Shown piece after piece: positions 1 to 64,000 of a stretch of 64,000 nt of DNA (its first letter is position 1; every line of letters begins with the position of its first letter). The notes beneath the pieces were generated by a model. That model saw nothing but the letters and a program-made list of their open reading frames with translations, did no database searches and was not told where the DNA came from. Both the position numbers and the translations under genes were made by a program. Origin of the DNA: Deltaproteobacteria bacterium (GTDB taxonomy: Bacteria; Myxococcota; B64-G9); NCBI GenBank assembly GCA_019314375.1, contig JAFCZJ010000015.1, positions 1 to 64,000 of the forward strand. Reading direction: 5' to 3'.

Positions 1-21
1 GGGGGAAAGGAGGTCCGTCCA

Positions 22-408
22 GTGAACCTTTCCGCCATCACCAAGGAATTCGTGGAGTTACAGGTGCGCTCCGGCTCAGATCTGTCCAGCGCCGAGCGAA
101 GCCGCCAAGGTCTGCTGCGCAAGGCCCTGATGCTGGGAGAAAAACAAGCCGAGGCTGAGCCGGTCAATCCCAACGGCAAGATCAGAGTGAGGTTGCCGGA
201 CGGCGAGCGCATCAGCGATCAGCAAATCGATCGAATCGACGAGGGCATGTTCGACGCCCGGCTGGTCTCCCCGGCGGTCCACGGAGACCGAATGGTTGTG
301 TTGGTGGAGCCGGGACCGGGTCGGCCCGCCCTGGCGAGCTACGCCGTGGCCGTGAGCACCTCGCTGACCGACCCTTCGCTGACTCGTTTTCGTCTGGAAA
401 AATCCTGA
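22..408 (+). CDS. hypothetical protein, 128 aa
   Basis: ORF with GTG start preceded by strong Shine-Dalgarno (aaaggaggt); no family recognised. Confidence 0.6.
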   Translation: MNLSAITKEFVELQVRSGSDLSSAERSRQGLLRKALMLGEKQAEAEPVNPNGKIRVRLPDGERISDQQIDRIDEGMFDARLVSPAVHGDRMVVLVEPGPGRPALASYAVAVSTSLTDPSLTRFRLEKS

Positions 409-412
409 GGTT

Positions 413-2335
413 CTATTTTCTCGTTTTCGCAAGCCTGGCCAGCCATAACTGTCCATCTTCCGTCACATAGCTCAAACGAAGTCCGTCCGCCGACAAACTG
501 GGATGCTGTTCGATAGACGGCGTGCCATGGGTCAAGGGCTGACAGCTTGGGTCTGTGTCGCTCAGGCTACACACAAACAGCCCCCCGGCCATGATGCGAT
601 GCCCGTCGTCGCGGCTTTGATCAAAGACAAGCAAACCGTCATCCGGGCCACCGAAAGCCGGATGGTGCCCGGCTCCCAAGGAAAACAAGCGCCCGTCCTT
701 AATGCGCAACAAATGCAAACCGCTCACCAATCCCTCAAAGATCAGATAGCGCCCATGGGGAGACAAACGCGGAGCGAAATAGCGATCCCGGCCGGGATCC
801 AGGCGCTGGCGACCCAGAGGACCGACCATCCAAATGGCATCATCGACCTGTTCAACCCGCAGGGGCCAAGCAAGCGGCGCTTGGCCAAGCTGTTCGCCAT
901 TCAGATCGATCCAAGAGGGCTTGGCCGCAAAAGGTCGCTTGGGGTCGCGCAAGACCACCCGCCGGCCGTCCGCGCTCCATGCTGGCTTGAAGCCCACACG
1001 CGGGCCGCGGGCCAAGAGACGAGGTTGCGGCTTTTCATCATCGAGCCTCACCAGGAAAAGCGCATCAAGGCCCGGGCTCGCGAAGAGAAGCTGCCGTCCG
1101 TCCGGCGAGAGCACGGGTGCGGTGAAAGCCCCTTTCCGCAGGGGTGTCGCGTCCTGGATTTCCAGGTCTCCGGCCTTGGCCTGTATGCTTGTCAGGCTGG
1201 CAAAAAAGATGGCGGCGATGGCCAGACGACGCCGACCCGCCCAAAAACCCAGGCCGGCCAGAAGCATCATCCCGACCAAAAGACTTGAAGAACCACCCCC
1301 CGAAGCGCAATCGCAACCGTCCTCCGGCTCCATGCCGTGCCCGCCGTCCGTGCCATCGCCATCTTCCTGCCCGGCGTCGTCTTCTCCGGCATCCGCACCG
1401 GCATCCACACCAGCATCCGCACCGGCATCCACACCAGCATCCACACCAGCATCCTCTTGCCCCTGCTCGGGGAATAGGCCGACAGAACACCAGGCCGTGG
1501 CATTGGCCGCCACCTGGCAATTTCGCGAGTTGGTCTGATAGCCGACCAGGCTGGCTTGCAGGGTGTAAGCGCCGGGCGGCAGGGTGAAAGACCACAGGGC
1601 CTCGACGCCCTCGGCCAAAGCCGAATCCTCGGTCTCCAACACAATGACCTGGGCACCGGCCAGCCGGATGCTCATGTCGTCCGCGCCCTGGCCTTGATCT
1701 TCAAAAACAGCGCCCCGGGCCGTGCCGGTGTCCGTTGGGTTCTGTCCATAATGCAACTGGATGGCTCGCAGATGGGCCGCAGCAGCCTCCTGCAGGTGCT
1801 CGGGACTGGATAGATAGGTGGCGTCCACCGCGCAGTTGTTCACGAAGCCCATCTCGCTCAGGGTGGCCGGCATGGCCGTGGCCGTCAACACGGTGAAGTT
1901 GGCGGTCTTGCCTCCCCTGTCGGCAAGACCCCAGGCAATGATCATTTCGGCCTGGATCTTGTCCCGCAAATCAATGGCGTTGCTGGCGGCGTTGGTGGCG
2001 CAATAGGTCTCGGTGCCGGTGGCCGGGGTGCCGTCATTGGCGTTGGCATGAATGCTGACAAAGCGGTCCGCTCCGTTGGAGTTGGCATAGTCCGCGCGAC
2101 CGGCCAAGGGGATGAACACGTCCGTATCCCGGGTCATGAGCGCGGTAAAACCGGCCCCTTGCAACAAATCACGAAGGCGCAGGCCCGTGTCCAAATTGAT
2201 ATCTTTTTCATTCAGCCCGCAACTCACGGCCCCCGGATCGTCTCCACCGTGGCCCGGATCAACACAGATGGTTTGGGCGGAAAGTGCCGCCGGCAAAGCA
2301 ACCATCCACAGGACAAAAAAAACTCGCATGCACAT
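413..2335 (-). CDS. N-acetylmuramoyl-L-alanine amidase (Amidase_3-like) with Asp-Ala-Gly linker, internal MYXO-CTERM-like segment and C-terminal TolB/WD40-like propeller
   Basis: Start moved to MCMRVFFVLWM signal peptide; ICVDPGHGGDDPGA and SIHANANDG amidase motifs; GCDCASGGG..LLVGMMLLAGLGFWAGRRR; LSPDGRQLLFAS / WSADGRRVVLRD propeller repeats. Confidence 0.8.
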   Translation of the reverse strand: MCMRVFFVLWMVALPAALSAQTICVDPGHGGDDPGAVSCGLNEKDINLDTGLRLRDLLQGAGFTALMTRDTDVFIPLAGRADYANSNGADRFVSIHANANDGTPATGTETYCATNAASNAIDLRDKIQAEMIIAWGLADRGGKTANFTVLTATAMPATLSEMGFVNNCAVDATYLSSPEHLQEAAAAHLRAIQLHYGQNPTDTGTARGAVFEDQGQGADDMSIRLAGAQVIVLETEDSALAEGVEALWSFTLPPGAYTLQASLVGYQTNSRNCQVAANATAWCSVGLFPEQGQEDAGVDAGVDAGADAGVDAGADAGEDDAGQEDGDGTDGGHGMEPEDGCDCASGGGSSSLLVGMMLLAGLGFWAGRRRLAIAAIFFASLTSIQAKAGDLEIQDATPLRKGAFTAPVLSPDGRQLLFASPGLDALFLVRLDDEKPQPRLLARGPRVGFKPAWSADGRRVVLRDPKRPFAAKPSWIDLNGEQLGQAPLAWPLRVEQVDDAIWMVGPLGRQRLDPGRDRYFAPRLSPHGRYLIFEGLVSGLHLLRIKDGRLFSLGAGHHPAFGGPDDGLLVFDQSRDDGHRIMAGGLFVCSLSDTDPSCQPLTHGTPSIEQHPSLSADGLRLSYVTEDGQLWLARLAKTRK

Positions 2336-2339
2336 GATT

Positions 2340-3272
2340 TCAAGCCTCCTCGTCCCCGGCTGTCTGATTCTTACCACTTTTATCGCCCACGCCGTCGGAC
2401 AACTGCACAAAAACCGAAAAAACGATGAGACCATATCCAAAAATTGCCGCCGGTCGCATGCTCTCGCCCCATGAATAATAGGCAACGACCGCGGCCATGA
2501 GCGGCTCACTCAAGGTCAAGGCGGAGATCCGTCCGGCCTTGATATAGCGCAAAGCATGATTGAACGAAGTATGGCCGATCATGGTGGGCACCAGGGCCAT
2601 GAGAACAAAACACAACCAAGTTTGCTCCGAGTAGTCCACCAGGGGCAAACCCATGACCAACAACACCCCGAACGACAAAAGAGCCGCGATACCATAAATG
2701 CCCGTGACATAAGCCCGGTTGTCTATCTTGCTCCTGAGCCCCTTGCCAGCCAAAAAGTAAACCGTGAAGAGAACCGAACACAGAAGCGCCATGGCGTCGC
2801 CGGCCAGAGCAGCGCTGGAAAAATCCAGATCGTCTACGCCGATGATGACCACGCCCCCCAGACCCACGGCGATGGCGATGCCCAGCCGCCAGGATGCCCG
2901 CTCTCCATAAATAAGCCAGGCGGCCGTGGCGGTCAGCACCGGGTTGATGGCGAAAAAAATGGCCGCATTGGCCACCGAGGTCCACTGCACGGCGGTGATC
3001 CACGCAAAAAAATGCAGGGCCAAAGCCACGCCGGCCAAGACCAACAAGGCCTTCTCCCGACAACCCAAAGTCCACAGTTCCCAAAGTCGCCGACCGGCCA
3101 AGGGCGCCAACAACAGGCTTGCCAACAAAAGACGCCAGGCCGCGATGGCCACGGGATGCGCATCCCCAATACGAATAATGTTGCCCGACTGACTGGCGGC
3201 CACAAGGCCCAGAGCCAAAAAAATCCAGACACTTGGAGAGGGGGACGTTGTTGCGTTATTCTCGTTATTCAT
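2340..3272 (-). CDS. EamA/DMT-family transporter
   Basis: Multiple TM helices, EamA-like duplicated pattern (AAWRLLLASLLLAPLAGRR, LSEPLMAAVVAYYSWGE); start at MNNENNATT. Confidence 0.8.
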   Translation of the reverse strand: MNNENNATTSPSPSVWIFLALGLVAASQSGNIIRIGDAHPVAIAAWRLLLASLLLAPLAGRRLWELWTLGCREKALLVLAGVALALHFFAWITAVQWTSVANAAIFFAINPVLTATAAWLIYGERASWRLGIAIAVGLGGVVIIGVDDLDFSSAALAGDAMALLCSVLFTVYFLAGKGLRSKIDNRAYVTGIYGIAALLSFGVLLVMGLPLVDYSEQTWLCFVLMALVPTMIGHTSFNHALRYIKAGRISALTLSEPLMAAVVAYYSWGESMRPAAIFGYGLIVFSVFVQLSDGVGDKSGKNQTAGDEEA

Positions 3273-3304
3273 GAATAACGAGAATAACGCAACAACGTCC
3301 CCCT
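3239..3304. repeat. perfect 66-bp palindrome (33-bp arms, no spacer)
   Basis: aggggg acgttgttgcgttattctcgttattca|tgaataacgagaataacgcaacaacgtccccct read directly; centre TCA|TGA at 3271/3272. Confidence 0.95.
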
Positions 3305-3318
3305 TAGGGAGATAAACC

Positions 3319-4698
3319 ATGCGTACGCAATTGGCTTTTTTGATGGCCCTGTGCCTGCTGGCCGTAGACATTGGCAGCCTTTGGGCCCAAACCTTGACTG
3401 AGCCCCAAGACGCGAAGCGAGAACACAGACGAAAGGGCGTGAGCTTCACCGTGGAGTTGCAGAATCTCTTTCTCATGCGCTCGGACTCGGACTTCGATGG
3501 TTCCGAATACAGCTTCAACGAAGAGGGCCAGGAAGTGGGTGCCTTCGCTACGGTGCTGAAGCCGGGCTTCACCTGGCATCTGACCAAGCACCTTCGGGTT
3601 TACTATGAGGCCGAATTGGGCCTGAGCTACTGGTCCATGCAAGATCCGGATCAGCGAGATCCCTTGGCGACCGACATCTTCATGATGAAACACCGGGAGC
3701 TCTGGGGCTCCGGCGAATCCGGAGACGACGTCGGCTACAAGATCGGCTACGGTCGGTTCAAGGATCCCACCGGCCTCTTTCTCAACCACTGGATCGGCAC
3801 GGCCCAGTTCTGGGTCGGCATGGACTCGGAAAATCGGGTGGGCATCTTCATGGGCCAATTGCCGGACTCGACCCACGAGGGCATTGACGTCACGGACAAC
3901 AACTTCGTGCGCGACATTTGGGTTTATGGTGCCCGCTGGGACACCGTCATCGCCCACGGCTGGAGCGGCAGCGCTGCTTTCCATGCTCTCTATGACAGTC
4001 ACCTGAGCGGACAAGAGCGCTGGCTCATCGTGCCCAGCCTCCACGTGGAAGCCGGGGAAGACGATCTCTTCTTGAGCATAGACGCCATGCTTCAGCACGG
4101 CCAGGCCGAGGGCCAAACCCCCGACGGACGCATCCAGACGCTCTTGGCCTGGGCCGGACAAAGCCACCTGCGCTGGGACATCACCGATCACTTCAAGCTT
4201 TGGCCCTCCAAACTGGATCTCAACCTCTTGGTCCTGAGTGCAGACGATGCCCATCCGGACAACGACATGAACTATGCCTTCGCGGCCTCCGGCAAAAACA
4301 ATTCGGCGACCCTGATGTTGACCGAGGATGAAATTCGCGACTGGTACGATAACTACGACGAAGGCTTCTCGTCTTACCAGGGTGGCTTCTTCACCAACCG
4401 GGCCGGCCTGTTCGTCGCCGATCTGAAAGCCACATGGAAGGTGGAAGAAGATCTGGACGTCAGCCTGGTTCTGGCCTCGGCCAACGTGCTCAAACCCAGC
4501 AATGCCCTGGACAATACTTTTCTGGGTTTTGAAATGGACCTCATGGCCACGGCGCGTTTTCACGACATGGCCTGGGTACAGTTGGCCTTCGGCTGCCTGA
4601 TTCCGGGTGCCGCCGCCGCCGCCCTGACGAACAACATCGACCTCTCCGCCACCGAGCCGGTGCTCATGGGCGAGATCTCCGTGCTGATGAAATACTAA
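3319..4698 (+). CDS. predicted outer-membrane beta-barrel/porin-like protein
   Basis: Signal peptide (MRTQLAFLMALCLLAVDIGSLWAQ) and alternating amphipathic strand pattern. Confidence 0.6.
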   Translation: MRTQLAFLMALCLLAVDIGSLWAQTLTEPQDAKREHRRKGVSFTVELQNLFLMRSDSDFDGSEYSFNEEGQEVGAFATVLKPGFTWHLTKHLRVYYEAELGLSYWSMQDPDQRDPLATDIFMMKHRELWGSGESGDDVGYKIGYGRFKDPTGLFLNHWIGTAQFWVGMDSENRVGIFMGQLPDSTHEGIDVTDNNFVRDIWVYGARWDTVIAHGWSGSAAFHALYDSHLSGQERWLIVPSLHVEAGEDDLFLSIDAMLQHGQAEGQTPDGRIQTLLAWAGQSHLRWDITDHFKLWPSKLDLNLLVLSADDAHPDNDMNYAFAASGKNNSATLMLTEDEIRDWYDNYDEGFSSYQGGFFTNRAGLFVADLKATWKVEEDLDVSLVLASANVLKPSNALDNTFLGFEMDLMATARFHDMAWVQLAFGCLIPGAAAAALTNNIDLSATEPVLMGEISVLMKY

Positions 4699-4702
4699 AT
4701 CA

Positions 4703-5143
4703 GTGAAAGGCAAAACCATGAGAACCGTAAAAACGAGACATCCCTCCTTTCCCGGCGTCGAAATGGACTCAGCCATGGACGTACGACCAGACGTAATCTG
4801 GCAAGTACTCTGCGGCGATCGAGGACACTGGCGAGCGGGCATCTACAGCCCCTCGGAACGCTCCGCCGAAGAGTGCATCGAACTCGAAAAACACAACTGC
4901 CCCGAATTGTTCGTACTGCTCGAAGGCAAACTCACCTTGCTGATCGCCAAAGATCGCCAACTCATCGAGCTACCCTTGGAGCCAGGCAAACCCGTACTCG
5001 TCCAATCGCCCCACTCAGGCTTCTGCCCCGACGGCCCACACACAGGCCGCGCCCTCGTCGTCGAACGCGACGAATTCGACACCGAATACAGCGAACCCAA
5101 AAACTGGACCCCAAACCAAACCATCACCATGCCCATCGCCTGA
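4703..5143 (+). CDS. cupin-like domain protein
   Basis: ELFVLLEGKLTLLI ... LEPGKPVLVQSPHSGFCPDGPHTGRALVVER cupin-like pattern. Confidence 0.55.
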   Translation: MKGKTMRTVKTRHPSFPGVEMDSAMDVRPDVIWQVLCGDRGHWRAGIYSPSERSAEECIELEKHNCPELFVLLEGKLTLLIAKDRQLIELPLEPGKPVLVQSPHSGFCPDGPHTGRALVVERDEFDTEYSEPKNWTPNQTITMPIA

Positions 5144-5153
5144 AAGCCAATCC

Positions 5154-6515
5154 ATGCAGTCCATCAACCCCGTCAACTGTCAGCTCATCAAGGAATACCC
5201 GGAGCCCAGCCCGGAAGAGGTCGAGGCCCAGATCGAAAAAACCCACCAGGCCTGGCTTGCATGGCGGGAGACCGACTTTTCACGGCGCACCAAAATCTTG
5301 CACAAGACGGCCGAGGTTTTGCGCTCCAGGGCAGATGAATACGCTCGACTCATGTGCCTTGAGATGGGCAAGCCCCTTGCCGAAGGTCGAAGCGAGGTAG
5401 AAAAAAGCGCCTGGGTTTGCGACTACTACGCTGAACACGCCGAAGGCCAACTCGAGTCCGATCTCATCGCCACCGACGCCCACAAGTCTTACGTTGCCTA
5501 CAAGCCGATGGGCATCGTGCTGGCCGTGATGCCCTGGAACTTTCCCTTTTGGCAGGTGTTGCGCTTTGCCGCCCCGGCGCTCATGGCCGGCAACGCAGGC
5601 TTGCTCAAGCATGCCAGCAACGTGCCCGGTTCGGCTTTGGCCATCGAAGACAGCTTTCTCGCGGCCGGCCTGCCCGATGATGTTTTCAAGACGCTCCTTG
5701 TTGGCTCAAAACAAGTGGATGCCATCATCGAGCATCCCCACGTCAAAGCCGTGACCTTGACCGGCTCTACGCCCGCGGGCCGTGCCGTAGCGGCCAAGGC
5801 CGGTTCGATGCTTAAAAAGACGGTTCTGGAACTGGGCGGCAGCGATCCCTATTTGATCCTGGAAGATGCGGATCTGGAGCTGGCCCTGCCCGCCTGCGTC
5901 ACCTCTCGCATGATCAATGGAGGCCAAAGCTGCATCGCCGCCAAGCGCTTCATCGTTGTGGAGTCCGTTCGAGAAGAATTTGAACAAGGCTTCATCAAAC
6001 TGATGCGCGACAAGAAGATGGGCGATCCGATGCTGGAAAACACGGACCTGGGCCCGCAGGCGCGCATCGATCTGCGTGACGAACTGCATGATCAAGTACA
6101 GCGGGCCCTTGCCCAAGGAGCCAGACTGCTCCTGGGTGGTGAAATCCCCAAGGGCCCAGGTGCCTTCTATCCACCCACGGTGCTCACCGACGTGAAAGTC
6201 GACAACCCGGCCAACCGAGAAGAACTCTTCGGTCCGGTGGCGGCCATCATCCCCGTGACCGATGAAGAAGAAGCCATTCGAGTAGCCAACGATTCCATCT
6301 TCGGTCTTGGTGCCTGCGTGTTTTCTAAAAATCAAGAACGCGCCGAAGCCATCGCCCGGGATCGAATCGAGGCCGGCAGTTGTTTCGTCAACGCCTTTGT
6401 TCGCTCGGATCCGCGCCTGCCCTTCGGCGGCATCAAAGAATCGGGCTACGGCCGAGAACTGGCCGCCTTCGGCATCCGCGAGTTCGTCAACATCAAGACT
6501 GTTTACATTAAGTAA
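5154..6515 (+). CDS. NAD(P)-dependent aldehyde dehydrogenase, succinate-semialdehyde dehydrogenase-like
   Basis: VMPWNFPFWQVLRFAAPALMAGN, LTGSTPAGRAVA, LELGGSDPYLIL, GGQSCIAAKRF catalytic Cys, LPFGGIKESGYGRE. Confidence 0.92.
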   Translation: MQSINPVNCQLIKEYPEPSPEEVEAQIEKTHQAWLAWRETDFSRRTKILHKTAEVLRSRADEYARLMCLEMGKPLAEGRSEVEKSAWVCDYYAEHAEGQLESDLIATDAHKSYVAYKPMGIVLAVMPWNFPFWQVLRFAAPALMAGNAGLLKHASNVPGSALAIEDSFLAAGLPDDVFKTLLVGSKQVDAIIEHPHVKAVTLTGSTPAGRAVAAKAGSMLKKTVLELGGSDPYLILEDADLELALPACVTSRMINGGQSCIAAKRFIVVESVREEFEQGFIKLMRDKKMGDPMLENTDLGPQARIDLRDELHDQVQRALAQGARLLLGGEIPKGPGAFYPPTVLTDVKVDNPANREELFGPVAAIIPVTDEEEAIRVANDSIFGLGACVFSKNQERAEAIARDRIEAGSCFVNAFVRSDPRLPFGGIKESGYGRELAAFGIREFVNIKTVYIK

Positions 6516-6524
6516 CCCAGAAAA

Positions 6525-7328
6525 TCAGGCGCTGCCTACGCGACCTTCATCAAATTCATCACGGGAAATCCACCATTTTCGCCCGCAGCGGGGACAAAGG
6601 GTCTCTACTTTGTCGTCATCCTCGAAAAGCTCCTCGGCCTTATCTAGAAACATGCCCCGCACGACCTTCAAGATGGTCTCTTGATTGCAGCTGCAGGCGA
6701 AACGATAGTGGCGCTCTTCCACGTTCTCCAGCGTCCCGCCCGCCAGGAGCGCTGCGACCTGAGCCGCGTCAAGATTGGCCAACCAGTCTCGATCAACTCT
6801 TGGCAGGCCCTGCACGAAGGCCACGTTCGTCCCCCCCAAATCAATCAGCCTTGTGGGGAGCTGAACCGAACGGTGAAAAAACTGCTCGTAAATGTTTAGA
6901 ACATCCCGCCCTTCGACATCCAAAACCGAGCGCTGAACCTCCCTCCTGGGCCGTTGACTCTCGAAATACAAACGCCCGTGACCGGCGGTACGCACATGGC
7001 TAAGATAGGCTCGACCCGTAACCCGGAAGCCCGTGTTGTCGCCGGAGACAAAGAGATTCAATGGGGGATCGTGCAAATTGAGAGTCCAGGCGACAAATTC
7101 GTCCGGCGGCAGGGCCGCCAAGTGCAAGGTCGCTGCAGCCAATGCCAGATCCAACAAGTGCAGCTCATCAGAACCCCGTACGTCTTGCCACCGCGCTGCG
7201 TGGGTGCGATGCGCCCGAAACATGGCAGCGAAATCGGCCTGGGTGATCACCGCTTCACGCCCTCGATCCACCCAGCAGCGAACCAGGATTGAATCAGTGT
7301 CGATCTGGTTTTTGTTTTGCTCAGACAT
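6525..7328 (-). CDS. hslO: Hsp33 family redox-regulated chaperone
   Basis: C-terminal zinc motif CSC..CPRCG; start at MSEQNKNQIDTDSILVRCW. Confidence 0.85.
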   Translation of the reverse strand: MSEQNKNQIDTDSILVRCWVDRGREAVITQADFAAMFRAHRTHAARWQDVRGSDELHLLDLALAAATLHLAALPPDEFVAWTLNLHDPPLNLFVSGDNTGFRVTGRAYLSHVRTAGHGRLYFESQRPRREVQRSVLDVEGRDVLNIYEQFFHRSVQLPTRLIDLGGTNVAFVQGLPRVDRDWLANLDAAQVAALLAGGTLENVEERHYRFACSCNQETILKVVRGMFLDKAEELFEDDDKVETLCPRCGRKWWISRDEFDEGRVGSA

Positions 7329-7425
7329 GGCCGATGATTTTAGCAGAAAACACACCCCTTGGCCATCCAGGCCAAATGGATATAGAATCGGACCAGACTC
7401 GTGAACTTTTCCAGGAGGGATTCCG

Positions 7426-8151
7426 GTGAAGCGCTTCGCTTTTTTGATGACCATCTTGTTGGCATGGCCTGTAGGCTCGAAGGCCGAACCCAAACTCAGA
7501 ACCGTCAAAATTTATGGCACCGGCCTGGGCAGGGTCGTTCGTGAGTTGGAGTCCATCCCTTGCAAGATACGCCTACAGGGAATGCTGCAAGAAAGAGGAT
7601 ACCGCTTGATCGCCAAGGAGGATCCAACCACGGCCGACTTGGTCATTACCACCAGCGGTGCCTGCAACCAGCTTTCCCATACGCGCATGACGGCGCGTGA
7701 GCATATCTGTACCATGCAAGCCAAGATCCGAAGAGTCCGCCACTCCAAGCGATTCAAGGCGCAAGGCAAAAGCAAGGCCAGCCAGCGCAGCGCCTGGAGC
7801 GATGGATGTCTGGAGCTAACAAAAAAAATGGCCCCCTTCCTGGGCAAGGTGAAAAACCAAGATAAACTCAAATCACGCCACAAATGGCCCAAGAAGAGGC
7901 TGAACGTTAGATTCTCATGGAAAAAGGGACTGACACCCATGCCCTTGTTGAAAATCACGACCTTCTTCAAAAAGGCGGGGTACCAAGCCAAACTCATCAA
8001 AAGCGGCTCCACCCACTGTCGTTTCAAGGTCTCTCTGGAAGAAGCCCCGGAGCAATTCGAATCCCTCCTGCGCACTTACCTGGGTGCCCAGTACGAACTC
8101 ACCGGCCATTCAAGCAAAGGCGGGCTGAGCTTCAAACTCACAAACCGCTGA
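7426..8151 (+). CDS. hypothetical exported protein
   Basis: Signal peptide MKRFAFLMTILLAWPVGSKAE; no family recognised. Confidence 0.6.
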   Translation: MKRFAFLMTILLAWPVGSKAEPKLRTVKIYGTGLGRVVRELESIPCKIRLQGMLQERGYRLIAKEDPTTADLVITTSGACNQLSHTRMTAREHICTMQAKIRRVRHSKRFKAQGKSKASQRSAWSDGCLELTKKMAPFLGKVKNQDKLKSRHKWPKKRLNVRFSWKKGLTPMPLLKITTFFKKAGYQAKLIKSGSTHCRFKVSLEEAPEQFESLLRTYLGAQYELTGHSSKGGLSFKLTNR

Positions 8152-11100
8152 GAATATTCTGGAAGAAGGGCGGCGTTTCTTCGTCGCCAGCCGCCTTGGT
8201 CTCCGCGTCGCTCTCCAGGTACCCAACCAGGGACCGATAGCGCCCATCGAAGCGAGCTGCCGGGTTTAGCTTCAGGGCCACCTTCAGGTGCCTGCGGGAC
8301 TTCTTCACGTTGCCGTTTACTTTGTAACACTGGGCGATGGCCAGCTCGCATGCGAAGCGAGCCTTGTTGCCCTTCGCCTTGCCCCGTGCCTTTTGGAAAC
8401 TCACAAGGGCCATCAACATCTCGCCCGTTCCGGCCTGGGCCGTGGCCAATCCGTATATGGATTTGTAGCTCTCCTTAAGCTTGGCTGCGGCTTCGTAAGC
8501 CTTCAGCGCCTCGCCGAACATGCCGCTCTTGGCCAACATGGAGCCCTTCTTGATAAGCGCGTCGTGGCCCGTGCCCGTTCCGGCTTGCTTTTCGACCTGC
8601 TTTACGTAGGCCGCCAGCAAGGACTTGGCCTCCTTGTTCGCCTTGGCCAAACGCAGGGCGGGCATTTTCACGCCGGCCCTTTGCGGCAGGCTCGCAGGCG
8701 GGTTATCCAGCCAAGCCGTGGCCACCTCCACCCACTGCTTCCCGCGCACCTTGTACTTTCCGTGGTAATTCTCGGCACCCTTGCTCCATGCCTGGGCGAA
8801 TCCCTTGGCCTTGCCCAACATGGTGGTCTCCACCGGCACCCAGAGTTCATCTTGATGGATTACGGTCTTTTTCAACTCCACGGGGAAGGAGGCCCGGTTT
8901 TCCGCCAACACGCCCGTGTTGTACATCATGAAAACATGACCGCTGACCGGCACCACGGCCGTCGGCACATTCAGCGCCTCAAGCACGGAGCTGTACAAAA
9001 CGGTCAAGTCATCACAATCGCCGACCTTGCGCGCCAGGGTCTGAGCCGGGAAATTGACCGTGTCCAACGCGCCTTTCTTGACGCTTGCGAAAGGACGCTT
9101 GCTGTCCGGTTTGTAGCGGATGCCCAAATCGTTCAGGGCGTTGAACGCATAGAGGGCCAGCAGATGCCTGTGCAGGGGATGGCTGGGCTTGGCCAGGTCA
9201 GCATGCTTGGCCGAAAACTCACGGAATAACGCGGCGGCGAACTGCGCCACCATGGGATCCTGTCCATTGATAAAGGCACCGATGCGCTCCGGCTTGTCCC
9301 ATTCGAAGGCCTTGCCCTCCAAAAGCACGACGGGAAAGCTCTGCTTGGCCGTGCGCTTAACGTCGTTGTGCAAAAACTCCGCGGTGACCAGGGCCTGCAC
9401 CGTGCGCTGCCCGGTATTACTCAAAGCCTTGTCCAACAAAGAGGCATTCACGGAAAACCAGCGCTTCTCGCCTGCCGCCAACTTGACCCGCGTGCGAGTC
9501 GGTTCGGTCAGGCCCTCGATGTCCAATTGCAGATCCATTTCCAGGGGCAGGTTGGTTCGGTTCTCCACCTCCACCTTGCCAAGGCCCACCTTTTTGTATC
9601 GCTCGGTTTGGGACGGAAAGATTCGCTGGAAGTCTCCATTGTGAATCTTAACCAGCGCGATGTCCCTGGGCCTGAGCTGAAAACGCAGCTCAGCCGGCGT
9701 TGGATCCAAGTTGCCTTGCTCGTCCTTGGATTGAACCAGCACTACGTGAAGACCCTCGGCCATATCCGCGGGCGTGAACAGGGTGGTTTTTTCGCTCCAC
9801 TCGGTCCATTCTCGCTGGTCAAGTTTGAAGCGATACTTGACGGACGAATAATCCCAGGGGTCCTTGGCCACCGCCGATATCATGGCCCCACTCGAGGGCA
9901 AGGCCTGTACCTCTCCCTTCTTGAACCTTCTGGTCCGATTGGGCAAGCGCATGTCCTTGTCCGGATTCTGAATCGTCAGCCCTCCGATGACGGAGGAAAT
10001 CATGGTCTCCGGGGGCAAGGCCATTCTCTCGGAATCATTATCCAATAAGCGCAAGACTCGCCCGGTCAAAAACTTTTTCGTCTTCTGGAGCTGCCCAGCA
10101 ATTGTCTCATTGCGCTTCCAGACAGAAATGGAAGCCAGGCTATTTCGGATCATCCACATACCACCCCGTTTATCCAGCAGGAGGTCGATGGCTGCGGACT
10201 TGTTTTGTTCCTGGCGAAGGTCTCTGACTAAGCCGCTCCCTGAATCCCTCCGGTCATAAGAGACGCGAGTCCACTTTTCCTTTCTAAGCACATCCAAAAA
10301 ACCGGGTCCCCCGGCATATATCTCTCCTTCAGGTCCTACCTCGATGCTCCTCACCGCCGTCCAGGGGTGTTGCCCCCCTTGATTGCTCAGATTGCTCCAC
10401 CGCCCTTTCTGCTTCTCTTTGCGCAACAAACCAAAGGTGCTTGCCACCAAAAGACGCCCCTCGGCATCCATATTCAGGTCATAGATCAACACTGGCGTGA
10501 GGGGATCCGTAAGGCTTCTGCTTTTTCCATAAAAAGCAACGAAAGGCTCTCCGTGTTTTATCCACCCCTTTTTTGTCTGCTGGAGCAAGGGTGCACCCGA
10601 AGGAGCATGATGAAAGAACTCATTCCATGCCAAGCTCACCCAGAGATCCCCTTCTCGATCCCGAAAAAGAGCGCCCACGGGCTTATCCAGCCCGGGCAGT
10701 TGCTTGTATACGCCGCGCCTGTACTCCAACACGCCCTTTTCGCTGCCTATGAAAACCCTCTTTCCGGAAACCAGCAGGCGATAGGTTTCCCGGTCCGCCC
10801 GATGGCAAACAAACTTCCCTTTGCTCTGCTCGGCAAGACCCTGCGGCCCCAAGACCAACAAATTTTTTCCCGACAAGGCCACATCAAAAACCACGTCCGA
10901 ACAAAGCCCGTCCTGTTTTCCCAAAACCTGCCACTGCATGCCGTCGAAAAAATGTAGTCCCCCCGAAGCCGCCAATGCAATCCGCCCATCCGGCATTTCC
11001 GCCAGATGAAATACATGTTGTCCCCGGCGAGGATGTCCAGTCTTTTGGGACGGTGGATAAAACCCCATACCTGCCTTCGTCGGCGCGTAAGCCCACAGCT

Positions 11101-12688
11101 TGCGCTTTTCTTCCCGAAGAGAAGGCATGGCCTTGGGAAAAAACCCGTCGCCCTTTCTCCTGCTCAAGTGCAACCCGGCCTCAAAAGCCACCTGCCACGC
11201 CGGATCTTTCGTCGCCTGCAGAAGCTCCTTGCGATAGGCCCTGGGTTTAAACAAGCCCAGGATTCGCGCCGCGCGCACCCGGGCCGGCAGTTCCCCCTTT
11301 TTCAATATCCGGGCAAACAAAGGGAAGGGATCCAGGGGCATGGTCAGAAGCTGCAGTGTCTTCTGGGTGCATACATTCCAATCCGCCGTCATAAAAACCT
11401 GGACGATATACTGGACCTGCTCCTCCATGGAAAGCAGCTCAAGGCGCCGCTTGGCAGCATAAGCTATCCTATTGGCATTCCGATATTCGGCAAACTCGGC
11501 CAACAGGACCCGTACTTCTCTCTTCGGATGCTCGGCGATGGCATCAACCACCAGATCATTATTGTATCTGGGGCAACCGGTCTTGATCGCTACATACTTG
11601 CGATACGCCGCCCTGATCTTGTGGGCGTAAACCGGATCCTTCGTGAGACGCAGAAGAAAGACCCAGGCGTACATGCGTTGCTTCGGATCTTCCTGCTTTT
11701 CCTGCTTCAGCAGGTATGCCTTTCCCTCGGGATCCCCAAGAACAGCCATGGCGTAAGCCAATACAGACTTGTTTTCATAGACCGGGGACGCAGGAACACC
11801 TTTTTCCTCGGCAAAAGCCTCCTGCAATACTGGCAAAGCCCGCTTATCCTCCAGGAAGCCCAAGGAATAGGCGGCCCAAAATCGATGCCGAAAATTTCGC
11901 TTTTTGACGATGCGCATGAGGACATCGGTCGCTCGCCGATCCCCCAGGTCACCTAGCGCTCTAATCAATCCATTGTCGCAAGAACCCGATTTCTCAGCCA
12001 CTCTTTCGAGTTTTGCCAGCCAAATGGGCAAAAACCCTTTGCGCTTGAATCGGACCAATTCCAAGGCCAGCTTTCCGTACCAGCCCATGTATTGCTTGTT
12101 TTTTTTCATCACCTCCCGTAAGTGCTCAAGGGCCTCGGGGGTGCCGATGCGAGCAAGGACTCGCCGCACCTTGTGATCCCTGGCTCCGCGATTGGCTTTG
12201 GAATATGCGATTAGGGGCTTGGCGATTTTCGGCCCGTTGCGCTTCAGCAGGGCATTGGCCGTTGCCTCTCTTAGTCTGCGGTGCTTGCTATTCAAATAGC
12301 CCACAAGGATCATCGCGGTGGCTTCATCATAAGGCAAGTGCATCAGCCCTTGAACCGCCGCGATACGAATCGATCCTGCCCTGCTGGTGTCCAGAGTTCC
12401 CGGATCATCAAGATACTTGAGCAGCAGTTTCCTCGCGTCGGGATGACGAGTGGCCGGAACCAAATCCCTTAGGAAAAGGTGCCCACCCTTAGACTCCCGA
12501 GGGGTCTCTTTAGCGAGGTCAAAAAACGCGGGACCATATCTGTCCAGCAACTCTTTCAGATCTCGCCTCGGCACATGCACAGGATCCCCGGTAAAGATTT
12601 CGTACGGTTGAATCCTCTCCACCCCGCCATCGGCAGCCAGGGGCAGCAAAGTCATAAAGGCCACCAAGAATACAATTCGCTCTCTCAT
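8138..12688 (-). CDS. large exported multidomain protein: HEAT repeats, two-component-regulator-like propeller, transglutaminase-like domain, TPR
   Basis: HEAT-like repeats in N-terminal half; propeller motifs (VRSIEVGPEGEIYAGGPGFL); Y_Y_Y-like WDYSSVKYRFKLDQREWTEWS; KVGDCDDLTVLYSSVLEALNVPTAVV transglutaminase-like; C-terminal TPR. Confidence 0.75.
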   Translation of the reverse strand: MRERIVFLVAFMTLLPLAADGGVERIQPYEIFTGDPVHVPRRDLKELLDRYGPAFFDLAKETPRESKGGHLFLRDLVPATRHPDARKLLLKYLDDPGTLDTSRAGSIRIAAVQGLMHLPYDEATAMILVGYLNSKHRRLREATANALLKRNGPKIAKPLIAYSKANRGARDHKVRRVLARIGTPEALEHLREVMKKNKQYMGWYGKLALELVRFKRKGFLPIWLAKLERVAEKSGSCDNGLIRALGDLGDRRATDVLMRIVKKRNFRHRFWAAYSLGFLEDKRALPVLQEAFAEEKGVPASPVYENKSVLAYAMAVLGDPEGKAYLLKQEKQEDPKQRMYAWVFLLRLTKDPVYAHKIRAAYRKYVAIKTGCPRYNNDLVVDAIAEHPKREVRVLLAEFAEYRNANRIAYAAKRRLELLSMEEQVQYIVQVFMTADWNVCTQKTLQLLTMPLDPFPLFARILKKGELPARVRAARILGLFKPRAYRKELLQATKDPAWQVAFEAGLHLSRRKGDGFFPKAMPSLREEKRKLWAYAPTKAGMGFYPPSQKTGHPRRGQHVFHLAEMPDGRIALAASGGLHFFDGMQWQVLGKQDGLCSDVVFDVALSGKNLLVLGPQGLAEQSKGKFVCHRADRETYRLLVSGKRVFIGSEKGVLEYRRGVYKQLPGLDKPVGALFRDREGDLWVSLAWNEFFHHAPSGAPLLQQTKKGWIKHGEPFVAFYGKSRSLTDPLTPVLIYDLNMDAEGRLLVASTFGLLRKEKQKGRWSNLSNQGGQHPWTAVRSIEVGPEGEIYAGGPGFLDVLRKEKWTRVSYDRRDSGSGLVRDLRQEQNKSAAIDLLLDKRGGMWMIRNSLASISVWKRNETIAGQLQKTKKFLTGRVLRLLDNDSERMALPPETMISSVIGGLTIQNPDKDMRLPNRTRRFKKGEVQALPSSGAMISAVAKDPWDYSSVKYRFKLDQREWTEWSEKTTLFTPADMAEGLHVVLVQSKDEQGNLDPTPAELRFQLRPRDIALVKIHNGDFQRIFPSQTERYKKVGLGKVEVENRTNLPLEMDLQLDIEGLTEPTRTRVKLAAGEKRWFSVNASLLDKALSNTGQRTVQALVTAEFLHNDVKRTAKQSFPVVLLEGKAFEWDKPERIGAFINGQDPMVAQFAAALFREFSAKHADLAKPSHPLHRHLLALYAFNALNDLGIRYKPDSKRPFASVKKGALDTVNFPAQTLARKVGDCDDLTVLYSSVLEALNVPTAVVPVSGHVFMMYNTGVLAENRASFPVELKKTVIHQDELWVPVETTMLGKAKGFAQAWSKGAENYHGKYKVRGKQWVEVATAWLDNPPASLPQRAGVKMPALRLAKANKEAKSLLAAYVKQVEKQAGTGTGHDALIKKGSMLAKSGMFGEALKAYEAAAKLKESYKSIYGLATAQAGTGEMLMALVSFQKARGKAKGNKARFACELAIAQCYKVNGNVKKSRRHLKVALKLNPAARFDGRYRSLVGYLESDAETKAAGDEETPPFFQNILSGL

Positions 12689-12692
12689 CTTC

Positions 12693-12724
12693 TTCCTCCA
12701 GCCATTCTTTTCCTCCAGCCATTC
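12693..12724. repeat. 15-bp direct repeat (period 17) duplicating the Shine-Dalgarno of the 1516-aa gene
   Basis: ttcctccagccattc at 12693-12707 and 12710-12724; minus-strand GGAGG lies 6 nt from the ATG. Confidence 0.85.
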
Positions 12725-12866
12725 GATCCAACAGACGGAATCGTTTCAAGATCTCGCAGATTCTACACAGCTTGTCGCTCCCAGGCCACCCACCAAAACG
12801 TCATATGGATATTTTCGCATGCTTGTGCTCTACTCAAACAGGCCGGGAAGCGACCGAGGTGAAAAC

Positions 12867-13517
12867 ATGAGCAAAATTTATCCAGACTCCGGCGTCGAAG
12901 TGCAGGGTCTTGTGGCCCGCCACTATGACTTGATCATGAATGTCATGTCCCTGGGTCTCTATCCCAAATTCATCCGCTCCACCGTGGCCAAGATGGGCAT
13001 CCAACCCAAGGACTGTATTCTCGATTTGGGCTGCGGCACGGGCCGAAACACCCGCCTGATGCATCAACATCTGAACGGGGATGGCCATATCCTGGGTCTC
13101 GACATCTCGCCCATCATGGAAAAGCAATACAAGAAGAACTGCCGGGATTTGCCCAATGTTAAATTCCGTCATCAGCGGGCCGACGTCCCCTTTTCCCTGG
13201 ATACCCCCTACGACAAGGCCTGGATGAGTTTTGTGCTGCACGGCTTCCCCCATGAGGTCCGCTCGCAAATCATCAAAAACATCTACAACAACCTGAAGCC
13301 CGGCGGCATCTTGTGCATCCTCGATTTCGCTGAGTTCTCACTCGCAAAAATGCCGATCGGGTACCGACTCCCCTTCAAGGCCATCGAATGCAAATACGCC
13401 TTCGACTTCATCGAGCGAGACTGGAAAAATATTCTGGGTACCCACGGATTCGAAGAATTCGAAGAGCACTTCTGGTTTAAAAACTATGTTCGACTCTTGC
13501 TGGCCAAGAAAAAATGA
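12867..13517 (+). CDS. class I SAM-dependent methyltransferase (UbiE-like)
   Basis: ILDLGCGTGRNTRLM motif I; LKPGGILCILDF; start at MSKIYPDSG. Confidence 0.88.
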   Translation: MSKIYPDSGVEVQGLVARHYDLIMNVMSLGLYPKFIRSTVAKMGIQPKDCILDLGCGTGRNTRLMHQHLNGDGHILGLDISPIMEKQYKKNCRDLPNVKFRHQRADVPFSLDTPYDKAWMSFVLHGFPHEVRSQIIKNIYNNLKPGGILCILDFAEFSLAKMPIGYRLPFKAIECKYAFDFIERDWKNILGTHGFEEFEEHFWFKNYVRLLLAKKK

Positions 13518-14272
13518 CACCCTCGAATACAAAAATCTACGAACAAGCCGCCCAGATCCTCCGTGCATCGAGACGCAATATTGCCTTCACTGGAGCAGGA
13601 ATTTCCGTAGCAAGCGGCATCCCCCCATTTCGCGGAGAAGGTGGACTGTGGTCCAAACACAATCCAATTTTTCTCGACATTGAATACTTTCATAAGTACC
13701 CCCTGGATTCCTGGAAGAAAATCAAAGAAATCTTCTACGACTTTTTCGGCAAGGCCGCGCCCAACGAAGCACATAGAAAGCTTGCGGACTTGGAATCAAG
13801 AGGATGGCTTGACGGGATCATCACACAGAACATCGACAACCTTCATCAGGCCGCGGGGAGCAGATCGGTCATCGAATTCCATGGCACCTCGCAAACTTTG
13901 ATTTGCACTCGATGTGGTGCCCACCTGCAGGCCTCCTCTCTTGATCTGGAAAACTTGCCACCACGCTGCAAAGACTGCGATGGGGTGCTCAAGCCAGATT
14001 TTGTTTTTTTCGGTGAACCGATCCCAAAAGATGCCCACAACAATTCCTTTGCGGAAGTCGAACGTGCCGGGGCATTCTTGGTCATCGGTACCACCGGAGA
14101 GATCATGCCGGCTTCCATCATCCCCATTATCGCCAAAAACAATGGCGTCAAAATAATCGAGATCAACATCAATCCATCCAAGTACACAAACGACATCACA
14201 GATGTCTTCATCCAAGAAAAGGCCAGCGTCGCCATGGGGGCTCTGTCCGAAATCCTCTCCTCGTCCAGATGA
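13514..14272 (+). CDS. NAD-dependent protein deacylase, Sir2 family
   Basis: FTGAGISVASGIPPFRG, TQNIDNLHQAAG, zinc CTRC...CKDC, GTTGEIMPAS. Confidence 0.95.
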   Translation: MTPSNTKIYEQAAQILRASRRNIAFTGAGISVASGIPPFRGEGGLWSKHNPIFLDIEYFHKYPLDSWKKIKEIFYDFFGKAAPNEAHRKLADLESRGWLDGIITQNIDNLHQAAGSRSVIEFHGTSQTLICTRCGAHLQASSLDLENLPPRCKDCDGVLKPDFVFFGEPIPKDAHNNSFAEVERAGAFLVIGTTGEIMPASIIPIIAKNNGVKIIEININPSKYTNDITDVFIQEKASVAMGALSEILSSSR

Positions 14273-15504
14273 TCTCCAGCCCACCCCCCAGAAACAGCAA
14301 CTTTGCCCCCCTGCTCTGGCATGCGGCCTTTTTGGCCCTGGCTTCCAACTTCATGGACGTGGACACCATCATCCCCTCCATGCTCATCAAGGCCGGCGGC
14401 AACGAGATTCACTTAGGCTTCATGACCGCCATCATGCTGGGTGGATCCAGTTTGTTTCAGCTCTTCTTTGCCGGGCTGATCTCTCACAAGCCAAGAAAGA
14501 AGAATTTCTTACTCTGGGGCATCAACCTGCGAATCATCGCGCTCTTTGCCTTGGCTATTCTGTTCTTTTATTCAGACTCACTGGCTCAAGGGCTTTTGAT
14601 TCTGTTCATCTTTGTCTTCATTTCTCAGTTTTCCTTCAGCGGAGCCTTCGCCAACATTTCCTACGTGGACATTGTGGGCAAGTCCATCAAGGGACCCGCG
14701 CGAAAAACCTTTTTTTCCGCCAAGCAGGTCGTTTTCAGCGCAGGTGTCTTCGTCTCAGCCCTGGTCGCGCGCGAATTGCTGGTCATGTTGGACTTCCCCA
14801 ACAACTACGCCTTTTTGTTCGCCCTGGCCGCGGCCCTGCTGTTTGTCGCATCCCTTGGCTTTTGGCGCCTGAAAGAGGAGCCGACCCAAACCGCGGAAAA
14901 AAAGACCTTGCTGAAATTTCTGACGATGATCCCCGCCGAGGTCAAAAACAACAAGAACCTGAAATACTATCTCTTACTGATCAACAGCTTGGGTCTGGGT
15001 TTGAGCACCCTTCCTTTCATCATCTATCTGGCAAAAGAAAGCTTCGGCCTATCTTATTCCCTCATCGGTAATTTCTTGTTGCTAAAAACCCTGGGCATGC
15101 TGGGTGCCAGTCTGCTCCTGTTGAAATTCGCGCGGCGATTTAAATATAAGTATCTCTTGATGATCAGCCTGATCTTGGCCGCCTCCATGCCCATCGCAAG
15201 CTTGCTTTTTCGAGACTCAACTCTGGCCTATCAATCCATTTTCGTATTCGCGGGCATCTTCATGGCAACTTACAAAACCGCCATCGAGGGCATTTTGCTG
15301 GAAATCTCCACCGACGAAAACCGAGCCATCTACACAGGCATCTCCGGGGCCGGCAACATCCTCACCACAATCTTTCCGCTGGTAGCCGGGGTCCTGATCC
15401 TAATCCTCGGCTACACCCCCGTCTTCATCGCAGTAAGCCTGCTCATCCTGTCGAGCTTCTATTTCGTGCTTAGAATTGACTGTAGTACAAAACTTCAAAA
15501 ATAG
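14269..15504 (+). CDS. MFS-type transporter
   Basis: About 12 hydrophobic segments; ATGA overlap with upstream sirtuin gene. Confidence 0.8.
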   Translation: MISSPPPRNSNFAPLLWHAAFLALASNFMDVDTIIPSMLIKAGGNEIHLGFMTAIMLGGSSLFQLFFAGLISHKPRKKNFLLWGINLRIIALFALAILFFYSDSLAQGLLILFIFVFISQFSFSGAFANISYVDIVGKSIKGPARKTFFSAKQVVFSAGVFVSALVARELLVMLDFPNNYAFLFALAAALLFVASLGFWRLKEEPTQTAEKKTLLKFLTMIPAEVKNNKNLKYYLLLINSLGLGLSTLPFIIYLAKESFGLSYSLIGNFLLLKTLGMLGASLLLLKFARRFKYKYLLMISLILAASMPIASLLFRDSTLAYQSIFVFAGIFMATYKTAIEGILLEISTDENRAIYTGISGAGNILTTIFPLVAGVLILILGYTPVFIAVSLLILSSFYFVLRIDCSTKLQK

Positions 15505-15514
15505 TTTTTATGAA

Positions 15515-16342
15515 TCAGGTTTGATCCTTGAGCCATTCCAGAATCCGCAGCCCGCGGCTGAAGGTGGTCAATCCCGCGCCCCAGATCCATGGCAAGGGCT
15601 CCATGATCCAGTTCTCCAGGGCTTGCTGCCTGGCCAGGGCCCCCGAGCCGATGGGGCGCTTAAGAAAAATCCGCCAGGCCTCCAGGGAACAAAAGCAAGC
15701 GGCGTGGCAGGGCGCAATCTGGCGACTGATGAGCTCCAGGCTTCGTCCCCTATCTCGGCGCCAGTCGTCTGCGCGCAATCCATGCTCACCCAGGCAGCGA
15801 TCGCTGGTGATGAGATCAAGCTGGCCTTTGCGTTTTCGCAGCACCAGGGAAGTGAAGGTTCGCTCCAGAACTTCATCCACCACATAGAGGACAAGGCTCG
15901 TGTCATCAGGCCAGAGGTGATGGAACAAGCCCTCCAGCAAGAAGAAGGGAGGCAAGGGCCCCGGCGGTGTTGGGGGATCCATCCTCAGCCCGCGCCCACG
16001 CTCATTTCGGATAGCCCCCCAGATCTTCAACAGCTGCTCTACGAAATCCTGGCCCAGGGCCAGATCGGCATCCGCCTTTTTCAGGATGCGCCGAAGGGCC
16101 CCATGCTCAAGGATCAAGATCCGGTCCATGCCCAACTCAGCGCGCAGGCTTGCGGCATCAAGGCTGGACCTGCCGAGTAGGTGGGATAAATCTCTCAAGG
16201 AGCTCACCGCATGGATCACCGAGCCCTCTTCTTCCAGTATAAGCGCCCACGAACCCAGGCCCCCCGGCGGTGTCAACGAGCGCAACAAACGAGCCCAATG
16301 CTCCGGATGCATATCCAGCACCTGAATGTCCGCTGAGATCAT
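15515..16342 (-). CDS. hypothetical protein, possible acetyltransferase-like
   Basis: ORF overlaps the upstream GH35 gene by 4 nt; family not confidently recognised. Confidence 0.5.
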   Translation of the reverse strand: MISADIQVLDMHPEHWARLLRSLTPPGGLGSWALILEEEGSVIHAVSSLRDLSHLLGRSSLDAASLRAELGMDRILILEHGALRRILKKADADLALGQDFVEQLLKIWGAIRNERGRGLRMDPPTPPGPLPPFFLLEGLFHHLWPDDTSLVLYVVDEVLERTFTSLVLRKRKGQLDLITSDRCLGEHGLRADDWRRDRGRSLELISRQIAPCHAACFCSLEAWRIFLKRPIGSGALARQQALENWIMEPLPWIWGAGLTTFSRGLRILEWLKDQT

Positions 16343-18333
16343 GTCGCATCCTCTAAGCGGATCAGGCGCACGGACCAGGCCGGCACCTCAATACGCAACT
16401 TGCCATCCTGGATTCGCAAGACGCGTTGTTGCCACAGGTCCAAAGCCACCGCCGCGCCCGGTAAATCCACCAAGGCCTCCCTGGGTTCATCGCCGGGGTT
16501 AGCCAACCAGAGACAGCGCCCTTGTGTGCCCGAACACAAAGCCGTCTCCAGCTCGGGGCAGTGCGGATCGGGTTGGCTTAGGCATCCCGCTTCTTGGGCC
16601 AAGGCAGACAAGCGCTCGGCCAGATTCGGGCTCTCCAACAAATCAGGCCAGTGCCGTATCTGCCCTTTGCCCCAGCTTTCGGGTTGCAGACAGGCTTCGG
16701 CCAGGACGGTCATGCCTTGTCCTGCCGAATCCCGTCGAGGCAGACGCGGACCCAAAACCAGCCAGCCGCCCGCACGCACGTATGCCAACAGGGCCAAGGC
16801 CGTGTCTCGCTCCATGATTTCGGCCGCGGGCAAGCAGGCCACACGAAAACGGGTGGGGTCCAGACCCCGCACAATGTCCGACTGCAAAAATGAAAGCCGG
16901 GCTACACAAAGCGCATCGAAGAAATGCTCCCGTGCCCGAACAAAATCCCTGGCCGGCGCATGCACTCCATCAGCCTTCCAGGCCATACAATCCGAACCCG
17001 ACCCGGCCCCCAGCAGGGACAGAATTCCTGACGGCAAGGGTTCCAGAGCCTGGCTCAATGCCTCGACTCGCTCGGCCAGCGGAGTGCTCAACAACACAAC
17101 GTCGTGTTGCGAACTCTGTTCGCCGAGACCCAGGCGAATCCGCAACCAGCGCCGCAGCCAATCTCGTCGTTCCGGGTCCACTTCGCCATCCCGCAAAATG
17201 GGTGCTCCAGCCCATCGGTCCCTTTCCACCAGCATGTAAAAATTAAAACCCCGCACTCCGTGCATCAAGGCACCCAAGCTCAAAAACACCTGATCATCGA
17301 TGGCGCTTGGCGGCCAGGCCAGCTGACCGCCCGAGGCAAACTCAGGGGCGGTTGGGTAACGACTGCGACCCACCAAATCCAAGCAACGGGCCTTGAAGGC
17401 CCGGTGTTGATGCCGGTTGTAATAAAAATCCATCCCCACCAGATCCAGATCTTTTTCCAAAGAGCCAAGGTCCAGGGGCGAGCGCGGCGCGCCTGGGGGC
17501 AGGTTGTGGGTGAGAGGCAAACGCAGGCCGACCTCTCGCATCATGGCCGCCACGCGAAAAACAGATCTTCGAATAAGATGTTCTCGAAACGCCGTCCAAT
17601 CCAAAAACCGAGGCAGTTCATCCATCTTCTCGATACGAAAAGAAGTAGGCGGGCGCAGGGCATCGAAAGCCCCATAAACTTGCCCATGGGCCCGCTCGAT
17701 CTCGGCCAGGCCGCCATGCTTGCGTCGCAGAAAGAGACGATAGGCAGCCAAGGCCGCTTCCGAATAGTCCTGATCGAAGGCCCCACTTCGGAAGAAAAAA
17801 TGGGTCTCGTTGTCGGCCTGCAAGAGGACCAGGGGGCCCGCCGGGTACTGCCTCGGGCGCACAATCTCCGCCAGGGCCTGCAGGTACATGCGAAACTCGG
17901 CGTAAAGTTTCTCAGCCGCCAAACTCGGTGCCGGAAACATCCGTGGCGGTGCAGGAATCCAGATCGGATGACCCTCGGGACCCCGGGCCTGAATTTCCGA
18001 ATCAGCCAAAATGCGCTCGGGGTAACCAAAACCGGTGAGCTCGGCGTTGATGTGAGGGCCCGGCCTGAGCCAAACCCCCAAGCCGCGCTCATGGGCCAAA
18101 TCCAGAAAACGGCCCAAGTCCCTGGCACCGGAAAAGTCGTATCGTCCGCGGGAGAGCTCATGAACGGACCAGGGAGCATAAGTCTCGATGAGCTTCAGGC
18201 CCATCTCGCAAACTTGATCCAAAATCCGCGGCCAGTGCTCCGGCTCCGCGCGCCAGTACTGCACCGAGCCCGAGATCAAGGGTTGAACATTGTCTCCGAG
18301 CCAGAGGCCTTGTTCATCGATGCGGACGCTCAT
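16339..18333 (-). CDS. glycoside hydrolase family 35 beta-galactosidase-like
   Basis: ISGSVQYWRAEPEHW, LIETYAPWSVHE, GVWLRPGPHINAEL motifs. Confidence 0.85.
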   Translation of the reverse strand: MSVRIDEQGLWLGDNVQPLISGSVQYWRAEPEHWPRILDQVCEMGLKLIETYAPWSVHELSRGRYDFSGARDLGRFLDLAHERGLGVWLRPGPHINAELTGFGYPERILADSEIQARGPEGHPIWIPAPPRMFPAPSLAAEKLYAEFRMYLQALAEIVRPRQYPAGPLVLLQADNETHFFFRSGAFDQDYSEAALAAYRLFLRRKHGGLAEIERAHGQVYGAFDALRPPTSFRIEKMDELPRFLDWTAFREHLIRRSVFRVAAMMREVGLRLPLTHNLPPGAPRSPLDLGSLEKDLDLVGMDFYYNRHQHRAFKARCLDLVGRSRYPTAPEFASGGQLAWPPSAIDDQVFLSLGALMHGVRGFNFYMLVERDRWAGAPILRDGEVDPERRDWLRRWLRIRLGLGEQSSQHDVVLLSTPLAERVEALSQALEPLPSGILSLLGAGSGSDCMAWKADGVHAPARDFVRAREHFFDALCVARLSFLQSDIVRGLDPTRFRVACLPAAEIMERDTALALLAYVRAGGWLVLGPRLPRRDSAGQGMTVLAEACLQPESWGKGQIRHWPDLLESPNLAERLSALAQEAGCLSQPDPHCPELETALCSGTQGRCLWLANPGDEPREALVDLPGAAVALDLWQQRVLRIQDGKLRIEVPAWSVRLIRLEDAT

Positions 18334-18367
18334 GCGGCTAAGGTATCACAAATTTGGAATGAGGATC

Positions 18368-18471
18368 GCCACACGCGCCCGCCACACGCGCCCGCCACAC
18401 GCGCCCGCCACACGCGCCCGCCATACGCGCCCGCCACACGCGCCCGCCACACGCGCCCGCCACACGCGCCC
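18368..18471. repeat. 13-bp tandem array (gccacacgcgccc) x 8, one copy with a C-to-T change
   Basis: Counted directly; copy 5 reads gccatacgcgccc. Confidence 0.95.
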
Positions 18472-18474
18472 CGG

Positions 18475-18495
18475 GCCCAGGGCGATGCCCTGGGC
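18475..18495. repeat. perfect hairpin GCCCAGGGC-GAT-GCCCTGGGC, followed by second hairpin GCCCC-TTT-GGGGC (18507-18519)
   Basis: Read directly; REP-like double stem-loop, no T-tract. Confidence 0.8.
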
Positions 18496-18617
18496 TAAGT
18501 TATTCCGCCCCTTTGGGGCTTGCTAATCGAGACCCCATTTTCGATTGGCACTCACGCGGTCCTCCGCCCTCGTACTCTTCTTGAAAAAATGATACGGTCA
18601 ATAAATCGGAGCCCAAC

Positions 18618-20081
18618 GTGGCAATCAAACGAAAAAATGACCAGTCGCCGAAGACCAAAACCCTGATCGAACTCACGCGACGAGATCTCCTCCAGCTCGG
18701 AGGGGCCGGGCTTGTCGGTGCCCTGCTCGGCAGCTCCTGCAACTCCGGCGTGGGCGATGGCCCTGACGCTGGGCTCGACGCAGGAGTTGACGCAGGAGTT
18801 GACGCAGGATCTGACGCAGGACTTGACGCAGGATCTGACGCAGGATCTGACGCAGGACTCGACGCAGGGTCTGACGCAGGACTCGACGCTGGACTTGATG
18901 CGGGGCTTGACGCTGGGCTTGACGCTGGGTCTGACGCTGGGTCTGACGCTGGGTCTGACGCTGGGTCTGACGGAGCGCCTGACGCCTCGGTCGAACCGGG
19001 TTTGCCGCCACCGCTCTTTTTCATTCACGCCTCCGACGTGCATATCGACTCGGGAAGCTTTGCCGAGCCGGCCTTCACCCTCTTTCTGGATGAGGCGATT
19101 CCGGCCTGCGGTGCCCTGGCTGTCCTGGTGACCGGCGACCTGATCGAGGTTGGCAACAACCTTGGCTCATGGGAAACCTACCAGGCGATGGTCGATGAAA
19201 GAGGGCTCGACGCCGAGACTTACATCGAGACCCCGGGCAATCACGACTCCCTGCTCGACCGCAAGCTTGCGAACTATCTCGTCTACAGCCTCGCCGGTCG
19301 CAACGGTCACGGCACCTACGGTCTGTACCACCTCGGTGCCGGAAGCGATCTTGTTCGTATCATTGCGCTGAACACCGTGAGCGCCGAGAATCCGGCGCAA
19401 GACGCGACCGGGTATCTTCAAGAGAGCCAGGTCGACGAGATCCTGGCGGAAATCGCCAATGACGGGCGTGTCCCACGCGAAACCTTAATCCTCGGCCACC
19501 ACCCCTTAGATACACCCAACGGACTTCAGCTGTGGGGCACAGACGCGCATCTCGAGCGACTGATCGCCGAAACCGGTGCCATCACCTATCTTTACGGGCA
19601 CGTCCATATGGCGCTCGACTACTGGTATGAGCAAACCCTGATCAGCCAGGCCTCCACGCTGGGCAATCCAAGCTCAGGCACGCTGACGACCCACGCCGCC
19701 TTCAGTCTCTTTGCTCTGGACGATGGGCCCGTGACGAAGAACGTTCCTCTGCTTGGAGAGCCTGCGTCGCTCTCGATCGATTGGCCGGTCGTGATGATCA
19801 CCAGACCTGCAAACCCCGCGGTCGGGATCGAAAACCCGCTCGCGACTCCACTGCCAAGAGCCTCGTCGAACCAAATCCTGCGGGCGGGTGTCTTTGCGCC
19901 CACCGAGCCAGAAGACGTTCTCTTCTCCATCGACCAAGGCCCATTCCAGCCGATGACACGCGTGGCCAACTACTATGAAGCCTCGTTCACAACGCCGGAC
20001 GCCGCATCCTGCACCATCGAAGTCAAGGCTTCAGCCGGCGGAAACACTGCGTCTGACTCAGTCGATATCGAGCTCGCCTGA
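18618..20081 (+). CDS. Tat/lipoprotein-type metallophosphoesterase with Asp-Ala-Gly repeat linker
   Basis: TRRDLLQLGGAGLVGALLGSSC twin-Arg plus lipobox; HASDVHID, VTGDLIE, TPGNHDS, GHHPLD, YGHVHMAL calcineurin-like motifs. Confidence 0.9.
   Translation: MAIKRKNDQSPKTKTLIELTRRDLLQLGGAGLVGALLGSSCNSGVGDGPDAGLDAGVDAGVDAGSDAGLDAGSDAGSDAGLDAGSDAGLDAGLDAGLDAGLDAGSDAGSDAGSDAGSDGAPDASVEPGLPPPLFFIHASDVHIDSGSFAEPAFTLFLDEAIPACGALAVLVTGDLIEVGNNLGSWETYQAMVDERGLDAETYIETPGNHDSLLDRKLANYLVYSLAGRNGHGTYGLYHLGAGSDLVRIIALNTVSAENPAQDATGYLQESQVDEILAEIANDGRVPRETLILGHHPLDTPNGLQLWGTDAHLERLIAETGAITYLYGHVHMALDYWYEQTLISQASTLGNPSSGTLTTHAAFSLFALDDGPVTKNVPLLGEPASLSIDWPVVMITRPANPAVGIENPLATPLPRASSNQILRAGVFAPTEPEDVLFSIDQGPFQPMTRVANYYEASFTTPDAASCTIEVKASAGGNTASDSVDIELA
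18765..18968 (+). repeat. 17 tandem 12-bp units encoding (Asp-Ala-Gly-Xaa), Xaa = L/V/S
   Basis: Counted from the translation DAGLDAGVDAGV...DAGSDAGS. Confidence 0.9.
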
Positions 20082-20104
20082 TCAAGGTATCCTGCTCCCC
20101 ACAA

Positions 20105-20121
20105 CGGCGGACGTGCCGCCG
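20105..20121. repeat. hairpin CGGCGG-ACGTG-CCGCCG downstream of metallophosphoesterase
   Basis: Read directly; 6-bp arms; no U-tract. Confidence 0.6.
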
Positions 20122-20158
20122 CAAGTTAGGCCTCCTTGCCACCCGTAAAGGTGTCGAC

Positions 20159-22123
20159 CTACTTGCCGCCCATCAGAACGACGGACTTTTTGATGAGCTC
20201 CAGCAATTCCAGCTCTTCCTTGTTTTCTTTCTTGAGGGCTTTTTGCGCCAACCTGCGCGCCTTGGCCATGGTCCAGCTTTCGGCGAAGGGGCTCTTACGC
20301 AGATTCTCGGCCAGAGCGGCCGCCGCCACTGCGCGCTTGAAGTCGGCTCCGGTCTTGTCGAAGCTTGTCTTCTTCATGCCGCTTTTGAGGGGGAAGGCCC
20401 GCTCGGAGGCTTTGACGCCCTGGGGCTTCTTCCAGCGCACCCGCACCGTGGCCCAGGCCGCTCGGGGATTGGTCACGTCGACTTCATAAAGAGCCGTGAC
20501 CGTATGCCCGGCACCGATCTCGCCCGCGTCCACCTTGTCGTTGCGGAAATCCTTGTCGGCGATGTCACGATTTTCATAACCCACCAGCCGATACTTTTTG
20601 ACCGCCTTGGGATCGAACTCGACCTGGATCTTTACGTCCTTGGCGATGACCTGCAAGGTGCCCATCATCTTCTCGCCGAAGACCCGCTTGGCCTGTTCGA
20701 AGCTGTCCATATAGTAGTAGTTGCCGTTGCCCTTGTTGGCCAACTGCTCCATGCGATGGTCTTTGTAGTTGCCCATGCCGAAGCCGATGGTCGACAAGGT
20801 AATGCCCTCTTCCGCGTAATGCTTGATGGACTTGAGCATGTCGCCGTGCTTGGTGCGACCCACATTCGCGTCGCCGTCGGAACAGACGATGATGCGGTTG
20901 ACCGAGTTACCCTTGAAGTTCTTGTAGGCCAACTTGTAAGCCAAGGTCAGTCCCGAGGACATAGCAGTGGAGCCACCAGAGGCCAGGTTCTCAATGGCCT
21001 TGTGGATTTTGGCCTTCTGTCGTATCGGGGTCGGAGGCAAAACCTCACGCACGGAACCCGCGTAGGTACACAACGCCACCGTGTCGCCCGGCGCAAGCTG
21101 ATCCAAGAGATAGCGCAGGCTCTTTTTCACCAGGCCCGCCTTGTCGCGTGAGCGCATGGATCCGGAGGTGTCCACCAGGAAGGTCAGGTGCACTTTTTTT
21201 CGTGTCTTGTTCGTGACCTCGCGACCCTTGATGCCCACCCGAAGCAGGGTCAAGTTCTTCTCGAAAGGCGAGGGGGTTGCCTCTAAGGAAACCCGAAAGG
21301 CGTCCCGCTTCGGCGCGGGGTAGTTGTAGGTGAAGTAGTTGATGAACTCTTCGGTGCGCACGGAGGCCGCGGGCGGCAAACGCCCCTCTCTGAGCTTACG
21401 CCGAGCGATGGTGTAAGAAGCCGTGTCCACGTCGATTGAGAAAGTCGACAGCTTGTCCTTGCTCGCGTCCACCCATTGGCGCACGCCATGATCCACATAC
21501 TGCTCCGTCCCCTTCGCCTCTACGCTCGTGGCAACGGCCACGCTGGGGGGCTTCTTTACAATCGGCCGTGGACGCGGGGGCGGACGACGCGATGGCGGCG
21601 GCGGGCCGCGACGTCCCCTGCCCTTCTTCGCCTTGCTGCGGCGATAACGCTTGTGGGGACTGCTTTTGGTCGCGCTCACCGGGGCTGTAGCACCCGCGGC
21701 CAAGCCCGCCATGGGGGCTTCCTCTCGGTCCACCGATTTTTCCATCATCACATCGTCCGAAGAGAGGGCGCCGGTAATGGGTAACGTGGTCAACTTGATT
21801 TGTACGCGCAAACTCTTTCCATCGACAAGCCTAACCGAAAGCCTCTTTGTCGAACACTTACTTTTGATGGCTTCCAGGCGGTAATTGCCGGGGGCCAATC
21901 CTTCAAAACGAAATGCCCCCTTTGCGTCGCTTGCGGTTCTTCGAACCTTGTGCCCTGCCTGCCCCAATGGCCCTTCACAGGTGACCGACACCCCGGCTCC
22001 CTTCTTGCCGTCGACCAACACCTGGCCTGTGATGGTGCCCGTATCGGCGGCCCAAACAACCCCGGCCAAGAGCAGTACAGCCGGTCCCACCATCATCCAT
22101 AACCATGCGCGTTTGTTTTTCAT
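20159..22123 (-). CDS. VWA domain protein (YfbK-like) with N-terminal carboxypeptidase-regulatory-like domain
   Basis: FLVDTSGSMRSRDK MIDAS; VWA N-terminal domain DVDTASYTIARRKLREG; GTITGQVLVDGKKGAGVSV. Confidence 0.9.
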   Translation of the reverse strand: MKNKRAWLWMMVGPAVLLLAGVVWAADTGTITGQVLVDGKKGAGVSVTCEGPLGQAGHKVRRTASDAKGAFRFEGLAPGNYRLEAIKSKCSTKRLSVRLVDGKSLRVQIKLTTLPITGALSSDDVMMEKSVDREEAPMAGLAAGATAPVSATKSSPHKRYRRSKAKKGRGRRGPPPPSRRPPPRPRPIVKKPPSVAVATSVEAKGTEQYVDHGVRQWVDASKDKLSTFSIDVDTASYTIARRKLREGRLPPAASVRTEEFINYFTYNYPAPKRDAFRVSLEATPSPFEKNLTLLRVGIKGREVTNKTRKKVHLTFLVDTSGSMRSRDKAGLVKKSLRYLLDQLAPGDTVALCTYAGSVREVLPPTPIRQKAKIHKAIENLASGGSTAMSSGLTLAYKLAYKNFKGNSVNRIIVCSDGDANVGRTKHGDMLKSIKHYAEEGITLSTIGFGMGNYKDHRMEQLANKGNGNYYYMDSFEQAKRVFGEKMMGTLQVIAKDVKIQVEFDPKAVKKYRLVGYENRDIADKDFRNDKVDAGEIGAGHTVTALYEVDVTNPRAAWATVRVRWKKPQGVKASERAFPLKSGMKKTSFDKTGADFKRAVAAAALAENLRKSPFAESWTMAKARRLAQKALKKENKEELELLELIKKSVVLMGGK

Positions 22124-22143
22124 GTCCGCTCCTTAGGCCAAAC

Positions 22144-23826
22144 TCAGGGCTTTTTGCCCATGAGGGTGGCGGATTTGTCGATGAGCTCGATGAGTTCAAG
22201 CTCTTCTTTGTTCTCTCGGCTCAGGGCCTTTTGGGCCAAGGCACGGGCCTTCGCCATGGTCCAACTTTCCGCGAAGGGGCTTTTGCGCAGGTTTTCGGCC
22301 AAGGCGGCGGCCGACACGGCCCGCTTGAAATCCGGTCCTGTTTCTTCAAAACTCTTTTTCATCAAGGACGGATTGATGGGGAAGGCCTTTTCCGCGGCCT
22401 TGACGCCCTGGGGCTTCTTCCAGCGCACGCGCACCGTGGCCCAGGCCACTTTTGGATTGGTCACGTCCACCTCGTACAAGGCCGTGACCGTGTGGCCGGC
22501 GCCGATCTCGCCCGCATCCACTTTGTCATTCCGGAAATCTTTGTCGGCGATATCACGATTTTCGTAACCCACCAGGCGGTACTTCTTGACGGCCTTGGGA
22601 TCGAACTCGACTTGGATTTTCACGTCCTTGGCGATGACCTGCAGGGTGCCCATCATTTTCTCACCGAAGATGCGCTTCGCCTGGTCGATGGTATCGATGT
22701 AAAAGTAGTTGCCGTTGCCCTTGTTGGCCAATTGCTCCATGCGATGGTCTTTGTAGTTACCCATGCCGAAGCCAATGGTGGACAAGGTCACGCCCTCTTC
22801 GGCGTAATGCTTGATCGAGTCCAAGATGCTTCCATGCTCGGTGCGACCCACGTTGGCGTCGCCGTCGGAACAAACGATGACGCGGTTAACCGAATTGCCC
22901 TTGAAATTCGTGTAAGCAAGCTTGTAAGCCAGCTGCAAGCCCGAGCCCATGGCTGTCGAACCGCCCGTTTTCAGGTTCTCCAAAGCAGCGTGGATCTTTG
23001 CGCGTTGCTCCATGGGCGTAGGCGGCAGCACTTCACGCACCGCACCGGCATAGGTACACAAAGCCACCGTGTCACCATCCTGGAGCTGATCGAGCAAAAA
23101 TCGAAGACTCTGTTTCACCAAACCCATCTTGTCGCGAGAGGTCATGGAGCCGGAAATATCCACCAAGAAAGTCAAATGCACGGGTTTGCGCGTTTTGGCG
23201 GTCACCTCGCGTCCCTTGATGCCCACGCGAAGCAGGGTCAGATTCTTCTCAAAGGGAGATGGCGTGGCCTCCAAAGACACGCTAAAAGCCGCATTGGTCG
23301 GTGGCGCATAATTGTAGGTAAAGTAATTGATGAATTCTTCGGTTCGCACCGAAGACGCGGGCGGCAGGTGCCCTTCGCGCAGCTTGCGCCGGGCGATGGT
23401 GTATGAGGCCGTGTCCACATCGATGCTGAAGGTAGACAAGGCATCCTTCGATGCGTCTTCCCACTGCCGAACTCCATGATCCACATACTGCTCCGTGCCG
23501 TCGCCATCCTTGTCCTTGGCTATCATCCCGCTGCCGACTGCGGGCATCGGCATCGAAGGCGCTCCACCCGCCAGGGCACGAGACTTCTTGGGCCTGGCTT
23601 CTTTTCTGCGCACAGACAGCATTTCCACTTTTGACTCGCTCAGAACCGACATTTTCTGGGCTTCTTCCTGGGGCCGGGCCGCCGAATCAGGCGCAACCGC
23701 AGCACTGGGTTTACCCCCTTCGGTGCCCGCTAAGGCATCCGCGCTCTTTTCTCGCTCGCAAGCGCTCAACGAAACCAAGAACATAACGATTGAAATCAAC
23801 GACAAAGAAGTTCGCATGGCTCTCAT
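22144..23826 (-). CDS. VWA domain protein (YfbK-like), paralog of the downstream neighbour
   Basis: FLVDISGSMTSRDK MIDAS; extended near-identical C-terminal sequence to the 20159-22123 product; lipoprotein-like N-terminus. Confidence 0.9.
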   Translation of the reverse strand: MRAMRTSLSLISIVMFLVSLSACEREKSADALAGTEGGKPSAAVAPDSAARPQEEAQKMSVLSESKVEMLSVRRKEARPKKSRALAGGAPSMPMPAVGSGMIAKDKDGDGTEQYVDHGVRQWEDASKDALSTFSIDVDTASYTIARRKLREGHLPPASSVRTEEFINYFTYNYAPPTNAAFSVSLEATPSPFEKNLTLLRVGIKGREVTAKTRKPVHLTFLVDISGSMTSRDKMGLVKQSLRFLLDQLQDGDTVALCTYAGAVREVLPPTPMEQRAKIHAALENLKTGGSTAMGSGLQLAYKLAYTNFKGNSVNRVIVCSDGDANVGRTEHGSILDSIKHYAEEGVTLSTIGFGMGNYKDHRMEQLANKGNGNYFYIDTIDQAKRIFGEKMMGTLQVIAKDVKIQVEFDPKAVKKYRLVGYENRDIADKDFRNDKVDAGEIGAGHTVTALYEVDVTNPKVAWATVRVRWKKPQGVKAAEKAFPINPSLMKKSFEETGPDFKRAVSAAALAENLRKSPFAESWTMAKARALAQKALSRENKEELELIELIDKSATLMGKKP

Positions 23827-23919
23827 GACGCCTCCCGGAATTGAGTACCCATAGGTACTTTCTACGAATGAAGTGCCCGAAGGATCTCATGATCCTGCTG
23901 ATATATGCAAACCGGGGCC

Positions 23920-26058
23920 TTAAAGTTCCGAGTCGGCCGCGGGCTGCTCCGGGGGATCCAGAGGGGCTTGCTTTAGTTGCGCCAGGAACCAGGTCAGCTC
24001 TTCGTCAATACGGGCTGCCCTTGCCTTGGAAAGTGGGTCTTTGAGGCCGCAGTCGAGTTGCGGACGAATTTCTTCGATTGCTTTGACCAGAAGGCTGTGT
24101 TTCTCGAGGGAGTCGGCATAGGACAGCGCGCTCAAGGCAAGAATCATCGCCCGCTTGACTTCGACCAGGCAAGCAGAGCCCTTGGACTGAGCATACCGTA
24201 AGCCGGGGGAGGGCCAATCCAGATTTCCATAGTTTGCAAATCGGTACGGGGGCGATTTCTTTTCACCCGATTTCTTTTCACCTGGACGTTGGAATGTCGT
24301 CTCCACCTTTATCGCCCGCTCGCCAAGCGCTCCACGGCTTTCCACCTGACCCAAGGCCAAAAATGTGCCCCCGTGGCTTTTCGGTAATCTGCTTGGGCTT
24401 AAGTGAAACGCGAAGGGCGCGACGGGACCGAATTGTTGCCGGCGGACAAACACCTCGTGGGGATCTGTGTTGATGCCCAATAACAATGTGTCATGATTTT
24501 CGCCTGGCTCGATGAGTAGCTTGGTTCTGAATCTCTCGTCTCCCTGGAAGCGATCCTTGAGATGAGCCAGGGCTTTTTTCAACCAGCTGCTGTCGTAGCC
24601 CTTGGGCAGGTCGGCGGCCATAGCGAGCTCCATCCAGGCTCCGCCATCCGGCGCCATCAGGGCCGTCGGATTGAAGCTCAGCAAGGAGATTTTCAGACTC
24701 TTTGGGAGCCGTATGGGATCCATGCCCCTCAAGGCTTTGCGGCTGCCGAAAATCTGTCTGGCGAGCGCGTGGATCTGGCAAAAAGCACCACATTCCTGAA
24801 TGGCCTGGATAAGCTTGAGAGGGTCCTTGCTGTCAAAATTGGCCGGCACCTGAGCGCGGTCCACCATGGCTTCCAGATCGAGCGCGATGGACATCTTCAT
24901 CAGGGCGGGGAGTTCACGGAAATCATAGGAGATGATCCTGCCCTGCTTGCCGGCGCGACAGATCTCCGCCCCCAGTCGGGTCAGGCTGGACACTTGGCGA
25001 AGGCGAATGCCGTCTCGAAAAGAGAGACCCATGACGATGTCGTCCACTTCGGCGCCCAGGGGCGTCATGACAAGGCTCGCCGTATGTACCTCGCTCATAC
25101 CCTTGGCCCAGAGTACCGGTCGCTCGACTTGATCTGCGTAGGGCATCACGCTTTGCACCATTTGGGTGCCTTGCTGAATGGCCAAATTCTCAAGCAGCCA
25201 GGGGCGCAAATACACACCAAGAAAATCAGGAGAAGAGGCCAAGTAGTGAAGAGCCGGGGTGCTCGGCAGACTGTCCACCGATGGATTTTGGTCAAGAATC
25301 TCCCGCCAGGTCTTCAGGCTGGGGTTCGGCCCGCCGTCGACAGTATCCAGACCAGGGTCATTGCCGATGAGCAGCTCAATTCGCAACCACCTGTCTTCCG
25401 GAATCAGGGCCACAAAATCGTTGGTGTCGCGAAGTGGACACAAAACACCACCCTTGAGTCCAGGAAAAGAAGCGGCCAGGGGTTCCGGCTTCAAGCCGAT
25501 GGAGACAAGGATTAGCCTGAAGGTGACGAGCAAGGCTTTGCTGTCTTCTGCGGGAACCAGGATTCGATGCCGCAACCCGACGCGCTTCATCCTCAAGAGA
25601 TCCGCGCCCGGAAGCAAATTGGCCAAACCCAGGCCTGACGGATCGGGTTGCGCCTCGAAAAGGGCCGCCACAATCGGCCTCTTGTCGTCCCATCCCGGCC
25701 AAGAACTCGGTGCCTCGAAAGTCTTGCCGCTAAGCAATCCGATCCACTGACCGACTGCCGCCGGTATCCCCGACGCCGCGCTTGTTTTGCTGAGGGACCC
25801 ATCAAAACCCAGCAAGCGCTCAAGTCCGGAAAGCAACTCGGGCCGCAAGGCCAGTTCGGCCTGGGCCGCCTTCCATTGCTCGGGCCTTAGCAGCACAAGC
25901 AGGCTGGCCCGATCTCCCGCATGACGAAGAAGCTCCATCGTGCTCGCATCCACGCCCTCCAATCCGGATTCCCATCCTTCTCCCCGAATTTGCGGGCCGG
26001 AACACCCCAAACCAACCAGGGAAACCATCAACACCAAGATGACCAAATTGAAGCGCAT
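23920..26058 (-). CDS. hypothetical lipoprotein, 712 aa
   Basis: Lipobox VSLVGLGC; no family recognised. Confidence 0.6.
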   Translation of the reverse strand: MRFNLVILVLMVSLVGLGCSGPQIRGEGWESGLEGVDASTMELLRHAGDRASLLVLLRPEQWKAAQAELALRPELLSGLERLLGFDGSLSKTSAASGIPAAVGQWIGLLSGKTFEAPSSWPGWDDKRPIVAALFEAQPDPSGLGLANLLPGADLLRMKRVGLRHRILVPAEDSKALLVTFRLILVSIGLKPEPLAASFPGLKGGVLCPLRDTNDFVALIPEDRWLRIELLIGNDPGLDTVDGGPNPSLKTWREILDQNPSVDSLPSTPALHYLASSPDFLGVYLRPWLLENLAIQQGTQMVQSVMPYADQVERPVLWAKGMSEVHTASLVMTPLGAEVDDIVMGLSFRDGIRLRQVSSLTRLGAEICRAGKQGRIISYDFRELPALMKMSIALDLEAMVDRAQVPANFDSKDPLKLIQAIQECGAFCQIHALARQIFGSRKALRGMDPIRLPKSLKISLLSFNPTALMAPDGGAWMELAMAADLPKGYDSSWLKKALAHLKDRFQGDERFRTKLLIEPGENHDTLLLGINTDPHEVFVRRQQFGPVAPFAFHLSPSRLPKSHGGTFLALGQVESRGALGERAIKVETTFQRPGEKKSGEKKSPPYRFANYGNLDWPSPGLRYAQSKGSACLVEVKRAMILALSALSYADSLEKHSLLVKAIEEIRPQLDCGLKDPLSKARAARIDEELTWFLAQLKQAPLDPPEQPAADSEL

Positions 26059-26096
26059 GAGATCCTCCTCCTGGGCCCAAGGCGGGCCTATCTCGA

Positions 26097-26972
26097 CTAG
26101 GATTTTGGCAAGACAAAATTCTCAAAGTGATACCACTGGCTGGGATACCGCCGAAGCACGTCTTCCAGATTTCGAGCGTAGGCCTGTGCTGAGCGTTCAA
26201 TGGCGGGCCAGCGGTCCGCCCTGGAGGCGGCTTCAACCCGAAAAGGCTCCATGGCCTCCAATCGATATTTCCGTCGGCCGCATCGCAGCACAAAAAAGAC
26301 ACAAATTTCCGCGCCCGAGGCCAGGGCGAAAAGATGAGGCCCGGCCGGCACAAGGGCCTTGTGCCCTAAAAAATCCACCTCCACCGAGCGCTGGCCTTCA
26401 GCCCAAAGGCGATCCCCGGCAAAAGAAATCAGCCCCCCCTTGCGCAGAAAACTCAGACCTTCCAAGGAATCCAGCGAGCTCCCTCCCTGCTCGCTAGCGA
26501 CAATCAGGGATACGCCACCCTCCCGCAGATCGTCTTTTTGCATCTTTTCGACCTGCTCTCGCTGTCGCTGTCCCATAAACAGCATCAAGGGAATTTTTCG
26601 GCGCTTGAAAATCCGCGCCGCAGCTTCCCAGGCCCCCATGTGGCTCATCAACAAAATGCCCCCAGAGCCCGAATGGGCCAGGCGCTCCACGTGCTCGAAA
26701 CCAATGCGTTCGGTCTCAAAAACGCCACCTCGGCCGAGTCGAATCCTTTCCGCAAAAAGAGACGAAAAATTATGAAACTGCCTCCAGGTCAAGGCCAGCC
26801 TGGACCACCACCCGCGCCCAGGAAAGGCGGCCGCATAGAGGGCCAGACTTGTCCTCACCCGCCCCGGATAAAAAACAAAATACCACGTGGACACAAACCA
26901 GGCGAAGAGGGCCACTATCAAAACACCCAGCCCCCGGGACATAGACAAGAGACGATACAGCCAGCCTATCAT
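26097..26972 (-). CDS. LpxL/HtrB-like lysophospholipid acyltransferase (APE-type cluster member)
   Basis: ILLMSHMGAWEAAARIF acyltransferase motif; start at MIGWLYRLLSMS. Confidence 0.8.
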   Translation of the reverse strand: MIGWLYRLLSMSRGLGVLIVALFAWFVSTWYFVFYPGRVRTSLALYAAAFPGRGWWSRLALTWRQFHNFSSLFAERIRLGRGGVFETERIGFEHVERLAHSGSGGILLMSHMGAWEAAARIFKRRKIPLMLFMGQRQREQVEKMQKDDLREGGVSLIVASEQGGSSLDSLEGLSFLRKGGLISFAGDRLWAEGQRSVEVDFLGHKALVPAGPHLFALASGAEICVFFVLRCGRRKYRLEAMEPFRVEAASRADRWPAIERSAQAYARNLEDVLRRYPSQWYHFENFVLPKS

Positions 26973-29900
26973 TCGGCCGCCTCCCCCCGCGATGCCACAA
27001 ACCACCACTCGCATCGACCAGGTGCCGAGGCCTCGACGAGTTCCACCCTCAGGCCGGCGGACTGCAAAGCGGCAAGCAGCGTCTCTTGGCTGCGCCAATG
27101 ATGTCGCTCACCCCGCAGCCTGATACGCAGGGCCTCGATGCCTCGCTCCAGGAAACGACCTTCTTCCGGCAAAGTCGCGCGCAGGATCATCCGGCCCTCG
27201 GGCTTCAGGCGTTCGACCACCCCGGCCAGGGTTTCGGCCAGAGCTGTTTCGTCCAGGTAATGAACCATGTCCAGCATCATAACCCGGTCGAAAAGGCCAT
27301 CGGCGGCCGACAAATCCGGCGCCGCGGCAACATGGACTTGACCACGCTCCCCCAGGACGCGTCTTGCCACCCGCGCCCGATCGGCCACGGGCTCGATCCC
27401 CACCACGCGCAAATCCCGTCGAGCAAGAGCCAACCAAGTGGCCGGCACCCCCAGGCCGCAACCGATGTCCAAAAGCCTCTGCCCATCGCTCAACCATTCA
27501 GCCAACTTGGGAAACATGGGATCGGCGGAAAGCTTGAAGCGGGCGAAGAAACGAAAACCCGGCTCCAATCGTCGATAGCGCCGACGCAAAGCTCGGGCGT
27601 GGTCGGCCGAAGACAGCGCAAAGGGCTGCTTTGGAAAAGGCACAGGCGAAAAAAGACGATTGAGCAAAGGCGGCAAGATCAAAAAGCTGCCCAGCAAGGC
27701 AAAGCCGATTCCCAGCGCCATGCTTACACCCGCCGAACGCGGCACGGCATGCTCCGCGCTCAAGAGGCTGAGCATGCCGATCAGGGTGGAGCCGCCGGCC
27801 AACAGGACCGTCACACGCACCGGCCCCATGGCCGGATGCGAAGGCTCAAAAAATCGCTGCTGTCCGCGCACCAGGTACAAGGCGTAATCCACGCCCATGC
27901 CCAAGACCACCACCGCAAGCATGAGGGAAGGCAAGTCCAAGGGATGGCCCAAAAGACGCAAACCCAGCAAGCTGGCCAATCCGGCAAAAAGCAGGGGCAA
28001 GATGGTGGTAAGCACCAACAATAAATCCATGAACAAAAAGACCAGCAAGATGACCACCGCCAAAGCCACCAGCAAGACCATGCTCTCGAAAGTCCGCCCC
28101 AACAAATCCCCCAGCCGCTCGGAAAACAAGGCAGGCTCAAAAACCGCCACCTGGGCTCGCTCAAATACAGGAACCAAAACCGAGCCATCGTAGGACGATG
28201 CCGGTCGCAGGTTGGCGAACCAGCGCCAGGCACCCTCGGCCTGGACTACACCCAAGGCCTTCAGCACACCCGGGGGCAAGGAAAACGCGGGCGCGCGATC
28301 CGGCTCCAGGCGAGCAATGAAAGGTGCAAAGGCATCGCGAGCAAAACCCAGCTCAAGACCGATGCCTTCCAGCTTGTCGATAAGCGCAAGCCTTCGTGAT
28401 GGAGAAAAAAACTTGCGCCAGGCCGCAAGTCGATCTTGGGCCAACACGCCGGTTGGTGCCAAATCCCAGGGTCCCAGGACTTCTTCTATCTGCTCGCTCT
28501 TGACGGCCTGCTCCAACAGGGGTGCCAATCGAGACCCCGCCAGCAAAAGGGCCGGCAACGACTCGGCTTCCAGCATCAACGAAGGCCCTCGACCCATCTG
28601 GCCCCAGGTTTTTTCCAAGGCCTGCTCGGCTTCGCGAGTGGCCGGACTGACCGAGTTCATGCCCTGCAAATCCACCTTCATCCCCGGCGGTCCCAAAACC
28701 GAAAGCCCAACACCGACCAACAAAACGAGCACCATGGCCGGCCAGAATCGCCTCCCCCCCCCGACCCAGCCAAGCCAAGACTCCACGGGCAGCAGGCTTG
28801 TTTTCCGGCCGGCCGGCGGCCTCGGCAAAAGCCGAGGCATCACCAGATGAACAAAGGCAAAAGCAAAACCCACACCCAGGGCCGCGAGAATCCCAACCTG
28901 GGCCAAGATAGAAAAACCCGACAAGGTCAGCGCGGCAAAAGCGCCCACCGTGGTCAAGGTAGCGAAAAGCCCCACACTCCAAACTCGCCGCGCCGCATCC
29001 CGGCCACTTTTCACCTCACCCCCGTCGAGAAAACGCAAAAAAGCGATCCCGTGATCCACGGTGATGGCCACCAGGGCCCCGCCAAAACCCAAGGCCAAGG
29101 CCGAGATGCGATCTTCAAACAGGGAATAGACAAGCATGGCCGCGGAGATCCCGGCAAAGGCCGGCAAAAGCGCAAGCAAGCCCAACCAGGGCCGAGGGAA
29201 ACACAAAAGGAGAAGCAAGAGGATGCCGATGGTGGCGATCCAGACGGCGCGCTCCGTATCGCTTCTGGCCATGCGCTCGTTGTCCAGGGCCGCTCGCCAG
29301 CTACCCATGGCTCGCAGGCGAATCTCGGCCGGGATCTCAGCCTTCAAGCGAACAAACAAAGATTCAATCCCACGCGCCGTGACCGTATCCGTGCCTCGTC
29401 CTTTGGGTTCGGCCAGAAGCAAAACATGCTTGCCATCCGCGCTCAAAAGGTGGCCGGCGCGCATACGGGCCCCGGGCGACGGACTCAAGGAGGCCAGTCG
29501 TTGAAATACCAGCTCGTGCAAGCCCAGGGGATCCGCGGCCAAGAGTTCGGCCTGCCCCACGCCATCCAAAGAGGCCATCTCATTCAAAGATCGCAACAAT
29601 CGTCCGCGGATGAACGCTGCATCCAATCGGGGCGCCACATCTTGTTCGAGCATTTTTTCATCGAACATAAAGGGCAAACGCGCGGGCAAATCCGCCAAGA
29701 ATCCAGCAAAATCCTGTGCCGCTTCATTCAGTCCCACTTTGGCAAAAAGACCGCTTTCGCGCATGCGCTTGCTGCAAGTTTCCGCGGCCTCGAAAAGACG
29801 CTCGGTGGAGCCATCCGCGACCTCCAAGTCCACCACCACCTGCTCCAGAGCTGGGTGTGCGTCAAGCACCCGCCGCGCGGACTCCATGGCAAGATCGCCC

Positions 29901-30031
29901 GCGGGCAAAGCAGCCAACACATCGCTGTCCACCTGTAAGCGAGAAAAACCCAACCAAAAGGCAGCCGGCACACCAATGAGAACCAGGACAAGGGTCAGCC
30001 AGCGACCGAATTCAAACCCTGGACGTCTCAT
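26969..30031 (-). CDS. MMPL/RND-family exporter fused to C-terminal SAM methyltransferase
   Basis: Two sets of TM bundles (TVDHGIAFLRFLDGG, GMGVDYALYLVRG); C-terminal RLLDIGCGLGVPATWLAL. Confidence 0.88.
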   Translation of the reverse strand: MRRPGFEFGRWLTLVLVLIGVPAAFWLGFSRLQVDSDVLAALPAGDLAMESARRVLDAHPALEQVVVDLEVADGSTERLFEAAETCSKRMRESGLFAKVGLNEAAQDFAGFLADLPARLPFMFDEKMLEQDVAPRLDAAFIRGRLLRSLNEMASLDGVGQAELLAADPLGLHELVFQRLASLSPSPGARMRAGHLLSADGKHVLLLAEPKGRGTDTVTARGIESLFVRLKAEIPAEIRLRAMGSWRAALDNERMARSDTERAVWIATIGILLLLLLCFPRPWLGLLALLPAFAGISAAMLVYSLFEDRISALALGFGGALVAITVDHGIAFLRFLDGGEVKSGRDAARRVWSVGLFATLTTVGAFAALTLSGFSILAQVGILAALGVGFAFAFVHLVMPRLLPRPPAGRKTSLLPVESWLGWVGGGRRFWPAMVLVLLVGVGLSVLGPPGMKVDLQGMNSVSPATREAEQALEKTWGQMGRGPSLMLEAESLPALLLAGSRLAPLLEQAVKSEQIEEVLGPWDLAPTGVLAQDRLAAWRKFFSPSRRLALIDKLEGIGLELGFARDAFAPFIARLEPDRAPAFSLPPGVLKALGVVQAEGAWRWFANLRPASSYDGSVLVPVFERAQVAVFEPALFSERLGDLLGRTFESMVLLVALAVVILLVFLFMDLLLVLTTILPLLFAGLASLLGLRLLGHPLDLPSLMLAVVVLGMGVDYALYLVRGQQRFFEPSHPAMGPVRVTVLLAGGSTLIGMLSLLSAEHAVPRSAGVSMALGIGFALLGSFLILPPLLNRLFSPVPFPKQPFALSSADHARALRRRYRRLEPGFRFFARFKLSADPMFPKLAEWLSDGQRLLDIGCGLGVPATWLALARRDLRVVGIEPVADRARVARRVLGERGQVHVAAAPDLSAADGLFDRVMMLDMVHYLDETALAETLAGVVERLKPEGRMILRATLPEEGRFLERGIEALRIRLRGERHHWRSQETLLAALQSAGLRVELVEASAPGRCEWWFVASRGEAAE

Positions 30032-30782
30032 CGTCACGAGCCTTGGGGCTTTGTGGCGGTAACAACAAACGTCGCGCCCTGATGCGGCGAGGCCACAAGA
30101 TGCGTTGGGTGATGAGCCTGGTAAAAGTAGTCGAATTGCGCCAGAAATCCATCCACGGTCGAAAATGGGAAATGCGTTCACCCCTGGGCTGATAGACCAC
30201 ACCCACCTCTTGCTCACGCACGGGCAAGCCCTTCCAGCGGGCCTTGATCAACACCTCCACCTCCCACTGAAATCTCTCGGCCCGTGCATCCAAGCTCAGC
30301 ACCTCGGGCAGGGGATACACACGAAAGCCGCTCTGGCTGTCGCGCACCTTCGGCCCGCCCGCGGCGCTCACCCAGAAGTTGGAAAAACCCCGGCCAAAGC
30401 GACTCGTCCAAGGGGTGTGCTCACCATCCATGCCGCGACGGCATCCGACAACGATGGCACGAGGTTCGTTCGTGGCTTCCTCCATGAGCGCGATGGCGTC
30501 CGCGGGATCATGCTGCCCATCCGCATCCAGGGTCACCGCCCAGCCAGCATGTGAAGCGGCAGCCAAAAAACCGGTCTTCATGGCCGCCCCCTTCCCTCTA
30601 TTTTTCTCATGCCTCAGAAGGGTGATGCCTTCGACCCCCCGTAAAAGTTCGGCGCATTCCTCATCGGAGCCATCATCCACAACGAAAACCCGTTTGTCTT
30701 GGTCGAGGACTCGGGCGAGCAATTCCCGCAGGCCTCGCGGGTGATTGTACACCGGAATCACAAATGCAAAGTCCCGGCCCAA
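30012..30782 (-). CDS. family 2 glycosyltransferase
   Basis: VIPVYNHPRGL, VFVVDDGSDE, VTLDADGQHDP. Confidence 0.92.
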   Translation of the reverse strand: MGRDFAFVIPVYNHPRGLRELLARVLDQDKRVFVVDDGSDEECAELLRGVEGITLLRHEKNRGKGAAMKTGFLAAASHAGWAVTLDADGQHDPADAIALMEEATNEPRAIVVGCRRGMDGEHTPWTSRFGRGFSNFWVSAAGGPKVRDSQSGFRVYPLPEVLSLDARAERFQWEVEVLIKARWKGLPVREQEVGVVYQPRGERISHFRPWMDFWRNSTTFTRLITQRILWPRRIRARRLLLPPQSPKARDDETSRV

Positions 30783-30785
30783 AGC

Positions 30786-31070
30786 TCAAGTCCCCTCTTT
30801 TTCAATCGAAGCCTGGCCTTTCAGCTTGGCGTTGACCAGATTCTCCAGATCCCGAAGGCATTCGATGCCCACCAGATCTTCAGTATCCAAAGCGATTCCA
30901 AAATGCTGCTCAAGGGCGGCCAGCGCATCCAGGACATCCACCGAATCCAAGCCCTGTGAGGCCAAGGACGCATCAGGCGACAGATCGCGAAAGGCACCGT
31001 CAAAACGGTCCCGCAACACATCCGTCACCTGCTGCGCCACCGCTCTTCCGTCCGTCTTTTCGCCCATCAT
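30786..31070 (-). CDS. acyl carrier protein
   Basis: ASQGLDSVDVLDALAALEQHFGI phosphopantetheine motif. Confidence 0.9.
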   Translation of the reverse strand: MMGEKTDGRAVAQQVTDVLRDRFDGAFRDLSPDASLASQGLDSVDVLDALAALEQHFGIALDTEDLVGIECLRDLENLVNAKLKGQASIEKEGT

Positions 31071-32299
31071 GCCCGCCCAAAAATCAAAGAAGTATTCACA
31101 CCGCCAAATGCAAAATTGTTGTTCATCACCACGTCCATATTAAAGGTCCTGGCTTGCCCCTGGATGTGATCGAGCCCCTCGCATCGGGGGTCCACTTGCT
31201 CGAGGTTCAGGGTCGGCACCGCCAGCCCGCGCTGCATCATGCCGATGGTGATGATGGACTCGATGGCCCCGCTGGCGCCCAGGGTGTGCCCCATGCCCCC
31301 CTTGATGCCGCTGATGGGCACCCGATCCCCGAAGATACCTCTCGTGGCCTGCGCTTCGGCGACATCGCCCGTATCGGTGGCCGTGGCGTGGGCGTTGATG
31401 TAATCCACGTCGCTCGGCCGCACGCCTGCATCCTTCAAGGCGCGTCGGATGGCGCCCTCAATGCCTTCAGGGCATGAATTGGTCAGGTGGACTCCGTTGC
31501 AATTGGTGCCGTAGCCCAGTACCTCGGCGTGAATTCGGGCCCCGCGGGCACGCGCGTGCTCAAACTCTTCCAGCACCAAGCTGCCGGCACCCTCGCCCAC
31601 GACCAGGCCGTCCCGACTCGCATCAAAAGGTCGCGGCGTTTTTTCCGGTTCGTCATTGTAGCGGGTTGAAGTGGCTCGCATGATGTCGAAGATACCAGCG
31701 TCCATGAAGTGCATTTCTTCGGCGCCGCCGCAGAGCATGATCTCGGAACGCCCCAAAACGATGGCTTCATAGCCGAAGCCGACCCCCTGAGAGCCCGAGG
31801 TGCATGCCGTACAAGAGGCGATGAGCGGACCCTTGGTGCCGAACATCAAGGCCACGTTCGCCGCACAAGTGTGACTCATGAACTTCAGATAAGTCGAGGA
31901 CTGCATGCCCAGCAAGCTTTGCTGGTCGAAAACCTGGCGCAAAAATCCCTCCAGGGCGCTGGATGAGCCCGCCGTCGAGCCATAAGACACCCCGCAGGCA
32001 TCACTGGCCACCCTGGATGGATCCAGGCCGCTGTCCGCCACGGCGTCCCGCGTGGCCAAGGCCGCCAACAGGGCCACCCGCCCCATGGAGCGCCGGAACT
32101 TGCGAGGCAGTTCTTCTGCCTCTACCTCTTCGGGGCAGAGGCCGGCCACGCCGGTGCGCAGGTTTTCAATGTGATCCCAGTCCGGCATGCGAACGATGGC
32201 GCTTTTTCCCGCCAACAGGGCGGCCATCATGGCATCCGGACTCGATCCCAAGGGAGAACGCAGGCCCATGCCCGTGACCACGACCCGTCGCCTGTTCAT
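31067..32299 (-). CDS. beta-ketoacyl-ACP synthase (FabF-like)
   Basis: ASCTACTSGSQGVG active Cys; NAHATATDTGD and GGMGHTLGASGA His motifs. Confidence 0.93.
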   Translation of the reverse strand: MNRRRVVVTGMGLRSPLGSSPDAMMAALLAGKSAIVRMPDWDHIENLRTGVAGLCPEEVEAEELPRKFRRSMGRVALLAALATRDAVADSGLDPSRVASDACGVSYGSTAGSSSALEGFLRQVFDQQSLLGMQSSTYLKFMSHTCAANVALMFGTKGPLIASCTACTSGSQGVGFGYEAIVLGRSEIMLCGGAEEMHFMDAGIFDIMRATSTRYNDEPEKTPRPFDASRDGLVVGEGAGSLVLEEFEHARARGARIHAEVLGYGTNCNGVHLTNSCPEGIEGAIRRALKDAGVRPSDVDYINAHATATDTGDVAEAQATRGIFGDRVPISGIKGGMGHTLGASGAIESIITIGMMQRGLAVPTLNLEQVDPRCEGLDHIQGQARTFNMDVVMNNNFAFGGVNTSLIFGRA

Positions 32300-34029
32300 G
32301 TCGTCTCATTTCTGCCGGGCAAGTAGGCGACGGCCCAGGCACCTGGACCCATGTGGGCTCCTGAAGTTAACGACAAGGGTTGCAGCTGAATCTTCACACC
32401 CTTGAAAACTTTTTCAAACCCTGGTGCCAATTCTTGCTCCACTCGCTTCAAGTTATCGCTGTACTGCAAAAGCATCTTGCCCGGCCGCGCCTCCTCGTAC
32501 AGGCTGCTCAAGTGATCCAGGGCAAAGGGCAACTGCTCGTCCCGTCTTCTCAAGGATCCGACTTTCTTGGCGCCTTCCGCCAGCGGGCTGACCACGGGCT
32601 TAATCTTCAGCAAGTCACCAAAAAAAGCGCTGGTCTTCGACAAGCGTCCCCCCGCGGCCAGAAACTTAAGTTGGTCTAAGAAAATCAACTCCACACATCG
32701 ATCCCGAAGACCCCGGGCCTGCTCGATGAGCGCATCGACTTCTTCTCCGCGCTCCATCCGCTGGGCCAACTCCAGGGCCATGAGTCCCAACCGCCCGGAG
32801 GCGGCCTGGCTGTCGATGATCAGCAAGCGGTCCTCCGGATCGTGTTCTCGCTTGAAGCGCTTTGCCGCGTCGTGGTTGCCCGTAAACGCACTGCCCACAC
32901 AGAGATAGACCACACGCTTGTACATCTCCAAGGCCTTGTGCAAATGCTGCCGCCGTTCGAAGTCGGATGCCTGGCTGGTGGACACGGACAGGCCCCGGGC
33001 CATCGCCGAATAGAGTTCATTCGGTGCCAGGTAGGTCTCCGGCACGGCCCGTTCGCCGACCAGAACGTAGCTGTTGAGCAAAGAAAAACCCAAGCGGCGC
33101 GCGTCGTCGCGAGTCACGGAACCGGCCGCATCGGTGACCAGGTGAATGTCTTTTCTGAACGAACTGGCCTCAAAGGCCCGAGTCTGTGCAGACAAATCGT
33201 CCGATCGAAAACGCAACAAATCCCCCATGCCTTCGATGCGCTGTTTGAGATCCTGGATGTCATCGGTGTGCAAGTGAACCTTCAGCAAGTCCCCCTCTCG
33301 AAGGGTGACCACGGACTCACCCAAAGTCGTCCAGTCGGCGGTCTCGGATTCTTGCTCTTTCATGACCAGATCCACGCAATGACCCTGATCCTCTACCCCC
33401 TGATACCCTGCCACCAGGTGAAGCGAATCACCGAAACGGCCCAGCACGGAACGCGTATTCTCTTCGTGACCCACCCAGCGAGACAGAAAGCCGTCGAAGA
33501 ACAAATACATGCCAAGGGCCCCGGCATCCACGACGCCGGCCCGCCGAAGTTCCGGCAATAAATCTCGACTGGCGGCCACGTTGTCTTCCAGCCGCTGCAA
33601 AAGCTCGTCGGCCCAGGCACCTGCGACTTCCTGATCCTCGGCCACCTCGCCCAAACTTTCTAAGCCTTCAACCAGGCTATCAAAAAGACTCAACATGGTG
33701 CCCGGCTTGGGATTGGCCACGGCCTGCCAAGCGCGCTGCCGACCCAGTTGAACACCATCCAGAAGCTTGCCGTCGTCGGCCTTTTCCAAAAGGCCCGACA
33801 GAAAACGCGCCGCGATGTTGCCCGAATTGCCCCTGGCCTCCATCAACAAGCGATCCACCAGGCCTTCTTCCTTCTGCCCCGAATCCCGAAGAGGACTCAA
33901 GCTCAAAACCAAATTGCGCCCCGTGTCCCCATCGGCCACCGGGAAAACATTGATGTCATCTAAGACATCGCTCCAGGCGAGAAGACGACCGCTGCCCGCG
34001 GAGAGAGCTTGTCGCAGAGTCATATTCAT
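32296..34029 (-). CDS. FakA-like DAK2 kinase domain fused to FakB/DegV-like fatty-acid-binding domain
   Basis: DINVFPVADGDTGRNLVL and EARGNSGNIAARFLSG (DAK2); LLKVHLHTDD (FakA middle domain); STSQAS, GGRLSKTSAFFGDLLKIKPVV, TSGAHMGPGA (DegV). Confidence 0.85.
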   Translation of the reverse strand: MNMTLRQALSAGSGRLLAWSDVLDDINVFPVADGDTGRNLVLSLSPLRDSGQKEEGLVDRLLMEARGNSGNIAARFLSGLLEKADDGKLLDGVQLGRQRAWQAVANPKPGTMLSLFDSLVEGLESLGEVAEDQEVAGAWADELLQRLEDNVAASRDLLPELRRAGVVDAGALGMYLFFDGFLSRWVGHEENTRSVLGRFGDSLHLVAGYQGVEDQGHCVDLVMKEQESETADWTTLGESVVTLREGDLLKVHLHTDDIQDLKQRIEGMGDLLRFRSDDLSAQTRAFEASSFRKDIHLVTDAAGSVTRDDARRLGFSLLNSYVLVGERAVPETYLAPNELYSAMARGLSVSTSQASDFERRQHLHKALEMYKRVVYLCVGSAFTGNHDAAKRFKREHDPEDRLLIIDSQAASGRLGLMALELAQRMERGEEVDALIEQARGLRDRCVELIFLDQLKFLAAGGRLSKTSAFFGDLLKIKPVVSPLAEGAKKVGSLRRRDEQLPFALDHLSSLYEEARPGKMLLQYSDNLKRVEQELAPGFEKVFKGVKIQLQPLSLTSGAHMGPGAWAVAYLPGRNETT

Positions 34030-34067
34030 GTGTGCTCGCTCTTTCCCAATTGGCCCAACTCAAAACG

Positions 34068-37010
34068 CTAAAAAGAGACGCTCAGGGTATAGAAGCCAAC
34101 TTGGCTACTCCAGGCATTGATGAACACATAGTAGTCACCGGCGGTCAGACTGATTTCGATATAGCTATAGCGTCCATTGCCATCATCATCATCATATTCA
34201 AGTTGGGTGGTCCCGTCACTCGCGTAGAGTCTAAGCCGTGTATCCACGATCACGGGATCGTCGGCAAAGACGTCGGTCTCGATAACCACGATGCCATCAG
34301 ACGGAAGGGTGAACATATAGTAGTCCATATCATTGAGGGTGATCTGGCCAGAACCAAAGTATGGAAAGCTGATCACATCGGCATTGGCCAAGTCGTCGTT
34401 CGGCTCTGTCTCGTCCACAGGGGTCGAACCGCAGACGGCCGTACCGCTGCTGTCGTCGCATCCATGGAGACAGGTCGACTCATCCCAGGCGGTGCCGCCG
34501 GCGTTACAGGTTTCCAAAATATTCACGTCAACCGTGCTGCACCGGGTCTCGCCCGAGTTGCAGATGACCTCTGTCGCGCTCACGCGCAGACCGTAATACC
34601 CATTGGAGCCAAGAGCGAATGTCCGTACGCGCAAGTAGTAAGTGCCTGCCGTCAAGAGCACTCCATCAATGAGGCTGAAGAGACCTTCGCCACCATCGTC
34701 GTTGTAGGCCAGGCATTCAGCGGTATCGCAAAATGGGTTATCATCCGCCGGGGTGAAGCCGGGCGCGTAGATCCACAGCATGGTGTCGACCGAGCCTCCT
34801 AGCTCCGGGTAGGTCTCGGCCGTCACCGCGACATCCGCGGTCAGCGTAAAGGAGTAATAGTCCTCATCAAATTCAGAATCCAAATTCGCCAACTCGCCGA
34901 CGCCATTATAGTCAAGCACGATTTCCTGAGCGTCGGCTTCGCTGCCATTGGGCTCGACTTCTTGTCGAACCTCCTCGTAGGTAAAGTCGATGTCGAAGGT
35001 GTAGGTCGCATCACCTGCGTCCATGCCACTTTCATATGCACGGAACAAGTAGGTGCCGGCCGCGGAGATGCCCCGGAGGGTCTCGGCTTCGCCGTCACCC
35101 TCGCTGGCAAACAGGTCGATCCTCTGCACGTCGGTGTTGTAGATCTCGAAATCCAGGTTCCAGATCGCGGTCGGGGTGAAGGTGCCGGTGATTTCGGCGG
35201 CCTGATCCACGGTGGATACAAACCAGAACTCATCACCGGCGGCTGCCACGGGGCCCGCGCCCGCGCGTGTGATGCTGGTGTTGATGGCGTCCAGGGTGCC
35301 CAGGTTTTCCACGATCCAGGACGAAACACGCAAGTCATAGGTGTAGTCGCTACCGGCTTCCTGGTGCCTGTCGATGACGCGAATGTAGTAACGAGCGTCG
35401 ACTTCGGCGTAGATGTTGAACTCCCAGGGTGCCTCATCGTACTCGGTGTCCGCGTCGCGCAGGATGTTGAAATCAAAGTCGTGCAGGGTAGCGTACAGGC
35501 TGGCGGTCACGTCAGTGCCCAGATTCTCAAAGGCGATGCGATACAGATTGCCGCCCACGACATCGATCTGGTAGATGATTTCGCCTTCGGAGGACAGGAG
35601 ATCCTCGTTGTGCACGGCGATGCTCACGTCCACATCCAGGACTTCCACATTCGGGTTGGGCTGGACGGTGAAGCCATAATCACCGCCCGAACCGGAGCGA
35701 TACTTATAGTCCGCGGTAAACACAATGCCACCGTCGTCGGCCATGGGCATGGTGAACTTCAAGCCCCCTGTCAGCCCCTCGGGTTGACAGGCTGAGCCGC
35801 TACAGTCGACGCCTTCCAGCTGTTGCATGAAATCACCACTGGCCTTGTGCACCGCCATGATCCCGTAGGTGTCGGCACCCCAGGAGTCAATGGTCACGTC
35901 CCAGAGTTCACCTGCCGTGCCGGTGTAGGTGACCTGATCAATGTCGAAAGCCGAGCCGGTTTGGGGGGTACCCGCCGTGCCCGCAATGGGGTCCGGGTTG
36001 AGAACCTGGGTGATGTTGACGAAGTAACCCATTTCAGGGCCGCCCACGGGGATGTCGCCGGTCAAGTTGCTGAAGTCGGTGACCGCAAGCAAGTACTCGC
36101 CGTCCATGGGAATGACAAAGTCGCGTTCGCTTTCCGGGCTGTCCGGATTCAAGCCGTAGCGCTGGTACCACCAATTGCTCTCGTCCTCGCTGGCCCCGAT
36201 GAGCAAAGTCGCCACGTTGAAAACACCATCGGCCCAGCCTTCGATGCGCAGGCGGGTGCCCTGGGTGGCCGAGAAATACCAGGTGTCGTAGTCGGCATCG
36301 TCATGGCCGTCGCCGTCCAAGTCCGTGGGGCTGTCGATGATGCCTTCGAGCACGGTGCTCACATCGATGGCGGGCACGGTCAGCATACCGGGCATGCCGC
36401 CCATCATGGCGTCGTTGTTCTCGGCGGGCTCCACCGAATCGGACTCGACCACGTCGATCCAGGGCAAACAAACGCCGTCGCTCAAGACGGTGCCTTCGCC
36501 GCAGGCGTCAAGGCAAGTCTCGGTGGTCGTGTCCCAGAAGGTACCCGGGGCGCAAAGCGCTTCGCATTCGCTGGTGGCGACGTTGAACTCCGTGCCGTCT
36601 CCACAGGTAGGCAGGTCGGCGCAGGCCGTCCCGGTCCAATAGGTGCCATCCGCACAGGCGGGCTCGCACTCGCCGGTGGTGGCGTTCAAAACGGTGCCGG
36701 CCGCGCAGGCGGGCGCACTCACGCAGTCGGTGCCGTTCCAGTATTCGGTATCGGAACAGAAGGGCACGCACTGACCGCCGACTTCCACTGTACCGGGCGC
36801 GCAGGCGAGACCCGCGACACATTCACTACCATTCCAGTATTCAGTACCAGAGCAGAAGGGCACACACTGACCGTCGACTTCCACGGTACCGGGCGCGCAT
36901 TCATTCCCATCACTACCATCATTCCCATCACTACCACAGGCTCCTGCCGCGGCACCTAAAGCAATGACTACGACAAACATTATCGACAACTTGAGCCCTT
37001 TGATTCTCAT
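34068..37010 (-). CDS. large lipoprotein with Cys-rich N-terminal repeats and PPC-type domains
   Basis: ALGAAAGACG lipobox; repeats CAPGTVEVDGQCVPFCSGTEYWNGSECV; EPNGSEADAQ..., VEPNDDLANADVISFPYFGSGQITLNDMDYYMFTLPSDG PPC-like. Confidence 0.8.
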   Translation of the reverse strand: MRIKGLKLSIMFVVVIALGAAAGACGSDGNDGSDGNECAPGTVEVDGQCVPFCSGTEYWNGSECVAGLACAPGTVEVGGQCVPFCSDTEYWNGTDCVSAPACAAGTVLNATTGECEPACADGTYWTGTACADLPTCGDGTEFNVATSECEALCAPGTFWDTTTETCLDACGEGTVLSDGVCLPWIDVVESDSVEPAENNDAMMGGMPGMLTVPAIDVSTVLEGIIDSPTDLDGDGHDDADYDTWYFSATQGTRLRIEGWADGVFNVATLLIGASEDESNWWYQRYGLNPDSPESERDFVIPMDGEYLLAVTDFSNLTGDIPVGGPEMGYFVNITQVLNPDPIAGTAGTPQTGSAFDIDQVTYTGTAGELWDVTIDSWGADTYGIMAVHKASGDFMQQLEGVDCSGSACQPEGLTGGLKFTMPMADDGGIVFTADYKYRSGSGGDYGFTVQPNPNVEVLDVDVSIAVHNEDLLSSEGEIIYQIDVVGGNLYRIAFENLGTDVTASLYATLHDFDFNILRDADTEYDEAPWEFNIYAEVDARYYIRVIDRHQEAGSDYTYDLRVSSWIVENLGTLDAINTSITRAGAGPVAAAGDEFWFVSTVDQAAEITGTFTPTAIWNLDFEIYNTDVQRIDLFASEGDGEAETLRGISAAGTYLFRAYESGMDAGDATYTFDIDFTYEEVRQEVEPNGSEADAQEIVLDYNGVGELANLDSEFDEDYYSFTLTADVAVTAETYPELGGSVDTMLWIYAPGFTPADDNPFCDTAECLAYNDDGGEGLFSLIDGVLLTAGTYYLRVRTFALGSNGYYGLRVSATEVICNSGETRCSTVDVNILETCNAGGTAWDESTCLHGCDDSSGTAVCGSTPVDETEPNDDLANADVISFPYFGSGQITLNDMDYYMFTLPSDGIVVIETDVFADDPVIVDTRLRLYASDGTTQLEYDDDDGNGRYSYIEISLTAGDYYVFINAWSSQVGFYTLSVSF

Positions 37011-37082
37011 CTTTTTCCTCCAAAATTTTAAAAAGCCAGAAACGGCTGTGTTTGCAATACACCCTCGCACCTGAACACCACT

Positions 37083-38612
37083 TCAATTCGCCAAAAAGGA
37101 TCGCCGCTCCAGCAGAAGCTGGGCCAGCTCCTCGATCTCAGCGTCCATCACCCTGTCCGCCACCATGAAGGATGCGTGTTCGCGAATCCGGCGCAGGCAG
37201 TCTGCCAGGGCGGGGCGCTGTTCCAGCCCCCCTCGCAATTCCGCGGCTTGGGCGCCTGCCAGCAGATGCGTGGCCAACAAGCGCGCGCCCATCAGACAAA
37301 GCCGCGAGGCGTCCCGGGCGGCGATGGTGCCCAAAGACACAGTGTCCTGGTTGTGGGATTCGGTGGAGCGGGAAAAGACCGCGGCCGGCATGCAGTCCTT
37401 GGCCATCTCAACGGCCAAAGATGAAGTCAAAATCTGAATGGCCTTGAAGCCATGATGCAAGTTTCCCGCCTCTTCCGGCACCAGGTCCGCGGGCAGGCCC
37501 CTGGAAAAACGAACATCGATCAGCAGGGCGAACTGCCGGTCGGCAAGATCCGCCACGCGAGCCAAGGCGGCCTTCAGGCCGTCCATGGCAAAGGCCACAT
37601 GCCCGCCGAAAAAATTACCGGCCGTCCAAACCGCCCCCGACTCAGGATCAAACAAGGGATTGTCGTTGGCGCTGTTGGCCTCACATTCAATCCAGGGCCG
37701 CATCCAATCCAGCGCATCGGCCAGCACGCCGAGCACCTGAGGCGTACAGCGCAGAGAGTACGGATCCTGCAACCACTGTGGCTCTTGGCTTTCTTCCACC
37801 GGGCCCGTGGCGGTCAGAAGTTCCCGCAAGCGGGCCGCCACCCGAGCCTGTCCCGGAAAGGGCTTGGCCTCAAACACGCCTTTTTCGAAGTGGTGTGCAT
37901 GACCCGCCAGGGCATGAACACACAGGGCCGCGCCGCAAGAAGCAGCCTCCAGCAATCGCTCGGCCCTGACGCAAGCCACAGCGGCGATGCCGGTCATCAC
38001 GCTGGTGCCGTTCATCACCGCCAGGACTTCCTTGGGTTGAAACTCGTATGGCTTGAGCTCTGCTGCCTCCAGGGCCTCGGCCGAGGCCATGCGCCGGCCC
38101 TGATAGAAAGCCTCTCGCTCGCCCATCATCACCGCCACCAGATAATTCAACGGCGTCAAATCACCCGAGGCCCCCACGGAACCCTGACTGGGAATCAGGG
38201 GGGTCACGCCGGCATTAAGCATGTCCACCAAAGCCTGCAAAAGCTCCAAGCCCACGCCGGAGTATCCGCGAGCAAGAGACAGAAGCCGACAAACCATGGC
38301 CGCCCGCACCTCGATCTCCGGCAAGGGCTCGCCCACCCCGCAGCCATGAAAGCGCGTCATGTTGCGGGTCATCTCCAGGGTCGATTCCGCTTCAATGCGC
38401 TTGCCGCAGGCCCGACCAAAACCGGTCGTCACGCCATAAATCGCGGCACCACTGTCCATGGCCGTCTGCAAGGCCTTCCGCGAAGCTTCCATCCGCTCAA
38501 CAAAGGCCACATCCCGACTCAAACGCAAGCGAGCCCGACCTTCGGCCAGGGCCACAATGTCGTCCACGCTCAGCTCGGTTCCACCCAACTTAAGTTCAAT
38601 CAAATCACCCAT
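37083..38612 (-). CDS. MIO-type aromatic amino acid/histidine ammonia lyase (HAL/PAL/TAL family)
   Basis: IYGVTTGFGRACG; SQGSVGASGDLTPLNYL (Ala-Ser-Gly MIO); start MGDLIELKLGGTEL. Confidence 0.93.
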   Translation of the reverse strand: MGDLIELKLGGTELSVDDIVALAEGRARLRLSRDVAFVERMEASRKALQTAMDSGAAIYGVTTGFGRACGKRIEAESTLEMTRNMTRFHGCGVGEPLPEIEVRAAMVCRLLSLARGYSGVGLELLQALVDMLNAGVTPLIPSQGSVGASGDLTPLNYLVAVMMGEREAFYQGRRMASAEALEAAELKPYEFQPKEVLAVMNGTSVMTGIAAVACVRAERLLEAASCGAALCVHALAGHAHHFEKGVFEAKPFPGQARVAARLRELLTATGPVEESQEPQWLQDPYSLRCTPQVLGVLADALDWMRPWIECEANSANDNPLFDPESGAVWTAGNFFGGHVAFAMDGLKAALARVADLADRQFALLIDVRFSRGLPADLVPEEAGNLHHGFKAIQILTSSLAVEMAKDCMPAAVFSRSTESHNQDTVSLGTIAARDASRLCLMGARLLATHLLAGAQAAELRGGLEQRPALADCLRRIREHASFMVADRVMDAEIEELAQLLLERRSFLAN

Positions 38613-38721
38613 CACCAACAAGCCTCCACCGCGGCCAAAACACACCGCATCAAGGGAGTCATCCTGTCCCCAAGACAGCAAATAGTCAAGCAAAGACCGG
38701 CACCTGACTCCCTTCACCCAC

Positions 38722-38755
38722 AAAAAAACCGGGGCGGCCCAAAGGCCACCCCGGT
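38722..38755 (-). terminator. intrinsic terminator of the 1298-aa lipoprotein gene
   Basis: Minus strand ACCGGGGTGGCC-TTTG-GGCCGCCCCGGT then T-tract; 12-bp stem with one non-Watson-Crick position. Confidence 0.85.
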
Positions 38756-38780
38756 CGGGTGCTAAAGGTTCAAAAAACGA

Positions 38781-41700
38781 TCAAGGACAATGAACGCCCA
38801 GATCGCCAAAGGCATCTACGCCTGCACCGGTCCACTCCACCGAGGGATCGAAGACATCGTCGTGAATCGTATCACCAAGGATGACACCACAGTTACGGCG
38901 TAGGGTGTTGTTTTGGGTGCTATAAGCAGTACCATCACCCCAAACTTCATCAAGGCCCACCTGACCAAATACGTCGATGATCTCTCCGCCGCAGTAAAGC
39001 ACAACGGAATCATTACCGTTGAAATACACGTTACCTGTCGCATCACAGGAGGCGTCGGGAATATCACCGCCACCAGACACTGTGCCCGAGGTATTGCACA
39101 CGACGTAACTTGCACCAGGTGCCAAGGTCCCCGCCGCGAAAACAAAGGCGCCGCTTGGGTCGTCGATGGCGTTGCCATTGTTGTAATTCACCCATTCGCA
39201 ATTCGAAAGTTCGATGTCTGCGCTGGTCAAATTGGTGAACTCAATCGCCTTGTTGTTGCTCGTTCCCTCGACGTACTCGCTGATGATCAAAGAAGGCGTC
39301 GGGAAGGTAATGGTCAGCGTGAAGACTCCAAAAGAGTAACTATAATAACCTTCCGCCACCACAACGTATGTCCCGGCGGCCAAAGTTACCGACAAGCAAG
39401 AATCCCTGGTTCCGGTGCAGTCATCATTGGTTCCCTCTGCTACAAGACTGCCACATGCACCACTATACAAGCGAAGATAGGTGTCGAAGCCTGTGGCTTC
39501 CATGAGGATATCAACATCCGTCTCGGCGGTCAGCGTGAAGGTATAGTACGCATCGGCTGCCGATTGACCAATCGTATCGGTCATAACCGAAGTATCCCCC
39601 ATGATAACCTGCACTCCGCTGGGGGTGACCTCAACGGCACCGGCGCAGTCGTCATTGGCGGGCAGGGCGCACATGAACCCACTGCCCCCATCAGATTCGC
39701 AGCCATCGCTACAAACCGTAACGTCCCAGGCGGTGCCGACAGCGTTACAGATTTCCAAATTGCCGTCGGTGTTGCACTGGGTGGCATCCGCTGTGCAGAT
39801 GACCACTTCGGCCACAACGGTCAGACCATAGTAACCCGTGGAATACGCGCCAGTGAAGTCGGAGTAAAACCCACGAACCATGATAAAGTAGGTGCCCGCG
39901 GTCAAAGACTGTCCGGCGATCAGGCTGTAAAATCCGGCGCCGCCGTCGTCATTGGTCACGAGTTCGGCCTCAGAGGCATCGTAGAGGTACATCACCGTGT
40001 CTCCCACGCCACCCGGGATATCATAGGTCTCGGCGGTCACGATGGCGTCAGAAGCCAAAGTGAAGGTGTAGTAATCATAGTCCGCTTCCGGGAGATCGCC
40101 GTATCCGTCGAAGTCCAGCACGATCTCATTGGCGCCGGCGAAGTCGTTGTTCGGCTCGACTTCGGCGAAGTCCGGCGGCATGCACTGGTCTACGCCATCG
40201 ACATCGCCACAACCAAAGTCACAGGCCTCGGCCTCGTAGCCGTTTTCGAAGTCATTGCAGACCATGGCGTTGTCGCCGTCTTCGCAGTAGGAATTGCCGG
40301 GCACACAGGCACCTTCGACGAAGTAAGCGTAAAGCACGTAGTTGGTCTCGGCGCCCCATGGTGCCACAGCCGCGAAGTAGGTACCGGCGTCGACTTCAGA
40401 AGCAACAAAGGAGTAATAGCCATCATAGTCGTCATTGTAAGCCAATTCGGTGGTGCCGTCGGTGTCATACATCCACAGGACGGTATCGCCATTCGCATCG
40501 CCGGGGCCGGTCTCGAACATGAGCACGCCCTGGCCTGCCACGGTGTAAGAAAAATAATCGATACCGTCGGCTTCGGCCAGACCGATGATGGCGTCGCCTT
40601 CCATGACGTTGGCCGTGCTGAAGTCGTCGTTGGACTCGACTTCTTGCGGCACCTCATTGTAGGTGAAGTCAATGTCGAAGGTGTAAGTCGAGTCGCCCGC
40701 GTCCATGCCGCTTTCATATGCACGGAACAAGTAGGTACCGGCCGGGGCGATGCCCGCGACGATCTCGGCTTCTCCGTCACCCGCCTCGGCAAACATGTCC
40801 AACATCTGCACGTTTATGTCGTAAATTTCGAAATCCAGGTTCCAGGCCACGGTCGGGGCAAAGGAGCCGGTGATTTCGGCCGTCTGATCCACGGTGGCCG
40901 CAAACCAGAACACATCGCCGGCGGCTGCCACGGGGCCCGCGCCCGCGCGAGTGATGGTCGTGTTGGTGGAGTCCAAGGTACCCAGGTCTTCCACGGGCCA
41001 GGACGAAACAACCAGGTCGTAGGTGTAGTCGCTGGGTGCTTCATCCGCGGAATAGTCGAAGACTCGGATGAAGTAGCGAGCATCAACCTCGGCATAAATG
41101 TTGAACTCCCAGGGTGCCTCATTATAGGTGTCCACGAAGCGCAGGTAGTTGAAGTCCACGTCGTGCAGGGTGGCGATGAGATCGTCGACCATATCAACAC
41201 CCAGGTTCTCAAAAGCGATGTTGTACAGATTGCCGGCCACCACGTCGATCTGGTAGATGATTTCGCCTTCGGAAGAAACCAGATCCTCGTTGTGCACGGC
41301 TGTGGTGCTCACGTCCAACACTTCCACATTCGGGTTGGGTTGGGCGGTGAAGCCATAGTCTCCACCCAGGCCGGAGCGGTACCTATAGTCAGCGGTAAAC
41401 ATGAAGCCACCGTCGGCGGGCACGGGCATGGTGAATTTCAGACCTGCCGACAGTGAAGCGTCAAAGCAACCGTACCACTCGCATACCTCGCCCTCCAGTT
41501 CCTGCAGGAAGTCGCCGCTGGCGTTGAAGACCGGCATGATGCCATAGACGTCGGCGGACATCGCATCGATGGTGACGTCCCAGAGTTCGCCCGCCGTGCC
41601 GGTGTAGGTGACCTGATCGATGTCGAAAACCGAACCGGTTTGGGGGGTTCCCACCGTGCCCGCGATGGGGGCCGGGTTGGCAACCTGGGTGATGTTGACG

Positions 41701-42677
41701 AAGTAACCCATTTCAGGGCCGCCCACGGGGAAATCGCCGGTCAAGTTGCTGAAGTCGGTGACCGCAAGCAGGTACTCGCCGTCCATGGGAATGACAAAGT
41801 CACGTTCGCTTTCCGGGCTGTCCGGGGTCAGGCCGTAGCGCTGGTACCACCAGTTGCTCTCGTCCTCGCTGGCGCCGATGAGCAAAGTCGCAACATTAAA
41901 CACACCGTCGGCCCAGCCTTCGATGGTCAGGCGGGTGCCTTGCGTGGCCGAGAAATACCAGGTGTCGTAGTCGGCATCGTCATAACCGTCGCCGTCCAAG
42001 TCCGTGGGGCTGTCGATGATGCCTTCGAGCACCATGCTCGCGTCCATGGCGGGCAGGGTGAGCATGCCGGGCATGCCGCCCATCATGGCGTCGTTGTTCT
42101 CGGCGGGCTCCATCGAATCGGACTCGACCACGTCGATCCAGGGCAAGCAAACGCCGTTGCTCAAGACGGTGCCTTCGCCGCAGGCGTCCAGGCAGGTCTC
42201 GGTGGTCGTGTCCCAGAAGGTACCTGGGGCGCAAAGCGCTTCGCATTCACCGGTGGTCTCATTCAGATCATAACCGACCGGACAGGCAGGCAAAACCGCG
42301 CAGGCGGTGCCGTCCCAGTACTCACCCGTCGTGCAGATCGGTTCGCACTCACCGGTGGTGGCGTTGAACTGGGTGCCGTCTCCACAAGTCGGCACGTCGG
42401 CGCAGGCCGTCCCGGTCCAATAGGTGCCATCCGCACAGGCGGGCTCGCACTCGCCGGTGGTGGCATTCAAAACGGTGCCGGCCGCGCAGGCGGCCGCGCC
42501 CACGCATTCGGTTCCATTCCAGTATTCATTGTCGGCGCAGAAAGGCACGCACTGATCACCAATTTCCATCGTGCCGGGACCGCATTCATTTCCATCACCA
42601 CCACAGGCGCCGACCGCGGCACTCAGGGCGATGACCACGACAAACATCATCGACATCTTGAGCCATTTGCTTCTCAT
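38781..42677 (-). CDS. large lipoprotein, paralog of 34068-37010, with Cys-rich repeats, several PPC-type domains and C-terminal lamin-tail-like domain
   Basis: ALSAAVGACG lipobox; EVEPNNDFAGANEI..YYTFTL PPC-like; SLIISEYVEGTSNNKAIEFTNLTSADIELSNCEWV LTD-like. Confidence 0.8.
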   Translation of the reverse strand: MRSKWLKMSMMFVVVIALSAAVGACGGDGNECGPGTMEIGDQCVPFCADNEYWNGTECVGAAACAAGTVLNATTGECEPACADGTYWTGTACADVPTCGDGTQFNATTGECEPICTTGEYWDGTACAVLPACPVGYDLNETTGECEALCAPGTFWDTTTETCLDACGEGTVLSNGVCLPWIDVVESDSMEPAENNDAMMGGMPGMLTLPAMDASMVLEGIIDSPTDLDGDGYDDADYDTWYFSATQGTRLTIEGWADGVFNVATLLIGASEDESNWWYQRYGLTPDSPESERDFVIPMDGEYLLAVTDFSNLTGDFPVGGPEMGYFVNITQVANPAPIAGTVGTPQTGSVFDIDQVTYTGTAGELWDVTIDAMSADVYGIMPVFNASGDFLQELEGEVCEWYGCFDASLSAGLKFTMPVPADGGFMFTADYRYRSGLGGDYGFTAQPNPNVEVLDVSTTAVHNEDLVSSEGEIIYQIDVVAGNLYNIAFENLGVDMVDDLIATLHDVDFNYLRFVDTYNEAPWEFNIYAEVDARYFIRVFDYSADEAPSDYTYDLVVSSWPVEDLGTLDSTNTTITRAGAGPVAAAGDVFWFAATVDQTAEITGSFAPTVAWNLDFEIYDINVQMLDMFAEAGDGEAEIVAGIAPAGTYLFRAYESGMDAGDSTYTFDIDFTYNEVPQEVESNDDFSTANVMEGDAIIGLAEADGIDYFSYTVAGQGVLMFETGPGDANGDTVLWMYDTDGTTELAYNDDYDGYYSFVASEVDAGTYFAAVAPWGAETNYVLYAYFVEGACVPGNSYCEDGDNAMVCNDFENGYEAEACDFGCGDVDGVDQCMPPDFAEVEPNNDFAGANEIVLDFDGYGDLPEADYDYYTFTLASDAIVTAETYDIPGGVGDTVMYLYDASEAELVTNDDGGAGFYSLIAGQSLTAGTYFIMVRGFYSDFTGAYSTGYYGLTVVAEVVICTADATQCNTDGNLEICNAVGTAWDVTVCSDGCESDGGSGFMCALPANDDCAGAVEVTPSGVQVIMGDTSVMTDTIGQSAADAYYTFTLTAETDVDILMEATGFDTYLRLYSGACGSLVAEGTNDDCTGTRDSCLSVTLAAGTYVVVAEGYYSYSFGVFTLTITFPTPSLIISEYVEGTSNNKAIEFTNLTSADIELSNCEWVNYNNGNAIDDPSGAFVFAAGTLAPGASYVVCNTSGTVSGGGDIPDASCDATGNVYFNGNDSVVLYCGGEIIDVFGQVGLDEVWGDGTAYSTQNNTLRRNCGVILGDTIHDDVFDPSVEWTGAGVDAFGDLGVHCP

Positions 42678-42832
42678 TTTTTTCCTCCTAAGGGTTTACA
42701 AAAAATTTGGGAACGCCTGAATCAGCTATGGATGCTCGTATCCGAAGATGTGCCAAAAGCTCGCACATCACCCCTATTCTGTCAACCTCAAAGCATCTCC
42801 AGTAAACTCAAGGAAATACACCCTCTTCGGGG

Positions 42833-44311
42833 TCAGTTTGGCCTGCGCGCCACGGCCAACAACACCATGCCCTGACCCAGGATATCGGGCAGTCCAAAGT
42901 CCTCCAATCGCTGGGTTTTTAGGCCCGCCGATTTCAAAACACGAGACCAGTGCCGCTTCGGTCTTGCCGACAACCACAGCCCTTGCCGCATGGCGTTGCC
43001 GATCTGGACAAAAAAGCGCCAGCAAGAGGGATGGGCCGAAGTCAGAATCAAATGCCCACCAGGGCGCAGAAGGGAGGCCGCCCGAGTCAATGCGCTTTCT
43101 AAGTCCGTCACGTACTCGAGGACCGAGCACGCCAAGACCAAATCAAACCCAGGATCGACACCCAGGTCCTCCACCCCGCCAACTTGAACGGTGAGGCCCT
43201 CGAGATCGGCAGCCTTCGCCTTGCGCTCAAGCTGCGCCAGCATGGCCGGCGAAAGGTCGATCGCCAGAACCTTGTGGCCTTGCCGCAACAGGCTCAAAGC
43301 AAAGCGACCCGTGCCAGCGCCCCAGTCCAGAACCCGCGCCGCCGGAGCCAGCCCCAATCCTTCCACGGCATCCAAAACTCGCGCCTCTTCTGCTTGTCGA
43401 AGCCGACCCTGCCCGGAAGATTCCAGTTCTCTGTCGTAGCCTTGCGCCATGCCGTCGTAGAAACCCACGATCGGGTCACGCTTCGAATCCGAAGCCCAGG
43501 AGGCCGAAAACCCCAGAAACGCATCAGGAGAAGCCGTCGTGATTTTCCGCCCAGCCAGCCCATTCAGAAGCGCCTCCACCTCGGACAACCAGCTTTGCAG
43601 CGAGGCCCTGGGGGGGACGCAATCATGCAGAGCCAAAATCTGCCCCGGACGCACCTTGCGCAGCAAGCGCTCTGCCAGACCGTTCAGGCGTCGATTACCC
43701 CAGTCCAGGGCCCGACAAGAAGCCACCATGCACACCATGCCCCGACGCAACAAAACCGGCCAAAGCCGCGGCCCCACCACCCAGGCCGGTGGACGAAACA
43801 AACGAGGCGCAAAGCCCTGGGCTTCGAGTACTTCTTGCGTTTTGTCGATGGAAACGGCGAGGCTTTGCGGACTGCGAAACATCAGCCAGGGATCATGATC
43901 CCAACTGTGGTTGCCCAAAGCGTGACCTGCATCCACCATCGCCCGAATCAGCGCCGGGTACGCTTGAGCCTTTTTCCCCACCACAAAAAACAAGGCCTTG
44001 GCCTGGTGTTCTTCTAAAAGACGCAGCAAAGCCGGGGTGCTTTCGGGATCCGGCCCATCATCAAAACTCAACAACACCCCGCGCTCGACATTTCCCTTGG
44101 ATATGACGGGCGAAAACAAACGCCACCGAGGAAAAAAGGGGGCCACGCCGAGCACAAGCAACAAACAAAACAGCGGCATCAAAGACCACAGAGGATCGAC
44201 AAAAGCCAAACCGAAGGCGACCTGAAAACAAGCCAAACCAATGAAGTGAATGGGGGCCAGGGGGAAAATCCGGGCCGAGCCTCCCCATTCTATCGGGCCA
44301 ACAGTTCCCAC
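42833..44311 (-). CDS. membrane NodB-type polysaccharide deacetylase fused to SAM methyltransferase
   Basis: LLSFDDGPDPESTPALLRLL, ALGNHSWDHD; ARVLDWGAGTGRFALSLL; start uncertain (GTG at 44311 proposed because the ORF-track start overlaps the upstream gene by about 178 nt). Confidence 0.75.
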   Translation of the reverse strand: MGTVGPIEWGGSARIFPLAPIHFIGLACFQVAFGLAFVDPLWSLMPLFCLLLVLGVAPFFPRWRLFSPVISKGNVERGVLLSFDDGPDPESTPALLRLLEEHQAKALFFVVGKKAQAYPALIRAMVDAGHALGNHSWDHDPWLMFRSPQSLAVSIDKTQEVLEAQGFAPRLFRPPAWVVGPRLWPVLLRRGMVCMVASCRALDWGNRRLNGLAERLLRKVRPGQILALHDCVPPRASLQSWLSEVEALLNGLAGRKITTASPDAFLGFSASWASDSKRDPIVGFYDGMAQGYDRELESSGQGRLRQAEEARVLDAVEGLGLAPAARVLDWGAGTGRFALSLLRQGHKVLAIDLSPAMLAQLERKAKAADLEGLTVQVGGVEDLGVDPGFDLVLACSVLEYVTDLESALTRAASLLRPGGHLILTSAHPSCWRFFVQIGNAMRQGLWLSARPKRHWSRVLKSAGLKTQRLEDFGLPDILGQGMVLLAVARRPN

Positions 44312-45639
44312 AAGGGGCCAACCCTTCCCCGGGAGTGAAGCCGCTTGATGAGCCTGGCCGCCTGCGGTCCACCCGATCCCAAAACCCAGTTGGGCCGGCC
44401 CGCGGCCGCCTCGGCCACCCTGGACATGACGGCATCCGGCTCCATGCCGGGCGCGCGGAAAAACCATGGCTTGATAAGGTTGTCGCCGGCGTCTATCAAG
44501 CCCTCGGCAAGCGCTTGGTCAAACAAGCGGGTATGGGGATAGACCCGCACCCCGCAAAAATAGATCAACACCGCGCCATCCAGATGCTCGGCCCGCGCCA
44601 GGGCTTGTTCCATGCTGGCTTCTGTTTCGCCCGGTCCCCCGAGCACCAAATAATGCGCCACATGCAGGCCCGCCGCCTTGGCTGCCTTGTGGGCGGCCAA
44701 AACGTCCTCATACGAAAAACGCTTGCCGTAGGATTTCATGGTCACATCGGCCAGGGCATCGGTGCCGAATTCGACATGCGTACAACCCGCTGCCGCCAGG
44801 CGGGCGTATGTATCCGGCTTGGGACGTAAGGGCGCAAAAAATGCACCCCAAGGCAGGCGCAGGCCCGCCTCATGCATGGCTTCAGCCACCGCCAAACCAT
44901 GCTCTTCATCCACGTTAAAAACCGCATCCGCCAAAAAGAGGTATTTGGCCCCGGCCTCTTGCAAGGCCATCGCCCAGGTCGCCACCTGCTTCGCTTCGAT
45001 GGCACGCAAGCGGTGACCCTCAATCCGGGGATACGTGCAATAGCTACAGTTGAAGGGGCAGCCTCGCTGGGTTTGCAGATTAAACATGCCCCCATGCGGC
45101 AGGTACGGCGCAAGACTGATGTAACGGCCGGGCTTTGTGCGCCGTGGTTTGCCCTGCCAGGGCTCCGGCATACGAGCCGTTTCGCCGGGCATGACCACAC
45201 CGTCCAGACCTGCTATTTTCTCACCCCGCTTCATGGCGTGCAGCACGGACCCAAGGCGCTCGCCTTCCCCAACCAGACCCCAATCCGCGCCGGTGGCCTC
45301 AATCAAGGCTTCCGGGAAAATCGTAAATCCGCTTCCGCCCAAAACCACTTGAGCCGCCGAATGCTGTCGAACGCATCGCACCACTTCGCAAAGATCGGGA
45401 ATGAAGTCCTTGCTGTCACTGAAGTCCTGGTTGTCCACGTTGCGCACCGAGATGCCCACCAACTCAGGCTGGAACTCAGCCAAGCCCGCTATCAGGGTGT
45501 CGTTGTCTTCTTGTGCACAAAGATCCACCACCCGCAGTTCGTGTTCATCCTCCAGGTGGCCGGCCACATGGTCCAGGCCCAAGGGGTAGACCGGATAGGG
45601 TTCCGTGATGCGATTGGCCGCCACCAGCAATATTTTCAT
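44290..45639 (-). CDS. B12-binding-domain radical SAM protein
   Basis: QRGCPFNCSYCTYPR (CxxxCxxC); N-terminal Rossmann MKILLVAANRITEPYPVYPLGLDHVAGHL; VLGGSGFTIFPEA. Confidence 0.9.
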   Translation of the reverse strand: MKILLVAANRITEPYPVYPLGLDHVAGHLEDEHELRVVDLCAQEDNDTLIAGLAEFQPELVGISVRNVDNQDFSDSKDFIPDLCEVVRCVRQHSAAQVVLGGSGFTIFPEALIEATGADWGLVGEGERLGSVLHAMKRGEKIAGLDGVVMPGETARMPEPWQGKPRRTKPGRYISLAPYLPHGGMFNLQTQRGCPFNCSYCTYPRIEGHRLRAIEAKQVATWAMALQEAGAKYLFLADAVFNVDEEHGLAVAEAMHEAGLRLPWGAFFAPLRPKPDTYARLAAAGCTHVEFGTDALADVTMKSYGKRFSYEDVLAAHKAAKAAGLHVAHYLVLGGPGETEASMEQALARAEHLDGAVLIYFCGVRVYPHTRLFDQALAEGLIDAGDNLIKPWFFRAPGMEPDAVMSRVAEAAAGRPNWVLGSGGPQAARLIKRLHSRGRVGPLWELLAR

Positions 45640-48029
45640 CAAACCCTCTCTTCGTCGCACAGGCCTTCGATGGCCACCGCGGCCACATGGGCACCCAGGG
45701 TCAAGTGTAGAACACCTCGCCCCTCCAGCGCCACGGGCCCCGCCGAACTGGGACTTTGGTCCATGCCCAGACAAGCCACCGCCAGGGCGCATGCAGCAGC
45801 CGAGGCCGATCCAAACTCGCCCAAGCACTTCCGTGTCTCAAATCGCGGCAGGTCGTCGGCCAAGACCGCAAGCTGTTGCTGCGCCAGGCCTCGTTCCGCC
45901 GCGGGAATGTTCAGCCACAGGGCGCCAAACCGAGACCAGGGCAGGGCGGAGAACAAAGCCTCCCAGGCCTCGCCCTCCACCAGGCCCAGCAGTTCGATGG
46001 ATGCCCTGGCACCCTCCATTTCGGGCTGTAGGATCATCCCGCCACCGCCATCGGCCAAGGCACCCTCTCGCTCGGCCACGGATGCGTCCAGCCTGGACGA
46101 CAGGATTTCATGTCCTTCGTCAAAGCCCATTAGCCAGGCCCGCGTTTCGCCCACATCGGGCATCAACAGACCGGCTGCATACAGGGCCTGCTCGAAAGAC
46201 ACATCTCCTCCGGTCATGGTCACGTTGGCACCCCGCGCACCGGCGCGAAGGGCCAACATCCCGGCTGGCGCGTTGTGCACCGAGCCCACGAAATCCGTGG
46301 GGCTGGACAGGCGCTCCGGGTTATCGAACAAGCGCTTGAGAAAATCATGGGTCTCGCCCTGGGCACCCCAGGCCGTGCCCACGAATATCTGCCCCGGCCC
46401 GAGCTCACCATCGACCGCGGTCAAGCGCTGACCCAGCCCCATGGCCAGTCGGCCGATGCGCTTGACGCGGCGCAGGGCTCGCTTCGGCATGCCCTCAAGC
46501 AGGGCTTCGCCAACATAGCAACCGGCGCAGTCTTCGCCGGCCAGCATCCGTCGAAGACTTTCTTCTTCAAAACCCGCCCCGGTTAAAGCAGTGGCATGCC
46601 TCACAAACAGTCGAGGCAAGCCCGCTTTGCGCTCTGGGGGAGTCCCGAGGGGTGTATCCATCTTGCCCCAGATCAAAGAGGCGTTGTTGCCGCCAAAACC
46701 GAAGGAGTTGCTCATCACCTGCGAGAGGTCCATGGTCTTTGACGCCAGGAGGGGGGCCAGTCCCAGCGCGGGATCCACTGTAATGAGCCCCGCGTTGGCC
46801 GGTGCCTGTTGTCGCAGCAAGGCGTCAATGGCGATCACCGACTCCAAGGCCCCGGCAGCGGCCAAAGGATGCCCGGTCACCCCCTTGGTCGAAGAGACCG
46901 CCGGTGGATGTTGGGCGAACATCCGCAGAAAGGCCCGCGCTTCGGCCCGATCGTTGTCCGGCGTGCCCGTACCGTGCATGTTTACGTAGTCCACCTGTTC
47001 GGGCCGCAATCCCGCGTCATCAAGCGCCGCCTGCATGGCACTCAGGGCACCGTCCCCCTCCGGATGCGGCGCGGTGGCATGGTAGGCGTCGCAGGACAAG
47101 CCGGCGCCCGCCAACTTGGCCAGGGTCCTCGATGGAATCTCAGCCCCGGCATCCATCGCCTCCAAAAAGAGCATGGCTCCGGCTTCGGATACGGTCATGC
47201 CTGCCCTGTTTTCGTCCAAGGGCCTTGCTCCCTCGGCATCCACCAATTGGAGCATGTCAAAACCAAAATGCGTCATCCGACAAAGGCCGTCCGCGCCACC
47301 GGCCAAAACCTGGTTTGCCAGGCCTCGACGCAGCATTTCCAGAGCCAGCTTGATGGCCACGGCCGCCGAAGAACAAGCGGTGGATACGGTCAACACGGGC
47401 CCCTGGCAACGACTCGCTCGCGCGAGGGTCCAGGCAACCCCGCCGGTCGCGTGATCATTCAGCAGACCCGGATCAGAGATCAAGGCTTCTTCGTTTCGGG
47501 GCATGCCGCCCGTGCTCACACCGAGCACAATGGCGTCAGGCGGGACCTCCGCATGCTGCAGGGCTTGCCGCGCCGCGCTCAGGGCCAGTGCGTGGGTTCG
47601 AGACAATTCGTCTGCTTGCAGCCAAGCAGAGTAGCCCAGGGGTTTGGACCCACGCTTTCCAGCGGCGAACTGTGGCAATCTAGAAAAACAACCCCGGCCT
47701 TCGGCAAGTGCCTGACGCAAGGACGCGAGGTCCGGTCCGGTCGGACCGGCCACCCCCAGCCCGGTGACATAAACCGCCCGGGGCACCGACTCGATATACT
47801 CGGCCAGGCTGGCGAGAGACATCATGACCTTTTGACCGAGCTCTTTGTTGTCGATTTTGACGCCGTATTCCTGCTCGATCATGACCACAAGCTCAAGCAC
47901 GTCGATTGAGTCCAATCCCAGGCCCTCGCCGAACAGGGATTCATCGTCTTTGATTTGTTCCGGATCCACATCGGGCAGATCCAAAGTCTCGACCAGCTTG
48001 TGTTTGAGTTCCTGAATCAGGTCGCTCAT
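45639..48029 (-). CDS. ACP - beta-ketoacyl synthase - degenerate KS/chain-length-factor-like trifunctional fusion
   Basis: GEGLGLDSIDVLELVVMIEQEYGV (ACP); TVSTACSSAAVAIK, NMHGTGTPDND, SSTKGVTGHPLAAAGA (KS); second half with SVHNAPAGMLAL and GGDVSFEQAL resembling Ketoacyl-synt_2/CLF without a KS Cys nucleophile motif. Confidence 0.88.
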   Translation of the reverse strand: MSDLIQELKHKLVETLDLPDVDPEQIKDDESLFGEGLGLDSIDVLELVVMIEQEYGVKIDNKELGQKVMMSLASLAEYIESVPRAVYVTGLGVAGPTGPDLASLRQALAEGRGCFSRLPQFAAGKRGSKPLGYSAWLQADELSRTHALALSAARQALQHAEVPPDAIVLGVSTGGMPRNEEALISDPGLLNDHATGGVAWTLARASRCQGPVLTVSTACSSAAVAIKLALEMLRRGLANQVLAGGADGLCRMTHFGFDMLQLVDAEGARPLDENRAGMTVSEAGAMLFLEAMDAGAEIPSRTLAKLAGAGLSCDAYHATAPHPEGDGALSAMQAALDDAGLRPEQVDYVNMHGTGTPDNDRAEARAFLRMFAQHPPAVSSTKGVTGHPLAAAGALESVIAIDALLRQQAPANAGLITVDPALGLAPLLASKTMDLSQVMSNSFGFGGNNASLIWGKMDTPLGTPPERKAGLPRLFVRHATALTGAGFEEESLRRMLAGEDCAGCYVGEALLEGMPKRALRRVKRIGRLAMGLGQRLTAVDGELGPGQIFVGTAWGAQGETHDFLKRLFDNPERLSSPTDFVGSVHNAPAGMLALRAGARGANVTMTGGDVSFEQALYAAGLLMPDVGETRAWLMGFDEGHEILSSRLDASVAEREGALADGGGGMILQPEMEGARASIELLGLVEGEAWEALFSALPWSRFGALWLNIPAAERGLAQQQLAVLADDLPRFETRKCLGEFGSASAAACALAVACLGMDQSPSSAGPVALEGRGVLHLTLGAHVAAVAIEGLCDEERV

Positions 48030-49258
48030 GAGTGTGTACCTTGGCTTTCGCCTCGGCGCTTCCGGCCGGGCATGCTGCGCAATAGTTGCAGAAACAGTTT
48101 GCTCATCTTCAGCTCTTGGGACTCATCCCGATAGAAGTCACCCCAGGCCTGATCGAAGAGACGCTGCAGAGTGTCCACGCTCATCTGCTTGGGTTCATAC
48201 ACCACGTGACCCGCGTTGTAGTGCCGCCAGTCCCGATCGAAAATACGCCCCTCCCGCTCCAGGTGGTTGTATGCCTCGGTGTGGGGAAAAGGCGTCAGTA
48301 TTGTGAACTCGGCAAGATCCAGTTCCACGGTCAGAAGAAAATCGATGAAGCGCTTGGTGAAATCTTCCGTGTGATCATCAAGGCCCAAAAGGATGGTACC
48401 CTCCACGCCGATGCCGTGGTCATGATACATCTTGATGCGATCTTTGATCTTGTCCGAAATGTTGTAAACCGCATGGTAGACGTACCAACAACCCGCCTCC
48501 CGAGCCAGCTTGAGCACCTCCGAATCACAGGAGATCGGGTGGGAGACCCAATGCTTGCCGTGGCCGGCCAGACGGCGAAACAACTCCTTTTGGTACTCGA
48601 CGTTTTGCTCCAAGGAGTTGTCCACAATAAACATCAGGTCCGAACAGGAATCCACGTCGGCCAGCACTGATTCGATGGGCTTGATGCGATGCTGCCGACC
48701 GCCCAGGTAGGGCGTACAGCAGGGATAGCAATTGAAACGACAGCCCCGGCTGGTTTCCACGAGGTCCACCAGCTCCCAGTCCTTGTGGCTGTAATATTTC
48801 TTCTTGTCGTAAAGCTCGCGCCGAGGACGCGGCACTTGGGCGATATCCGGAAAACCCTCGCGTCGGTAAACCGGTTTCATCTGTCCAGTTTGAAAGTCGG
48901 CCAAGGCTTGCTCGATCAAGCCCTCGGCTTCGCCCACCACGATGCTGTCGGCGTGCTCTGCTGCCTCTTCCGGGCAAAGGCCCACATGCAGGCCCCCGAT
49001 CAAGACTTTCTTGCCGCGCGCCCGGAAGGCATGGGCCAACTCGTATGCACGAGGCGCCTGACAGGTCAGCATGATGGATAGACCCAAGACATCACAGTCC
49101 GAGTCCATGTCCACGGGCTGAACATTTTCGTCGCAGACTTCGACTTGCCAGCTCTCGTCAACGCAAGCCGCCGCCTGGATGGGTCCCAGGGGAGGTAGGT
49201 CGAAACGCGTTTGTCCAGGCAACTTGGGCCAAGATGGATAGATAATAAGCAGCTTCAT
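48026..49258 (-). CDS. B12-binding-domain radical SAM protein
   Basis: TSRGCRFNCYPCCTPYLGG (CxxxCxxC); N-terminal MKLLIIYPSWPK..PPLGPIQAAA; 4-nt overlap with ACP-KS-CLF gene. Confidence 0.9.
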   Translation of the reverse strand: MKLLIIYPSWPKLPGQTRFDLPPLGPIQAAACVDESWQVEVCDENVQPVDMDSDCDVLGLSIMLTCQAPRAYELAHAFRARGKKVLIGGLHVGLCPEEAAEHADSIVVGEAEGLIEQALADFQTGQMKPVYRREGFPDIAQVPRPRRELYDKKKYYSHKDWELVDLVETSRGCRFNCYPCCTPYLGGRQHRIKPIESVLADVDSCSDLMFIVDNSLEQNVEYQKELFRRLAGHGKHWVSHPISCDSEVLKLAREAGCWYVYHAVYNISDKIKDRIKMYHDHGIGVEGTILLGLDDHTEDFTKRFIDFLLTVELDLAEFTILTPFPHTEAYNHLEREGRIFDRDWRHYNAGHVVYEPKQMSVDTLQRLFDQAWGDFYRDESQELKMSKLFLQLLRSMPGRKRRGESQGTHS

Positions 49259-49331
49259 GCGGTTTTCCTACCAGCCCACTCCAAATGAGTCAAGCTTGAC
49301 ACCTGTGGATCCATTGGAAGAAACTAGCAGC

Positions 49332-49787
49332 ATGTTGGCAGACACGGACATCATCGAGACTTGTATCCCCCATCGCAAGCCCATGCGCCTGGTGGAGCGC
49401 CTGCTAACCAGTCAAGACGACCAGGCCACGGTGGAGAGCTTTGTCCGTCCTTATTGGCCAGGTGCCGCGGGGGGCTTTGCCGATCCCGTCCTGCTTATCG
49501 AGGTGGTGGCCCAGTCCGTCGCGGTTCTGGTTGGATGGCAACGCCGGCATGAAGAAAAAATGGGCGGTCGCGGCCTGCTGGTCGGCGTACGCAAGACCAA
49601 AATTCAATGTGATCAGCTTCGGGTGGGCGACAGGCTTCAAAGCCATGTAGAATTGCTATACAAAGTGGAAAACTACGCTGTTTACCAAGGCCAAGTGCTG
49701 GATGATGAAGGTCGTCTTTTGGCACAGGTGGAGCTACAGTCATACCGCCCGGATGACTTTCCTGGCGCCATTGAGGAAAATCCATGA
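49332..49787 (+). CDS. hotdog 3-hydroxyacyl-ACP dehydratase, FabZ-like (APE-type)
   Basis: IIETCIPHRKPMRLVERLL; start at MLADTDIIE. Confidence 0.8.
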   Translation: MLADTDIIETCIPHRKPMRLVERLLTSQDDQATVESFVRPYWPGAAGGFADPVLLIEVVAQSVAVLVGWQRRHEEKMGGRGLLVGVRKTKIQCDQLRVGDRLQSHVELLYKVENYAVYQGQVLDDEGRLLAQVELQSYRPDDFPGAIEENP

Positions 49788-50542
49788 ATGACAACAACAT
49801 GAACGACAACAGAAAGAGCTCTGCATTGATCACCGGCGGCGGGCGAGGCATCGGACGAGCCCTTTGCCTCGAGTTGGCCCAAGCAGGGCACCATGTGATC
49901 ATCAACTACTTAAGTCGGCAAGAAGATGCGGAAAAAACCCTTGAGCGGGTCCTGGCCGAAGGAGGCACCGGAGAAATCCTGGCCCTCGACGTCAGAGACG
50001 AGTCGGCCTGGAAAACCGCCATCGATGAACTCAGCCAGCGAGAAGAGGAAATCGGAGCCATCGAGATCCTCGTCAACAACGCCGGCGTCACCGATGACGG
50101 ACTCTTCCCCATGATGAAAGCGGAAGCCTGGAAGCGTGTCACCCGCACCAGCCTTGATGGTTTTTACAACGTCACCCGGCCGGTACTTAAGCGCATGATG
50201 CGAAAGCGACGAGGTTCAATCGTCACCATGGCCTCTGTTTCGGGCCTGGTGGCGAATCGGGGTCAGGTGAACTACTCGGCCGCCAAGGCCGGCCTCATCG
50301 GGGCAACCCGCTCTTTGGCCGCCGAGGTGGCCAGGCTCGGCATCCGGGTCAACGCCGTGGCCCCTGGACTGATCGAGACGGAGATGACGGCCGAGGTACC
50401 CAAGGAAATGATCAAACAACTCATCCCCTTGAACCGCTTCGGCAAGCCGGAAGAGGTGGCCAAAGTCGTGGCTTTTCTTTGCTCGGACGCAGCCTCTTAT
50501 GTCACGGGCCAAATCATCGGGGTCAACGGAGGCATGGCATGA
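49784..50542 (+). CDS. 3-oxoacyl-ACP reductase, FabG-like
   Basis: TGGGRGIGRALCLEL, LVNNAGVTDDGLF, YSAAKAGL, VAPGLIETEM. Confidence 0.95.
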   Translation: MNDNNMNDNRKSSALITGGGRGIGRALCLELAQAGHHVIINYLSRQEDAEKTLERVLAEGGTGEILALDVRDESAWKTAIDELSQREEEIGAIEILVNNAGVTDDGLFPMMKAEAWKRVTRTSLDGFYNVTRPVLKRMMRKRRGSIVTMASVSGLVANRGQVNYSAAKAGLIGATRSLAAEVARLGIRVNAVAPGLIETEMTAEVPKEMIKQLIPLNRFGKPEEVAKVVAFLCSDAASYVTGQIIGVNGGMA

Positions 50543-51174
50543 AAGACGCTCGCGCCTTGTTGGCGATTCTGCTGCTTTTCCTGCTGGCCGCTCCATCAGC
50601 CCAGGCGCAGTCCAACAAAGACTGGCGCGGAGACTTCCAATCTCTGCGCAAGGCCGGTGCCGCCCTCAAGTCGATCCAGGCGGACTTCACCCAGGAAAAA
50701 CAGCTTGCCATCCTGGCCAATCCACTCTTGTCCCAGGGGCGCCTCCTCTACCAGGCCCCCGACGCCCTGCGCTGGGAATACATAAAGCCCATGCCCAGTC
50801 TTCTGCTCCTCCATGGCAAAAAAGCCAGTCGTTTCAATCGAAAAGACGGTCGTTGGGTGCCCGACGCAGCCGAGCGGATCCAAGCGATGCGGCTGGTCCT
50901 TGAAGAAATCCGGCTTTGGCTTTCCGGTCGATACGAAGACAGCGGCGTTTTTACGACCGAGCTTGTAACCGAGCCCAGTCCAAGACTTCGCCTGACACCC
51001 AAATCGCCGGAGATGGCCAAGATAATCCAGGGTATTGTTCTTCATCTGGCCGAAAAACCGGGCCAACTGGAAAAAGTCGAAATCATTGAAGGCCCCAAGT
51101 CTAAAACCATCTTGACTTTTCACAACATCCAGACGGACAAACCCATAGAAAAGGGTTTGTTTTCAAAACCTTAA
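50539..51174 (+). CDS. LolA-like outer-membrane lipoprotein carrier (APE-type)
   Basis: Signal peptide; SIQADFTQEKQLAILANPLLSQGRLLYQAPDALRWEYIKP. Confidence 0.88.
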   Translation: MKDARALLAILLLFLLAAPSAQAQSNKDWRGDFQSLRKAGAALKSIQADFTQEKQLAILANPLLSQGRLLYQAPDALRWEYIKPMPSLLLLHGKKASRFNRKDGRWVPDAAERIQAMRLVLEEIRLWLSGRYEDSGVFTTELVTEPSPRLRLTPKSPEMAKIIQGIVLHLAEKPGQLEKVEIIEGPKSKTILTFHNIQTDKPIEKGLFSKP

Positions 51175-51182
51175 GCCAAAGC

Positions 51183-51833
51183 ATGCGCAGACGCGGCCTA
51201 TACCTATTGTTCTGCCTGGCCCTTGGCCTTGGATCTTGCAGCCACCTGCCGAATCTAAAACCCCTGGCGCCAGACATGAATTCGGAAAGCCTTGGGGCAA
51301 GTTGCCTGGCGCTTTTTCCCAAGCAGCCCCAGCGCCTTGTGCACCAAATCATGGCGGAACTTCCCATGAACCAACACAGCGCCATGCTTGGGGTGAGCCT
51401 CGTTTTTCCTGCCCGCCGGCATTTGCGGGCCGTTTTGCTCAGCGTGGAGGGGCTGACCCTCCTGGATGCAGAACGAAGTCCATCAGGCGATCGGGTCCAT
51501 CGGGCCATCGGTCCCATGGAAGACAAAGACTTCGCAAAGGGCTTGTTGGATGACGTGGAGTTGTTGTTGTTGGCCCCCCGAGGGGAAACCCGCTTCGGCC
51601 AGGTGGCGGGGCAAGCCACCTGCCGGACGCAAGTCGATGGCGGCGTGACAGACATTCGTTTTGACGGACAAAATTGGCATCTGAAGCGCTATGATGCCCA
51701 GGGTCGCCTGCTGCGATCCATCCAGGCCACCCACCAAAACGCCCAGATCAAAGCGCTCGGCCTGGGGGGCTACCTGCTCAAACTAAAACTCCAGTCCCAA
51801 GAAAACCTTGACCCGGGTTATAATCCCAGCTAG
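51183..51833 (+). CDS. DUF3261-like lipoprotein (APE-type)
   Basis: Lipobox LGLGSC; ILFD-type RFDGQNWHLKRYD pattern; position after LolA-like gene as in APE clusters. Confidence 0.7.
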   Translation: MRRRGLYLLFCLALGLGSCSHLPNLKPLAPDMNSESLGASCLALFPKQPQRLVHQIMAELPMNQHSAMLGVSLVFPARRHLRAVLLSVEGLTLLDAERSPSGDRVHRAIGPMEDKDFAKGLLDDVELLLLAPRGETRFGQVAGQATCRTQVDGGVTDIRFDGQNWHLKRYDAQGRLLRSIQATHQNAQIKALGLGGYLLKLKLQSQENLDPGYNPS

Positions 51834-51854
51834 CCTTATCCGTATGGATAAGGC
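51833..51854 (+). promoter_or_regulatory. hairpin GCCTTATCC-GTAT-GGATAAGGC overlapping the start codon of the RtcR-like gene
   Basis: Perfect 9-bp arms; ATG at 51844-51846 begins in the loop. Confidence 0.6.
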
Positions 51855-52536
51855 AATCATTATTGGACTTCTCGGCGAGACCCAAGACTGGGCACCAAAG
51901 AAGGAGAGATGGGATCGATGGCGCCCGACCGTGGCCTTGTGCATGCACAAGGACTGGCCCGTGCAAAGATTCTATCTCCTCCATGGGGCGACCCAGGCCA
52001 AGCTCTCAAAAAGACTATCGAAAGACATCGGGAAAGTAAGTCCGGCCACCAAAGTAAACCGTGTCGAATTGGCCGAAGGCTCAGAAGCCATCCATGATCA
52101 GTTTCTGGCATTATCCGACAAGATAAAATCAACATGGGTTCATGGCAACACGGGCCAGGCCACAATCCAGTCCCAGCTTCTTTCAAGCCTAATTAACGCC
52201 GGCAAGGCGAGTGGACTGGTCATCACGCAGGCCCCCGACGCCAAAATCCCATCCGTCAGCGGTCGTCTGCTGCGTTTCCCCTTCGAAGGACCCGTAAAAG
52301 CCGGCCAGGAACCCAAAGAAGCCGAAGCGGAACTACCGGATGGACTGGATGAATTCGATCGCTTCCAACTCGCGGGGGTCTTAAAAATCTGCCAAAGCAG
52401 CCCCAGTCTTTCGGAAGCCGGCCGCCGACTCTTCGCCCAAAGCCGTCAACGCAAGGCCAAACCAAACGACGCCGACCGCCTGCGAAAATACCTGGCCCGA
52501 TTCAAGCTGCGTTTTCAAGATCTCAAGTCCTCCTGA
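51844..52536 (+). CDS. truncated RtcR-like protein: N-terminal CARF-like sensor joined directly to RtcR C-terminal HTH, without the sigma-54 AAA+ domain
   Basis: IIIGLLGETQDW..RWDRWRPTVALCMHKDWPVQRFYLLHG...DIGKVSPATKV and TWVHGNTGQATIQ resemble RtcR N-terminus; DEFDRFQLAGVLKICQSSPSLSEAGRRLFAQSRQRKAKPNDADRLRKYLARF resembles RtcR C-terminus; no Walker A/B or GAFTGA. Confidence 0.8.
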   Translation: MDKAIIIGLLGETQDWAPKKERWDRWRPTVALCMHKDWPVQRFYLLHGATQAKLSKRLSKDIGKVSPATKVNRVELAEGSEAIHDQFLALSDKIKSTWVHGNTGQATIQSQLLSSLINAGKASGLVITQAPDAKIPSVSGRLLRFPFEGPVKAGQEPKEAEAELPDGLDEFDRFQLAGVLKICQSSPSLSEAGRRLFAQSRQRKAKPNDADRLRKYLARFKLRFQDLKSS

Positions 52537-52940
52537 GAACCCTGGGTCGCCTTTTCTTCCACAGACTCCGGCAGCCCCTCGGGACCCAGAAATTTTTCCA
52601 CGCCCCTGCGCGCCATCCAGCGATTAAAAGCCCCCGCATAACGCAGCACTTCCTTACCCGCCACCCAAAGGCCGGCAAGATAGATGATCCAGGAAAACCC
52701 ATAAATCGCCGGCCCGCCTATGAACCCAATCATCGCCTCATCAAAGTAAATCGCCAAGCCGGTCATCACCCCCACGGCCGGCCAACCCAGCAACATGCTG
52801 ATCGCCAACAAGCCCAAGCCAATAGCAAGCCGAAGATCCGGCCGATGCCGAAACATCTCCAAATCGGCCCGCTCTTCCACGGCCTTCCGCACAAAGCGAA
52901 GACGCAAAAGCCGAAGACCCAATTTACGCCGAAGACCCAA
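52515..52940 (-). CDS. small membrane protein (two TM segments)
   Basis: Hydrophobic segments LAIGLGLLAISMLLGWPAVGVMTGLAIYF and IYGFSWIIYLAGLWVAG. Confidence 0.6.
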   Translation of the reverse strand: MGLRRKLGLRLLRLRFVRKAVEERADLEMFRHRPDLRLAIGLGLLAISMLLGWPAVGVMTGLAIYFDEAMIGFIGGPAIYGFSWIIYLAGLWVAGKEVLRYAGAFNRWMARRGVEKFLGPEGLPESVEEKATQGSQEDLRS

Positions 52941-53056
52941 TCAACCCTCCTCAAACATCCACCCTACCAAACCCCGCCAAGGACACCCCTGTCAATCCCC
53001 GCATTTGTCATACCAGACCAATTCACCGGACACCCCAGACACTGGCCCGTTACCGA

Positions 53057-53083
53057 AATTGGTCAGACAGCGTCTGACCAATT
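53057..53083. promoter_or_regulatory. candidate operator: inverted repeat AATTGGTCAGAC-AGC-GTCTGACCAATT
   Basis: 12-bp perfect arms, 3-nt spacer, upstream of the radical SAM gene; additional half-site-like AGACCAATT near 53013. Confidence 0.5.
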
Positions 53084-53255
53084 GGCACCGAATGCTTGAT
53101 CCACATCGCCAAGCACAGATTTCCGAAAGTTGCCTCAATGGTGACGAAGAATAGAGCCGATGCAAGGAGGAGCTATCGATTTGGCCATGCTCCTTCGATC
53201 TAATTGTTTTGCTTGGCCTGATGGGTCATATTGCTTGCAATCTGGGAGGCCCAGC

Positions 53256-54773
53256 GTGAAGAGACTTTGTTTTGGAAAATCGCCGCGAAAAAGAATCCTG
53301 TTGATCAACCCCAAAGATCCAGACAGTTTCTGGAGCATGAAGGGGACGGTTGACGCGGTCGGTGCCCGGGCGCTGATGCCCTCCAATACCCTGGCCACCC
53401 TGATTGGACTGACCCCGGATGACGTGGATGTGGAGTATTTCTACTGCGACGAGAACCTGCAGTCCATAGACTGGGCTCTGGACTTGGATCTGGTCGCCAT
53501 CACCGGATACACCCTGCATTCGGATCGAATCGAACGCATCTCTCGCGCCTGGCGGGAGCGGGGCGTTCCTGTCGCCCTTGGGGGCGCCTTCGCCACCTTG
53601 AATTCGGAACAGGCCAGAAAGCTTTGCGATCACCATTTCATCGGTGAGGGGGAATACACATGGCCACAATTTCTGCGCGAATTCGTCGCGGGAAACGCCA
53701 AGCCCCTGTATAAGCAAAAGACCCGTATCAATATGCACGACAGCCCTCCTCCAAATTGGTTTTTCATAGATGCCGGGGACTACCTGTACATGACGGTACA
53801 GACCAGCCGAGGCTGTCCCAATCGCTGTGATTTCTGTGATGCAATCCAACTGGTGGGTCGCAAGCATCGCAGAAAAACAATCGATCAGATCATGGTCGAG
53901 ATTTCCAACGCCCAGCAGGCCGGAGCCGAGACGATTTTCTTTTCGGAAGACAACTTCCATGTCAGCGAGAAAACAACGAAGGAATTACTCAACAGAATAA
54001 TCGACTGGAACACATCTCTTGCGCACCCGGTACAGTTTTCCTGCCAAACCAGCATGCGAATCGCCGACAATGAAGAGATCATCAAACTGCTCGCCGACGC
54101 TCGCTTCGCCGCGGCTTTTATCGGCCTGGAGAGTACCAGAAAAGAATGCCTGGAAGAGGTCAACAAGGGCCAACTATATCGAGACGACGCGGTTGAGCGC
54201 ATCAAGCTTCTTTCAAGCTACGGGATACTGCCCTTCCTTGGAATGATCGTGGGCTTCGACAACGACGATGAAGAAACCTTCAAGGAAATCGAGGGCTTCT
54301 TGTCCGAGACGGGCAGCCCCATCGCTTCATTGAGCGTACTAAACGCACCCACCGGCACCCCTTTGTACAGCCGCCTTGATGAACAGGGCAGAATCGACGA
54401 CAACTTCGCCGGCTTCTGGCATTTTTCCACCAACATAAAACCCCTGCAATGGACTCTGGATGAATTGCTCAAAAAACACCGTGGCCTTTTCAGGCGACTC
54501 TATGAACCCGAAAACTTCGAACAACGCACCCTTACCTGGCTTTCAAATGTTAATTATTTTTCGACTCTCTACACTAAAAAACGACGGACCGGGTCCAACC
54601 TGAAAAAAATAGCCCGGATCCTCTATCACTATTCCTTCCGGGTGCCCCCGCCTGTGCGAACTCAGTTTTTCAGGGTTCTGAAAAAAACTTGGGACATGGA
54701 TCCCCGCTTGATCCGCAAGGCCATTACGATCATGACCCAATACTGCCATTACTATGATTTTTCTCGAAGCTGA
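53256..54773 (+). CDS. B12-binding-like radical SAM protein
   Basis: TSRGCPNRCDFCDA (CxxxCxxC); RILLINPKDPDSFW; GTG start with GGAGG SD proposed (ORF track begins at 53160). Confidence 0.88.
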   Translation: MKRLCFGKSPRKRILLINPKDPDSFWSMKGTVDAVGARALMPSNTLATLIGLTPDDVDVEYFYCDENLQSIDWALDLDLVAITGYTLHSDRIERISRAWRERGVPVALGGAFATLNSEQARKLCDHHFIGEGEYTWPQFLREFVAGNAKPLYKQKTRINMHDSPPPNWFFIDAGDYLYMTVQTSRGCPNRCDFCDAIQLVGRKHRRKTIDQIMVEISNAQQAGAETIFFSEDNFHVSEKTTKELLNRIIDWNTSLAHPVQFSCQTSMRIADNEEIIKLLADARFAAAFIGLESTRKECLEEVNKGQLYRDDAVERIKLLSSYGILPFLGMIVGFDNDDEETFKEIEGFLSETGSPIASLSVLNAPTGTPLYSRLDEQGRIDDNFAGFWHFSTNIKPLQWTLDELLKKHRGLFRRLYEPENFEQRTLTWLSNVNYFSTLYTKKRRTGSNLKKIARILYHYSFRVPPPVRTQFFRVLKKTWDMDPRLIRKAITIMTQYCHYYDFSRS

Positions 54774-54782
54774 ACCAAGGCT

Positions 54783-56102
54783 ATGAATTCCTCCTTTTTC
54801 ATGCACGACGAGCCTAAGCACCCACTGGCCGAACTTCGGCAAGGACAGGTCTGGGGCTTGGCTCATCGACTCATAGAGGACTTGGCCGGCAAAACGCGGG
54901 TTCTTTTGCTCAGTGAACAGCGGGACCTGGTGGCGGCCGCTTGTTTGGCTGCCTTGGCTGGCGATTTTGAGCTGGTCTTGCCGCATGGATTGAGTCGAGC
55001 GGCCCTGGATCAGTTGCCGGAAGAGATGCCCTGCGACTGCGGCCTGCTTGGGGATGAGGAGGCGTCCCTCGACTTGCCTCTCCTTCGACTGGAAACACGA
55101 AAGGCCAAAGAAGCCGCGAGCCCGCCTCTTATCGAGGACGATGGACGACTGGCCGTGACCTTGTTCACGGGCGGCTCCACCGCCCGTCCGCGGGCCTGGC
55201 CCAAAAGCGCCCAGCTTCTTCTCGGAGAAGCCCGCTTTCTGGCTGAACATTTTGGCATTGGCGCCACAGATTACCTGGTCTCTTGCGTCGGGCCCATGCA
55301 TATCTATGGCCTGCTCTTCGGCGTCTTGGTGCCCTTGTTGAGCGGGGCAAAAGTTGAACCCAAGACGGCCTTTTTACCCGCCGAGATCCAAAAGGCCTGC
55401 CCGCCCGGTACTATGCTGGTGGCCGCGCCTCCTCATTTCAGGGCCCTGGTGCGCGGCCAAACCCGGCTTGCAGGCCTGCGTCTGGCCATCTCCTCGGCGG
55501 GTATGTTGCCCAAGGAGGATTCGGAAGGGTTCACGGCTTTGACGAAAACGCCGCTGTGCGAACTGTACGGCTCCACCGAGACCGGCGGCTTGGCCACCCG
55601 CTGGCGGAATCGAAAGGAGCGGGACTGGACGCCGCTTCCCATCGCCGACCTGAAGTTGGAAGGCGAGCGCCTGGCCGCCGACTCACCCTTTCTAAGCCCG
55701 ACGCTTGCTCGAAACGCCGCTGGTTTTTTCGTCACCGGCGACAGAGCCCGCTGGACCGAGGGTGGGCGCTTCGCCCTTTTGGGCCGGGCCGACGGCGTGG
55801 TCAAAGTAGGCGGCAAGCGGGTGGACTTAACGGAGTTGGAGCGCGTTCTCTTGGCCATCCCGGGCATCGATGATTGCTGGGTGCTTTCGGGGCCCAGCAA
55901 AGACGCCCATGAAAACCAAATCGTGGCCGTACTATGCGGCGCGGATCCGCCCGGTCGAGATCAAATCCGAAAGATCCTGGGCCATCGCTTTGAGGCGGTG
56001 GCCCTACCCCGGCGATTCCTGTATATTAAACACATGCCGGTAAGCACCGCGGGAAAGCGTGATCGTCAGGCCATCGAGGATCTCCTGCGCGAACAAGCAT
56101 GA
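54783..56102 (+). CDS. AMP-dependent acyl/aryl-ACP or -CoA ligase (APE-type)
   Basis: TLFTGGSTARPRAWPKS P-loop, CELYGSTETGGLATR, GRADGVVKVGGKRVDLTELE, TAGKRDRQAI. Confidence 0.9.
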   Translation: MNSSFFMHDEPKHPLAELRQGQVWGLAHRLIEDLAGKTRVLLLSEQRDLVAAACLAALAGDFELVLPHGLSRAALDQLPEEMPCDCGLLGDEEASLDLPLLRLETRKAKEAASPPLIEDDGRLAVTLFTGGSTARPRAWPKSAQLLLGEARFLAEHFGIGATDYLVSCVGPMHIYGLLFGVLVPLLSGAKVEPKTAFLPAEIQKACPPGTMLVAAPPHFRALVRGQTRLAGLRLAISSAGMLPKEDSEGFTALTKTPLCELYGSTETGGLATRWRNRKERDWTPLPIADLKLEGERLAADSPFLSPTLARNAAGFFVTGDRARWTEGGRFALLGRADGVVKVGGKRVDLTELERVLLAIPGIDDCWVLSGPSKDAHENQIVAVLCGADPPGRDQIRKILGHRFEAVALPRRFLYIKHMPVSTAGKRDRQAIEDLLREQA

Positions 56103-56117
56103 ACAAGGAGCGCCACC

Positions 56118-56519
56118 ATGGCCGTGATCGATCTGAGCCCGGACATTTTAGAGAGCACCCTGCTGGAGAACGATTACGTGCTCATCGACTTTTGGTCCCC
56201 CTCCTGTGCACCCTGTCGAAGCTTTAAACCGGTCTTTGCAAAAGCATCCGAGGGGCATTCGGAGATATGCTTTACAAGCTGCAACACCCAGGAGCAACCC
56301 GAGCTGGCCCAGGCCTTCGGCATCCAAAGCATCCCCACCCTGGTCGTTTTCCGCGAGCAAGTCCTCATTCTCTCCCAGGTCGGTGCCATGGCGGATGCCG
56401 CCCTGGAAACACTCATCAACAAAATCAAGTCATTAAATATGGACGAGGTCCGGGCCCGCGTCGCCGAACAAGAAAAGAAATTGGCCCAATCCGAGGCCTC
56501 TAAAGAATCCGACTCCTGA
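56118..56519 (+). CDS. thioredoxin-like protein
   Basis: VLIDFWSPSCAPCRSFKPVF, IQSIPTLVVF; active site CAPC. Confidence 0.88.
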   Translation: MAVIDLSPDILESTLLENDYVLIDFWSPSCAPCRSFKPVFAKASEGHSEICFTSCNTQEQPELAQAFGIQSIPTLVVFREQVLILSQVGAMADAALETLINKIKSLNMDEVRARVAEQEKKLAQSEASKESDS

Positions 56520-56527
56520 AAAAGCAC

Positions 56528-57514
56528 CTATTTCCGTCTCATCACCCAGCGATCTCCACCGCGACCGATCTGCAGATCTTCATCCAAAGAGTCGATCAAA
56601 AAAGCGGGAGCCGGGAGATCCCATTGGACTCCCTCGAAAACCCAGGGGAAAACCTGCTCCGGCGCCCCTGGACCGTGAACGACCACGCAGTCCTGGCCCG
56701 CATCCTCCTCACCCACTTCGATCCATAGCTGCAAGGGTTTTTGGATTCTGGCCACCTGCTCCTCCAGCCGCCGCCACAGCAAAAAGAGGCAGATCAAGCT
56801 GCCCTGACGTAAGCGCTCTGATCGATTCCCCAGCCCTTGCTTGTCCACCGGTACGCGCAACATGTGCAAGTTGGCGTCGTCGGCCAAGCGATAGTTCGAA
56901 ACGAAATCCCGCTGCCGCTCAAGGTAATGGGTTTCGTCCTGCCCCATCAATGGATTCAAATACGCATGAACCTGCATCGCCCAGAATGCCCCTGGACGCA
57001 AGGCGCTGGGATCCATGACGCGAATTTTCCGCTCCAGCTCCCCGACTCGCTCCGGCGGCACACAGTCAAGATGCTCACAAGCCAAGTGCATTTCCTGGCA
57101 GGCCAAACAGCAACAAGCCATTGCCTGAATGCCGGCATTGACCCAAATGGGCTCGAAATCACGCCCCGGATCAAGGGCCACAACCGCAGGCTCAGTCTCC
57201 GGCAAACAGATGGGCCTCTCTTCGGAATCAATTCCCAAAACCCGACGCTTCGCCAGTGATTTCGGCACCTTGCGATCTTCAAGCCAGGACCATGAGCCCA
57301 GCTCCGGCAGCCAGCGCCCATCGAAATCGCCGAAAACCAAAAATGGAGGCGCAAAACGCGGCAATCCCTGCTCCGTAAGCCAAGCACGCTCAGCGTCCTC
57401 GATCGCCAAACCCTGAAGCGCCCCAGGCGGCATGCGCTGCAGCTCCAGCCCCAACTCACCAGCACGGCGCCGGTAGGCCTCGCCCGTCATCAATTCGTTA
57501 ATTTCAGCACACAT
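56528..57514 (-). CDS. hypothetical protein, weak resemblance to SUKH/SMI1-type proteins
   Basis: Start at MCAEINELMTG; FLVFGDFDGRWLPEL..ERPICLPETEPAVVALDPGRDFEPIWVNAGIQAM pattern. Confidence 0.45.
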   Translation of the reverse strand: MCAEINELMTGEAYRRRAGELGLELQRMPPGALQGLAIEDAERAWLTEQGLPRFAPPFLVFGDFDGRWLPELGSWSWLEDRKVPKSLAKRRVLGIDSEERPICLPETEPAVVALDPGRDFEPIWVNAGIQAMACCCLACQEMHLACEHLDCVPPERVGELERKIRVMDPSALRPGAFWAMQVHAYLNPLMGQDETHYLERQRDFVSNYRLADDANLHMLRVPVDKQGLGNRSERLRQGSLICLFLLWRRLEEQVARIQKPLQLWIEVGEEDAGQDCVVVHGPGAPEQVFPWVFEGVQWDLPAPAFLIDSLDEDLQIGRGGDRWVMRRK

Positions 57515-58986
57515 AAAGTACTCCCCTCGAACTCGATACAGGGTGCCCTCACCTCGCGTCCGTCCAGGCGAAGATCCACCCCTTCCGGGTCCGTCCCCAC
57601 AATACGCGCCCGACCAAACACCGCGGCCAGGCTGTCTAAATCCAGGGCCTTGGCCGCAGCCTCCTTGGCACACCAGGCGCGCAACCAAGCGCCATCGCCA
57701 TCTTGAGCCGAGGCATCCAACAAGGCTCGCTCTTCTTCGTCCAGCCAGAGTCGAGCCGTTCGTTTCGCCGACTCGGCCTTTCGCTCAATGTCCACGCCCA
57801 CCGGTCCATCGGCGCCAACAGCCACCGCAAACCGGTCGTCGTGAGCCGCCGCGACATGCTGAAACCCCGGACAGGCGGGCCGAAGGCCATCACCCGCCAC
57901 GGTTTCCAGTCTACTCGCTCGACCCCGCACTCCATGGGCACGCGCCAGCGCCTTCAGGGCCAAACGAGCCCCGACAAAGCTGCGGCTCCGCTTGCTGCCC
58001 ATCGAGGTCAAGCGACTTCGCTCTGAATCGGTCAAGGCCAGATTCTCCGCATAAGGGGCCACGGCATCCAAAGGCAAAACCACGGCCCGCAGGTCGGCGG
58101 CCCGAAAAAAACGATCAAGTTTTTCCTGTCCATGCCTGCCCTTCCGCACCCACTCAGGAACCGACACCTTGCCCGAAAAGAGATCCTGCATCATCAATGC
58201 GGAAACAATCTCGCAGGTTCGACCCAAATCGTCCAACAAGCACAAATCAAAACAGTGGCCTTCGGCCCCCTGCCCCTTGGGCCAAATACGACAAAATACC
58301 GTCTGACCCGGAGCGATGGGCCTGAACACCCGACGCCCGGCAAAACCCACGGGAAAAGTCAGCACACCGTGCACGTGCTGCACCCAAACACAGGCCAAAT
58401 GAAAGGCCGCATCCAGGGCAAAAGGCGAGCCCAATGGCTCCGTGGGCGCGGAAAAATCGGGAACCCGGATGGCGGAAAAAGCCCCCGCCGGAGACAGGTG
58501 AATCTCAGCTGTCAGATTGTGGAAAGCAGGCCCAAAGGGAACCAGGTCGGCGTACGCACGCGCCGCATCCAGGTGCAAACCGACTCCCGGCAGGCCGCAG
58601 GCATCCAAGCCGTCGAAATCCTTTTCCTCGCCCAGCGCTCCCGGCATCTCCCCAAACTGGACTCGCATGTGCTCCATCATGCGAGAAAGGCCGCTGCGAC
58701 CCGCGGGCCTGCGACTCATCAACCTGGCCACACAGCCCTCCGCCCGATCTTCCAGCTCTATCTGGACATGCGCCGGCTGCGCGGTGGACAAAAAGCGTAG
58801 AAATTTGGCATGGCTACAGACACTTGTGTCCACACCTGGAGAGGCGCCCAGGCAGGCCGCCGCCAAAACCTGCAGGGCCTCGGTTGCGGGCAACACGCAT
58901 TGCGCGCCTCCGCCCAGGTCGGGCAAACGATGGTCTGCCAGGTATGCTGGCCTGTCGATCTCCAGCTCCTGGCGAGTAGGGGTCAT
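57490..58986 (-). CDS. PKS-type dehydratase (double hotdog) fused to Sfp-like 4'-phosphopantetheinyl transferase
   Basis: PAYLADHRLPDLGG and VPFGPAFHNL..FALDAAFHLA (DH-like); GPVGVDIERKAESAKRTARLWLDEEERALL..WCAKEAAAKAL (PPTase). Confidence 0.82.
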   Translation of the reverse strand: MTPTRQELEIDRPAYLADHRLPDLGGGAQCVLPATEALQVLAAACLGASPGVDTSVCSHAKFLRFLSTAQPAHVQIELEDRAEGCVARLMSRRPAGRSGLSRMMEHMRVQFGEMPGALGEEKDFDGLDACGLPGVGLHLDAARAYADLVPFGPAFHNLTAEIHLSPAGAFSAIRVPDFSAPTEPLGSPFALDAAFHLACVWVQHVHGVLTFPVGFAGRRVFRPIAPGQTVFCRIWPKGQGAEGHCFDLCLLDDLGRTCEIVSALMMQDLFSGKVSVPEWVRKGRHGQEKLDRFFRAADLRAVVLPLDAVAPYAENLALTDSERSRLTSMGSKRSRSFVGARLALKALARAHGVRGRASRLETVAGDGLRPACPGFQHVAAAHDDRFAVAVGADGPVGVDIERKAESAKRTARLWLDEEERALLDASAQDGDGAWLRAWCAKEAAAKALDLDSLAAVFGRARIVGTDPEGVDLRLDGREVRAPCIEFEGSTLCVLKLTN

Positions 58987-59088
58987 CTAGTGTCCATCCC
59001 AAAACCCCTGTTTCCAGAGGGACACGGCGCAAAAAGTGCCCTCTTTTCAGTGCCCGTCTTCGGTCAATTTAACACTCTGGGACGGGTG

Positions 59089-59568
59089 TCATTTCGGAAA
59101 ATCCGCCCAGGTCTTGACCGTGATGGGATCCACGGCGACGGGCCTGCCCTTGCTGTTCAAGGCGCAGTGCTGAGTGTAACCCTGGGCCACCAATGCGCCC
59201 GACTCGGCATGGGTGATGACATAGTCAAAACGAATGCGCACACGCCCCAATTCACCGGGACGGGTGTGAACCCAGAAAGGATCGTCATAGCGCAAAGGCG
59301 CGAAAAACCGCAGCCTCAAGTCAATGATGGGATAAACAAAGCCATCGTCCTCTACCTGGGCATAAGGAAAAGCCACCTCGCGCATCAAGGAAGCCCGACC
59401 AAATTCAAAATACCGAAGATAATTAGCGTGATAGACCACATCCGAGCGATCCGTGTCCGCATAGAGCACCCGGCTCTGGGCTCGATGGTAGACCAGTTCG
59501 CTCTTTTGATCCCGGACGTAAGAATCCTTGCCCTCCAACAACTCGGGCAAGAAAGGCTCAGGTCGCAT
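59089..59568 (-). CDS. 4HBT/YbgC-like acyl thioesterase
   Basis: VLYADTDRSDVVYHANYLRYFEFGR hotdog thioesterase motif. Confidence 0.88.
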   Translation of the reverse strand: MRPEPFLPELLEGKDSYVRDQKSELVYHRAQSRVLYADTDRSDVVYHANYLRYFEFGRASLMREVAFPYAQVEDDGFVYPIIDLRLRFFAPLRYDDPFWVHTRPGELGRVRIRFDYVITHAESGALVAQGYTQHCALNSKGRPVAVDPITVKTWADFPK

Positions 59569-59570
59569 AC

Positions 59571-60839
59571 TCAGTCCACCCCGCGAAAAACAATGCAGCA
59601 GTTGGTGCCACCGAAACCGAAAGCGTTGGACATGGCCAACTCAACCGGCATGCGGCGGACTTCGTTGGGCACCACGTCCAGGTCGGCCATTTCTGGATCC
59701 GGCACATGGTTGATTGTGGGCAGAACCAAACCTTGTTGCATGCCCTCAATGGTCAAGGCCGCCTCAATGGCCGCGCAGGCCCCCAAGGTGTGACCGAGCT
59801 GGGATTTGTTGGATGAAACCGGGATTTTGGACAAATTCGAGCCGAAGACTTCCCTCAGGCAGGCCAGCTCGACCGAGTCGCCCCGGGGTGTTGAGGTGCC
59901 ATGGGCGTTGATGTAGTCCAGGTCGGCGGGGGCCACACCTGCGTCGCCTAATGCCTCCCGCATGGCCCGCTGAATGGTGACCGGGTTGGGCTTCGTGAAA
60001 TGGAAGGCGTCCGAGGTCCAGCCCACGCCCAGAACTTCTGCCCTGGGCGAAATGCCGTGGTCTTTCATCACGTCTTCCGCGGCCAAAAGCACCACGCCCG
60101 CACCTTCGCTCAAAACAAAACCACGCCGATCGACCGAAAAAGGTCGAGATGCCTGGCTGGGATCGGCATAGGCCCTGTCGCCCTCCTTGACCTTGATGGT
60201 GGCACCCATGTTGGCGAAACCATAGATGATCTCAGGCAGCAAAGAAGCATCCACGCCCCCCGCCAACACGAAATCCTGATCCCCGTCCCGGATAAGCCTG
60301 GCACCAAGACCAATGGCGTGGTTGCCCGAAGCGCAGGCCCCCTGCGGGGACATGCTCAGGCCCTGAAACCCCAGCAACATCCCGGCCTTGCCGGCGGGCA
60401 AATTGCCGCAAAGATTGGGCAAGAGATAGGGGCTGATCCGGTTTGGCCCTGATTCCGCCAAGACCCGCACGGCCTGGCGATAAGCATCGTGGCCATTCAG
60501 GGCCGAGCCCACCAGACCAGCGGTTCGCCGAGCCACTTCCGGGGTCATCTCCAAACCTGCGTCGACCAGTGCATCTTTGCAAACTGACATGGTCAACAAA
60601 ATGAAGCGTGCGCTCCAGTTATAAAGCTCTTTCTCGGTGACGAAGTCCAAAGAAGACGGATCCCAGTCCGGGATCTCGCCCACCACATCACAAGGCGTGT
60701 CGATGTCGAATCGAGTCAGACGCCGAAAACCGGTCTTGCCCGCCACGGCTTGTTCCCAGGTAGTTTGAAAATGCATACCCAATGGGGTGGCCGCGCCATA
60801 GCCTATGACAAATACTCTTCGATTTAAGGGTGCGCGCAT
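59571..60839 (-). CDS. beta-ketoacyl-ACP synthase
   Basis: SPQGACASGNHAIG, NAHGTSTPRGD, SSNKSQLGHTLGACAA. Confidence 0.93.
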   Translation of the reverse strand: MRAPLNRRVFVIGYGAATPLGMHFQTTWEQAVAGKTGFRRLTRFDIDTPCDVVGEIPDWDPSSLDFVTEKELYNWSARFILLTMSVCKDALVDAGLEMTPEVARRTAGLVGSALNGHDAYRQAVRVLAESGPNRISPYLLPNLCGNLPAGKAGMLLGFQGLSMSPQGACASGNHAIGLGARLIRDGDQDFVLAGGVDASLLPEIIYGFANMGATIKVKEGDRAYADPSQASRPFSVDRRGFVLSEGAGVVLLAAEDVMKDHGISPRAEVLGVGWTSDAFHFTKPNPVTIQRAMREALGDAGVAPADLDYINAHGTSTPRGDSVELACLREVFGSNLSKIPVSSNKSQLGHTLGACAAIEAALTIEGMQQGLVLPTINHVPDPEMADLDVVPNEVRRMPVELAMSNAFGFGGTNCCIVFRGVD

Positions 60840-60872
60840 GTTGTACCTTGTCTGGCCCTACAAACACCCACA

Positions 60873-62120
60873 TCATGCCAGGCGACGCAGCAGCAAACAA
60901 GCGTTACAACCCCCAAACCCAAAAGAGTTATTGAGCACATGTTCCTGCTTCAGAGATCGAGCCCCTTCGGCCACGCAATCCAGGTCCCCCAGCGCGGGGT
61001 CGGCCCTGTAGCCGATGGTGGGCAAGATCGTATCTCGCTCCATACCCATCAAAGCCAACACCGTCTCGATGGCCGAAGAAGCCCCCATGGCATGACCGAT
61101 CAAAGACTTGTTTGCGGAAAGCGGTGGTAATTGCTCGCCAAAAACCTGCCTCAAGGCCTGAACCTCCACCGCATCACCAACCTTGGTGGAGGCCGCGTGG
61201 GCATTGATGGCCGACACATCCCGCGGCCCAAGACCCGCATGCTTGATTGTGTCGCTCATGCAACGGCTCACGCTCGGTAGATGGGGCGCCACGAAATGGT
61301 GAGCGTCGGCGCTCATGCCCCAACCGGCCAATTCGAAAGCAGCGCTCAGGCCATGGGCCCGCGCGAAATCGGGGCTGGCCAAGAGCACACATGCCGCGCC
61401 TTCGCTGACCACAAAACCTCTGCGATCCACGGAAAAAGGCCGGCTGGCTCGTTGCACGTCCGCATCTGAGTCCGCCTTGGTCTTGTAAGCCCCGTTCATG
61501 GTGGCGAAGCCGCCCACGATGGGCTCGACCAAAGGAAAATCCACAGCCCCGCAAATGGCCACATCCGCCATGCCCGCCTCGATGAACATGGCGCCGGCAA
61601 TGATGGAACTGTTGCCCGTGGCACAGGCGGTGATGGTGGTGGTGATGGGGCCAGTGGCGCCGGTGAGCATGGAGACCTTCCCGGCCACCATGTTCACGCA
61701 AGCGTTTGGGTTGGCGAAGGGATGGGGCAACCTGCCTCGGGCCACCATGTTTCGGTCCGCCGCCAAAACGGCGTCCAAGCCACCGATGGCGGTGGAAAAA
61801 GTCGTCGCCACGCGAGGCGCGATCGCCGCATCGATCTCCAGGCCCGCCCGCTTCATGGCGCGATGCACCACCAGCATGGCATGAAGAAAGATGGGCGAGG
61901 TCCAATGCGCCATCTTTCGCGGCGACAAGAAATCATAAGGCGTGACATCGATGGCCGGCACTTGCCCGGCCACGGTCACGGGAAAACCGTCGGGTAATGG
62001 AAAACGAGTCAAGGGACCGATGCCGCTTTCTCCTGCCTCGGCTCGTCGCCATTGGGCTTCAAGGTCAGACCCAAAAGGAGAAATCAAATCCCAAGCAATT
62101 ATCCAGGGCCGCTTTGTCAT
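60873..62120 (-). CDS. beta-ketoacyl-ACP synthase
   Basis: TTTITACATGNSSIIAG, NAHAASTKVGD, SANKSLIGHAMGASSA. Confidence 0.92.
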   Translation of the reverse strand: MTKRPWIIAWDLISPFGSDLEAQWRRAEAGESGIGPLTRFPLPDGFPVTVAGQVPAIDVTPYDFLSPRKMAHWTSPIFLHAMLVVHRAMKRAGLEIDAAIAPRVATTFSTAIGGLDAVLAADRNMVARGRLPHPFANPNACVNMVAGKVSMLTGATGPITTTITACATGNSSIIAGAMFIEAGMADVAICGAVDFPLVEPIVGGFATMNGAYKTKADSDADVQRASRPFSVDRRGFVVSEGAACVLLASPDFARAHGLSAAFELAGWGMSADAHHFVAPHLPSVSRCMSDTIKHAGLGPRDVSAINAHAASTKVGDAVEVQALRQVFGEQLPPLSANKSLIGHAMGASSAIETVLALMGMERDTILPTIGYRADPALGDLDCVAEGARSLKQEHVLNNSFGFGGCNACLLLRRLA

Positions 62121-62132
62121 GGATGCCGCTTT

Positions 62133-63131
62133 TCACCAGGGAATGAATCGATAGAGCTTGGCGAACATCTCGTAGACCGTCACCCAGTTCTGAAGATCCT
62201 GGGTCGAGCGCATGTGGGCACGCTTGTTGACCATGACCCAGCTCATGTGCGCCGCCCCATCCTTGCATGTTGCGCAGTCCCGGGTGGCGGAAGTACAGCA
62301 TCGGTGGGTGGTCTTCAGATCGCTGGCCCAGCGAATGAATCGAATGAGGCGCTTGGGGCGAGGCTCCCGCGTGTCCATGGGCTCGGTGACCGAAGGGCAT
62401 TCCATCCAGCCGAATGGCCGACCCAACATGCGACCCGTGGTCAAGACCTCGTGGTAGTAATGACTGGAAATAACGGTGCGCGGGTACTTGTCGAGCATGT
62501 CGTCCATCTCGTCCCGCACGCGCGCGAGCTGCTCCTCGCTCCAGGTGAAACCGCCCACGTCCTCGTCATTGCTCAAAAGCTGCAAATGCACCTTCAGACC
62601 CACGTCTTCGATCTTCTTGATGATGGGCTCGATGTGGCCCAGCTGAGGCGGGGTGATGGTGTACAAATAATAGGTGTAGTCATCCCCCGCATAGTTCTTC
62701 GAAGAAATGGCAAAGGTGTCCTTGCCCCTGAGCTGCTTTTCAATCTCCGGATCGCCCCAGAGACTGATACCAACCATCATGTCGGGAAAGCGATCCCGAG
62801 GCACCTTGATGAGACCGTTGGTTGCGCAGTAGGTGGGCAATCGATCATAAAAAGCCCCCACTCGCTCCATGTGCAAAGTCGGCTCACCGCCGATGAGGAT
62901 GGCCAAATTAACACCACGCTCTTTTTCGGTCTCGATGAAAGCCCCCCAGCGCTCGACATCCATTTCTTCCTGGGCCACGTGCTGCTCACCCGAGGAAAAG
63001 AAGAAACAACCCTTGCAGCGCAGGTTGCACTTGTCCGTGACGTCGTAAATGGAAGAGCGAATGTTCAGCTTGGAGATGCGCCGATAGCGCGCCAACCACT
63101 CTCCGTCCAGCAGGGAACTAACCGTCTTCAT
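62133..63131 (-). CDS. radical SAM protein
   Basis: DVTDKCNLRCKGCFFFSSG (CxxxCxxC); ILIGGEPTLH; C-terminal Cys cluster CCTSATRDCATC. Confidence 0.88.
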   Translation of the reverse strand: MKTVSSLLDGEWLARYRRISKLNIRSSIYDVTDKCNLRCKGCFFFSSGEQHVAQEEMDVERWGAFIETEKERGVNLAILIGGEPTLHMERVGAFYDRLPTYCATNGLIKVPRDRFPDMMVGISLWGDPEIEKQLRGKDTFAISSKNYAGDDYTYYLYTITPPQLGHIEPIIKKIEDVGLKVHLQLLSNDEDVGGFTWSEEQLARVRDEMDDMLDKYPRTVISSHYYHEVLTTGRMLGRPFGWMECPSVTEPMDTREPRPKRLIRFIRWASDLKTTHRCCTSATRDCATCKDGAAHMSWVMVNKRAHMRSTQDLQNWVTVYEMFAKLYRFIPW

Positions 63132-63146
63132 CTTCGAACCTTCGCA

Positions 63147-64000
63147 TCAGGGACGCACAACCTCGCCGGGCGGCGCGACCAAATGTTGGTTGAGGTTTTC
63201 GCCCTTCTCGTAGCCCGTGACCCAAACAGCCAAATACGTATCCACGTAGTCCAGCCAGGACCGAAAGATGTCCGGCTGCGTCGCGTGGCGATGCAAGCGG
63301 GCCGTGACGACGGCCGAGCCCGCGGCGTAATGCCGACAATCGTCGCAGTCCGTGTCCGGCACACAGCAAGCAGCATCCCTATCCCAACTCAAGTCGGTGC
63401 GGTACTGCCGAAAACTGCGGCCCAAACCAATGTGGGTAGAAGGATTGCAGCGCGGATATGAGCATTCATACAGAGCATGAAGCCCCAGAGCGTGGCTGTG
63501 GGCCATCGCGTTGGCGCTGGAGAAAAGAACATGCTCAGGGAAAGCCTCCAAGAGTTCCATCATGCTGGCCCGCATGGCCAACAAGCTCTCTGCGTCATGG
63601 CGCAATCCGCCCGCATAACCCATCGGCGAACTGAAGACATTGAAGGTCAGCTTGCCGCCACGCTTGGCCAATTGCTCGGCCACAAGTCGGGCCTCGGCCA
63701 CGTTGTGCCGCGTGTAGGTGTAGACAAACACGGACCGCTCGTCGCCGGCGTAGTTGTCCATCTGCCTGCTCAACAAGTCCTTGGCACCCCGCAAACGACG
63801 GCTTGTCTCATCGTCCCCCCAAACCGAAATATGAAGTTTGTAGCCCACGCTGTCCGGAATGCGCCGCACCCCGTTGGTGGCGATGCAGCCCAAAGGCAAC
63901 TCATCGTAACAAACCTGGCACAGGTCCGGCACCAGGCCGGGTTCGGCCCCGGCCAAAACCACGTAGGTAATGCCCCGGGCTTTCTCGGCCTGCATCAGCG
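63147..64000 (-). CDS. radical SAM-family protein, paralog of 62133-63131; N-terminus off the window
   Basis: Parallel motifs to neighbour (VLAGAEPGL, YELPLGCIATNGV-like CIATNGVRRIPD, ISVWGDDE, NYAGDERSVFVYTYT, CCVPDTDCDDC); the expected CxxxCxxC region would lie beyond 64000. Confidence 0.75.
   Translation of the reverse strand, partial: LMQAEKARGITYVVLAGAEPGLVPDLCQVCYDELPLGCIATNGVRRIPDSVGYKLHISVWGDDETSRRLRGAKDLLSRQMDNYAGDERSVFVYTYTRHNVAEARLVAEQLAKRGGKLTFNVFSSPMGYAGGLRHDAESLLAMRASMMELLEAFPEHVLFSSANAMAHSHALGLHALYECSYPRCNPSTHIGLGRSFRQYRTDLSWDRDAACCVPDTDCDDCRHYAAGSAVVTARLHRHATQPDIFRSWLDYVDTYLAVWVTGYEKGENLNQHLVAPPGEVVRP

Follow-up and report, generated by a model that had tools for sequence, protein, structure and literature searches.

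The mini-RtcR locus

The window analyzed here is a stretch of 64,000 nucleotides from the metagenome-derived genome of a Deltaproteobacteria bacterium (6.66 Mb, 97.6% complete, 5.8% contamination, 370 contigs). RtcR is a sigma-54 activator of rtcBA RNA repair. The window contains a gene for a short RtcR-like protein of 230 residues, which we refer to as mini-RtcR (Table 1). The gene lies where the first-pass annotation had placed it, and its reading frame is intact, with an ATG at 51844, a stop at 52536, a length of 693 bp and no frameshift.

Table 1. Positions of genes, domains and predicted operators at the mini-RtcR locus, numbered along the window
Feature	Position	Strand	Remarks
ApeP-like dehydratase, FabG-like reductase and LolA-like genes	49257-51174	+	Co-directional with mini-RtcR
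Lipoprotein-like gene of the aryl-polyene-type cluster	51183-51833	+	No Pfam/NCBIfam match; mini-RtcR starts 10 bp downstream
RtcR-type operator 1 (predicted)	51833-51854		Perfect 9+9 palindrome GCCTTATCC-GTAT-GGATAAGGC over the start codon; core TTATC-N6-GATAA at 51836-51851
Mini-RtcR, AAA+-less RtcR	51844-52536	+	Open reading frame; PF06956, NF038308
CARF-like domain, first half (residues 1-76)	51844-52071	+	Well kept
CARF-like domain, second half (residues 77-131)	52072-52236	+	Strongly diverged; predicted Rossmann-like elements persist
RtcR-type operator 2 (predicted)	52111-52126		In-gene, codons 90-95, TTATCCGACAAGATAA; also TTATC-N6-GATAA
Linker (residues 132-167)	52237-52344	+	Low confidence in model; in place of the ~250-residue AAA+ domain of full-length RtcR
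RtcR C-terminal DNA-binding domain (residues 168-230)	52345-52533	+	Well kept
Convergent small gene, membrane-like by eye	52515-52940	-	No Pfam/NCBIfam match; kept beside the cluster in relatives

RtcR (PF06956) is the sole Pfam family assigned to mini-RtcR, covering residues 3-77 above its cut-off (E 3.8e-20). On the RtcR equivalog profile NF038308 the protein reaches 126.8 bits, far short of the equivalog cut-off of 650. The full-length RtcR of a same-family genome (G004) scores 786, and that of E. coli K-12 scores 848. Residues 161-229 align to positions 461-529 of this 530-position profile, and the annotated match of about 60 C-terminal residues to the end of RtcR is found at residues 168-227. 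Identity to E. coli RtcR is 39% at residues 1-76 and 58% at residues 160-228, with no significant match in between. No Pfam AAA+ family is found in mini-RtcR, and its alignment with full-length RtcR has a gap of ~250 residues, as expected from the annotated absence of the AAA+ sigma-54 activation domain. The predicted CARF fold is followed directly by the DNA-binding domain, which is called an HTH in the literature (PMC7790460). A frameshift concealing the AAA+ domain or the second half of the CARF-like domain was considered and rejected; the corresponding RtcR motifs are missing from the other frames.

Sequence comparison indicates that mini-RtcR arose from a full-length RtcR by loss of the central, sigma-54-activating AAA+ domain. 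Enhancer-binding proteins without this domain are established to be incapable of remodeling the sigma-54 polymerase (PMC9650030, PMC7790460). Because the domain is missing, mini-RtcR cannot remodel the polymerase and is unable to drive sigma-54, as the annotation had concluded.

The surrounding genes form an aryl-polyene-type cluster, identified by ketosynthases, an aromatic amino-acid lyase, radical-SAM enzymes and an AMP ligase in addition to the genes in Table 1. The earlier description of mini-RtcR as co-directional with lipid and pigment genes thus holds. The ApeP-like, FabG-like and LolA-like genes and mini-RtcR are probably one operon. The lipoprotein-like gene between them is one that we take to be DUF3261-like. 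No cas genes are present among 19 neighboring genes scanned with Pfam.

Homologues of the lipoprotein gene adjoin a LolA-like gene in five same-family genomes, and none of the five has an RtcR-like gene at that position. In one genome of the comparison (G008) the lipoprotein gene directly adjoins the convergent small gene. Since same-family genomes keep the cluster without an RtcR-like gene, the mini-RtcR gene seems to have been inserted or acquired in the host lineage. In another related genome (G006) the place next to the lipoprotein gene is taken by a stand-alone archaeal-type threonyl-tRNA editing domain (L094:870-1274, PF08915, E 7e-35). The B12-binding radical-SAM gene of the cluster (window positions 48026-49258) has homologues in the same cluster of relatives, with identities of 48% (L093) and 72% (L096).

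Mini-RtcR is the only RtcR-type gene in the host genome. It is not adjacent to rtcBA: rtcB is present on another contig and rtcA was not detected in the genome, consistent with the annotation, which had seen neither gene in the window. A detached RtcR AAA+ domain acting in trans was also considered. The genome has 35 sigma-54 AAA+ matches, which are at most 44% identical to the domain of the full-length RtcR in G004 and belong to ordinary enhancer-binding proteins, and this candidate was rejected.

Conservation of the DNA-binding domain and divergence of the sensor

We compared mini-RtcR with 67 full-length RtcRs, defining a near-invariant column as one with a single residue in at least 95% of them. 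In the first half of the CARF-like domain 14 of 16 such columns are retained. In the second half (to residue 131) only 5 of 23 are retained and 18 are lost. As a control, each full-length RtcR was left out in turn, and each retains at least 91% of the near-invariant columns in this half. The DNA-binding domain retains 26 of 27, with 22 of 63 compared positions off the consensus (hypergeometric P 3e-6). The difference between this domain and the second CARF half is highly significant (Fisher P 3e-8).

The annotated RtcR likeness of the N-terminal ~135 residues is strong to about residue 76. Residues 78-131 show only ~20% identity to full-length RtcRs. The RtcR motifs ITTGTH and DPWDFEEVY are lost, and the annotated HGNTGQATIQ is a weak echo of VHITTGTHVxQI. 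Among full-length RtcRs, conservation is higher in the second CARF half (about 65% identity) than in the first (50%); in mini-RtcR this order is reversed (20% vs 38% identity to full-length RtcRs). The reversal argues against a recent deletion or a misassembly, and suggests long-standing selection on DNA binding and altered demands on the sensor, although some of the divergence may be older than the loss of the AAA+ domain. Together, the residue patterns suggest that DNA binding stayed under selection once the remainder of the protein was released.

Phylogenetic analysis placed mini-RtcR nearest to an RtcR from a Myxococcales metagenome-assembled genome (L005), with weak support (0.74). Its terminal branch is the longest in the tree (0.76, compared to at most 0.51 for the others).

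Predicted structure

The AlphaFold model of mini-RtcR (mean pLDDT 66) arranges strands and helices in a Rossmann-like order. The pLDDT is about 80-95 in the first CARF half and mostly below 50 in the linker. CARF proteins are the top matches to this model in a Foldseek search of the PDB (Csm6 and Card1, with Can2, VC1899 and Csa3 lower), in line with the CARF-like domain that the annotation had proposed. The alignment used for the model included CARF rows of RtcR, which pushes it toward a CARF fold. A CARF-like fold is predicted to be kept in mini-RtcR. The isolated C-terminal fragment is predicted to be helical, with helices at positions 3-18, 22-30 and 42-52 of the fragment; the structural search with this model gave no PDB match.

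Predicted RtcR-type operators

The operator motif was inferred from sequence, and was derived from other rtcR loci before the window was scanned. Leaders of full-length rtcR genes are enriched in TTAT-N8-ATAA dyads, which occur in 34 of 39 loci within 80 bp of the start codon and at 20-45 bp upstream of it (for example L036:4551-4566 and L024:4576-4591). Elsewhere the dyad occurs only 3 times in 377 kb. A related TATC-N6-GATAA is found in most Myxococcus-type rtcR leaders examined, and the E. coli rtcR leader carries TAT-N8-ATA. Most full-length loci also have a divergent match to a sigma-54-type TGGCAC/TTGC element beyond the leader. We found no published RtcR footprint in the literature.

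The window has exactly two TTAT-N8-ATAA sites (0.12 expected), and both are in the mini-RtcR gene. The second site lies 275 bp from the first and 267 bp into the reading frame. The stricter TTATC-N6-GATAA has four exact sites in the 6.66 Mb genome, and two of the four are in this gene. A relaxed form occurs 9 times genome-wide compared to 12 times for a reversed control. The motif itself is therefore at background level, and the pair within the 693-bp gene is the exception. We estimate the chance of two strict sites in the gene, with about two others in 6.66 Mb, to be near 2e-8. A matrix trained on rtcR leaders gave the two sites the highest scores of the window (20.5 and 13.0; the next scored 7.5). 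The start-codon site, at 13.0, scores lower than any training leader (lowest, 16.6) but higher than every Myxococcus-type leader examined (highest, 8.1). No counterpart of the in-gene site is present in the full-length rtcR coding sequences examined, which argues that it is not a plain leftover.

The two other strict sites in the genome fall within unrelated coding sequences, close to gene starts. Their number matches chance, and a regulon defined by the strict operator was rejected. The scan gave no operator at the main promoters of the pigment genes, and none near the divergent start at 49.26 kb. The region upstream of rtcB has neither an operator nor, by eye, a clear sigma-54 site.

As RNA, the palindrome at the start codon also forms a hairpin that surrounds the AUG (region z-score -2.7). 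It could act at the RNA level, a separate possibility that leaves the second site unexplained.

Search for further short forms

The annotation had suggested a search for homologues of about 230 residues lacking AAA+. It returned none among the matches listed for genomes of the phylum (inferred to be Myxococcota), in a species-wide collection of loci or in viral contigs. RtcR matches are present in 75 of 194 other genomes of the phylum. Among the matches listed, which cover all but the weakest, there is no short form; the two ends are at full-length spacing or wider. The sole wide-spacing case examined (G055, L102:1682-3004) is a full-length rtcR broken at GAFTGA by a transposase gene (UPF0236/ISL3-like), and was rejected as a short form.

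No short form is present among 44 loci of the species-wide collection, in which genes not cut by contig ends or frameshifted are full length, apart from one fragment. That fragment (L045:716-976), from a Verrucomicrobiales metagenome-assembled genome, is an 87-residue frame with the RtcR DNA-binding domain alone, fused to unrelated sequence. It is either a remnant or a chimera. Contiguous-looking matches to residues 85-227 in Oxalobacteraceae were rejected, being full-length RtcRs of 540 residues. The RtcR matches in viral contigs are full-length, cut off or fragmentary, and phage records gave partial matches. A plasmid record covers the whole query, but its two matching pieces are spread across about 1.6 kb, as long as a full-length gene, and it was rejected as well. 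The short form is a singleton, with one copy among the RtcR genes checked (75 genomes of the phylum and about 40 loci elsewhere).

Discussion

On balance, the sequence analysis leads us to lean toward mini-RtcR being a descendant of RtcR that no longer drives sigma-54 and acts as an operator-binding autorepressor inside the aryl-polyene-type cluster. Autorepression is the simplest working model because the recognition domain is preserved and two RtcR-type operators are located at and in the gene itself. After loss of the central AAA+ domain from a full-length ancestor, the C-terminal domain would have continued to bind the ancestral RtcR operator. Mini-RtcR would occupy the start-codon palindrome and the second site in its own frame, lowering its own expression and read-through from the upstream operon. 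Bound at the start codon, it would block a local promoter as well as the read-through. Repression may come from a roadblock, or from a DNA loop that joins the two sites. Dimerization may now be the main role of the CARF-like domain, or the domain may sense something besides the RtcR ligand. DNA binding, repression, dimerization and any effect on the pigment genes are what we infer for mini-RtcR. Counted against the autorepressor model is the lack of any short-form homologue in our searches. Further points against it are that the operator motif comes from sequence and our literature search gave no RtcR footprint, that the start-codon site scores below the training leaders and might work as an RNA hairpin, that the main pigment promoters carry no operator, and that the DNA-binding fragment had no PDB match.

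A more specific history is put forward tentatively, as a possibility only. A sigma-54 enhancer-binding protein may have become a compact CARF-HTH repressor by losing AAA+, with the ancestral enhancer site turned into the start-codon operator, a second operator gained in the gene, and an RNA-repair-type sensor fold coupled to a pigment operon. If true, this would clearly exemplify a sigma-54 activator that has lost its motor and kept its DNA-binding domain and operator. Energy-driven activation would have given way to simple binding of an operator, and the sequence would bear evidence of both partners.

The main rival, which we consider rather unlikely, is that mini-RtcR is a fading remnant with no regulatory role now, and the operators are passive leftovers. 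The singleton status, the stripped second CARF half and the longest terminal branch are consistent with decay, as are the apparent absence of rtcA from the host genome and the existence elsewhere of an HTH-only frame (L045) and a transposon-broken rtcR (L102). However, the frame is intact, the DNA-binding core is almost unchanged despite far divergence elsewhere, and the in-gene operator has no counterpart in the full-length coding sequences examined.

The first-pass annotation had proposed a ligand-sensing repressor. The repressor part gains support from the operators; conserved ligand sensing is doubtful because the second CARF half has lost most of its near-invariant residues, even though a CARF-like fold is predicted. 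A ligand-sensing CARF-HTH regulator with a Csa3-like layout, responding to an RNA fragment or other nucleotide and controlling the pigment cluster, is improbable in our estimate. The conserved first CARF half, the modeled CARF fold, whose PDB matches include Csm6, Card1, VC1899 and Csa3, and the position within the cluster would suit such a regulator. The loss of ITTGTH and DPWDFEEVY, the lack of an operator near the divergent 49.26-kb start and the retention of the cluster in related genomes without mini-RtcR do not.

The annotated dominant-negative role, poisoning hexamers of full-length RtcR, has a parallel in the repression in vitro of CARF-less RtcR by the RtcR CARF in trans (PMC9650030), but is very improbable in a host genome that has no full-length RtcR and no RtcR-like AAA+. 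An artefact of assembly or binning is equally hard to credit: the 370 contigs, the 5.8% contamination and the singleton status would allow it, but the second CARF half is itself diverged, which is not expected from a joining error, the frame is intact, and the cluster genes have orthologues within the same family.

PrrA/RegA/ActR-type regulators have a receiver joined directly to a Fis-type HTH. They share with mini-RtcR an NtrC-like layout without the AAA+ motor, and differ in carrying a receiver in place of CARF. VfmH was rejected as a precedent for the AAA+-less form since it retains AAA+. Csa3 and other CARF-wHTH regulators (PMC4012209) likewise have a CARF-like sensor joined to a DNA-binding domain with no enzyme in between. 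Unlike them, mini-RtcR derives from RtcR, carries its C-terminal domain and has no tie to CRISPR-Cas as far as examined. CARF-AAA+-HTH homologues of RtcR have been linked to restriction systems and CoCoNuTs (PMC4012209, PMC11090510). In these, as in mini-RtcR, an RtcR-like CARF was recruited to a non-rtc locus; unlike mini-RtcR, they are associated with defence genes and are described as retaining the ATPase. Compared to RtcR itself, mini-RtcR shares the first CARF half, the C-terminal domain and the type of operator before the gene. It differs in lacking AAA+ and an rtcBA neighbor, in its degraded second CARF half, and in an operator moved onto the start codon with a second one inside the gene.

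The leader operator in 34 of 39 loci suggests that ordinary RtcR also regulates itself, and offers a testable RtcR binding site. We found no description of such an operator or of self-regulation in the literature searched. Three related loci (L029, L030 and L039) carry a second TTAT-N8-ATAA at a nearly equal distance of ~378 bp upstream of rtcR, perhaps as a looping partner.
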